Part shown: positions 1-37,095 of the stretch, piece after piece | Numbering within the stretch: the first letter of the stretch is position 1 | Layout of the letters: the number at the start of each line of letters is the position of its first letter | From: a virus | Strand: one strand, 5' to 3' | DNA: 37,095 nucleotides | Virus record (IMG/VR): IMGVR_UViG_3300025120_012043 | Span: 1-37,095 of that record | Notes under the pieces: model-generated | Database searches by the model: none | The model's input: the letters and a program-made list of their open reading frames with translations, nothing else | What the model was told of the DNA's origin: nothing | Translations under genes and position numbers: made by a program

Positions 1-53
1 ATATTATATCTAAACTTTGCATTGTATCCGCATTGATCATAATCAATACCCAT
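1..53 (-). CDS. possible 5' end of a gene leaving the window
   Basis: An ATG on the minus strand at 53-51 opens a frame with no stop for 17 codons to the window edge (begins MGIDYDQCGY). It lies 7 nt downstream of the speD-like stop, which fits the packed minus-strand operon. A weak AAGG precedes the ATG at very short distance. Too short to recognise; it may be the next operon gene or chance. Confidence 0.3.
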   Translation of the reverse strand, partial: MGIDYDQCGYNAKFRYN

Positions 54-60
54 GCCTTGA

Positions 61-444
61 TCAAGACTGTTCGTGTAATCGGTACTCACGGTCAAAAACT
101 TTGTGTTCAATTGAAATAGGATCAAATTGTTGTAATGCTTTTATTACTACATCAGTGTCTAAAGACGAACAGGTGTATACATCTAATTGTATTAGAGCAG
201 GATCTAGTTCATCCCATACGTGCATAGCAATATGACTTGTTTCAATAATCCCAGCGATTGTGAGTCCTGAATTTCCAGGGGTATCAACATAGCCGCAGAT
301 AGGATTGTGGGCAACATCTAATTTTTTCATGCCGATGTCTTTAACTAGTTTATTCCACCATGCGACAGCATCGTCTGGTTGCATAGGAGGATTGTTACAT
401 TCTGTTCTTATAATGATATGTTTGTGTTGAATTGCTTGATGCAT
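61..444 (-). CDS. speD: SpeD-like pyruvoyl-dependent decarboxylase (S-adenosylmethionine decarboxylase family)
   Basis: 127 aa, the size of the short bacterial/archaeal (class 1b) AdoMetDC proenzyme. This family self-cleaves before a serine to form a pyruvoyl group and supplies decarboxylated SAM for spermidine synthesis. The core is recognisable: GLTIAGIIETSHIAMHVW around residues 60-77, with the presumed pyruvoyl Ser at S70, His at H75, and a downstream Cys (C92, in DVYTC). Oddly, the residue before the cleaved Ser is Thr, where the usual proenzyme has Glu (ESH). SpeD homologues are known in marine T4-like phages. Some SpeD relatives have become arginine or ornithine decarboxylases, so the substrate is not certain. 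Confidence 0.85.
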   Translation of the reverse strand: MHQAIQHKHIIIRTECNNPPMQPDDAVAWWNKLVKDIGMKKLDVAHNPICGYVDTPGNSGLTIAGIIETSHIAMHVWDELDPALIQLDVYTCSSLDTDVVIKALQQFDPISIEHKVFDREYRLHEQS

Positions 445-455
445 AATGTACGTAT

Positions 456-1448
456 TTAATTGCCTATAGAATTAATCCACCTCTTTAAGAACGCATCCGG
501 TTCTTTGTTTAAGTATTTTTCTTTGAGTAATTTTTGGTTATGAAGAGTATCATCAACTGTTGCTTGAAAAAATTGTTGTGGTGTGTGCGTATCTAGTATT
601 TCTTGTAGTTCTTTTATTGCTAGACCAATTCGAATTAAGTCATCTTGTTCGTTGTCGTAATCATGATTGATCACATTGTCATACACTTTAAATCCACAGT
701 CACGCAATGTTTGTACATATTTGTAACCAGCAATATAGATAGCAGGGATACCAACACTCATTGGACGTATTGCTTTTTCTGTGATAAAAATCAAGTTGTC
801 TACATATGCTTCACTGACTAATTCTATCATAACATCATTGTATAACGGTGTATTGGTAATATGTCCCTTGTATGTTTCATTATGTTTTTCTCCGGTATCA
901 GCGAAAAGATCTTGTTCGATCAAATCAGGCACATCAAATTTACGTTGGTGATACACAACATTGCCTTTGTTGATCAAATGTCGATGATGCAAAGTTAATA
1001 ATGTGTGGTCACGATGTTCTCTATGATTATTCATGAGACACACAAACTTAGAAACAGAAGCATTTGGAGTTTGTGGTGAAATTATTTCTCCTGAAAATTC
1101 TGCTACAAAGTTGCCTGGTATTGCATAAGACTGATCAACACGATTGTCTATATCGTTTTGTATGAAGCCGTCAGTATACCAAAATAAGTTTTTATGTTGT
1201 AGTATAGTTTTGCCTAAATCATTACTGTTCACAAGATGCCTATAAATTAAACAAGCGTCACAGAATGGTGCAACATACACTTCATTAGCATCTAACAAGG
1301 TATGTAATTGTTTATAAGCATTACCAGAGATGTCAGCATTATCATCTGCTATTTTAGTAAAATGTCTTGGGGAAATAATAATTTTTTCATTCTTAGATAA
1401 AAAAAAGTTGTCTGTGCCTGTGTGTAAAACTTGTGAATCAATTATCAT
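456..1448 (-). CDS. glycosyltransferase-like protein (C-terminal TEK..P motif)
   Basis: 330 aa, no signal peptide or membrane segment. Residues about 221-241 carry the pattern FITEKAIRPMSVGIPAIYIAG followed by LRDCGFKVYDN. The two plus-strand genes at 6117 and 7025 carry the same pattern (ITEK..KP....PF.V.G, then a GFETFDDE-type segment). This block resembles the nucleotide-sugar binding end of GT-B glycosyltransferases, including fucosyltransferase-like phage proteins. The assignment is by motif only, and donor and acceptor are unknown. The start overlaps the upstream 54-aa gene by 11 nt, suggesting translational coupling. Confidence 0.5.
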   Translation of the reverse strand: MIIDSQVLHTGTDNFFLSKNEKIIISPRHFTKIADDNADISGNAYKQLHTLLDANEVYVAPFCDACLIYRHLVNSNDLGKTILQHKNLFWYTDGFIQNDIDNRVDQSYAIPGNFVAEFSGEIISPQTPNASVSKFVCLMNNHREHRDHTLLTLHHRHLINKGNVVYHQRKFDVPDLIEQDLFADTGEKHNETYKGHITNTPLYNDVMIELVSEAYVDNLIFITEKAIRPMSVGIPAIYIAGYKYVQTLRDCGFKVYDNVINHDYDNEQDDLIRIGLAIKELQEILDTHTPQQFFQATVDDTLHNQKLLKEKYLNKEPDAFLKRWINSIGN

Positions 1449-1602
1449 CTTTGTGTTTCAATCTTTTTGTTCTTTCTTGTTTTTGCCGTTTGCTTTCGTC
1501 TAGAGATAGATTTAATAATTTTTCTTCATCGGCCCAATATTCGTCAAATGTTTTGTCACCTATCTCTCTACCATAAACGTCTTTTTGTTTTTGTTTTTTC
1601 AT
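1438..1602 (-). CDS. small charged hypothetical protein (54 aa)
   Basis: ATG at 1602, TGA at 1440-1438; the start overlaps the previous gene's TGA as ATGA. The protein is very rich in Lys and Gln at both ends, with a central KTFDEYWADEEKLLNLS stretch that looks helical. Its end overlaps the following glycosyltransferase-like gene by 11 nt. The exact start/stop overlaps on both sides are the main support for coding. No family recognised. Confidence 0.6.
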   Translation of the reverse strand: MKKQKQKDVYGREIGDKTFDEYWADEEKLLNLSLDESKRQKQERTKRLKHKDDN

Positions 1603-1742
1603 TTTTCTTTGTCAATACGTTCTAGAAATTGTTTAGTAGTTTCTGGTGAAAGTCTTTTTCCTTTTTTGTTTTTACCAAAAATTGAATTATAATTCTCTCT
1701 AAACTTTTTAGTTGGTAAATGTGTTCCATCCTTAATTGCCAT
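1599..1742 (-). CDS. small basic hypothetical protein (47 aa)
   Basis: ATG at 1742 and TGA at 1601-1599, sharing ATGA with the next gene and overlapping the upstream 80-aa gene by 11 nt. The peptide (MAIKDGTHLPTKKF...FLERIDKEK) is basic and soluble. The overlap pattern matches the rest of this operon. Function unknown. Confidence 0.55.
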   Translation of the reverse strand: MAIKDGTHLPTKKFRENYNSIFGKNKKGKRLSPETTKQFLERIDKEK

Positions 1743-1974
1743 TTTTTTGCTCCTGATATTTTACGGCCGCATCTATGCGTTTGCGTTCCACAAATTTTTC
1801 CTTTATAAATTCTGCACCATGAAACTTGCCATCATATGCAACCCACATTTCATGCAGTTCGATATTTACTGACTCATCGTTGAACCAATGTACAAGTTCT
1901 ATTGGATCATCTGTCTTAAACAATTCACGATAGGTGTCAACATGATGTATGGTAAAATATTTTTTCTTTGCCAT
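1732..1974 (-). CDS. hypothetical protein (80 aa)
   Basis: A small soluble protein with aromatic, acidic segments (ELVHWFNDESVNIELHEMW) and a basic C-terminal helix. Its ATG abuts the stop of the MazG-like gene (ATTAC junction at 1972-1976), so the two are probably translated from one message. No domain recognised. Confidence 0.65.
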   Translation of the reverse strand: MAKKKYFTIHHVDTYRELFKTDDPIELVHWFNDESVNIELHEMWVAYDGKFHGAEFIKEKFVERKRIDAAVKYQEQKNGN

Positions 1975-2312
1975 TACATTCTGTTTGTTGGTATTGGATT
2001 GGTGGTGGTGGTTGTTTCTTCTTTAACAAATATTCCATCTACCATTTTACCTTTTCTGTCTTTTATATCGTTGTATGCTTTTTCTAAACATTCTTCTATA
2101 GACAAATTGTTTCTTGCCATTATGTTTATCATTACAACCATCATGTCGCCTAGGTCATCAGCAATCAACATTTCATGACTGTCTTTGCACACATGGTCAC
2201 TCAGTTCCCCAAGTTCTTGCAATAGTTTCAACACCTGATCCTTGTCTGTGCTACCTTCAAGTAGATTGCGATCTTTGTGCCATTGTATTATTTTGTCAAC
2301 GATGTTCTGCAT
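1974..2312 (-). CDS. mazG: MazG-like nucleotide pyrophosphohydrolase
   Basis: 112 aa, one all-alpha NTP-PPase (MazG/dUTPase) domain. Visible hallmarks are LLQELGELSDHV (first metal-binding helix, QELGE), then ADDLGDMMVVMINIM (second acidic DD..D motif) and the terminal YNDIKDRKGKMVDG that closes this fold. MazG proteins hydrolyse NTPs or dNTPs to monophosphates. Phage copies are thought to sanitise or rebalance nucleotide pools or lower the host alarmone response. The start overlaps the end of sufE by 25 nt. The C-terminal Thr-rich tail (ETTTTTTNP) is outside the domain. Confidence 0.82.
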   Translation of the reverse strand: MQNIVDKIIQWHKDRNLLEGSTDKDQVLKLLQELGELSDHVCKDSHEMLIADDLGDMMVVMINIMARNNLSIEECLEKAYNDIKDRKGKMVDGIFVKEETTTTTNPIPTNRM

Positions 2313-2728
2313 TGTTCAGCATACTCCTTTATTTTTTTAATCATGTTGTAGGCTCCATTGCGTCTGTTCACAGACAGTATGTTACCAAAGTTTAATTCTT
2401 CTGTGACATCTCTGGTGTTGTTAGTGACCTGCCATGGTACCCATCCTCCGTATATATCACATAAAACTTTTACTACACCTTTTGTTATAACTGCATCTGA
2501 ATCACACATAAACTGCAATATGCCATCTTTGAATTTAGGTACAAGCCATACTTGACTAACACATCCTGATACTTTGAATTCATCGATCCTAAACTCTTCC
2601 GGAAATACATTACCAACCTCACCTTGTTCCATCAGATAAGAATATCGTTCTAACGGATCTTCAAATATATCTAATGTCTCTTTGTAATGATCAATTTTTT
2701 CATCTATCGTCATATTCATATAAAGCAC
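2288..2728 (-). CDS. sufE: SufE-like sulfur acceptor (Fe-S cluster assembly)
   Basis: 146 aa, close to full family length. It matches SufE: RYSYLMEQG, then VSGCVSQVWL with the sulfur-accepting Cys at C56, then DSDAVITKGVVKVLCDIYGG. SufE takes persulfide from the cysteine desulfurase SufS and stimulates it, feeding the SUF scaffold. The start shown overlaps the upstream zinc-finger gene by 29 nt. An internal ATG at 2713 (MTIDEKIDHY) reduces this to 14 nt and may be the true start. Lies in an operon with a CHCC zinc-finger protein and near a ferredoxin, so an Fe-S role is coherent. Confidence 0.88.
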   Translation of the reverse strand: MLYMNMTIDEKIDHYKETLDIFEDPLERYSYLMEQGEVGNVFPEEFRIDEFKVSGCVSQVWLVPKFKDGILQFMCDSDAVITKGVVKVLCDIYGGWVPWQVTNNTRDVTEELNFGNILSVNRRNGAYNMIKKIKEYAEQCRTSLTK

Positions 2729-2864
2729 TGCAATATGGACATACCATTTCAGTCTCCTCCTCTTTCATTGTTAGATATATTAATGGATGACCATCAGACG
2801 GATTCATGCCTTCGGCAATTAAACCATCGCAAGTGAACGTTCTTGAATTTGTTTTAAGTTTCAT
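2700..2864 (-). CDS. CHCC-type zinc-finger protein (NDUFS6-like), 54 aa
   Basis: ATG at 2864, TGA at 2702-2700; the start shares ATGA with the upstream gene. The Zn ligands fit the zf-CHCC pattern: C12-DG, then GHPLIYL with H26, then VCPYC with C42 and C45. This fold is found in the NDUFS6 accessory subunit of respiratory complex I and in small alphaproteobacterial proteins. The C-terminal codons overlap the start of sufE. The phage function is unknown; its place beside SufE and near a ferredoxin suggests Fe-S or respiratory chain involvement. Confidence 0.75.
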   Translation of the reverse strand: MKLKTNSRTFTCDGLIAEGMNPSDGHPLIYLTMKEEETEMVCPYCSALYEYDDR

Positions 2865-3535
2865 TCTATGCCTGCTTCCCTCAATGTGTTTGTTACAAAG
2901 TCTTTATCTTCATCACGTTTTTTAAATGTACGTTTCCACCATTCTGGATCTATTATTTCATATATGATTTTAATTTGATCGTCATGCATAATAGTTAACA
3001 TGTCTTTGCCCGTTTCACTATTGAGTAATACCCATGGAGATATTCTACCATTAGTAATCATCTGTGTTACTCGATTTAAATTTACATATTTAAAAAAGTC
3101 TTCTATTCTTGCATCTTCTTGTTCTGCCCATTCTCCCATTGCTATGATTGTTCTGTTCAATGCTTGTGGTACTGGTTCTGTTCTAATTATTTGTTTAATA
3201 TATGCATCCACAGTGCCTTGCTTTGGCCAAGAATCTATTCTTATTTTTGATGTACACAGCCAGTCAATAAAAGCACCTATCTCTATAGGCGTGTTGCCTG
3301 TAATAAACTCTGCTGTTTTTATGAATGCTCTATAATACTGTGACTGTGTAAAGTCTGTAAACTGTTTTGGTTTTTGATTTGAAAAGTTCATTTCATAAAA
3401 TCTACGAAAGATTTCAAATGCTAACACATGAACTTTGTTATCTCTTTGCGACCAACGTCTCTTAGGCTCACACATATGCACATCTATTGTTTTTTGTCGT
3501 GCGAAAGATTTATTGCAGTACTCACAAGTTGGCAT
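2861..3535 (-). CDS. zinc-finger-containing conserved phage protein
   Basis: 224 aa. The N-terminus (CEYCNKSFARQKTIDVHMC, residues 4-22) is a C2H2/C2HC-like finger: C4-x2-C7, then H20 and C22. The rest is soluble, mixed alpha/beta and rich in Trp and charged residues, with no catalytic motif I recognise. Proteins of this build occur in T4-like marine phages without assigned function. The finger suggests nucleic-acid or protein binding. It is translationally coupled to the downstream CHCC protein by ATGA. Confidence 0.65.
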   Translation of the reverse strand: MPTCEYCNKSFARQKTIDVHMCEPKRRWSQRDNKVHVLAFEIFRRFYEMNFSNQKPKQFTDFTQSQYYRAFIKTAEFITGNTPIEIGAFIDWLCTSKIRIDSWPKQGTVDAYIKQIIRTEPVPQALNRTIIAMGEWAEQEDARIEDFFKYVNLNRVTQMITNGRISPWVLLNSETGKDMLTIMHDDQIKIIYEIIDPEWWKRTFKKRDEDKDFVTNTLREAGIE

Positions 3536-3540
3536 AATGT

Positions 3541-3738
3541 TTATTTTAACATCTTTTCTACGTTCTTGTAAAATGTATAATCACCTCCTATAAACAATAG
3601 TAGCATTAAAAATGTAGATGGCATTACTCCTGCAAATATCATCAGGAAACCAACAAGAAAAATTTGTTGTTGTATATGGTAAAATATGTAGGCTTTAACT
3701 AATCTTGGTGGTACAGCATAAGATAGATAATCAGTCAC
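3541..3738 (-). CDS. small membrane protein (65 aa)
   Basis: About two hydrophobic segments (IFLVGFLMIFAGVMP and TFLMLLLFIGG), with a short soluble N-terminus and a Lys-rich C-terminus. Start overlaps the end of thyX by 8 nt. Probably inserts in the host inner membrane; role unknown. Confidence 0.65.
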   Translation of the reverse strand: MTDYLSYAVPPRLVKAYIFYHIQQQIFLVGFLMIFAGVMPSTFLMLLLFIGGDYTFYKNVEKMLK

Positions 3739-4396
3739 TGATCAATTCCTCTGCCATTGGAAATATATCTGCAATAACTTCAGCACAGGCATGAGCAATA
3801 TCCATGTGTTCTTTTTGTGTGCCGTGTCCGCCACGCAGTTCTATGTAATGAATCCAACTTCTTAATGTGCCATTCATGTACAATCTAGTTTTGGTCAGTC
3901 CTTCTGGCAAAACTGCTCTGGCTTGTTCTTTTGCAATGCCTTTACTGAGTGCATTGTCATATGTTGTCTTTGCTATTTCTATTATGTGTTTTTGCTGAGC
4001 ATCCCACCACATTTGCAATTCCATGTCTGCAACTGGTATAGAATTTTGTCTATTTTTTGGATCTTGCAATCTTGCTTCTCTTACTTCAAACGTGTCGTCC
4101 ATGTCTTGTGGATTTGCATATCGCTGTGAAAATTCTTGAAACGAAAACGATCTGTGTCTAACAATTTGATGTGCTATATCTCTTGTGGTGTTGATTTCTA
4201 AACAAGCAGAAACCATTTCAAGTGGCGACCAATGTTGATGTTTTATCAAATACCTGATCAGTTTCTCTGATGTCTCTGTGTTTGTTTGATTACTAGGATT
4301 GCTTACTCTCGCACAGTAAGCCACCATCTCAGTTACATCCATGTTAGTTTCAAATGATTGTGGTAGTTGCGAGTATGATATTAGTTTTGCTATCAA
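3731..4396 (-). CDS. thyX: flavin-dependent thymidylate synthase ThyX
   Basis: 221 aa, normal ThyX length. The signature RHR-x7-S is complete at residues 80-90 (RHRSFSFQEFS), followed by QRY. The C-terminal block with ARAVLPEGL and LRSWIHYIELRG is also typical. ThyX makes dTMP from dUMP using methylene-THF, FAD and NADPH, and supplies thymidine for an AT-rich phage genome. Its start shares ATGA with the next upstream gene. SAR11 and many marine phages use ThyX rather than ThyA. Confidence 0.95.
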   Translation of the reverse strand: MIAKLISYSQLPQSFETNMDVTEMVAYCARVSNPSNQTNTETSEKLIRYLIKHQHWSPLEMVSACLEINTTRDIAHQIVRHRSFSFQEFSQRYANPQDMDDTFEVREARLQDPKNRQNSIPVADMELQMWWDAQQKHIIEIAKTTYDNALSKGIAKEQARAVLPEGLTKTRLYMNGTLRSWIHYIELRGGHGTQKEHMDIAHACAEVIADIFPMAEELISD

Positions 4397-4647
4397 TGTT
4401 TGCTCCCAGAGTGCATCTCTTGAACTTGGTCAGTCAACTCATACATAGTGTCACAGAATTGTTTATATTCATCATCTGAAAGCGACGTCTTGTATAATCT
4501 CAAGGCCGCGTTAAGCATACTAGCCCCGATGATCATTGCATTGTATTTGTTAATCCAATCCAGTGTTTGCGACCAAACTATTTCGTTTGCTTCTACTATA
4601 AGTTCTTTATCATCTAGATCTAGATCAAATTCAAGTTGATCACTCAT
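4393..4647 (-). CDS. hypothetical protein (84 aa)
   Basis: A longer frame opens at 4716, but the start is placed at the internal ATG at 4647 (MSDQLEFDLDLDDKEL). That ATG shares ATGA with the stop of the 31-aa membrane peptide upstream, and the extra N-terminal residues would overlap that gene. The N-terminus is acidic, followed by helical segments (ASMLNAALRLYKTSL). It contains no recognisable domain. Confidence 0.65.
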   Translation of the reverse strand: MSDQLEFDLDLDDKELIVEANEIVWSQTLDWINKYNAMIIGASMLNAALRLYKTSLSDDEYKQFCDTMYELTDQVQEMHSGSKH

Positions 4648-4739
4648 AATACTATCCACCCTTTGACTAATGCTATTAAAAGACCAATGAATGGCATGAA
4701 ACCAAGTAAGAACCAAATCAATCGTTCTTTATTACTCAT
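4644..4739 (-). CDS. single-pass membrane micropeptide (31 aa)
   Basis: ATG at 4739, TGA at 4646-4644. The peptide starts MSNKERLIW, then a single hydrophobic helix (FLLGFMPFIGLLIALV) and a short KGW tail. It overlaps the upstream 92-aa membrane protein by 8 nt and the downstream gene by ATGA. The perfect overlaps and a clean transmembrane helix favour a real gene. Function unknown. Confidence 0.55.
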   Translation of the reverse strand: MSNKERLIWFLLGFMPFIGLLIALVKGWIVL

Positions 4740-5010
4740 GTTCGCCGCCTAGGCCTCTTGTAAGAATACCATCAACTTTTTGTGTCTGTAATTGTTTGAA
4801 ATAAATTGCTGTGAGGCAAGTCATTGCTAAAAACAAAGCATGAGCCAATGCAGATATACCGAATGCGTAGATACTTTCAATAATGTAAAGGCCAAACACT
4901 GCTGACCACATCCATGCTAATATCTGCATAGACATAAACTTTACTTGGAATGGAAGATCTTTGAGTGCATTGACTCTGTCGTCCATAATTGAATTCCATT
5001 GTTCTTTCAT
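4732..5010 (-). CDS. small membrane protein (92 aa)
   Basis: Two predicted membrane helices (about residues 30-50 and 52-70), a charged N-terminus and a hydrophilic tail. A strong Shine-Dalgarno (AAGGAGA) lies 5 nt upstream of the ATG, and a consensus promoter precedes it at 5034-5061. It is thus the first gene of an early transcript running toward thyX. No family recognised. Confidence 0.7.
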   Translation of the reverse strand: MKEQWNSIMDDRVNALKDLPFQVKFMSMQILAWMWSAVFGLYIIESIYAFGISALAHALFLAMTCLTAIYFKQLQTQKVDGILTRGLGGEHE

Positions 5011-5033
5011 ATAAATCTCCTTGTTAAAACTAT

Positions 5034-5061
5034 ATTATACTACAAATACCACAGTTGTCAA
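5034..5061 (-). promoter_or_regulatory. sigma70 promoter TTGACA-N16-TATAAT
   Basis: On the minus strand, TTGACA (5061-5056) and TATAAT (5039-5034) are both perfect consensus, separated by 16 nt. The -35 box overlaps the TGA of the ferredoxin gene, so it is buried in the end of the upstream gene. Expected start near 5027, giving a leader that contains the AAGGAGA site of the 92-aa gene. Confidence 0.8.
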
Positions 5062-5396
5062 TCAGCAGTATAATCATTACCGTCAAATAAATCTGTTTTG
5101 TCTGCAATTTTACTTGCTTCTTCATGACCCGGCATAGGATCTTTTTGATCTACAATCTGATTGTTATACCACTTCTCGGAGTATTCTTTATTGATATTTG
5201 TCCAATGCACTATACTCTCTGAGTCTGCCCGTATAGCATCTTCAGGACACTCTGGTTCACAGACACCGCAATCTATACATTCGTCTGGATTGATGACAAG
5301 CATATTTGGTCCTTCGTAGAAACAATCTACAGGACACACCGAAACACAAGTGGTATGTTTGCACATTATACATTTGTCATCAACCACATAAGTCAT
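5058..5396 (-). CDS. fdxA: 7Fe ferredoxin (3Fe-4S/4Fe-4S, FdxA type)
   Basis: 112 aa. All cluster cysteines are present: C9, C12, C17, C21, C25 and C40, C43, C46, C50. This is the spacing of Azotobacter FdI (shifted by one for the initiator Met), including the CP after C21 and C50. In that family C9, C17 and C50 hold the 3Fe-4S cluster and C21, C40, C43 and C46 the 4Fe-4S cluster. The C-terminal [12 protein letters not shown] region is typical of proteobacterial FdxA. It carries low-potential electrons; the redox partner in infected cells is unknown. Possibly host-derived. Confidence 0.93.
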
Positions 5397-5404
5397 TAGT
5401 GTAT

Positions 5405-5587
5405 TTAGATCTTCTTCCTTAAATGATCTATGTCTGAAGACACATTACGAAGATCATCTTGCATCTGTGAAAAACGCATTCTCAACATTCTCACATTCTC
5501 TCTAATTCTACCCATTAGATATGCAAGATATAACATTAAAAAAAATGTTAATGTTAATGTTGCTAGTTCGATTATTTCTGATCCCAT
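5405..5587 (-). CDS. membrane-anchored coiled-coil protein (60 aa)
   Basis: One N-terminal membrane helix ([18 protein letters not shown]) followed by a heptad-like Arg/Met/Leu-rich helix to the C-terminus. A strong AGGAGG site precedes the ATG and a consensus promoter lies at 5619-5646. Likely the first gene of the ferredoxin transcript. Role unknown; it resembles small single-pass phage proteins or Rz-like spanin parts in shape only. Confidence 0.65.
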
Positions 5588-5618
5588 ACTAACCTCCTAC
5601 GGAAAATGGTTATAACTT

Positions 5619-5646
5619 ATTATACACTGGCGTGGTAAAATGTCAA
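5619..5646 (-). promoter_or_regulatory. sigma70 promoter TTGACA-N16-TATAAT
   Basis: Minus strand TTGACA (5646-5641) and TATAAT (5624-5619), perfect consensus with a 16-nt spacer. The -35 box overlaps the last codons of the gp62-like gene, the same arrangement as the promoter at 5034-5061. Drives the 60-aa gene and ferredoxin. Confidence 0.8.
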
Positions 5647-6089
5647 GTAATGCCGTGATCTTTTTTAAGTGCTGTAAACTCTTTGGTGCTCATGGTAATA
5701 TCTAATAAATCAAGATCTGCCTGTTTAGCAGTTGGATACAGTGCTTGTAATTCTTTCATTTTAGATTTGGTTGATCCTGTTTTCTTTTTAGGATATATCC
5801 ATTTGTGAAACAATACAAAGGTTGATCCACACATGGCACTCAATTTCCATAAGAGTCCTTTATGATTTTTTGACAGTGTCCAAAGGTGTTTGTTGATATT
5901 TTCATTTGCTTCTTCGATATAGAATTCAGTCACTGCTCTATCTTTGTGGTCAACAGATGCTGTCCATTTAAGTGTCATATATGGTGAATACAACTTTTTA
6001 TCTTCATCCGACAACTGAGCATACCAGTTTTTATTTCTGGTATCCACTGCTCTCATCATCTGTTTAATATCTAAAAATTTGCCAGCCAT
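5643..6089 (-). CDS. 62: sliding-clamp loader small subunit, T4 gp62-like
   Basis: 148 aa. The layout matches gp62 of marine T4-like phages: MMRAVDTRNKNWYAQLSDEDK, then LYSPYMTLKWTASV, then NKHLWTLSKNHKGLLWKL, HKWIYPKKK, and a C-terminal YPTAKQADLDLLDITMSTKEF helix pair. In T4, gp62 joins the gp44 ATPase to load the gp45 clamp on DNA polymerase. Identification is from remembered family patterns, not a search. The gp44 partner is not in this window. Confidence 0.72.
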   Translation of the reverse strand: MAGKFLDIKQMMRAVDTRNKNWYAQLSDEDKKLYSPYMTLKWTASVDHKDRAVTEFYIEEANENINKHLWTLSKNHKGLLWKLSAMCGSTFVLFHKWIYPKKKTGSTKSKMKELQALYPTAKQADLDLLDITMSTKEFTALKKDHGIT

Positions 6090-6107
6090 AAAATATTATA
6101 ACATAAT
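6079..6107 (+). promoter_or_regulatory. candidate promoter TTGCCA-N17-CATAAT abutting a start codon
   Basis: Plus strand TTGCCA (6079-6084) and CATAAT (6102-6107), one mismatch each, 17-nt spacer. The ATG of the plus-strand gene is at 6117, so transcription would begin within about 3 nt of it, with no room for a Shine-Dalgarno site. Moderate confidence because both boxes are imperfect in AT-rich DNA. Confidence 0.4.
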
Positions 6108-6116
6108 TACAAGCCT

Positions 6117-7031
6117 ATGCCAATCATTTCTAATCATGATCAATCTTGGAGTTCATATCAACAAGTAGAACAGATTTACAAACAGATGTCTAATGAAAAA
6201 ACGACAGTGATCGATACACAATGGATGGATCCTGATCAACTGGATGTGCATGTAATCAAGGCGTTGAATGATAATCAAAAGGTAGTAATAATGAACTGGT
6301 GGGATGAAATGAGGGGCGACTTTAGACGTGACTTATACAAAAACAAAGATGTATTGGTATTGCTGAATGAATGGGTATGGTTAAAAAACTGTGAACAAAA
6401 TTTTGCTCAGTATACATGGGACCAAGTACAACCGCAATCATTTGACAGCACCTATCTATGTTATATGTACAAAATTAAACCATGGCGGCAAGTACTGTAC
6501 AACCAATTATCAAAACACACAGGAACACTTTCTTTAGGCACACAAAGAAACTTTAACGAAACAATTACATACACCCATGGATCAAATTTAATTAATAAAA
6601 CCAACGACTTACCTCCAAGTATAGACTTATATTCATTAGGAGATATGAATGTGTGGAATAAACACTTTTTAAACATTGTGTCAGAAGGATTGCATGGAAC
6701 ATATTATCCTGTATGGATAACAGAAAAAACTTTCAAACCTATAATAGGCTGTAGACCTTTCATAGTGTACGGACATCCTGAAACTACAGAACGTTTGCAA
6801 TCCATTGGGTTTGAAACTTTTGATGATGAGTTTGATCATGAGCCACACCCTGAATTTACAGAGCATGCCAACCAAATTGGAAAAATTGTTGATACTATAA
6901 AGACACAAAATTTAAAAGTATGGTATGAAAAATTAAAACCAAAAATAAAACACAATTTTGAAAACTGGCGTACATATGCTATAATAAAACACAACGAAGC
7001 AATGAACCAAGTAAAAGAATTTATATGTTAA
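6117..7031 (+). CDS. glycosyltransferase-like protein, paralogue 1 of tandem pair
   Basis: 304 aa, homologous along its length to the next gene. Shared blocks: the N-terminus (SxxxxWxSYxxxxxxxxQ), VIMNWWDE (58-64), a WxQVQP segment (101-106), LYSLGDMNVWN and the core WITEKTFKPIIGCRPFIVYG (200-219), then GFETFDDEFD. The last block is shared with 456-1448 and resembles the C-terminal half of GT-B transferases. The N-terminal match to its paralogue supports this ATG. It starts a two-gene plus-strand unit inside minus-strand DNA. Donor and acceptor unknown. Confidence 0.55.
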   Translation: MPIISNHDQSWSSYQQVEQIYKQMSNEKTTVIDTQWMDPDQLDVHVIKALNDNQKVVIMNWWDEMRGDFRRDLYKNKDVLVLLNEWVWLKNCEQNFAQYTWDQVQPQSFDSTYLCYMYKIKPWRQVLYNQLSKHTGTLSLGTQRNFNETITYTHGSNLINKTNDLPPSIDLYSLGDMNVWNKHFLNIVSEGLHGTYYPVWITEKTFKPIIGCRPFIVYGHPETTERLQSIGFETFDDEFDHEPHPEFTEHANQIGKIVDTIKTQNLKVWYEKLKPKIKHNFENWRTYAIIKHNEAMNQVKEFIC

Positions 7032-7984
7032 TTTTGAGCAAATATCCAACTGACTGGGCATCTTATCCGATGATTAAAAAAGTATTCGACCAAATCGTAG
7101 GCGACAATGTTTTAGTAGTTGATACAATATGGAGCACCATGGCCGAATACAAAGACAATATCAATCGTTGGTTGAGTAAGCCTCATCACAAAGTTATTGT
7201 AATGAATTGGTGGGATGAATTTCCTGCACACAACGATTATGTTGAGCAATATGGGAACAACGATAGAGTATTAATTTTAGATTATATGGCAAGTTGGTTT
7301 AATATATGTGATGAAAAATTTGTGCAGTACTCATGGGAGCAAGTACAGCCTAGTGGATTCAAAAATGTATTTTTGTGTTATCAAGGCAAATGGAAACATA
7401 ATCGCGATGCATTGTTCAAATCTTTACATAATTGGTCGGTACCAGGAATTATTACATTGGCTGGCGAACATATATTAAAAGACAATATCCCTGCACATGA
7501 AGGCAACGACAGTATATACAATCCTGGCCCTAAGGAGTCTGACTACTATCCAAACGACATTTATTCGTTGGGAGATATTGATGTATGGAACTCACATTTC
7601 CTAAACATAGTGACAGAAACATTAGATGGATCAAGCTATCCAACATGGATATCTGAAAAAACAATTAAACCTATGATCGGGTCTAGGCCTTTTGTAATAT
7701 ATGGCGATCCAAATATTGTTGATGTATTACACTCGTATGGATTAGAAACATTCGATGATGAACTTGATTGGCCCACGGTGGATTATGAAGATAACAAATT
7801 TCCAATGTATCATTATCAACGTATCAATATCAAAACAGGTCTTAAAAATTTGTACAGACAAGATTTAAAAAGTTTGTATAAAAAATGTTTGCCTAAACTT
7901 GAACACAACTTTCATGCATGGCGTAAAGTTGCTAAAGATCAATATGTAACGCTGATTGGTAAAGTGTCTGCTTTTGTAAGTTGA
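7025..7984 (+). CDS. glycosyltransferase-like protein, paralogue 2 of tandem pair
   Basis: 319 aa, overlapping its paralogue by 7 nt. It keeps the same order of motifs: VIVMNWWDEF, WEQVQPSGF, IYSLGDIDVWNSHFLNIV, WISEKTIKPMIGSRPFVIYG and LETFDDELDW. It is about 15 residues longer, with an inserted EHILKDNIPAHEG region before the core. Tandem duplication followed by divergence is the simplest reading. Its 3' end overlaps the convergent sulfotransferase-like gene by 46 nt. Glycosyltransferase assignment rests on the core motif only. Confidence 0.55.
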   Translation: MLILSKYPTDWASYPMIKKVFDQIVGDNVLVVDTIWSTMAEYKDNINRWLSKPHHKVIVMNWWDEFPAHNDYVEQYGNNDRVLILDYMASWFNICDEKFVQYSWEQVQPSGFKNVFLCYQGKWKHNRDALFKSLHNWSVPGIITLAGEHILKDNIPAHEGNDSIYNPGPKESDYYPNDIYSLGDIDVWNSHFLNIVTETLDGSSYPTWISEKTIKPMIGSRPFVIYGDPNIVDVLHSYGLETFDDELDWPTVDYEDNKFPMYHYQRINIKTGLKNLYRQDLKSLYKKCLPKLEHNFHAWRKVAKDQYVTLIGKVSAFVS

Positions 7985-8700
7985 TCCCAAATCACATAAT
8001 CTTCCTTGTATTCCTGTTCACACCATTTCCGCATAAACTCTTTTTCTGAATCAAAAAATTTTTTTATATCTGTGTGATAGTCAATTGATGGATTTAAATG
8101 TGGGACAGAACCCATTAATGGCAAAGCCTCACCTAACATTGTTTTCAACTTAGTTATATTGTATACTGTTACTGTAGAATGCTTTGGTACTACTTGTCTG
8201 CAATATTCTGTTTGCGATATAGTGTGATTCAAATCTGAAATAAAAGCAGGATTATTCAACCAAGCAGTAGTAGTTTTTTGTATAATTTCTTTTTCATTGC
8301 CTTTATGATGATCACATAAGTCACTTAGCTCTCTACTCAATGCACTAATGAATCTCACGTAAGGATCTCGCCATACAGTAAAAAATTTATAATCTTTTGT
8401 ACATTCTCTATTATTAAATTTCTTCCAGTCTGCATGTCTTGATAGCACTGCATCTATAGATGATGACGCCGAACGCATTATAGGAATCACCGCAATCTTT
8501 CGATTCAAACATACCCAATGTCCTTGTGCATATCTGTTTTTTCGATGTCTTGATAAAAAGGCATCGATAGCACTCAAAAATATTTTTTCTGTTTGGGTAG
8601 GAATTACAAGAGTTGGTTCTGGATCAGAAGTATCTACAGTTTCGAATGATTCAACAATGCGTATGCCATTTTTTATTCTAACGTTCTTAACATCAGGCAT
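7939..8700 (-). CDS. sulfotransferase-like protein
   Basis: 253 aa. Residues 72-80 (IPIMRSASS) fit the 5'-phosphosulfate loop of sulfotransferases, which bind PAPS. Residues 111-119 (RDPYVRFIS) fit the 3'-phosphate binding RDPyxRfxS motif. These are the two hallmarks of carbohydrate-type sulfotransferases. It may sulfate a glycan made by neighbouring genes. The N-terminal 40 residues look variable. It ends in tail-to-tail overlap with the plus-strand paralogue pair and starts 3 nt downstream of kdsA. Confidence 0.7.
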   Translation of the reverse strand: MPDVKNVRIKNGIRIVESFETVDTSDPEPTLVIPTQTEKIFLSAIDAFLSRHRKNRYAQGHWVCLNRKIAVIPIMRSASSSIDAVLSRHADWKKFNNRECTKDYKFFTVWRDPYVRFISALSRELSDLCDHHKGNEKEIIQKTTTAWLNNPAFISDLNHTISQTEYCRQVVPKHSTVTVYNITKLKTMLGEALPLMGSVPHLNPSIDYHTDIKKFFDSEKEFMRKWCEQEYKEDYVIWDQLTKADTLPISVTY

Positions 8701-8703
8701 AAT

Positions 8704-9519
8704 TTATTGTGATTTTACAAACTCATCCAAAGATTTAAGACGTTGCACTAAGTCTTTAAAATCGCTTAAGAAAAGTGCATTAGGACCATCCGACGGTGCA
8801 TTGTTTGGATCGTCATGTACTTCTAAAAATACTCCAGCAATAGATTGTGCCACAGCACTCATGCTCAACGGTTCAACCATAGTTCTGTCACCACCCGATG
8901 ATTGGCCTTGACCTCCTGGATGTTGAACAGAATGTGTTGCATCAAATATGATCGGCGTATCACATCTTTTCATGTGTTCAAATCCTCGCATATCTACAAT
9001 TAGATTTCCGTAACCAAATGATGTTCCTCGTTCAATAATAACACTCTGAGTATTGCCGGTTTCAGCAACTTTCCTACAAATATTATTTGTGTCTGTGTAT
9101 GAAAGAAACTGTCCTTTTTTGATTGTAACAATTTTGCCTGTGTTAGCCGCCGCAACAATTAAATCTGTTTGTCTACACAAAAAAGCAGGAATTTGTATTA
9201 CATCTGCAACTTCAGCAACAGATTGTGCTTGATCCGGTAAATGAATGTCAGTTGTAATTGATACTCCTAACTTTGTTTTAATCTCTTGTAAAATTTTTAA
9301 TCCTTCGTCGATACCAATTCCACGTTTGCCACTCATCGATGATCTGTTGGCCTTATCGAAACTTGCTTTAAACAATAGAGGCACTTCTAATTGATCACAC
9401 ACATCAACAACGTGTTCAGCAATCATTATAGCATGGTCACGTGATTCAATTTGACACGGGCCTGATATAACCATCAGCGGAGTGTCATTATAAAAATTTT
9501 CGTAATTAATTTCGGCCAT
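8704..9519 (-). CDS. kdsA: 3-deoxy-8-phosphooctulonate synthase (KdsA)
   Basis: 271 aa, normal KdsA length. Family features are visible: ISGPCQIESRDHA near the N-terminus, FKASFDKANRSS, ITTDIHLPDQA, IQIPAFLCRQTDL, IVTIKKGQF, then ERGTSFGYGN and FDATHSVQHPGG near the PEP/metal site. It condenses PEP with arabinose-5-phosphate to Kdo-8-phosphate, the precursor of Kdo in LPS and some capsules. A phage copy implies a push on Kdo supply, and fits the capsule-type transferase at 15286-16182. Overlaps its upstream gene by 14 nt. Confidence 0.95.
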   Translation of the reverse strand: MAEINYENFYNDTPLMVISGPCQIESRDHAIMIAEHVVDVCDQLEVPLLFKASFDKANRSSMSGKRGIGIDEGLKILQEIKTKLGVSITTDIHLPDQAQSVAEVADVIQIPAFLCRQTDLIVAAANTGKIVTIKKGQFLSYTDTNNICRKVAETGNTQSVIIERGTSFGYGNLIVDMRGFEHMKRCDTPIIFDATHSVQHPGGQGQSSGGDRTMVEPLSMSAVAQSIAGVFLEVHDDPNNAPSDGPNALFLSDFKDLVQRLKSLDEFVKSQ

Positions 9520-10024
9520 TCCAGAATAATTTGTTTAAATGCACAGAGTCGTTGTTACGATTTACATCTTTAATAAAGTATGCACACTGTGGTTCGGGTG
9601 TTAATTCTAACGGTATTGCAATCAATTGATTGTTTCTTACACGTGGAAAGAACCATTCTACTTCGTTGTAGATGTTTGTGATGTTAACATCATGATATTT
9701 TGGTAATAATCCGTTTATTGGATTGAAGCAAAATGCTTGAAATGATCTATCATTTAACGAAGTTAACGGAATAATTTCTAATTCTCCTACTTCTGAATCA
9801 CCTAACAGAATATGCCAATCCAAAGGCATCTGTATTTTTTTGTTTGCTATTTCTAGTGTCACTGATGGTGAAGAAAAAGATTCTAAATAAATCAAAGGCA
9901 TAAAGAAAAAATCTGGTTCATTCGGATCTGAATTATCCAGCACTGAAAATCTTAAATCTTCATCTACTTGATCTGGAATTTTATTGAGTACAAAGCACTC
10001 GTTGTCTACTGTTAGTATTTGCAT
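9506..10024 (-). CDS. conserved phage protein of unknown function (172 aa)
   Basis: Soluble, beta-rich and acidic. Segments such as MPLDWHILLGDSEVGELEIIPLTSLNDRSFQAF, EVEWFFPRV and AIPL...CAYFIKDVNR look like a conserved fold I associate with T4-like marine phages, but I cannot name a function. A TATAAT box lies only 8 nt upstream of its ATG. It overlaps kdsA by 14 nt, so the two may be co-translated. Confidence 0.6.
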   Translation of the reverse strand: MQILTVDNECFVLNKIPDQVDEDLRFSVLDNSDPNEPDFFFMPLIYLESFSSPSVTLEIANKKIQMPLDWHILLGDSEVGELEIIPLTSLNDRSFQAFCFNPINGLLPKYHDVNITNIYNEVEWFFPRVRNNQLIAIPLELTPEPQCAYFIKDVNRNNDSVHLNKLFWNGRN

Positions 10025-10032
10025 ATATTACT

Positions 10033-10062
10033 ATTATATGCTTTATGATTGTTGATAGTCAA
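10033..10062 (-). promoter_or_regulatory. promoter TTGACT-N18-TATAAT
   Basis: Minus strand TTGACT (10062-10057) and perfect TATAAT (10038-10033), 18-nt spacer, inside the last codons and the intergenic gap after uvsW. The -10 box ends 8 nt before the ATG at 10024, so the transcript would be leaderless or nearly so. Confidence 0.6.
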
Positions 10063-11500
10063 CCTTTGTGATATTAAAAGGATACTCTGCTTCGCGATAA
10101 AACTTTTTGCGTTCTGTAAGATGTCTTTTAGAAAATTTTGCTGTTGAACAAATATCCCAAACTTGCACAAAGTCTTTGTCTTTGGCTTTACGTATTCCTC
10201 TACCAATTGACTGTATCACTCTCACAAATGATTTACCTGGCTCTAACAATACAAGATTGAATATACGTGGCAAATTAATTCCTACAGATGCAACACCATA
10301 AGTTGCAATTATTACTTTGCCTTCACTTTCTTTCACCTCATCATATGTTTCTTTTCTATCATCAGCTTTGGTTGAGCCACTTACAAATGTTGAATCCGGC
10401 ACCGCTTCTTGTAACAACTCGCCTGTCTTAATTCTATCAACCAGTATAAGTGTGTTGCCGGTTTTTGCCATTTGTTTTATAAGTTTACCAATGTAATCTA
10501 TTCTGTGTTGTCTGGTTACTAAAAATGTTTGTTCTTCTCTGTAATTTTTGTACTCGCAAAAATCAACCATCTGCATAACTTCGATATTCAAATTTGCCAA
10601 TAAGCCTTTGTCTTGCAATTCCTTTGCACTCACTCTGTTGATTACATTACCAATTGACACATGGAGAGATTTAAAATCATGATCTGCTTTGGGTATGGTG
10701 CCAGTTAGTCCCCAACGTATGGGCACCTGTCCAAACACATTGCCTAACAGTCTACGCAATACATCTGCTTTAGCCATGTGTACTTCATCAACAATTACAC
10801 ACACAACATCACGTTTGAATTCTTCAATTAGATTGTCCTCAGAGTTTAATCTTTTCTTTTCTAGTATGTTCAATGATTGCCATGTAGCAATAGTGTGTGT
10901 ATGTCCTATTTGTTTTCTGTCGCCAAAATATACACCAACATCTAATCCCATATTGATATAATCTTCTTCAGTCTGTGTCACTAGTGATTTGTTTGGTACA
11001 ATAATAATACTGCGACCATACGGCTCTATCAGTTTGCTCAATGCGGCTGTGATAATTGTTTTACCAGCGGCAGTTGCCACCTCTTGCAAACATTGTGGAT
11101 TGTTTACAAAGTTATTGATAACTTCTACTTGATGATCACGCAGTTCAATTGGCTCTCCAGCGTTGTTGTGTCCTTTAGGCCACTTGACATGTTTGAATGT
11201 TTCTGATGTAACCGGTTCGAACTTTAAGTCATAATGCTCACGTTCGTCTTCTAAGTTAAATGTGTATTGTTCGTGTTCTAATATTGGAATAATTTCGTCC
11301 AGCAAGTTCACATAAGTCAATCCGCCCTGTGTAAAGAATGATACAGTACCATCCCATCTGCCTAGTCTCACAGCCGGCATGTATCTTGCTCCTGGTATTT
11401 CGTACTTAAATTTGTTGGCCAGTTTGCGTCTAGTCACTAGATCTAAACCATCTAGTTTGACGTTTACTTCGTCTTTAATTATTATACTACAATGCGGCAT
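10043..11500 (-). CDS. uvsW: UvsW-type recombination DNA-RNA helicase
   Basis: 485 aa, close to T4 UvsW. The N-terminal region (residues 1-60, ending MPAVRLGRWDG) matches the UvsW-specific domain. The helicase core has RDHQ (Q-motif like), Walker A ATAAGKT (142-148), DEVH (238-241), GLTGT, and motif VI SIGRGIRK. UvsW is an SF2 helicase that unwinds R-loops and branched DNA, switching T4 from origin- to recombination-dependent replication. The domain match at residue 1 supports the ATG, although a TATAAT box lies only 6 nt upstream. Confidence 0.95.
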   Translation of the reverse strand: MPHCSIIIKDEVNVKLDGLDLVTRRKLANKFKYEIPGARYMPAVRLGRWDGTVSFFTQGGLTYVNLLDEIIPILEHEQYTFNLEDEREHYDLKFEPVTSETFKHVKWPKGHNNAGEPIELRDHQVEVINNFVNNPQCLQEVATAAGKTIITAALSKLIEPYGRSIIIVPNKSLVTQTEEDYINMGLDVGVYFGDRKQIGHTHTIATWQSLNILEKKRLNSEDNLIEEFKRDVVCVIVDEVHMAKADVLRRLLGNVFGQVPIRWGLTGTIPKADHDFKSLHVSIGNVINRVSAKELQDKGLLANLNIEVMQMVDFCEYKNYREEQTFLVTRQHRIDYIGKLIKQMAKTGNTLILVDRIKTGELLQEAVPDSTFVSGSTKADDRKETYDEVKESEGKVIIATYGVASVGINLPRIFNLVLLEPGKSFVRVIQSIGRGIRKAKDKDFVQVWDICSTAKFSKRHLTERKKFYREAEYPFNITKVDYQQS

Positions 11501-11506
11501 CCGTTT

Positions 11507-11535
11507 ATTATAAATGGAAACCTGCGTTCAGTCAA
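11507..11535 (-). promoter_or_regulatory. promoter TTGACT-N17-TATAAT for uvsW
   Basis: Minus strand TTGACT (11535-11530) and perfect TATAAT (11512-11507) with an ideal 17-nt spacer. The ATG of uvsW begins at 11500, 6 nt past the -10 box, so a start at the usual distance would fall on the start codon. Confidence 0.7.
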
Positions 11536-11578
11536 CGGTAGTTGCTTAAATGTCTGCGTATTAATGAATCTCGAACAT

Positions 11579-11623
11579 TGGTCCAAAACCGTGTTTGCCA
11601 TTCGGTCGTTGCGGTTAGGACCA
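11579..11623. other. long imperfect stem-loop between two minus-strand genes
   Basis: TGGTCC (11579-11584) pairs with GGACCA (11618-11623), and AACCG (11587-11591) with CGGTT (11612-11616), with AA opposite A as an internal bulge. The loop is 20 nt. It lies between the end of the 111-aa gene and the uvsW promoter. No following T-run on either strand, so it is not a classical terminator. Confidence 0.5.
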
Positions 11624-11637
11624 TCTGTTCTGCATTT

Positions 11638-11658
11638 GATATCCGTAGATCGGATATC
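11638..11658 (-). terminator. 8-bp hairpin directly after a stop codon
   Basis: GATATCCG (11638-11645) and CGGATATC (11651-11658) form a perfect 8-bp stem with a 5-nt loop. On the minus strand it begins immediately after the TAA (11661-11659) of the 111-aa gene. No U-tract follows, so it may be a 3' end stabiliser or processing signal rather than an intrinsic terminator. Confidence 0.45.
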
Positions 11659-11994
11659 TTAAACTGCGATTGCAATTTCTTCATTCACTTGCTCTTCACT
11701 AATTGCTTCTGCTTGTGCTTGTACGTCACTAGTGATTTGATTTGTAGTCTTTGTAGCAATTCCTGTAAATCTTGTCACAGTGCCGTCTACTAATACTTTG
11801 AACGATCCAGCAGTTTTCCAACTTACTGTTGCGTCATCACCTGTGTACATTTTTTTCACTACACCGTTGATAGTGCCTGCAGGAGTTTCTTTTCCTGTGA
11901 TGAATTTAAATGAACCTGAACGACCTTCATAAGTTGTTCCTTCGGTACATATAGTTTCTTGTATTTTATCTAATACTAATTGTGCGTTTGTCAT
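11659..11994 (-). CDS. hypothetical protein (111 aa)
   Basis: Small, Thr-rich and beta-like, with an acidic helical C-terminus (VQAQAEAISEEQVNEEIAIAV). It is a single-gene unit: promoter TTGACG-N17-TATAAT upstream at 12031-12059 with a leader of about 30 nt, and two hairpins directly downstream. No domain recognised. Confidence 0.65.
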   Translation of the reverse strand: MTNAQLVLDKIQETICTEGTTYEGRSGSFKFITGKETPAGTINGVVKKMYTGDDATVSWKTAGSFKVLVDGTVTRFTGIATKTTNQITSDVQAQAEAISEEQVNEEIAIAV

Positions 11995-12030
11995 TTGTTA
12001 TTACCCTCATAGTTGGTTATTAATACTACT

Positions 12031-12059
12031 ATTATATGGTATTTTGACAAATGCGTCAA
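12031..12059 (-). promoter_or_regulatory. promoter TTGACG-N17-TATAAT
   Basis: Minus strand TTGACG (12059-12054) and perfect TATAAT (12036-12031) with a 17-nt spacer. Unlike its neighbours it leaves a leader of about 30 nt before the ATG at 11994. Both boxes lie in the intergenic gap after the oxygenase gene. Confidence 0.7.
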
Positions 12060-12070
12060 CCAGTGCTAAG

Positions 12071-12613
12071 TTATTGATTTAGAAAGTGAAAACCGCAGTA
12101 AAGACTTAATCTTTTTTCATTTGTGGTATTTTTTTCAGCACCATGTCGTTGTTCTAGATGATTACGCATTACATATCCTGTGTTTATTTTGTAAGCAAAT
12201 TCATATCGAATTGACTCGTCCATGTGATAAAATGTAGTACCTGGTTGCCCTTTTGCTTCAGACAGATAAATCTGGATTGCACCGTGTGGAGAAATATGTC
12301 CTGCTGACTCGTCACCATCTATGTGCCAACCCTCCATGTGGAATTCAGGTTCGTCATACCATATTCTAGGTTCTTGCACAATAAGATCTGTATCAAAAAA
12401 TTTACTCCAATATTCCTCTTGTGATTGTAAGTGCTCTCGCATCTTATAAAAAACATGTGATTGGTCAACTTCTTGTGTGTCTATCATCTGTCTAGGATAA
12501 TCTGGAACATCTTTCCACGGCAAATTTTCTAGATTAATATCTAATAATTCTTTAGGAAAAATGTCTTCAACTAAAAACAAATCTTTAGCAGAATCAACAG
12601 CAGTAATTTTCAT
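12071..12613 (-). CDS. 2-oxoglutarate/Fe(II)-dependent oxygenase
   Basis: 180 aa. Iron ligands fit the HxD...H triad: H97-I-D99 (GWHIDGD) and H157 (EQRHGAE), with R168 (KRLSLY) as the 2OG carboxylate ligand. The beta-strand pattern between them fits a double-stranded beta-helix. Such enzymes hydroxylate protein, nucleic-acid or sugar substrates and are common in T4-like marine phages. Substrate unknown. It begins just after the metallopeptidase-like gene with no overlap. Confidence 0.78.
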   Translation of the reverse strand: MKITAVDSAKDLFLVEDIFPKELLDINLENLPWKDVPDYPRQMIDTQEVDQSHVFYKMREHLQSQEEYWSKFFDTDLIVQEPRIWYDEPEFHMEGWHIDGDESAGHISPHGAIQIYLSEAKGQPGTTFYHMDESIRYEFAYKINTGYVMRNHLEQRHGAEKNTTNEKRLSLYCGFHFLNQ

Positions 12614-12614
12614 T

Positions 12615-12977
12615 TTATTTTTTTGGTTTTTTTGTACGGTTAATATTTTCTTTTAGAAAATCTAAAAACCATGGATTATCTCTAAACACACCAATTAACC
12701 AATTTGATAACGAGTTAGTGGTTTGTTCTTCTGATTCCTCATCTTTTAATGGACCACCGGGTTGGTTGAGAGATGAATGATACACAATGGCATGCATAAC
12801 TTCATGTAGCATTGTGTTAGCAAGATCGTCATTATCTAGTTCTTCGTGTATTTCGATCTTGTTCTCACGATTTAGATATTGTCCGTAACAATCTGTGTTG
12901 TCTTTTTTGAAAGATGCTTTAACATAATCAATGTCAATGTCTTTCCATCCTACTTTTATCTTTGTTGGTTTGCTCAT
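12615..12977 (-). CDS. zinc metallopeptidase-like protein
   Basis: 120 aa. HEVMH (residues 58-62) inside TMLHEVMHAIVYH is a clear HExxH zinc motif in a hydrophobic helix. The short length and the acidic DEESEEQT stretch downstream recall minimal M78/SprT-like proteins in phages, but the third ligand cannot be fixed by eye. It shares ATGA with the upstream gene. Possible roles include protein processing or DNA-protein crosslink handling; neither is proven. Confidence 0.65.
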   Translation of the reverse strand: MSKPTKIKVGWKDIDIDYVKASFKKDNTDCYGQYLNRENKIEIHEELDNDDLANTMLHEVMHAIVYHSSLNQPGGPLKDEESEEQTTNSLSNWLIGVFRDNPWFLDFLKENINRTKKPKK

Positions 12978-13642
12978 TTAATATATGTATTTAATTCATT
13001 GTAAGTGATCTGTTTACAGTTGTCAAGAGTGAAAAACTGCTGAGGCAAATCTCCTTCAACAAATGTCCAACTAATATGGGAATTTTCTTGCATGAACCCA
13101 TATATCTGTTTGGCCCAGTGTGTTTGATTAACAACAGTATTTTCATTATCGTATGCGTTGGTATTTTTATATACATTCAGATTTGGTCCATCTTTTGCAC
13201 AATCGAATCCTATACAAATCAAATTAGTGTGTCCATCATGTATAGCAATGTGCATAGCAGTAGTTCCAGCACCCATATATGGATTGTTTGGAATTAAATT
13301 ACAAGAGCCGCCTATTCTAGTCATATTCAAATGATTTGTATACACGGCATTTTTTTCACCATATTCAGAATCTTTTATTTCTTGATAAATTTTTCTATCA
13401 ACAGTAATCAAATAATCAGGTTCATAGTCTCGATGCAAAGCATTACATCCGTAGGTATCTTGTGGTAACTTATATAAATCAAAACCTATTCGTGATTCAC
13501 CATTGCCAATTATGTACGCATCCTTGCCGGCCGGATCATTAAACACAGTACGTGGAATCCATACTCGCTCTTCATGTTTTTGTCCTTGTCTTATTATGAT
13601 ATTGGCGATTATTTCTTCACCAGTGTATTCGCTTAGTGCCAT
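12974..13642 (-). CDS. MptE/DUF115-like protein
   Basis: 222 aa. Residues 45-56 (IGNGESRIGFDL) form a glycine-rich N-terminal loop of the kind found in DUF115/MptE-like and related nucleotide-binding folds, followed by YLITVDRKIY and GHTNLICIGFDCA. The gene at 34826-35692 has the same signature (IANGESRKGFDL, then VSVDIATVKW and IYIIGMDFFG). DUF115 proteins include sugar-pathway enzymes such as those in motility glycosylation. Its exact reaction is unknown. It overlaps the peroxiredoxin stop by TAATG. Confidence 0.6.
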   Translation of the reverse strand: MALSEYTGEEIIANIIIRQGQKHEERVWIPRTVFNDPAGKDAYIIGNGESRIGFDLYKLPQDTYGCNALHRDYEPDYLITVDRKIYQEIKDSEYGEKNAVYTNHLNMTRIGGSCNLIPNNPYMGAGTTAMHIAIHDGHTNLICIGFDCAKDGPNLNVYKNTNAYDNENTVVNQTHWAKQIYGFMQENSHISWTFVEGDLPQQFFTLDNCKQITYNELNTYIK

Positions 13643-14151
13643 TATAAACTTTTTAAAATATTGTCTGCAGATGATTTGTCTATTCCTTGTTCATCTACAA
13701 ACATTGTGATTATCTTTTGGTTTTCTATTACTGCCGCAAATCGTTTTGTGCGTTTGCCTAATGGTCCCATGTCTGTCAACAATCCTAATTGTTCAGTAAC
13801 TTCACCATATGGATCTGCCGCCATTGTAATTTCTGAGCCTTCAGCATTGATGTAATCGTCAAATGCAATCATCACGTATGGATCATTTACACTCATACAG
13901 ATAACTTCTTGTATACCTTTACGATATAATGCTCTTTCATTTTCAACAAATCCGGGAAGATGTGTATTTGTACACCCGGGCGTAAATGCTCCAGGTATAC
14001 CTATCAATACAACTTTTCTATCACCGATATATTGATCGATATTGTGTCCTTCGAATGATGCTGGTTGCTCATTGCTCTCTGTCATTTCGTATGTTGGTAT
14101 GAGTACTTCGCCTGTAGGCATACCGTAACTTTCAAATTCAAATAATGACAT
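13642..14151 (-). CDS. peroxiredoxin (Prx5/AhpE-type)
   Basis: 169 aa. The active site PGAFTPGCT (53-61) has the peroxidatic cysteine at C60 and its Thr partner at T57. The following HLPGFVEN and ICMSVNDPYVMIAFDDY match the Prx5 subfamily, which reduces peroxides with thiol or glutaredoxin partners. No second Cys in the usual resolving position is evident, so a 1-Cys or externally resolved mechanism is likely. A phage copy would protect the infected cell from oxidative damage. Confidence 0.88.
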   Translation of the reverse strand: MSLFEFESYGMPTGEVLIPTYEMTESNEQPASFEGHNIDQYIGDRKVVLIGIPGAFTPGCTNTHLPGFVENERALYRKGIQEVICMSVNDPYVMIAFDDYINAEGSEITMAADPYGEVTEQLGLLTDMGPLGKRTKRFAAVIENQKIITMFVDEQGIDKSSADNILKSL

Positions 14152-14159
14152 ACTATAAT

Positions 14160-14606
14160 TTATCCTTTCTGTCTTATCCTAATATATTTTTTCTTGGTAA
14201 CTGTTTCCCATTTACCAGATCGTGTAAGTTGTTCTTTTATAATTTTTGGCACTACTTTACCAACATCTTTGACATGTGACTTGCCGTTGAAGTTTTCTCT
14301 CACATACTTCATCAGTGTATTTTTTGTGTGTGTGCTTGTTTCTGATATAACTTTGTCCATTAAATTTTTTACTGCTTCTAATGTATCATGCTTGTCGCCT
14401 TTGCCATCTTGAGGTCTCACCCTAGCAAATCCAAGCCACGACATTTCTTGGCCTCTTTGATATTGATAAAGTACACTTCTTTTGTAATACAATTTTCCGT
14501 CTAACACACAAGTTTCAGTGTTAGAAATATCTCGCCAGTTTAATTTTTCTTCTTCTGTAAACACTGTGTCTGGTTCGTCTACTCTGATATAAATGTCTTC
14601 GTCCAT
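14160..14606 (-). CDS. hypothetical protein (148 aa)
   Basis: Soluble, charged, with an N-terminal acidic half and a strongly basic C-terminus (TVTKKKYIRIRQKG). SWLGFARVRPQDGKG resembles a small beta-rich segment. No catalytic motif found. An AAAGGA Shine-Dalgarno site may serve the peroxiredoxin downstream of it, while its own start overlaps the upstream stop by TAATG. Confidence 0.6.
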   Translation of the reverse strand: MDEDIYIRVDEPDTVFTEEEKLNWRDISNTETCVLDGKLYYKRSVLYQYQRGQEMSWLGFARVRPQDGKGDKHDTLEAVKNLMDKVISETSTHTKNTLMKYVRENFNGKSHVKDVGKVVPKIIKEQLTRSGKWETVTKKKYIRIRQKG

Positions 14607-15289
14607 TATTTGTAATTCTCAGTAATTAGTGGATCTAATTTTATTTCTGAAGGATTAGGCTTCCCGTGAAATACAGCAACACAACAATCATCTGGAAGTT
14701 CTCTTTTTCCAACTACATCATTGCGTGAATAACTTGGGTCTCCTTTAATCATTCCAATTTCCCATTTGTAACTCATAATCCATTCTCTAGGCCACATACA
14801 AGAATGAGGGCGTTCTGCTGTGACATAGTTTTGGTCACCTGGATACGATGACATAACCTTTTCATGATCGTCATGAAATTTATTCCACATATTAACTTCT
14901 TGTCCTGCATTAAATTTCATTACCGATGAATTACGTGTCTTAAAGTCTTTTATTCTGCACCTATTGAAATCCTGTATAATAACAAATGCATCACCTTCAA
15001 ACTCCCAAAGATGATCAATGTTGTTAATGATTACTACATCTAAATCCATAAACACAACTTTTCCTTCCAATCCTATATCATCTCTAAACATATGAACTTT
15101 GTTCCACCAAGTTTTATATAATGGTTTTATTATAATTTGTTTTATGTTCGAATTAACATTCTTTTTATTGTCTGTGATAAGATTGAATTCTACATTAGTA
15201 GAATGTCGCGTAACCATATTGTATAGTGTGTTTACATACTCAGGACCGTACTTTGTTCCAGTACACACACAGACAAATGTTTTTTTCAT
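14606..15289 (-). CDS. glycosyltransferase, GT-A fold
   Basis: 227 aa. The frame extends to an ATG at 15301, but the ATG at 15289 is chosen because it shares ATGA with the upstream gene and starts at MKKTFVCV. FNLITDN, then GKVVFMDLDVVI with the metal-binding D82-x-D84, then FNAGQEVNMW fit a GT8-like transferase that uses a nucleotide sugar and Mn2+. It opens the downstream end of the glycan operon. Sugar specificity unknown. Confidence 0.75.
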   Translation of the reverse strand: MKKTFVCVCTGTKYGPEYVNTLYNMVTRHSTNVEFNLITDNKKNVNSNIKQIIIKPLYKTWWNKVHMFRDDIGLEGKVVFMDLDVVIINNIDHLWEFEGDAFVIIQDFNRCRIKDFKTRNSSVMKFNAGQEVNMWNKFHDDHEKVMSSYPGDQNYVTAERPHSCMWPREWIMSYKWEIGMIKGDPSYSRNDVVGKRELPDDCCVAVFHGKPNPSEIKLDPLITENYK

Positions 15290-16182
15290 ATAAATGACCA
15301 TTGATTGGTTAAATGATTAGTCGATAAATGTTTTTTAATGCGACGCCATGGGATACCCTTTTCTATTTCGTCCACAAACCATTCGCAGTAACTTAATCGG
15401 TTCAGCCAATGTTGTCTGTCTGGCATTTGTAAAACATTGATATCGCCATCTAATGGGTTTCCTACTTCATAGCACAATGAACTGTCATGTACCATAACAG
15501 GAATGCCAGCCATTACTGCTTCAATACCTGGATTAGAATTGTAATTGATGACACAATATGCTTCTTGTAGTCGTTCATCAAAATTAACATTGTCACCTTT
15601 TGTAAATCGAGGAAAGTCTTCTTTTACATTTGGATATTCAGTAAGCATTAATTTAATGTCTTCTTTGTGTCTCGGATGTTGTCTGACTATTATTGGTCTG
15701 TAACTTGATGCTCTTATGTGTTCGATAGTATCTCGCAACCAAACTTTAACAGGGCCAGCAGTCCATGCCTCAGACTTTGTGTTCTGCAGACAGATTATAA
15801 TTGGGCCACTTTCGCCTACATCGCGCCATGGCTTTAACGACAGTCCTAATTTTCTTGCCCTTGAATCGTCTACGTGATCTACATCTTGATTAGCAAAATT
15901 GGCCACACTGTTGATGCCGCCTATGCCTATTCGCCATGTTTCGTTTCTTATCAATCCACCTACTTCTATTACAACTATTTTTGCTTTGTCTTTGTAATAA
16001 TCATAAATTGGTTTGCGACCATACATATTCAACAGAACCGACCATATTACCACAACGTCTGCTTCAGGCCGTTTGTTATTATCACATACCACATAATCCT
16101 CACTTGCAAGTGAGCGTATGAATGCATCCATGACCGGTATGCCTGCCTTTGCGGCTGTGTCTTTGAATACTGCTATCTTCAT
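15286..16182 (-). CDS. capsule-type (KpsC/KpsS-like) glycosyltransferase
   Basis: 298 aa. The C-terminal block with PIIVRQHPRHKED, then YCVINYNSNPGIEAVMAGIPVMV and SLCYEVG resembles the C-terminal half of capsule-synthesis transferases, in which KpsC and KpsS add Kdo to a lipid anchor. This fits the nearby kdsA, but the donor is inferred from context rather than seen. It overlaps genes on both sides by 4 nt (ATGA). Confidence 0.65.
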   Translation of the reverse strand: MKIAVFKDTAAKAGIPVMDAFIRSLASEDYVVCDNNKRPEADVVVIWSVLLNMYGRKPIYDYYKDKAKIVVIEVGGLIRNETWRIGIGGINSVANFANQDVDHVDDSRARKLGLSLKPWRDVGESGPIIICLQNTKSEAWTAGPVKVWLRDTIEHIRASSYRPIIVRQHPRHKEDIKLMLTEYPNVKEDFPRFTKGDNVNFDERLQEAYCVINYNSNPGIEAVMAGIPVMVHDSSLCYEVGNPLDGDINVLQMPDRQHWLNRLSYCEWFVDEIEKGIPWRRIKKHLSTNHLTNQWSFI

Positions 16183-16970
16183 TTCCAGTGGTCATGCTCC
16201 CATTTAACTTTTAATGATGCTTTACTGTTTTTAGCATCTTTACGATCACCTTTCAAGTGATCCATATATTCTCCCAGTTCTGAATTAACGAAAGGATGCT
16301 TTGACCCTCGATATCCTAAAAATCTTCCATCATTCAAATCATTGTCGAGATTTCTATCAGTTGTATCTATCCTTGCCGCATCGTAAGTGAAAGAATCTGT
16401 AAAGCCTTTTAAGTTTTTCCACAAGTCTTGATCATAATATTGTTGCCAACGATTAAAAAATGCTTTTGCTTGTGGCATCTGCAAATTGAATGTTATAAAT
16501 CCAGTTTCTGAAAATCCCTTTTTAGGCCTACCTAAAAATGTTGAAAATTTATCTGCCGGAGCAATATGTTCTAACCACGTCATTGGAATATCTTTGTATG
16601 TAACTGTATCAGCATCAACAAATATTAATCTATCAGTCTTGCAACGTTTTGCCGCATCAATCATGCAGAACACTTTCCACGAAAATCTGACAGCATCATA
16701 TTCGAATGCTGAACGTAACGGTTTTTCCATACGTTGTTTAATGTACTCGCTGTCCTTGTTGCGTTCTATAAATTTTTGCAATGCTGGTTGTGTTTCTTTA
16801 AGTGTGTAATATTCAGTGTTTACTGCTCCGAATGATTGTGCAACATCATCGGGATAGTATATTTTTTTTACTTCTTGCGGCCAGTGTTTCTCAATTGACT
16901 GTATGCATCTTCGACCATACACATCCCAGTGTTTTGACCCCCATGTTGTTGTTACTGTAAAACTACTCAT
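16179..16970 (-). CDS. glycosyltransferase-like protein with DxD motif
   Basis: 263 aa from the ATG at 16970. The frame continues to 16985, but the internal start leaves an 8-nt overlap typical of this operon. RLIFVDADTVTYKD contains D119-x-D121 in the hydrophobic context of GT-A transferases, and FITFNLQMPQAKAFFNRW follows. The N-terminal TTTWGSKHWDVYGRRCIQSI looks like the nucleotide-sugar binding start. Family unassigned. Confidence 0.68.
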   Translation of the reverse strand: MSSFTVTTTWGSKHWDVYGRRCIQSIEKHWPQEVKKIYYPDDVAQSFGAVNTEYYTLKETQPALQKFIERNKDSEYIKQRMEKPLRSAFEYDAVRFSWKVFCMIDAAKRCKTDRLIFVDADTVTYKDIPMTWLEHIAPADKFSTFLGRPKKGFSETGFITFNLQMPQAKAFFNRWQQYYDQDLWKNLKGFTDSFTYDAARIDTTDRNLDNDLNDGRFLGYRGSKHPFVNSELGEYMDHLKGDRKDAKNSKASLKVKWEHDHWK

Positions 16971-17523
16971 TTTCTCGCCATTCAAAATCTAAATTCAAAG
17001 TTTGTCTAGTGCCAGATGGTTGCGGATATGCGCCATGTAACATATCACTTGGCATGATAATAAAAGTTCCTGGTTCAGGGTCAATATGATAAGAAAGCAA
17101 GTTTTCGTCTTCTTGCAAGACAAAATAAAATGCTCCATCGCCGTCCCATCTTCTTTTCGGCATCCGCAGATAAGCCACTGTGCTGATACGGTTAGATACA
17201 TCTGTCTTGCCTTTTTGATGACTGTGCAATGTGTGATAAGAATATTCTTGTCCTTTGACCGTCCATGCACCAACACATGCTAACTTGATATCTTTGTCAA
17301 AACGTTCCTTCCACTCAAGTTTGCACTTGTCCTTCAATGCTTGTATCAGCGATTCCCATTCATCGCTATTCTTGTTAAACAGTTGCCATTGTTGTGAATT
17401 CTGGCCTTTAGTTGAACGCAAATTAGTAGACAAATCTATTGCTTTGTCTTCATCAGTAAAGTTATCAATAATAGGTAATACTTCATCTAGGCGTATTTTG
17501 CTTTTGATTATCCAATTACTCAT
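16963..17523 (-). CDS. 2-oxoglutarate/Fe(II)-dependent oxygenase-like protein
   Basis: 186 aa from the ATG at 17523, chosen because it overlaps the upstream stop by 8 nt; an ATG further upstream would overlap by 41 nt. LHSHQKGKTD (99-108), SDMLHGAYPQPSGTRQTLNLDF (159-180) and an AYLR strand fit a cupin-like 2OG oxygenase with H163 as the distal ligand and R173 near the 2OG site. It is distinct from the gene at 12071. In a glycan operon it may hydroxylate a sugar or lipid precursor. Confidence 0.65.
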   Translation of the reverse strand: MSNWIIKSKIRLDEVLPIIDNFTDEDKAIDLSTNLRSTKGQNSQQWQLFNKNSDEWESLIQALKDKCKLEWKERFDKDIKLACVGAWTVKGQEYSYHTLHSHQKGKTDVSNRISTVAYLRMPKRRWDGDGAFYFVLQEDENLLSYHIDPEPGTFIIMPSDMLHGAYPQPSGTRQTLNLDFEWRENE

Positions 17524-18148
17524 GTGCTTTGATAAATTCATGCAAATTTTTTGCAATTAATTTATGTCCTTCTTGATTTGGATGATATTTGTTGGGTGAG
17601 ATATATTTGTTATCTTGAAACTTTGTGAGTTCTAAAGTTTTGTTATTTGTTTTTGCACCAAACATCTCCACTGCACTTTGTGGTAAAAATTTTGTTTCGT
17701 CTATGCCATGATATTTCCAATCTATATTGGTCCATCCTTCTATGTAAAAATCTTTGTAGCCTCTTTGCTGGCACATTCTCTGTAGTGCTAGGATTGATAT
17801 ATTTGCTTTGTGATAATCTAATTCATCTGATTGCACTTCACTAAAATAAAACTTTGTTAAATGACTCTTATCACCAGTGGGTCTCAACACTTTTGGTTTA
17901 TTATCTTCGAAGTACAAATATCTTGCAGGATTGGTTATAAAAAATACACAAATACAATTATCTAATTTTCGAGTTTTAATAAATTTATCTAATTGTAATA
18001 CCAACGAATCAATAGTACTGCCTTGTTCTGCACAATTAATAAAATTTGCAGTATCTAAACTTTCATGCAGTATATCGCCAAATGCAAATTCGTGTGTTGC
18101 AAGTTCTGTGCCTACTGGCCAACTGTCACCAAATACTACTAAGTTCAT
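17516..18148 (-). CDS. SGNH/GDSL-type hydrolase
   Basis: 210 aa from the ATG at 18148, which shares ATGA with the preceding gene. The frame also has an ATG at 18172. VVFGDSWPVG (residues 4-13) is the block I GDS(L) motif with the nucleophile Ser; CVFFITNPARY lies in the middle; YHPNQEGHKLIA near the end gives the catalytic His. SGNH enzymes include glycan O-acetyl esterases and lipases. In this operon, acyl removal from sugars is plausible but unproven. Confidence 0.75.
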   Translation of the reverse strand: MNLVVFGDSWPVGTELATHEFAFGDILHESLDTANFINCAEQGSTIDSLVLQLDKFIKTRKLDNCICVFFITNPARYLYFEDNKPKVLRPTGDKSHLTKFYFSEVQSDELDYHKANISILALQRMCQQRGYKDFYIEGWTNIDWKYHGIDETKFLPQSAVEMFGAKTNNKTLELTKFQDNKYISPNKYHPNQEGHKLIAKNLHEFIKAHE

Positions 18149-19221
18149 TTTTTTAAATCCGATACAGACCAACCTTTGTCTGTAATTACATTTATACCCC
18201 TTGCTCTTTTTTGTGAAGTATCTTTGAGAACATCATTTACAACTACTCTGCATCCCTGTGACACACCCAAAATAAGTTGATCATAAGGTACCATATGTGT
18301 AGCTAGTTGTTGTTCTGTAAATCTGCGTGATGATTCTTTTCTAGCAGACACTAGTATAATTGTATCGCCACGCATGTCTAGTTCGTCTAACGCATCACGG
18401 ACTCCTGGTAACAATTCAGCATCTTCAAGATCAGAGTATCTATGTTTGTGTTTAAAAATTGTGCCGTCGAGATCGATGAAGTAAGTTGCATGTTTATCTG
18501 TTTGATATTCTAACAGCATATTTGTATACAAAAATAAGTCTTCAGGAGTACCAAGAGGTTTGTATGTATCAATCTCTTTTATCAGAACCTTTTTATCATC
18601 TTGGATAGCTTGATTAAACACTGGACAAACATAAAACTCGTTATTAGTGCGGATATTTTTTTCAATCATTTGCTCTGCATACTTTACATAATCAGACCCT
18701 TTTTTCCAATAATACACTCCTACAGTTGCATCGTTTGAGATTACTGTTTTTTCGTCTGTTTCTGTGACAAATCCTTCTGCATTAACTTTTGCGTAACTGT
18801 GTTTGGGATTGTTACTTTTGAAAGTCAACATGCCAGCATCTGCACCACTCCAATATGATATTGTGTCAGCACTGTCCCATTCAATCCACTGATCTGAATT
18901 TGAAATTACTAAAGGTTGATTGTTGTTAATAAAATCTTTTGCTAACAAAGTAGTGCATGCCGCACCCTCTGTTATGCCGTCAACCTGGACTATGTTACAA
19001 TCGGGTGTAAGAACGTTTAGAAGATCATGAAGATTATACTGGTCATAGTGTTCTTTCTGTACCACATAGGTATAAGTGGCATCTATGTCAAGAGTTTCAA
19101 CAGCAATCTGAATCATAGGCTTACCTCTAACATCAATCATAGGCTTAGGTAGAGTGTAACCAACTTCAGCAAATCTACTGCCGGAACCAGCCATTGGTAT
19201 TAATACGTTAATTTTTTTCAT
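18145..19221 (-). CDS. sugar nucleotidyltransferase fused to a HAD phosphatase domain
   Basis: 358 aa in two parts. Residues 1-235 are a GlmU/RfbA-like nucleotidyltransferase: IPMAGSGSRF (8-17), LPKPM, and the product site. Residues 245-358 are a HAD domain: FIDLDGTIF with D250-x-D252, LVSARKESSRR, and VVVNDVLKD. The pairing suggests one protein that activates a sugar phosphate and dephosphorylates a related intermediate, or acts twice in one nucleotide-sugar route. Such fusions are uncommon. It overlaps the GDPD gene by 4 nt. Confidence 0.8.
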   Translation of the reverse strand: MKKINVLIPMAGSGSRFAEVGYTLPKPMIDVRGKPMIQIAVETLDIDATYTYVVQKEHYDQYNLHDLLNVLTPDCNIVQVDGITEGAACTTLLAKDFINNNQPLVISNSDQWIEWDSADTISYWSGADAGMLTFKSNNPKHSYAKVNAEGFVTETDEKTVISNDATVGVYYWKKGSDYVKYAEQMIEKNIRTNNEFYVCPVFNQAIQDDKKVLIKEIDTYKPLGTPEDLFLYTNMLLEYQTDKHATYFIDLDGTIFKHKHRYSDLEDAELLPGVRDALDELDMRGDTIILVSARKESSRRFTEQQLATHMVPYDQLILGVSQGCRVVVNDVLKDTSQKRARGINVITDKGWSVSDLKK

Positions 19222-19661
19222 TTGTCCTCCAAATATTTAAATGGATAATTTGTACACACTCCTAAAACGCCTTCTGGAATTAGTTTATTTGGTTCCCAGC
19301 CTAGTTCTGGCAGAACACAATATCCACCAGCAATAGTTTTACCTGGATAGCACCACATATCGCCACGTGATGTCAACACAACTGTTTCTTCTGTGTGATA
19401 GAATACACGTTTATCTAATGATAACATTTCTTTTAGTGCTTCTGTATTTTTTGCATGAAACCAAGCACGTTCATCGTCCAACAACCAGTCTGGCAAAATA
19501 TCTTTAGGATCATCATGTCCTAAAAAAAATACTCCATCAATATACCACACATCAACTTCAACATCGAATCCTGCTTCTAGAGCCTTTTTAAATGTGTCCG
19601 GACGATTCTCTAACTTTTCATCTTTTCCATTTAGTAATCCGCGATGTGCTATTATTTTCAT
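19218..19661 (-). CDS. short glycerophosphodiester phosphodiesterase-like protein
   Basis: 147 aa, about half the usual GDPD length. It has the opening signature IAHRGLL with H6-R7, the EVDVW metal-site strand (E35, D37) and LGHDDP (H49). The later barrel strands of a full TIM barrel are missing. It may be a compact version acting on glycerol-phosphate sugars or a decayed gene kept in the operon. Overlaps on both sides are 4 nt (ATGA), so it is probably translated. Confidence 0.68.
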   Translation of the reverse strand: MKIIAHRGLLNGKDEKLENRPDTFKKALEAGFDVEVDVWYIDGVFFLGHDDPKDILPDWLLDDERAWFHAKNTEALKEMLSLDKRVFYHTEETVVLTSRGDMWCYPGKTIAGGYCVLPELGWEPNKLIPEGVLGVCTNYPFKYLEDK

Positions 19662-20341
19662 TGCATTGCCTTCTTTAATCTTTTTACATCATCAGGAAAA
19701 AAACATTCTTTAGTTTTATTGTATAACCATTCATCGCGTAATTGCACTGTTGACGTTCTTATTCTTTTTGCTGTCGAGTCTTGTGTAATTTTTTTTACTT
19801 TAATCATAACATCTTCTAAAAATATATATCTATCAACTGCTATGGCAAGATCTTTTGTGTAAGAATCTAAACACCAATGATGAAACTGTGGTGGCCAAAA
19901 ATAGCCTAGTGCATCACGCCATTGTCTTGCAATAGTAGGATGTGGACAAGTTTGATGCTCCATTCCATGCTTCTTACCGGTTGCTGTACCAATTGCAAAT
20001 ATGCCATCTGGATGTTGTAACAATTGATCTAAAAATATAAGATCCCATGCAGGCGTAATAAACTCTACATCGTCACCAACCATTTTGTACATTTTACTGT
20101 GTTCACTTTCTGCCAACACGTTCCAACTCATCACTGTGCTTCTGTCTGGACCTATGTTAACATCACGCAAGTTGTGTTTTTTGTATTGGTCTAGAGTAGG
20201 GTCATCGTCATTGAGATAAAATTTTACTTTAATTTTATCCGGCCACTTGGCAGTGTCATATGCAGATTGTTCCATTCTTTTTGCAAGATCGGGACGACCT
20301 CTGCTTGGGCAACATATGGTTATATTAGTTTCTTTGTCCAT
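19658..20341 (-). CDS. GT2-like glycosyltransferase
   Basis: 227 aa. ITICCPSRGRPDLAKRM at the N-terminus and VKFYLNDDDP are GT-A features of GT2-like proteins, and KMVGDDVEFITPAWD carries the DD metal-binding pair. The rest is helical and aromatic. It overlaps the epimerase gene by 22 nt. Probable donor a UDP- or TDP-sugar made by the neighbouring nucleotidyltransferase and epimerases; this is inference. Confidence 0.68.
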   Translation of the reverse strand: MDKETNITICCPSRGRPDLAKRMEQSAYDTAKWPDKIKVKFYLNDDDPTLDQYKKHNLRDVNIGPDRSTVMSWNVLAESEHSKMYKMVGDDVEFITPAWDLIFLDQLLQHPDGIFAIGTATGKKHGMEHQTCPHPTIARQWRDALGYFWPPQFHHWCLDSYTKDLAIAVDRYIFLEDVMIKVKKITQDSTAKRIRTSTVQLRDEWLYNKTKECFFPDDVKRLKKAMQ

Positions 20342-21324
20342 GTGGTTGGCGTATGCTCGTTATCAATTTCTATAGGCAACGAATAGTTAAATTTTCTTAT
20401 GCCTCTAGTTCTAATGTATTGTAACGTATTTTGTATGCCTTCTGCAATACAAACTTTGGTTTCATAATTGAAGTATTTTCTAATCTTGTCAGATGAGCAA
20501 GTTGCATACTTCACTTCTTTGGGTCTACCCGGCATATATTCATGTTCACCATTGTAACCGGTTGCATTGGCTGTAATGTTAGCAAGTTCATTAATAGTAA
20601 CATAATCTTCATCTGGACCTATATTGAATATTTCTCCCACAGCAGAATTATCAAAACAGACTTTGTCAAATACTTGCAACGTATCATCTATGTATGAGAA
20701 GCATCTTTTTTGTTCACCATCACCATATATTATGCAAGGCTTACCTTGTAAGTTTCTGTGTAAGAATATTGATACTACATTTCTAAAAGGATCATCATAC
20801 ACTTGATTAGGCCCGTAGATATTGTGTGGCACAACAATGGTCCAGTCGATACCATTCACATCACACAGACATTTTACTGTGTCCTCAGCGGCCACTTTGG
20901 CAATGCCATATGGATCTTCTGGTGCTGGCGTCATATCTTCTGTAAACGGTGGTTCTTGCTGGCCGTATCTAGCCATGGAACTTAGGTATACAAAGCGAGT
21001 GATCTTGTGCTTAATCGACGCTGATAACACGTTTACAGTAGCATCAAATGTGTTTCTTGTTACAAGCACCGGCGATACAACGCTCAATCCTTCATATGCT
21101 GTGCAGGCCGCATGAATTACCAATTCAAATTTTTCTTTTGCAAACAGTTGATCGAGTGCTGATTGATCACAGCAATCTATTCTTAATGTTTGCACTTCTG
21201 TGAGATTATCGTCATAACCGCCAACGCCGTTATCAACGCCAATTACTGTGTGTCCTTGATTATGATATCTTTTCGCAAGATGTGATCCTACAAATCCCAA
21301 AGATCCTGTGACTAAAATTTTCAT
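20320..21324 (-). CDS. NAD(P)-dependent sugar epimerase/dehydratase (extended SDR)
   Basis: 334 aa. VTGSLGFVGS (residues 5-14) is the Rossmann GxxGxxG motif, YLSSMARYG the active-site strand, and Y139-x3-K143 (DPYGIAK) the catalytic pair. C-terminal blocks FNIGPDEDYVTINELA match UDP-sugar 4-epimerase-like enzymes. It likely shapes the nucleotide sugar used by the operon's transferases. Shares ATGA with the upstream methyltransferase. Confidence 0.85.
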   Translation of the reverse strand: MKILVTGSLGFVGSHLAKRYHNQGHTVIGVDNGVGGYDDNLTEVQTLRIDCCDQSALDQLFAKEKFELVIHAACTAYEGLSVVSPVLVTRNTFDATVNVLSASIKHKITRFVYLSSMARYGQQEPPFTEDMTPAPEDPYGIAKVAAEDTVKCLCDVNGIDWTIVVPHNIYGPNQVYDDPFRNVVSIFLHRNLQGKPCIIYGDGEQKRCFSYIDDTLQVFDKVCFDNSAVGEIFNIGPDEDYVTINELANITANATGYNGEHEYMPGRPKEVKYATCSSDKIRKYFNYETKVCIAEGIQNTLQYIRTRGIRKFNYSLPIEIDNEHTPTTWTKKLI

Positions 21325-21860
21325 TCATACACTCCAATTGATCCAACTTTGTGTTTTGGGGGTCCTAATATTTCTTCAACTGCTTTTTGTACTCCTGTAT
21401 TTTTATGAAAAAAATCATGGAACACAATTTTACCTTCTGATACTGTTGTTAATTTTTGTGTTAATATTTTCATCCAGTCGTATGTGTGATTAGCATCTAC
21501 AAAAATTAAATCATACTTGTTATCATCAGATAGAACAAAATTAATTGCATCGGAAATTTCATATTTTATTTTTACGTTTGGTGTTTGTCTTTGCACATTG
21601 GCTTTTGTTATATTAATATTTTCTTCGAATACATCTAACGTTGTCATCGTGCCTTTGTTGCCAGAGTCTACTAAGGCCTGGGTCATAACGGTTGTAGACA
21701 ATCCGTGATAACATCCTAGTTCTAATATATTGTTTGAATCATATGCACACTTATATAGGTAGTGTGCTTCCACAGGTTGTAACCAACCGTCGATATCTGA
21801 TTTGATTACGCCGTTGTGTGTTGGTAGATGTAACAAGTTTTCATGATACTCATTTAACAT
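21321..21860 (-). CDS. class I SAM methyltransferase (Methyltransf_24-like)
   Basis: 179 aa. ILELGCYHGLSTTVM contains the SAM-binding motif (residues 47-53), TLDVFEEN the acidic motif II, and YDLIFVDANHTYDW motif IV. KIVFHDFFHK matches the CmcI/O-methyltransferase group. It probably methylates a sugar hydroxyl. Start overlaps the FkbM-type gene by 11 nt. Confidence 0.78.
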   Translation of the reverse strand: MLNEYHENLLHLPTHNGVIKSDIDGWLQPVEAHYLYKCAYDSNNILELGCYHGLSTTVMTQALVDSGNKGTMTTLDVFEENINITKANVQRQTPNVKIKYEISDAINFVLSDDNKYDLIFVDANHTYDWMKILTQKLTTVSEGKIVFHDFFHKNTGVQKAVEEILGPPKHKVGSIGVYE

Positions 21861-22482
21861 AGATACAGTCTCTAGTCACTTTCACTGCTCTTTGATATCC
21901 AAGTTCTACTAATAATTCATGACTGTCATTTTTTGTGTAACCATATGCTTCTGAATTAAGGACACATCTTTCTATTATAATCACTGGTGAACAACGTTCT
22001 AATGTTTTTCTCGCTCCGTTGAGTACAGGAATTTCAAGACCTTCTACATCTATCTTTAAAACGTCGACAACATCATAGTTGTGTTCATCCATTGTTTTCA
22101 AAACAATGTCACCATTATCTTTAGGCCATACTCTTGTTGATCCTAGATGATTATCTATAGCAACTGCCAGTTTACCTTTGCCGGATTTATCTGCAAGGCC
22201 ATATTCGTTGAGAGTGATGTTTGATTTATCTTTGGTGTTTATTTTAAAACATTCTATATTGTAATCAGCAGGTTCAAATGCAGTGACGTTTTTGAAAGTA
22301 TCAGCATAGTGATTTGCCCATCTTCCAACATTGCCGCCAACATCTATCATGTGTGTTCTTCCGTTGGTTCGTTTTAAAACTTCTTCATGTATTTTGTTGT
22401 CATGTTCTTTAACATTGCCCCCAACATGATGTACTGGATCGTCTCCGTCTGGAATATAATATCCATCTTCTAACAGTTTCAT
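21850..22482 (-). CDS. FkbM-family methyltransferase
   Basis: 210 aa from the ATG at 22482, which shares ATGA with the upstream gene; the frame opens earlier at 22521. MIDVGGNVGRWA (SAM motif I, 47-53 DVGGNVG), VTAFEPADYN, LKIDVEGLEIPVLNGA and a final VIIIE strand are diagnostic. FkbM enzymes O-methylate hydroxyls, commonly in sugar or polyketide products. Second methyltransferase of the operon. Confidence 0.88.
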   Translation of the reverse strand: MKLLEDGYYIPDGDDPVHHVGGNVKEHDNKIHEEVLKRTNGRTHMIDVGGNVGRWANHYADTFKNVTAFEPADYNIECFKINTKDKSNITLNEYGLADKSGKGKLAVAIDNHLGSTRVWPKDNGDIVLKTMDEHNYDVVDVLKIDVEGLEIPVLNGARKTLERCSPVIIIERCVLNSEAYGYTKNDSHELLVELGYQRAVKVTRDCIYVK

Positions 22483-23201
22483 CTTAATTTTGTTTCCATA
22501 ACGTTCATTTTGGGATCCCAACCCAATGACCGCAGTTTGGTTGAAGGAAGTACATTTGATTCTAATTCAAAATCTTCACCATCTGTTACTGGTACATCAA
22601 ATCCATTTTTTGCAACCAATTGGTCAACCTTAAATGCAATACCGCAACCACATTCAAATACGCCTTTTTCTATAGGATGATCAATCACTGTTTGTATTGC
22701 ACTTACAACATCCGATACATGCACAAAATCTCTAGTGTGTGTGGTTGCATATTCAACAATGCCTAATTTAATTTTTGATATCAACATTGTGTCTCTTGCT
22801 CCATCTCCCCACACTGTGGAAAAACGTAAGCCTACGGATTTTTTAGGAGCCATAAATTCGTCAACATATTTTGATAGTGCATATGGATTTCTGTGCCACT
22901 CCAAACAAGCAGACGATGATGCATAAATTACTCTGATATTGTACTTCTCGCATTCATCAAACACTGTTCTACACTTCACAACATTTTCGTTCCAGTATAA
23001 ATCTGGGTTAGTGAAACTTTCTCTTATATCGGCTTTTGCCGCCAAGTGAATACACAGATCGGAGTTTGGTTGTATCTTGAAATTTTCAATGTCTTTGTTA
23101 ATTAACAAATCCCAGCAGTCTACAGTATGTCCGCCTGCTTCCAAATGATTCCGTAAATGTGTTCCGATAAAACCGTGTGATCCTGTGAGTGTGATGTGCA
23201 T
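22479..23201 (-). CDS. NAD-dependent sugar epimerase/dehydratase-like (short SDR)
   Basis: 240 aa. LTGSHGFIGTH (4-14) is the Rossmann motif, ASSSACLEW the active-site strand, and Y107-x3-K111 (NPYALSK) the catalytic pair. HTRDFVHVSDVVSAI is typical of WcaG-like epimerases. It is about 80 residues shorter than the other epimerase and lacks part of the substrate-binding C-terminal region, so it may be a reductase or a reduced variant. Starts 4 nt after the GT25-like gene ends. Confidence 0.82.
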   Translation of the reverse strand: MHITLTGSHGFIGTHLRNHLEAGGHTVDCWDLLINKDIENFKIQPNSDLCIHLAAKADIRESFTNPDLYWNENVVKCRTVFDECEKYNIRVIYASSSACLEWHRNPYALSKYVDEFMAPKKSVGLRFSTVWGDGARDTMLISKIKLGIVEYATTHTRDFVHVSDVVSAIQTVIDHPIEKGVFECGCGIAFKVDQLVAKNGFDVPVTDGEDFELESNVLPSTKLRSLGWDPKMNVMETKLR

Positions 23202-23205
23202 ATGT

Positions 23206-23838
23206 CTATATATAGAAGTCCCTGTTTGACGTTAATGATTCTTGATTGTTAACTTTTACTGCACGTGGCGTTACTACTTGTATATTACAGTACAAATCTT
23301 TTACAAACATATCAGCGGCAGTTAATCCTTCTTCATATGCTCCACGAATCAACCGTTCAGCAGTTTCCGGCTTCACCACATAGCCGTATGTACCTTGCAG
23401 TTGTTGTTGTCCTTTTCGATAGTGTTCTAATTTTTCAACATTTGATTCTCTATCTAGATCCGGATCTGGTTCAACAAATCGATGTTTGTCTAGATGAAGC
23501 AGTTGATCAAACGGTGTTTTCCATGTGTCTGATACCACAATAGAATCGTGTTCTAGTATCACAACTGTTTCGTCTAGTTCTACACACTTTTTCCACATTT
23601 CCAAATGTGAAATCATACAACCTCTAACACCGCCTTTGTTCCATTTAATTTTGTACAATTTTGGCCCTGGAAAATATGGCTTTAAATTTTCTCGTTTGAT
23701 GTATTCGTCTGCACGTGAAGGTGTGTACCCTTCAAACATCTCAGCATCCAGTCCATGTGCTTTAGCACTGACCATTGCATTAATAGCCGGCTGATGTGTG
23801 CTTTTAACTTCTCTTAAAAATAATATAAATGCTTTCAT
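23206..23838 (-). CDS. GT25-like (LPS-type) glycosyltransferase
   Basis: 210 aa from the ATG at 23838, chosen for its ATGA overlap with the DUF2061 gene; the frame opens earlier at 23859. GVRGCMISHLEMWKK (70-84) and VVILEHDSIV (93-102) are core GT25 motifs seen in LOS galactosyltransferases, followed by GTYGYVVKPETAERLI. GT25 enzymes add galactose or glucose to LPS or glycoproteins. First gene of the glycan island. Confidence 0.85.
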   Translation of the reverse strand: MKAFILFLREVKSTHQPAINAMVSAKAHGLDAEMFEGYTPSRADEYIKRENLKPYFPGPKLYKIKWNKGGVRGCMISHLEMWKKCVELDETVVILEHDSIVVSDTWKTPFDQLLHLDKHRFVEPDPDLDRESNVEKLEHYRKGQQQLQGTYGYVVKPETAERLIRGAYEEGLTAADMFVKDLYCNIQVVTPRAVKVNNQESLTSNRDFYI

Positions 23839-24026
23839 TTTTTTATAAATTTTTCCCATACCATCTCGTAAATGACATAAACAAAAATACTTACAACTGT
23901 AACTACAAGAGTAAAACTTAAAGATCGAATTAAGTCACCGAACCATACATAGGATAATAAAGATATCCATATAATACCAATCATTTGCCAGATGATCGAT
24001 TTGTAAAATAACATTTTTTTAGTCAT
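23835..24026 (-). CDS. DUF2061-like membrane protein (63 aa)
   Basis: Two hydrophobic segments linked by a short polar turn, with YKSIIWQMIGIIW at the start and VIYEMVWEKFIKK at the end. This matches DUF2061, whose members have a W-containing first helix and an HE..W-like end; here YEMVW. Function unknown, often found near phage or sugar genes. Transcribed with the GT25-like gene. Confidence 0.65.
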   Translation of the reverse strand: MTKKMLFYKSIIWQMIGIIWISLLSYVWFGDLIRSLSFTLVVTVVSIFVYVIYEMVWEKFIKK

Positions 24027-24034
24027 TGATGCTT

Positions 24035-24436
24035 TTATTTTTTAATAATAGATCCATGTACTCTTACTCTTATGTGACCGTTGTAATAATCATCTGATTC
24101 CAGCACACCTCTAGCAAACTGTTCTTTGGCTTCTAAATAATTGCACTCGCCTTTTGACTTGCAAAAATATAATATTTCTCTTTTAAATTTTTCTTTGCCT
24201 AGTGTGTTGACATCTTCTGTCAGCAAATCACTTGAACCATAATAGTCTTGCCAGTCACTTTCTACTGTGTGCCTACGTTTATTTTTTTTACCTTTGAGCG
24301 GTGGTCTTGATCTTTTAAATTTTGCCAGTTTTTTACCCACATACATTCTACCTGTTGTAGTGTTGGTTATGAGATACACAAATCCAACACAGTCTTCTGG
24401 CAATTCTTTAATAGATTTATTATTGTACAACCACAT
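24035..24436 (-). CDS. GIY-YIG-like nuclease domain protein
   Basis: 133 aa. GFVYLITNTTTGRMYVGKK (residues 18-36) fits the GIY-(x10-11)-YIG core with VY and YVG, followed by a DYYGSSDLL stretch and FKREILYFCKSKGECNYLEAKEQ, which matches the later helix of phage GIY-YIG proteins, including the metal-site Glu. In T4-like phages these proteins include homing and DNA-restricting endonucleases. It could be a free-standing homing nuclease or a phage DNA-metabolism enzyme. No intron is seen nearby. Confidence 0.7.
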   Translation of the reverse strand: MWLYNNKSIKELPEDCVGFVYLITNTTTGRMYVGKKLAKFKRSRPPLKGKKNKRRHTVESDWQDYYGSSDLLTEDVNTLGKEKFKREILYFCKSKGECNYLEAKEQFARGVLESDDYYNGHIRVRVHGSIIKK

Positions 24437-25434
24437 TAAAAATAATTCTCCATTGTGCCTTCACGTGAAATTGAATTAATCATACAACACAGTCCTTGTC
24501 CCAACCATCTAGCTACATCATATTTTATAGGAATAACATTAATATCATGAGATTCAATTTGTTTTACGATACTCGGGTGATTTTGCCATGTGTGCTTGTT
24601 CATTATATAATTGTTTTCATCGATGCTAAAACCTGTTACTTCTAGAGTTGTGTTTTCATAGTCATCATCTTGAATAAAGTCGTCAATTACTTCTGCAGGC
24701 AAATACTTTGATTCTGGACTTTCTATAACTGTCCAGTTTGCAAATACATCTGGCAACATATTTTTAGGTAAAACAGAAAAAATTACTCCGGGTTTCAATA
24801 TGGAAAAATATGCATCTAGATGACCGTGAGTATTTTTAACATCAATGATTTCAAATTGTGGAAATTGTTGATTTAACCATATTTTTGCTCTTTTATTAAT
24901 TACAGCAGTTTCTGAGACAAACATTTTATTACCACATAAATTTATAGCAGGACCATCGAACAAAATTTCTCCATATGCGTTGCCGTCAATATTATCCCAA
25001 TTCTCTGATGCGTGAGTTGGAATTGGTGAGGCAATCCATTTTGATCCATTATCAAAGTATTGTTGCCAAATATGTTTATATTGTATATGATCAAAATATG
25101 CCGTTTCTTGCGGACTAGGACACTCAATTATTGTATCTGCAATTATTGAAAAACTATCAGTAGGACAAAGTGTATTTTTTACTCCTCGTAATTTTATAAA
25201 CGGTGTTTCTAGTTGTGTGTTAATAGTGTGTTTTATAGGTCTAGGCCTGTGTACGTTTACATCAAATGATTTGAAAGTATCTACAATATTTTCTAATGTT
25301 TGTTCCACTTCATCAAAAACAAATTTGATATGATCTTTGTGTCTAGGATCTACAATATCTAATAGACTATAATTGACTTTTCCAACTACAACAGATTTAC
25401 ATTTTGTAAAATTATCAAATTTGTTTATTTTCAT
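24436..25434 (-). CDS. diverged amidinotransferase-fold protein
   Basis: 332 aa. Motifs of the guanidine-modifying superfamily appear in order: LCPTDSFSIIADTIIECP (89-106), THGHLDAYFSILKPGVIF with H205-x-D207, and the C-terminal cysteine block at 312-323 with C317 in the expected catalytic place before SREG. These enzymes act on arginine-like guanidino groups (amidinotransfer or hydrolysis). The canonical GGxHC is changed to GQGLCC here, so activity is uncertain. Paired with the closer homologue at 27510. Confidence 0.7.
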   Translation of the reverse strand: MKINKFDNFTKCKSVVVGKVNYSLLDIVDPRHKDHIKFVFDEVEQTLENIVDTFKSFDVNVHRPRPIKHTINTQLETPFIKLRGVKNTLCPTDSFSIIADTIIECPSPQETAYFDHIQYKHIWQQYFDNGSKWIASPIPTHASENWDNIDGNAYGEILFDGPAINLCGNKMFVSETAVINKRAKIWLNQQFPQFEIIDVKNTHGHLDAYFSILKPGVIFSVLPKNMLPDVFANWTVIESPESKYLPAEVIDDFIQDDDYENTTLEVTGFSIDENNYIMNKHTWQNHPSIVKQIESHDINVIPIKYDVARWLGQGLCCMINSISREGTMENYF

Positions 25435-25976
25435 TTTTTCTTTACTCTTCTATGTATAAATTTTAGAGATGAATCTACTAATATTTGTGGTATGTTTAAA
25501 TCTAATGTTTTATAATATTTAAATTTTGCGATATTATCGCTTTTTTCGTTTCGGTCCCACAAACAAAATATAAAATCTATATCGCCAAACCAACCATATT
25601 CGTGTCCATGATATTTTATCTTACTTTGTTTTTCATGAGCAGTTAAACTGTCAAAGTATTCAACTTTATTTGGTTTGTATATTCCTTTATCGGAGCCTAT
25701 TCCTTGTTCATTTATTATTATCTGTTTAAACTTCAAATATTTTTCACTGCATTCTTTGTCACCGTTCCATGATATTTTAAATGTCTTAACATCACTGCAT
25801 ACAAAATCAAATATTTTGTCTAGTTTAATAGTATGTTCTTTGTTGGCTGTAAAACGTTCATCAAAAATTATAGTTTCATCCATAGATATGGTTATATGAT
25901 GATTTACCTCAGCATAAGTTTTTGCCACAAAATATACAGGCAGATTATAACGATTACTTTCGTTGACTTTTTGCAT
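25431..25976 (-). CDS. hypothetical protein (181 aa)
   Basis: Soluble, with N-terminal beta strands (FVAKTYAEVNHHITISMDETIIFDE) that look like a carbohydrate-binding sandwich and a Lys-rich C-terminus. No catalytic motif seen. Shares ATGA with the diverged amidinotransferase-like gene. A TATAAT box ends 10 nt upstream of its ATG. Confidence 0.6.
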   Translation of the reverse strand: MQKVNESNRYNLPVYFVAKTYAEVNHHITISMDETIIFDERFTANKEHTIKLDKIFDFVCSDVKTFKISWNGDKECSEKYLKFKQIIINEQGIGSDKGIYKPNKVEYFDSLTAHEKQSKIKYHGHEYGWFGDIDFIFCLWDRNEKSDNIAKFKYYKTLDLNIPQILVDSSLKFIHRRVKKK

Positions 25977-25991
25977 ATGTTAAACTATTAT
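25963..25991 (+). promoter_or_regulatory. promoter TTGACT-N17-TATTAT, divergent with a minus-strand -10
   Basis: Plus strand TTGACT (25963-25968) and TATTAT (25986-25991) with a 17-nt spacer. The ATG at 25999 lies 7 nt past the -10 box, giving an expected leaderless transcript. On the minus strand the same bases read TATAAT (25992-25987), with TTGTGT 18 nt further, so the site may fire both ways. Confidence 0.55.
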
Positions 25992-25998
25992 ATACTAT

Positions 25999-26526
25999 AT
26001 GCATGATGCCACACAACCAGTAATCGATAGTATTCTCCAGTGGATGGAAAAATTTGTAGAAACTCCACATCCATCGTTTGGTAACATGCCTCCATGTCCG
26101 TATGCTAGACAGTATCGAGTGCAAGACAAGATAAAGATTGTTGAAGCACCAACTCAAGGGGTGTGTACACCTATTTGGGAAACTGCTGAACAAGTGTTCG
26201 AAACATGGAATGACGAGTTCGAAGCCATTATCGTGGCACGTGCAAACGTGGCCCGTCAATATAATAGTGCAGGAACAGTATCTACTCGAATTAAAGAATT
26301 AAATGACAAATACAGATCGAAAGATTTAGTGGCTTTGGAAGATCATCCACAGGACCCCGAAGAGATTGACGGCGTACAAATGAACCATGGCGATTTAATT
26401 CTTGTTGTAATACAACGTTTGAGCAAGATAAACAAACACTCGGAGATGCTTCGAAACGGAGAATACTATCACAAGTGGTCCAAAGAAAATCTAGATGATG
26501 TTGTCAATTGGCGTTTTGATGATTAA
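25999..26526 (+). CDS. conserved protein of unknown function with CPYAR motif (175 aa)
   Basis: PPCPYARQYRVQDKIKIV (31-48) is a distinctive segment and LVALEDHPQDPEEIDGVQMNHGDL (114-137) a second conserved-looking block with acidic and His residues. The Cys and His could bind a metal, but I do not recognise the family. A lone plus-strand gene between minus-strand genes, with its own predicted promoter. Its 3' end overlaps the convergent gene by 36 nt. Confidence 0.6.
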   Translation: MHDATQPVIDSILQWMEKFVETPHPSFGNMPPCPYARQYRVQDKIKIVEAPTQGVCTPIWETAEQVFETWNDEFEAIIVARANVARQYNSAGTVSTRIKELNDKYRSKDLVALEDHPQDPEEIDGVQMNHGDLILVVIQRLSKINKHSEMLRNGEYYHKWSKENLDDVVNWRFDD

Positions 26527-27189
26527 GTTTTTATCCATATCTATCGCCCGATTATAAGCATCCACATCTTTTCGCCATACTTCTCCGTCCCACCACTCAA
26601 AACCAGGCAATGTGCTTTTCCATCGACATGATTTGTCATAACTTGCTCCTAGATAAAAATATAATTTTTCTTGGTTATGAGCTTGTTGCATTTCATACCA
26701 TAAACTGTATTTTCCTAATTGTAGTTTAGGTGTAACATAATCCCATGCCATTTGCCAGTTATCTAGACTCAATCCATATATTGTCCATATGGAAAATCCC
26801 ACAATGTCATTTTGATGAAAATACAAATATACAACATCTGTGTCGGATATATCTTCTATTGGATTGGGTTCCAACAGTGTATAGCCATGATGATCTAGAT
26901 ATTTTTGGTATATTTTAGCCAACGTTGGCATGATGTCTTTGGCATCTGCACCGGAAATGCATTTTATATCAATAGTGTCTGAAGTTTTTGGTTGTTTGCT
27001 GTGTTTACAGAACTGTTCAATATCTATTCTTACGGTTCTTAGTTGTTGCCATACGTTATCTGAAATTTCTGCCCATCCACAAGCAAGTGCATATTCTTCT
27101 TCATGTTTTTCAAATTCGGCAAAGACTTTAACAAACTGAATATCTTGTTTGTCTAACTTTCCAAATTGATGTTTATACCATGTCCGCAT
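26491..27189 (-). CDS. ATE/GNAT-like aminoacyl- or acyltransferase
   Basis: 232 aa from the ATG at 27189, which leaves a 15-nt gap to the divergent gene; the open frame continues to 27315. The C-terminal block LGKYSLWYEMQQAHNQEKLYFYLG, then CRWKSTLPGFEWWDGEVW, resembles the C-terminal half of arginyl/leucyl-tRNA-protein transferases (YxLG ... K ... P.E.L.DG.W). The N-terminal half is not obviously the ATE cysteine domain. It may transfer an amino acid or acyl group to a protein; target unknown. Confidence 0.55.
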   Translation of the reverse strand: MRTWYKHQFGKLDKQDIQFVKVFAEFEKHEEEYALACGWAEISDNVWQQLRTVRIDIEQFCKHSKQPKTSDTIDIKCISGADAKDIMPTLAKIYQKYLDHHGYTLLEPNPIEDISDTDVVYLYFHQNDIVGFSIWTIYGLSLDNWQMAWDYVTPKLQLGKYSLWYEMQQAHNQEKLYFYLGASYDKSCRWKSTLPGFEWWDGEVWRKDVDAYNRAIDMDKNLIIKTPIDNII

Positions 27190-27194
27190 ATGTA
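27166..27194 (+). promoter_or_regulatory. candidate promoter TTGATG-N17-TATGTA close to the start codon
   Basis: Plus strand TTGATG (27166-27171) and TATGTA (27189-27194), 17-nt spacer. The ATG at 27205 lies 10 nt past the -10 box, so a leader of a few nucleotides is expected. Both boxes deviate from consensus and the sequence is AT-rich, so this is tentative. Confidence 0.35.
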
Positions 27195-27204
27195 AGTATT
27201 TTAT

Positions 27205-27537
27205 ATGGATATCTATCATATTTTTGCGGATCATCATGCGGATGTGGACGGCTACGAATTTGCTGAAAAAATGCGTAAGTTTTTGAATGGCATGGTTGAA
27301 CTTGGTAATATGCAATCTTACAGATTAACCAGAGCCAAATTAGGTTTTAGATCAATGGATCTGCCCGAGTTTCATATCATGATGGAATTTAAGAACATGC
27401 AACAACTAGACGATGCAATGACATCTGTATTACGTAATGAAAAACACATCGACGACAAACATGTTAATTTTAATCAATTGGTCGACACAGAAACAATTCA
27501 ACACTTTCTTTACAGAGATTTTCCAGACGAAATATAA
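27205..27537 (+). CDS. DUF6614-like small protein (110 aa)
   Basis: MDIYHIFADHHADVDGYEFAEKM, then RLTRAKLGFRSMDLPEFHIMMEF and a terminal FLYRDFPDE match a small family I recall as DUF6614, with a predicted ferredoxin-like (dimeric alpha/beta) fold. Members occur in marine bacteria; function unknown. A short plus-strand gene with no operon partner, ending in a 28-nt overlap with the convergent amidinotransferase-like gene. Confidence 0.65.
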   Translation: MDIYHIFADHHADVDGYEFAEKMRKFLNGMVELGNMQSYRLTRAKLGFRSMDLPEFHIMMEFKNMQQLDDAMTSVLRNEKHIDDKHVNFNQLVDTETIQHFLYRDFPDEI

Positions 27538-28565
27538 TTTTCTGGACTGCCTTTGCGTTTTAGGTCGGCACTGTGGCAATGTAACCCACCGTCCCAAAAA
27601 AGTCTGTGTCTTAAAGGCACAATGATTGGCTCGATGTTATGCTGTTTTAACCATGCAAAAAGGTCTTTGTCATATGTCATTACACACGCAGTAGATTCAT
27701 TAATCATCACGATGTTTATGTCAAACACAGTTTCATCTACTTGCCCTAGCCATTCGGATAACCATTGATTTATAAAATTACATAACTGCTGATTGCCTTC
27801 TTCGCCAGCCATATAGTATTTTCCTAATGTGTGTCTTTTTGCTTTTTGAAACGTTTTAATAGTGTTCACTGTTTCAGGCAGATAATATACATCCCAATTG
27901 GGGAAATGCTCATCATGTACACGCACATCATCACGAGATATTATTACTCCTGGTTTGCACAATGCAAAATTTCCATCTGTGTGTCCACCTATTTCAAGTA
28001 TGTGTAATTTACATTCTGGCAAGTATACATCCATCCATTGTGTAATTTTTTCCACTATCTGTTTGACATTGCCAGACCTTTCCTCAAATGCCAGTATATC
28101 AACAAACAGGTCGCGACCGACCATAGTCCAGCAAGGAGGATGTAATTCGGGAAATTTTTTTTGTAACAATTTTGCCCAAGATTGTTTTTTGTTCTTTTCA
28201 ATATTGATAATTTTTCCATATCTGTCTGCATCACTCTCATCCTGCACAATTAAACTGTTTCCTAAAACAGCAAGATAGTTCCTTGGTTGCAGTGTTTTTA
28301 TGTTATGATAAAAGGCAGGTTTGTTTGGCCACAATCTCGCATTTGAATCTGCAGTCTCTCTCAGCACATTTACTCCGTGTGCAGATAACACATTGGCAAA
28401 ATTATTCAAGTCCTCTTGTGTTTCATACAACATGTGAGTGAGTTTTTCTCTGATATCTTGATCTTGCACATGTTCAAAATACTGTATAGGCACACAAGAT
28501 CCAACCATCATGATTTCTAGTGGATCCCAACTGTTCCAAATGTTATATTCAATTTGATCGGGCAT
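27510..28565 (-). CDS. amidinotransferase (glycine/arginine amidinotransferase-like)
   Basis: 351 aa. IGGHTDGNFALCKPGVI carries the catalytic H195-x-D197 and the end block RLFWDGGLHCHSADLKRKG the nucleophile C330 in a canonical GGxHC context. The N-terminal WNSWDPLEIMMVG is the family's first strand. These enzymes swap or remove the amidino group of arginine to make guanidino compounds, ornithine or citrulline. The product here is unknown. A TATAAT ends 5 nt upstream of the ATG. Confidence 0.82.
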   Translation of the reverse strand: MPDQIEYNIWNSWDPLEIMMVGSCVPIQYFEHVQDQDIREKLTHMLYETQEDLNNFANVLSAHGVNVLRETADSNARLWPNKPAFYHNIKTLQPRNYLAVLGNSLIVQDESDADRYGKIINIEKNKKQSWAKLLQKKFPELHPPCWTMVGRDLFVDILAFEERSGNVKQIVEKITQWMDVYLPECKLHILEIGGHTDGNFALCKPGVIISRDDVRVHDEHFPNWDVYYLPETVNTIKTFQKAKRHTLGKYYMAGEEGNQQLCNFINQWLSEWLGQVDETVFDINIVMINESTACVMTYDKDLFAWLKQHNIEPIIVPLRHRLFWDGGLHCHSADLKRKGSPENYISSGKSL

Positions 28566-28920
28566 TGTAAATTATATGTGTATATATGAGTGCAAGGCAA
28601 CAAGGCAACTCAAAAAATTTTTAGGCAATATAACGTCTCGGAACATAGCGAACTACTCTGTAACAACAGCGGCGAATCGCTCGACGTCTATTAAGTCAAT
28701 ACCCCGATGGAGTCACTGCCAACTGAGAGACTCCTTAAAAATCACGTGTGTATGGTAAGCGGAAAGAGCCAAAAGGGTGGCAACACTGGCGAGTGATTGA
28801 TGTGACTCACATCAGAAACATAGGTCAACGTAATAGTTGGCTTATGACTGAAGGATCTACATCAGGAAACGGCATTATAAGGCTCGAGTGCAAACGAAGA
28901 GCGATTGACGTAGTCAATCT
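28566..28920 (+). ncRNA. 355-nt gene-free region, candidate structured RNA
   Basis: No convincing protein gene in six frames. Its composition is less AT-rich than the flanks and it holds several hairpins on the plus strand: AGCG/CGCT around 28668, GGAGTC/GACTCC (28709-28714 with 28729-28734), CACT/AGTG near 28785, TGATGT/ACATCA near 28798-28814, and GATTGAC/GTCAATC (28902-28918). GCCAACT (28718-28724), in the loop of the second hairpin, is fully complementary to AGTTGGC (28835-28841), which would make a pseudoknot. No tRNA, tmRNA or group I core recognised. Strand is assigned from the downstream T-rich end of the last hairpin. Confidence 0.5.
28571..28600 (-). promoter_or_regulatory. candidate promoter TTGCCT-N18-TATAAT for the amidinotransferase
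   Basis: Minus strand TATAAT (28576-28571) is perfect; TTGCCT (28600-28595) is a weak -35 with an 18-nt spacer. The ATG at 28565 is 5 nt from the -10 box, implying a leaderless message. Confidence 0.45.
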
Positions 28921-28930
28921 TTACTTGTTG
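28902..28930 (+). terminator. 7-bp hairpin with partial T-tract
   Basis: GATTGAC (28902-28908), loop GTA, GTCAATC (28912-28918), then TTTACTTGTT. On the plus strand this resembles a weak intrinsic terminator and would end the candidate RNA. It runs into the stop codon of the minus-strand gene ending at 28921. Confidence 0.45.
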
Positions 28931-29148
28931 TCTACTTTGTGAGCATCATAATCATGCATGAAATCATTCAACGTTATGTCGGCACGTCTTAGATCGGTGT
29001 GTTTTTCAAAGAAGTCAAACAGCAAATTAGCACACTCTTTAGGAGAATGTGTCATCAGCATCTTTTGTAGCACATAGTTGGTTTTGTTTCTGCGTTGATC
29101 GGTGTTCAACACTGCATGTTTGGAAGTAGGAGCAAAGTCGTTCTTCAT
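28921..29148 (-). CDS. hypothetical protein (75 aa)
   Basis: Soluble and helical (KMLMTHSPKECANLLFDFFEKHTDL). It lies in the tail/baseplate block on the minus strand, with a 42-nt gap to the upstream gene, and is followed by the candidate RNA region. No family recognised. Confidence 0.55.
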   Translation of the reverse strand: MKNDFAPTSKHAVLNTDQRRNKTNYVLQKMLMTHSPKECANLLFDFFEKHTDLRRADITLNDFMHDYDAHKVDNK

Positions 29149-29190
29149 AGTAGTAGCTATATTGATTTCAATGTGAATTATACTGTAAGT

Positions 29191-29649
29191 TTATACGTCA
29201 CCTAGATCAGGAATCATAGCACCTTTTTCGTCACGTGCAAATGCACTGCGATCTCTTGCTCTTTGTCCTACCTCGGTATCTTTAGAATCTGCCTTTGCCG
29301 CTTTTCTTTCAGCCTTTGCTATAGCTGTGAATATGTTCCGAATCTCTTGTCCATTGAATTTGCCATCATCACCTACAAGTTTAGCACTGTCGATGTTAAT
29401 ATTATCTCTAGGATTTTTCTTTTTCCTGGCATCCACAAACGTAGTGAATATTTCTACTCCGGTCATGTCACCTTGTTTTTGGGTGGCATACTTGTTGAAT
29501 GCATTCCGCATATTGTCTACTTCTTGTCCTATTTTACCAAGTGGAATTGGCCCTTTCAACGCATCAGCGGCTCGTCCTATGCCAGAAGCTGCCGACTGTG
29601 CCGCACCAGCAATTTTCGGATCAAATTCAAATAGGTCAGTTAGCTTCAT
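29191..29649 (-). CDS. hypothetical structural-region protein (152 aa)
   Basis: Soluble, Ala- and Lys-rich, with an N-terminal MKLTDLFEFDPKIAG and a helical middle. It follows the tail genes on the minus strand. A TATAAATA box ends 5 nt before its ATG, so a late transcript would start on the start codon. No known family; a virion or assembly role is suggested by position only. Confidence 0.6.
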   Translation of the reverse strand: MKLTDLFEFDPKIAGAAQSAASGIGRAADALKGPIPLGKIGQEVDNMRNAFNKYATQKQGDMTGVEIFTTFVDARKKKNPRDNINIDSAKLVGDDGKFNGQEIRNIFTAIAKAERKAAKADSKDTEVGQRARDRSAFARDEKGAMIPDLGDV

Positions 29650-29654
29650 ATTAA

Positions 29655-29662
29655 TATTTATA
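29655..29662 (-). promoter_or_regulatory. T4-type late promoter box TATAAATA
   Basis: Minus strand TATAAATA (29662-29655), a perfect match to the T4 late promoter core. It overlaps the TAA that ends the -1 frame extension and lies 5 nt upstream of the ATG at 29649. It may be real or a by-product of the AT-rich stop region. Confidence 0.5.
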
Positions 29663-29893
29663 GCAATGGTAAATTAGTCTTCTTGACAGTTTCGATATTT
29701 TCTTTTACTACCTCGATCATGTGTGTTCGATCATCAGGTGATAGCATAAATGCAGAATCATATTCTAAACCGCCTCTCATATACCAACACAGTTTTACAA
29801 GTTCATGTTTGATATTACTGACTGTGTTGTCTAGCTCTTTGAAATAATCTATTATTTCAGACTGCGAGAGGGTCAGGATTTTGATACGAAAAA
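29658..29893 (-). CDS. gp26 C-terminal extension reached by predicted -1 frameshift (76 codons)
   Basis: The -1 frame is open from just upstream of the heptamer T TTT TTC (29894-29888) to TAA at 29660-29658. The upstream -1 stop is TAA at 29903-29901. The extension reads RIKILTLSQSEII..., contains a CWYMRGG segment and a helical C-terminus (MIEVVKENIETVKK), and looks like real protein. No ATG, GTG or TTG occurs in this frame before codon 37, so independent initiation is unlikely. A slip gives a 358-aa fusion (282 + 76). The position matches T4 gene 51, which follows 26. Not experimentally shown. Confidence 0.7.
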
Positions 29894-30733
29894 ATTGGAA
29901 TTATCCATAGATACAGGCACATCAAATTTTTCAGGAGCACCTTTTTCTTGTTGTTCTTTGGTAGTGGATACTGGAATTGGCTTTAGTTTGCCCAATTGGG
30001 TCTGAGCCTGCAATTTGTCTTTTATAAGATTTGCCTGCTTTGAATCCATATTGTCAACAAATTCATTGATGTATACTCTGTCGGTAACATTTTGCCCATC
30101 TGCTGTGATCTCTAAAATTGACTCTTGCATGTTGGCCACAGTGATGTTTGTCATACTCATGAACATTTCGGAAAATTTTGATTGTTTATCAGCAGGATTG
30201 AGATCTGATTCAACCACCTGTGATATCAATCTCTGTTGTTCATATGTCTTTAACTGCAAATTTGTGAGTTGTCTGTAACTCATTGGTTTAATTTTGAAAG
30301 AAATAGGACCAGCTGGTACATATCCATCAAAAGGCCTTGTATCCATTTGATCACTAGCAACTCGTAAGTCCACAGATACTGTTGTCTTTTCGTCGAGGCC
30401 AGGAATAGCAGTAGTAACTTCCATTTGCTCACCATATGTGGCAATGCGGATAGCAATCATTATTGTGTCTATATCCATCACAGGCATCATCCATGGATCT
30501 GTAATGCCAGGCACACATGATCTAATCACAGACACTGTTGACTCTCCATTCATTAAAGCATCTGGAGTACTCATCATCATTTCATCTTTGGCAGTCATTG
30601 GATACACACCTAATTCTTTTTCATTGTCAAATTTTAGTGTGCCCTGTGGATAATGCTCGCCACCGGAGGGTACACTAGTGTAAAGTGCTATCTGTCTAAA
30701 ATATTTAGAAAGTGGATTGGTTGTATTTGTCAT
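29873..30733 (-). CDS. 26: baseplate hub subunit, T4 gp26-like
   Basis: 286 aa. The diagnostic block is MMMSTPDALMNGESTVSVIRSCVPGI (a gp26-type TPDAL.NGE....V...CVPGI signature), then DIDTIMIAIRIATYGEQMEV and VDLRVASDQ. Family members are typically 200-250 aa; this one has a longer C-terminus. In T4, gp26 is needed to assemble the baseplate hub. It sits divergently to a tape-measure-like gene with a TATAAATA late promoter (30774-30767) upstream. No Shine-Dalgarno before the ATG is evident. Its 3' end carries the slippery heptamer described for the extension. Confidence 0.8.
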   Translation of the reverse strand: MTNTTNPLSKYFRQIALYTSVPSGGEHYPQGTLKFDNEKELGVYPMTAKDEMMMSTPDALMNGESTVSVIRSCVPGITDPWMMPVMDIDTIMIAIRIATYGEQMEVTTAIPGLDEKTTVSVDLRVASDQMDTRPFDGYVPAGPISFKIKPMSYRQLTNLQLKTYEQQRLISQVVESDLNPADKQSKFSEMFMSMTNITVANMQESILEITADGQNVTDRVYINEFVDNMDSKQANLIKDKLQAQTQLGKLKPIPVSTTKEQQEKGAPEKFDVPVSMDNSNFFVSKS

Positions 30734-30744
30734 AAAAAAGTTTC

Positions 30745-30752
30745 AATAAATA
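30745..30752 (+). promoter_or_regulatory. late promoter box AATAAATA (plus)
   Basis: Plus strand AATAAATA at 30745-30752, fitting the NATAAATA late motif described in T4-like cyanophages. The expected start near 30759 gives a leader of about 26 nt with AGGA before the ATG at 30785. Confidence 0.6.
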
Positions 30753-30766
30753 CTTAATAATAATAG

Positions 30767-30774
30767 TATTTATA
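30767..30774 (-). promoter_or_regulatory. late promoter box TATAAATA (minus)
   Basis: Minus strand TATAAATA (30774-30767), perfect T4 late consensus, directed at the gp26-like gene (start 30733). With the plus-strand box at 30745 it makes a compact divergent late promoter pair in a 51-nt gap. Confidence 0.7.
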
Positions 30775-30784
30775 GGATAAAAAA

Positions 30785-32806
30785 ATGGCAGTTCGCTTTA
30801 AGGACGTTACAATAGCAGAAGAAACCTTCTCAATACCAGTTACCGGATTTGCCTCAGAAGACACTCTGCGTGACCTAGTAGACGCCATAGGAACAAGCAA
30901 AGGCAACAAGGGAAGATCAGATCCATCCGGCGCAGGCGGTGTAGCAGGAAGTATCAAGAAAACTGGAAAAGAAGCAGAGAAAGTTTCAAAAACCTTTGTA
31001 AAAATGCACCCTGCTTTGTCGGCAGTGGAAACAGGATTTAATATCCTAGGCAGTACGTTAACAGGAGCAACCGGCTTGGTCAAATCCATTGCCCAAGCAG
31101 ATGGTTCGTTTAGTTCATTGAATTCAGTGGTTGATTTTTCTGTAGGACAGGTAACAAGATTTACGTCAATGGTTCCTATACTGGGAGGCTTTCTTACAGC
31201 GGCTTCAGAAACCACAGGAGAACTTACAAAACTTAGATTAGCATTCATGGACTTACAGTTTGACTCATTCAGCAGACTAGGACAAGCTGGATTCAGACTT
31301 ACAACAGATTTGGGAGACACATTGGAGACTGTGTTGAGAGCAAATATATCACTGGATCAATTCAACAACATTGTGGCCACTAACAATGATGGCCTACGAA
31401 TTTTTGGTGGATCAATCAACAATGCCGCAGTTGAGTTTTCACAAAGGCTCGAACGGTTAACTGATCAAAAGTCGCCCTTGGGACTGGGATTCAGAATGCT
31501 GGGCATGGATGCCACCGACATAGCAGACGAATTTGCAGACTTTATTACATCGAACAGATTCAACCGCAGATTGATGATGGGCAGTGAGTCAGAACTTAAT
31601 GAGGCCATGCTCAAAAGAGCAACCAACGAAAGACGTCTTGCTGAATTGACCGGACAGAGTGTGCAGGAACAAAAATCTGCATACCTACGTAAAGCAACCT
31701 CACAAGCTTTCCAGGCAGCTATTATGGGAGAAGAGTATCAATTGGAATTGACCCAGTTTGCAGCTACCATGGGGGAATTTAATTCGGATCTAGGTTCATT
31801 AGTTGAAGCAAGATCTGCCGGTTTCCCTCTAGTTGATGCCGCCCAAGCAAATTTAATAGCATTTGTTCCTGGACTTAGTGAAGCACTAGACACAGCATTG
31901 GTCAATATTAAGGAAGGCGCAGATGTGGTAGGTGAAACTGCCAAAGTTCAAAAAATTATAGCGGACTTTGCTCGAAGTGACAGGGGAAAACAATTAACAC
32001 AGTTAGGCCTGTTGGATTCACAATTTGCCGGCATAGGAGATTTATTTTTAGCAGGTACAGCCACAGGGACACAACTTATGAAGTTGAATGCATCAATGAA
32101 AGCCAAAATGGGCGATGATTTTGTACCGTTCAAAGATATCAAAGAAGCAGATAAGGCGTTTAATGCACAATTTCAAGAACAGATAAAATTAGCGGAAGGG
32201 ATGGCCAAAAGTGGTGGACTTAGTGTTGAGGCTTTGGAAAACTTAGGTCTAGATGCAACTACCATCGGTATAATACTTGGCAAGGTCAAAGTTGAAGATG
32301 CTGTGGGCACATTTCAATCAAGACTATTGGAATTGAGCACTGCCGCAGGACCATTAGTGGGTCTGCTGTTAGAGATGACTACAGGTTTTGATGCAATGTT
32401 AAGGAAAATTGATCCCACTTACGAAAAGAGGATGATAACAAAGAACATAGAAGATGTCGCTACCTCGCAGGGATTGACTGGTGAGATTAAAAACCTAGGG
32501 ACAAATAGATTTAAAACGACAGTAGACGAGGCCGGACTGCAAATGTATTTCAACAAAAGACTGAATCAGTTTGTGTATGAGAGAAGCGGCACAACAGAAC
32601 CTATCGCACAGGATTACAAAAAAACATTCAATATGTCTAAAAGAGGTGCGGCAAACTTGGTTGATCCTGAGACAGGCAGAGAAATACGTAGCAAGGAACA
32701 GTTGGAAGCTCTCTTACAAAGATTGGTTACACTGACAGAACAAAACAATATTGAAAACAAAAAGGCTAACACAGACCAAAAATACAAGGGTCATCCACAG
32801 GGATAG
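30785..32806 (+). CDS. probable tail tape-measure protein
   Basis: 673 aa, mostly predicted helix, rich in Ala, Gly and Leu, with a few hydrophobic segments (VPILGGFLTAASETTG, AGPLVGLLLEMTTG) and a Gly/Ser-rich N-terminal linker (residues 35-55). Size is close to T4 gp29 (about 590 aa). It is next to the gp26-like gene and upstream of the portal. Such proteins set tail length and enter the host during infection. No catalytic motif seen. Preceded by AGGA and a late promoter. Confidence 0.5.
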   Translation: MAVRFKDVTIAEETFSIPVTGFASEDTLRDLVDAIGTSKGNKGRSDPSGAGGVAGSIKKTGKEAEKVSKTFVKMHPALSAVETGFNILGSTLTGATGLVKSIAQADGSFSSLNSVVDFSVGQVTRFTSMVPILGGFLTAASETTGELTKLRLAFMDLQFDSFSRLGQAGFRLTTDLGDTLETVLRANISLDQFNNIVATNNDGLRIFGGSINNAAVEFSQRLERLTDQKSPLGLGFRMLGMDATDIADEFADFITSNRFNRRLMMGSESELNEAMLKRATNERRLAELTGQSVQEQKSAYLRKATSQAFQAAIMGEEYQLELTQFAATMGEFNSDLGSLVEARSAGFPLVDAAQANLIAFVPGLSEALDTALVNIKEGADVVGETAKVQKIIADFARSDRGKQLTQLGLLDSQFAGIGDLFLAGTATGTQLMKLNASMKAKMGDDFVPFKDIKEADKAFNAQFQEQIKLAEGMAKSGGLSVEALENLGLDATTIGIILGKVKVEDAVGTFQSRLLELSTAAGPLVGLLLEMTTGFDAMLRKIDPTYEKRMITKNIEDVATSQGLTGEIKNLGTNRFKTTVDEAGLQMYFNKRLNQFVYERSGTTEPIAQDYKKTFNMSKRGAANLVDPETGREIRSKEQLEALLQRLVTLTEQNNIENKKANTDQKYKGHPQG

Positions 32807-32848
32807 TAAATACTTGCAATCAAGGAATAAAAAACATATAATAATACA

Positions 32849-34567
32849 ATGAGTTGGAAAAAATATTTTAATCTTGTACAACCGGATGGGTCAATGTCAC
32901 CAGTAAGTGGCACGAACACAGCCACAGGTATGGCTGCCATGGGCAAGAGAAACTACACTTCATATCTGCCAGAAGTGTACACAGGACACCCAAACAGAAA
33001 AGAACGTTACTTCCAATATGACCAAATGGACCAAGATTCAGAAGTGAATGCGGCACTGGATATCATTGCAGAATTTTGCACACAAGGCAATAAAAAAACA
33101 GGCACGCCATTTGAAATTGAATTCAAATCAGAGCCTACAGAAACAGAAGCATTAATTCTTAATGATGCAATAAAACAATTTGCTACGATCAATGACTGGA
33201 ATCGCAGAATGTTTAGAATGTTTCGCAATGTATTAAAGTATGGCGATTCATTTTTTATTAGAGATCCCGAAACACAAGAACTTATTCACGTGGCAGCTTC
33301 CAAGTGTGACAAAGTAATTGTAAATGAATCCAAAGGCAAACAACCAGAACAATATGTGTTTGCGGATTTGAATCTAAATTTAGAATCACTCAGTGGTTCA
33401 CAAGTAGCGGCCAATGTCACATATTCATCTCCAGGATCATCTGCTGTGATGGATCAAGGATATGGCAAACGTGGCGGAGCATATTCAGGACCAGGATCGT
33501 ATGGCACAGGATCAGCAGGCAGATTTGAAGATCAACAAAATCAATACGCAATTGATGCCAAGCATGTCACACACATTTCATTATCAGAAGGATTAGATTC
33601 AAACTTTCCATTTGGTACATCCATATTAGAAACTGTTTTCAAAACATTCAAACAAAAAGAATTACTTGAAGATGCAATCATAATTTACAGAGTACACAGA
33701 GCACCTGAACGTAGAGTGTTTTACATTGATGTAGGAAACATGCCTACACATATGGCAATGGGTTTTGTTGAACGTGTAAAAAATGAGATTCACCAAAGAC
33801 GTATTCCGTCTCAAAGCGGTGGTTCCAACTCGATTGATGCATCATACAATCCGTTGTCTATCAATGAAGATTATTTCTTTCCACAAACAGCAGAAGGACG
33901 TGGATCAAAAGTTGAAACATTGCCTGGTGGCACAAACTTAGGCGAGATTGATGATTTAAGATACTTTACTAATAAGTTATTTCGTGCATTAAGAATACCT
34001 TCATCGTATTTGCCAACTGGCCCAGATGATGGAGCAAACCCACAGTATTCAGATGGTAGAGTAGGCACAGCATACATTCAAGAATTAAGATTTAACAAAT
34101 ACTGCCAACGATTACAAGAGATTGTATTTCCACCGTTAAACAATGAATTTAAACTGTTTCTAAAACAACGAGGCATTAACATTGATACATCATTGTTTGA
34201 TCTTAGACTGTGTACACCTCAAAACTTTGCCGCATACAGACAGATAGAACTAGACAATCAACGAGTACAAGCATTTACACAGATTGAACAAGTGCCTTAT
34301 TTGAGTAAAAGATTTGCACTGCAACGTTTCTTAGGATTAAGTGAAGAAGAACTTGCTAAAAACATGCAGATGTGGGCAGAAGAAAAAGGCGAATCGCAAG
34401 ATGAAGCAGTAAAAGGTGAAGATTTACGTAATGTTGGCGTCACAGGCGGCGGCATAGCAGGTGATATATCCAATCAAACAGATGCAACTCCTGAAACACC
34501 AGATATAGATACCGAAGGCGGAGATCTTGAAGCAGGTGACGAAGGCGACACTGATATAGAAATTTAA
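32849..34567 (+). CDS. 20: portal vertex protein, T4 gp20
   Basis: 572 aa, close to T4 gp20. The pattern NYTSYLPEVYTGHPNRKERYFQYDQMDQDSEV and later VHRAPERRVFYIDVGNMP are diagnostic for portal proteins of T4-like phages. The C-terminal half has FNKYCQRLQEIVFPPLNNEF and an acidic tail (EGGDLEAGDEGDTDIEI). Twelve copies form the DNA entry ring and nucleate head assembly. It heads the 20-67-68-21 cassette. Confidence 0.95.
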   Translation: MSWKKYFNLVQPDGSMSPVSGTNTATGMAAMGKRNYTSYLPEVYTGHPNRKERYFQYDQMDQDSEVNAALDIIAEFCTQGNKKTGTPFEIEFKSEPTETEALILNDAIKQFATINDWNRRMFRMFRNVLKYGDSFFIRDPETQELIHVAASKCDKVIVNESKGKQPEQYVFADLNLNLESLSGSQVAANVTYSSPGSSAVMDQGYGKRGGAYSGPGSYGTGSAGRFEDQQNQYAIDAKHVTHISLSEGLDSNFPFGTSILETVFKTFKQKELLEDAIIIYRVHRAPERRVFYIDVGNMPTHMAMGFVERVKNEIHQRRIPSQSGGSNSIDASYNPLSINEDYFFPQTAEGRGSKVETLPGGTNLGEIDDLRYFTNKLFRALRIPSSYLPTGPDDGANPQYSDGRVGTAYIQELRFNKYCQRLQEIVFPPLNNEFKLFLKQRGINIDTSLFDLRLCTPQNFAAYRQIELDNQRVQAFTQIEQVPYLSKRFALQRFLGLSEEELAKNMQMWAEEKGESQDEAVKGEDLRNVGVTGGGIAGDISNQTDATPETPDIDTEGGDLEAGDEGDTDIEI

Positions 34568-34579
34568 TTAAATAACAAT

Positions 34580-34807
34580 ATGCAACTATTTGAATTTTTT
34601 ACAGAACTAGATCAAAACAGAATTACACAAGAAGAAGATGTCACTGTGTACAATCTAGATGACACTAGAAAGTCAAGACTTACCTTAGAAATGATCAATC
34701 AATTAAGACACACTATACATGAAAGACGCAGAGAAAAATCTAAGTCTATAGAAATGTATCAAAAGATGTATGGCGGGTCAATTGCTGACGCGGCCGTTCC
34801 TGCATAA
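34580..34807 (+). CDS. 67: prohead core protein, T4 gp67-like
   Basis: 75 aa, the size of T4 gp67 (80 aa). DDTRKSRLTLEMINQLRHTIHERRREKSKSIEMYQKMYGG matches the small core protein of marine T4-like phages in its place between gp20 and the next core genes. It is part of the internal scaffold that is removed by the gp21 protease during maturation. Confidence 0.78.
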   Translation: MQLFEFFTELDQNRITQEEDVTVYNLDDTRKSRLTLEMINQLRHTIHERRREKSKSIEMYQKMYGGSIADAAVPA

Positions 34808-34825
34808 TCATAATTAATTACATCA

Positions 34826-35692
34826 ATGTCAAGAAGATCCAAATGGCGAGTAGCTGCCTGCGAAGCGGCAATACAAGGCAAGTCCACTGTTACACTTTTT
34901 AACAAAAGTGGCGAAATATCTGCGTGGTTGTCACCAGATGAAATAAAAAATCCTCAAAAATATATTGAAAAATTTAAAGAAATTGCCAGCAAAGCCAAGA
35001 TAAGTCCACGTGACATAGAAAGAGAAGTTCCACCCAAAGACACATCATATCGTCCGCAGGGTGATATTTGCTTTATTATAGCAAACGGAGAATCACGCAA
35101 AGGTTTTGATCTAAACAAAATGCGTGACAAAGGATACATTATAGGAATGAATGTTTTACCTATAGTAGAAAACTTTTGGCCAGACGCACTGGTCAGTGTT
35201 GATATTGCAACAGTCAAGTGGCTGTGTGAACGCAATGTTCCAGACAAAACTGAACACTGGACATATCCTAGAGGCGGCATCAAAGACCCTCGTCCAAAAA
35301 GACTGCAAAAAGATTGGGGCTGGTCATCAGGTCCAACAGCAACACGACTAGCACTGGAATACAAAAAGTTTCAAACAATTTATATTATTGGAATGGATTT
35401 TTTTGGGGTTACAGCAGACGGCAAAGTGGATGAAAAAGCAGGTAGTAAACTTAATAATATGTACAAAGGCCAAGAAAGATATCGCAAGTCAAGTTCTGGA
35501 AGAACATATTTTGGCAACTGGCTCAATCAAATGGTGACAAATTGTGATAATCATAAAAGTGCAAATTTTTACCATGTAGTGCTTGATAATCAAAAATCTC
35601 CCAATAAACTTGCAGTTAAGTCCAATTGGATAGACATAAATTATAGTATATTTGACGAACACCTACAGGAAATGTCAAAAAAGACCCCTTAA
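34826..35692 (+). CDS. MptE/DUF115-like protein inserted in the head cassette
   Basis: 288 aa. CFIIANGESRKGFDLNKM (82-99), DALVSVDIATVKWL and TIYIIGMDFFGV are shared with the minus-strand gene at 12974. It sits between gp67- and gp68-type genes, where T4 has none, so it is an accessory gene in a conserved morphogenetic row. Not a scaffold protein by composition. It may modify a head component or a sugar; unknown. Its last codon overlaps a CCCCTTAAAAGGGG inverted repeat. Confidence 0.65.
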   Translation: MSRRSKWRVAACEAAIQGKSTVTLFNKSGEISAWLSPDEIKNPQKYIEKFKEIASKAKISPRDIEREVPPKDTSYRPQGDICFIIANGESRKGFDLNKMRDKGYIIGMNVLPIVENFWPDALVSVDIATVKWLCERNVPDKTEHWTYPRGGIKDPRPKRLQKDWGWSSGPTATRLALEYKKFQTIYIIGMDFFGVTADGKVDEKAGSKLNNMYKGQERYRKSSSGRTYFGNWLNQMVTNCDNHKSANFYHVVLDNQKSPNKLAVKSNWIDINYSIFDEHLQEMSKKTP

Positions 35693-35698
35693 AAGGGG
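35685..35698 (+). terminator. CCCCTTAAAAGGGG hairpin at a gene end
   Basis: A 14-nt palindrome spanning the TAA of the preceding gene. A 5-bp GC-rich stem with a small TTAA-type loop is possible. No T-run follows (CAACCTG), so it may attenuate or mark an RNA 3' end rather than terminate fully. Confidence 0.35.
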
Positions 35699-35753
35699 CA
35701 ACCTGCCGTACAACCTTAAATACAAACTTAATCAACCAAATAAGGAGACTATC

Positions 35754-36671
35754 ATGTCTAAATTTGAAACACTCCTAGACTTACTTGTTAATGAGCAAAA
35801 GGACGAGGCTGAAAAGCTATTTCATGAAATTGTTGTAGAGAAATCAAGACAAATTTATGAAGGAATCCTTGCTGAAGACGAAGAAGTAGAGGAAACTTCG
35901 GAAACTGATGAAGTTGAAGAAGCATCTGACAATGATGACGATGCTGAAACTGATGAAGTTAAAGAAGACGATGTCGACGAGGCTATGCACGGCGACGACA
36001 AAAAGAAAAAGAAAATGAAAAAAGATGAAGAAGTTGATGAAGCTACTGAATCTAGTGAAGAAACAATTGAAGAAATCGGCGGCGATCAAACTGACGATTT
36101 AATTTCAGACATTGAAGCAGAAGCACAAGGCGACGATATGGCTGACATGGGAGATGAAAATGGCGACGATAACGGCGACATGGACATGGACGGTGACGGC
36201 GATGCTGACCCTGAAGCAGAAGAAATGTTTGCTCCATTAGAAAAAGAACTAGACGAGTTAAAAGCTGAGTTTGCAAAAATGATGGACAGTGACGATGACC
36301 AGCCAGAAGAAGGTATTTCACCTTTCGAAAGCACAGATTCAAAAGACGCTGACACTATTGTTAAAGAGTATGCAAACATGGTTAAAGACGGTCATGGTGC
36401 TGAAAAAATGGGCAAAGAGTCAGGTGCTGATTCAAAAAAATCAGTAGTTGCTTCAAAAAATAAAGCAATGAATAATGCATCTCCAGTAAAAATGGACCAA
36501 GGCGGCGAAGAAAAAGGCGGCGTTGGAAAAGCATTAACAGGCGACACAGCGAAAGTTATGGGCAAAAATTTTAAGAATGCAGGTGGAATTACTAAAACTT
36601 CTACTGAAGGCACTCCTAAACCACAGACTGACACTGCATCAACTGATAAATCACCAGTTGCTACAAAATAA
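35754..36671 (+). CDS. 68: acidic prohead core/scaffold protein, gp68-like
   Basis: 305 aa from the ATG at 35754, which follows a strong AAGGAG; an upstream in-frame ATG at 35652 lies inside the previous gene and is not used. The N-terminus (FETLLDLLVNEQKDEAEKLFHEIVVEKSRQIYEGIL) matches gp68-type core proteins. The middle is extremely acidic (Asp/Glu runs at about residues 40-180), suited to a scaffold that is digested by gp21. Position after gp67 and before gp21 fits T4 order. Confidence 0.72.
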   Translation: MSKFETLLDLLVNEQKDEAEKLFHEIVVEKSRQIYEGILAEDEEVEETSETDEVEEASDNDDDAETDEVKEDDVDEAMHGDDKKKKKMKKDEEVDEATESSEETIEEIGGDQTDDLISDIEAEAQGDDMADMGDENGDDNGDMDMDGDGDADPEAEEMFAPLEKELDELKAEFAKMMDSDDDQPEEGISPFESTDSKDADTIVKEYANMVKDGHGAEKMGKESGADSKKSVVASKNKAMNNASPVKMDQGGEEKGGVGKALTGDTAKVMGKNFKNAGGITKTSTEGTPKPQTDTASTDKSPVATK

Positions 36672-36683
36672 GGAAATAGGATA

Positions 36684-37095
36684 ATGCAAGTACTGTCAGA
36701 ACACCTAACATTTGATCAAGCACAAGTTGTGGTTGAAACAAATAACGAAGGTAAGGACTTGTACATGAAAGGCATTTGCATTCAAGGTAACGTTAAAAAT
36801 GCAAACCAGAGAGTGTATCCTACTTTCGAAATTAATAAAGCAGTTAGCAAAATATCCGATCAAATCGCCGGGGGCTCAAGCGTCCTTGGCGAGGTCGACC
36901 ATCCAGAAGATTTAAAGATTAATTTAGATCGAGTTTCTCACATGTTAACAAGCATGTGGATGGATGGACATAACGGATATGGTAAATTAAAGATTCTCCC
37001 AACACCAATGGGAAAATTAGTAGAAACAATGTTACAATCAGGCGTAAAATTAGGCGTATCATCCAGAGGATCAGGCAACGTAGACGAGGCATCAG
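36684..37095 (+). CDS. 21: prohead core protease, T4 gp21 (5' part, window edge)
   Basis: The first 137 codons are in the window. LGEVDHPEDL places the catalytic His at H73, and KLGVSSRGSG places the Ser at S126/S127, as in the S80 prohead peptidase family. An AAGGAAATAGGATA Shine-Dalgarno region precedes the ATG. It cleaves the core and head proteins during maturation. It runs off the window end. Confidence 0.9.
   Translation, partial: MQVLSEHLTFDQAQVVVETNNEGKDLYMKGICIQGNVKNANQRVYPTFEINKAVSKISDQIAGGSSVLGEVDHPEDLKINLDRVSHMLTSMWMDGHNGYGKLKILPTPMGKLVETMLQSGVKLGVSSRGSGNVDEAS

Follow-up and report, generated by a model that had tools for sequence, protein, structure and literature searches.

A gp26-type gene of a T4-like marine phage that probably encodes both tail assembly chaperones through a conserved -1 slippery site

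Tailed phages can obtain two proteins from one gene when ribosomes change frame at a slippery site, and a locus in the viral DNA stretch IMGVR_UViG_3300025120_012043 (analysed over its full 37,095 nt and here called the window) raises the question of whether this occurs in a gene related to T4 gene 26. The gp26-type open reading frame (286 aa, 30733-29873, minus strand) ends with the codons TCC AAT TTT TTC GTA TCA AAA TCC TGA (SNFFVSKS-stop), its TGA stop lying at 29875-29873, and thus contains the heptamer T_TTT_TTC at 29894-29888. Upstream of the heptamer the -1 frame is closed, its last TAA lying at 29903-29901; from 29900 it stays open as far as 29661, with its stop codon at 29660-29658. 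Joined at the heptamer, the 282 residues through FF and 76 residues of the extension (RIKILTLSQSE...NLPLL, 76 codons and stop, 29888-29658, minus strand) would give a long form of 358 aa. A programmed -1 frameshift had been predicted here in a sequence-only reading. The end of the short form, its stop codon and the heptamer in the required phase were found correct when the sequence was re-read; the figures of 76 codons and 358 aa, and the absence of ATG, GTG or TTG before codon 37 of the -1 frame, are right if counted from the slip, the open stretch being of 80 codons from stop to stop and the first such start codon being its codon 41, the 37th after the slip.

The short form, here called TAC-N, belongs to the T4 baseplate family. 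It matched PF12322 (T4_baseplate) in Pfam with an E-value of 3.3e-9, above the gathering score, and phrog_150 (baseplate hub) in PHROGs with an E-value of 6.6e-12. Its AlphaFold model (pLDDT 90.7) matched predicted structures in BFVD named ‘baseplate hub assembly protein, bacteriophage T4-like’ with TM scores of about 0.87-0.88 (best E 4.5e-22), and a more distant match was gp26 of Aeromonas phage 25 (E 1.4e-4). Profile comparison of the window-gene family with T4-like gp26 by hhalign gave an E-value of 4.8e-6 (prob 86). Searches of the short form against PDB sequences and PDB folds returned nothing significant, the HK97 chaperone 2ob9 appearing in the fold search only with an E-value of 3.6. 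Two CxxC-like pairs, resembling a zinc ribbon, occur in TAC-N proteins of jumbo phages and of the T4 type; the clade of the window is without them.

The sequence TTTTTTC is frequent in the AT-rich window, where it occurs 33 times against about 20 expected from shuffles, so that a heptamer seen in one sequence is weak evidence. Relatives were therefore compared after retrieval by the gp26 body of the protein, with the slip site left out of the query. The first set comprised 95 loci, namely the window and 94 relatives, with 80 distinct long forms falling into 33 clusters below 60% identity and six or seven below 40-50%. It included Atu_ph07, Phosso, Vibrio 2.275.O, PA5oct, 121Q, CBB, XbC2 and Munch, in whose records the two frames are left unjoined, and Rak2-type jumbo phages are among the relatives. 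Two further searches yielded 27 intact loci, three of them repeats of phages in the first set. Every locus of the first set (95 of 95, window included) and every one of the 27 further intact loci carries TTTTTTC in phase, a short distance from the TAC-N stop. All 121 relative loci whose 3' end is intact (about 100 distinct) thus retain the heptamer together with a homologous extension starting FF(R), and in each of the 122 loci that include the window it is the -1 frame that encodes the extension. The zero-frame stop lies 1, 3, 4 or 11 codons past the slip codon in relatives of the first set.

Two loci that run off their contigs (L126, L147) and ten distant relatives with other decoding (L137-L146) were left out of these counts. 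Among the latter, both parts form one continuous reading frame in L137-139 and L143, and the extension is in the +1 (or -2) frame in L140, L141, L142 and L145, the first two of which carry TTTTTTTGG close to the junction; L144 and L146 have a -1 shift at TTTTTTC.

The conservation extends to the codons themselves. The slip site reads TTT TTC in 50 of 50 representatives, while phenylalanine elsewhere in the same genes is encoded by TTT and TTC in a ratio of 902 to 209, and, Met and Trp aside, none of the other amino-acid columns conserved in at least 90% of the 50 representatives is fixed in its codon. This invariance was counted without correction for ancestry; with the seven deep clusters and a TTC share of 0.19 alone, its chance is about 1e-5. 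The slip site is unchanged in all intact relatives examined, which argues that it is real. Conservation of the heptamer and of the open extension in homologues had been proposed as a check on the predicted frameshift, and both were found in every intact homologue, confirming the observation and supporting its interpretation. As far as sequences can decide, the evidence is decisive, and it is the comparison of relatives, not the heptamer alone, that makes the observation significant.

The extension itself appears to be read as protein directly from the heptamer. Arginine follows FF in the -1 frame of 49 of 50 representatives, and all four CGN codons occur, while the overlapping zero-frame codon specifies Ala, Val, Gly, Glu and others. 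Since arginine is kept by synonymous change in the -1 frame and the zero frame is variable, the comparison indicates that reading of the -1 frame begins at the slip site, upstream of any possible start codon. No start codon of the extension is conserved among relatives. Values of pN/pS were 0.05-0.39 over ten pairs, and 0.27-0.39 for the window against four relatives, which points to purifying selection on the extension. Its predicted structure is all-helical (pLDDT 89.1); neither the PDB sequence search with the extension nor the search of a viral fold library with its model gave a significant match in the former case or any match in the latter.

On these comparative grounds, a single gene of this T4-like marine phage very probably supplies both of its tail assembly chaperones, by means of a -1 slip at the heptamer. 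Most ribosomes would read the gp26-like frame to its TGA and produce the 286-aa TAC-N. A fraction of them would move one base back at U_UUU_UUC, with tRNA-Phe in both the P and A sites, and continue in the -1 frame, giving a 358-aa TAC-NC with an additional helical domain (TAC-C). By analogy with lambda gpG and gpGT, the common N part would coat the tape-measure protein and the C part would recruit tail-tube subunits, so that a fixed ratio of short to long form would be needed. Sequence comparison supports the family assignment, conservation of the slip site, translation of the extension and the relation to T4 gp26 and gp51; slippage in cells, its frequency, the binding partners of the two forms and the tape-measure identity of the neighbouring gene are inferred.

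Three other explanations for the two frames have to be weighed against ribosomal slippage. The -1 frame could be a small gene in its own right, expressed by translational coupling or from a start codon that may be non-standard. A separate small CDS is indeed annotated at this place in the GenBank records of Phosso, 121Q, CBB, XbC2 and Munch, an ATG directly follows the slip site in some relatives (L008, L009, L012), and CTG and ATC codons are present in the -1 frame of the window. However, the nearly invariant FFR, with its synonymously varying arginine codon, lies upstream of any possible start, and start positions are scattered among relatives from about one to more than 30 codons, the window offering none until codon 37. 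A separate gene would, moreover, have no need for an invariant heptamer, an invariant phase or a stem-loop, and this explanation is very unlikely.

Equally improbable is that the shift arises in the transcript, by transcriptional slippage at the six T. In bacteria such slippage as a rule requires longer runs, and the run has six T in each of the 122 loci, never more, with C as the next base and in the phase suited to tandem tRNA slippage; most relatives also have a stem-loop at the spacer usual for ribosomal frameshifting. These features are to be set against the fact that one added U would give exactly the same fusion protein (-FFR-). The sequence-only reading had itself considered a one-base error in the six-A run, that is, a base lost or gained during sequencing or assembly in the six-T run of one normal fused gene. 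Homopolymers are error-prone, but the same T6C and the same frame break were found in independent metagenomic contigs and in sequenced isolates, and the zero-frame stops differ among relatives in both distance and identity. Such an error is refuted by these independent genomes, its probability being practically nil.

Ribosomal slippage is usually, though not obligatorily, aided by RNA structure, and folding of the downstream RNA had been suggested as a further check; the marine relatives mostly have a stem-loop, which the window's own subclade lacks. The RNA 3' of the heptamer is more structured than the rest of the same genes, with mean z-scores of about -1.5 to -1.7 against -0.1 to -0.65. 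In most marine relatives the 5' arm of a stem, AGGATCTT..., begins exactly 5 nt past the heptamer. A 3' arm at +26..+37 forms at least seven of eight pairs in 24 of 44 representatives and an alternative 3' arm at +44..+55 does so in 13 of 44; either register is available in 29 of 44, both are possible in eight, and none of the remaining registers of the 35 scanned exceeds 1 of 44. Compensatory cells in the first register numbered 41, against 24.8 +/- 4.5 in shuffles and above all 500 of them, and the second 3' arm was marginal against shuffles over all 43 sequences. An RNAalifold consensus on the whole ungapped set showed no structure; the stem emerged from the register scan with its two alternative 3' arms. 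Because both arms also encode conserved residues, selection at the RNA level is supported but not proven.

The conserved stem-loop is absent in the window and its nearest relatives. The stability of the window RNA 3' of the heptamer is unremarkable (z about -1.2, not significant), and the weak hairpin TGAAATAA-TAGA-TTATTTCA at 29840-29859 (minus strand), 28 nt past the heptamer, is a doubtful stimulator of the window slip. Tentatively, the stimulator may be modular, one conserved 5' arm AGGATCTT... having a choice of two 3' arms spaced 18 nt apart, of which a lineage would use the first, the second or, potentially, both, and this arrangement might tune the ratio of short to long chaperone; the subclade of the window would have lost the stem and would use the heptamer alone or another signal. 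A two-arm stimulator of this kind, possible as it is, is the least expected part of the findings.

The chaperone gene had also been placed next to the tape-measure gene. Its divergent neighbour (673 aa, 30785-32806, plus strand) is followed by a T4-type portal gene, gp20, at 32849-34567 (plus strand; Portal_T4, E 4.2e-101), indicating a T4-like structural module. The 673-aa protein matched no tape-measure family in Pfam or PHROGs and has no detectable similarity to T4 gp29. Homologues occupy the same place in relatives, with 617-910 aa among complete ones, and in some relatives (L031, L056 and L066 were examined) they match families of lytic tail proteins or of jumbo-phage virion structural proteins. 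A homologous gene of such length at the same place, in some cases with lytic tail protein matches, suggests that the neighbour is probably the tape-measure protein.

Further genes were noted elsewhere in the window, all on the minus strand. One, at 24035-24436, encodes a homing endonuclease of the SegE GIY-YIG type (PF19835, E 2e-37). A run of sugar-nucleotide and epimerase-like genes, mostly assigned by eye, extends over 18145-23859 and includes, at 18145-19221, a gene that joins a nucleotidyltransferase to a HAD phosphatase-like domain. Two reading frames, at 24436-25434 (332 aa) and 27510-28565 (351 aa), show amidinotransferase-like motifs by eye and had no Pfam match.

The relation to T4 proved different in part from what had been proposed, namely that gene 51 follows gene 26 and that gp26 and a gp51-like part are fused here by frameshift. 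T4 genes 26 and 51 are indeed neighbours, but on opposite strands. Over 191 columns, hhalign showed profiles of gp26 and gp51 built from seven T4-like phages to be paralogous (prob 99.3, E 4.9e-20), the two T4 proteins sharing an N-terminal part and gp51 alone having a C-terminal segment. The C-terminal end of gp51 aligned with the -1 extension over 34 columns (single-comparison E 0.0012, prob only 19), a weak match but one collinear with the gp26-gp51 paralogy. The whole long form aligned only weakly with gp51 (prob 3), so that the link to gp51 rests on that paralogy and on the C-terminal match of the extension. Since gp51 is a gp26 paralogue with an extra C-terminal part, it would correspond to the whole long form and not to the extension alone; the proposed fusion is supported, with this change in the part assigned to gp51. 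From the profile comparisons, gp26 is most likely the counterpart of the short form and gp51 that of the long form.

One TAC-N place per record was found by tblastn in 89 phage records, and one in the window contig, so that no second copy of the gene was detected, although this search could overlook a paralogue with the degree of divergence seen between gp26 and gp51; the T4 trait of two separate genes was thus not encountered. The window gene shares with T4 gp26 and gp51 the PF12322 family and the T4-like predicted fold, and its -1 extension weakly resembles the C-terminus of gp51. Whereas T4 itself has two separate divergent genes, the clade of the window would use one gene and a -1 slip. 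Vladimirov, Gautam and Davidson reportedly found in 2022 that frameshifting is kept in several T4-like groups. The assignment of gp26 to the short and gp51 to the long form agrees with their work as reported by the citing papers (PMC10274946, PMC12846349). According to the first of these, some T4-like phages have one short and one long gene instead of frameshifting (PMC10274946), and the second, citing Vladimirov 2022 (10.1016/j.virol.2021.11.003), mentions that TAC-N genes in T4-like phages have slip sites made of poly-T (PMC12846349). T4 was called an exception to the conserved G-T frameshift in a 2016 review (PMC5009743).

These results tie the puzzling baseplate proteins gp26 and gp51 of T4 to the widespread frameshifted tail chaperones: where T4 has two duplicated genes, a single gene with a ribosomal slip would serve the Rak2-type jumbo phages and a large clade of uncultured marine phages. 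The jumbo-phage records inspected omit the C-terminal chaperone domain or give it a separate start, an annotation that can now be corrected.

The conserved tail-gene frameshift of dsDNA phages was described by Xu, Hendrix and Duda (2004), as reviewed in PMC5009743. In lambda, G and GT are a short and a -1-extended long chaperone made from one gene beside the tape-measure gene, and the window gene is alike, with a presumed tape-measure gene at its side. Unlike in lambda, this presumed tape-measure gene is divergent, and no more than a few codons separate the slip site from the zero-frame stop that follows it. A tail assembly chaperone with a -1 shift at GTTTTT is reported for Pakpunavirus Adele and for Vandenendeviridae and Andersonviridae (PMC12846349). 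The logic and the comparative argument are the same in the Adele type, with a T-rich -1 slip site in TAC-N, but the phage families and the motif differ, the latter being invariably T_TTT_TTC in the clade of the window. The mechanism is thus already known in tailed phages, from lambda G/GT and from TAC-N/TAC-NC of T4-like phages, and the window gene is well supported as a further, mostly unannotated case in a large clade.
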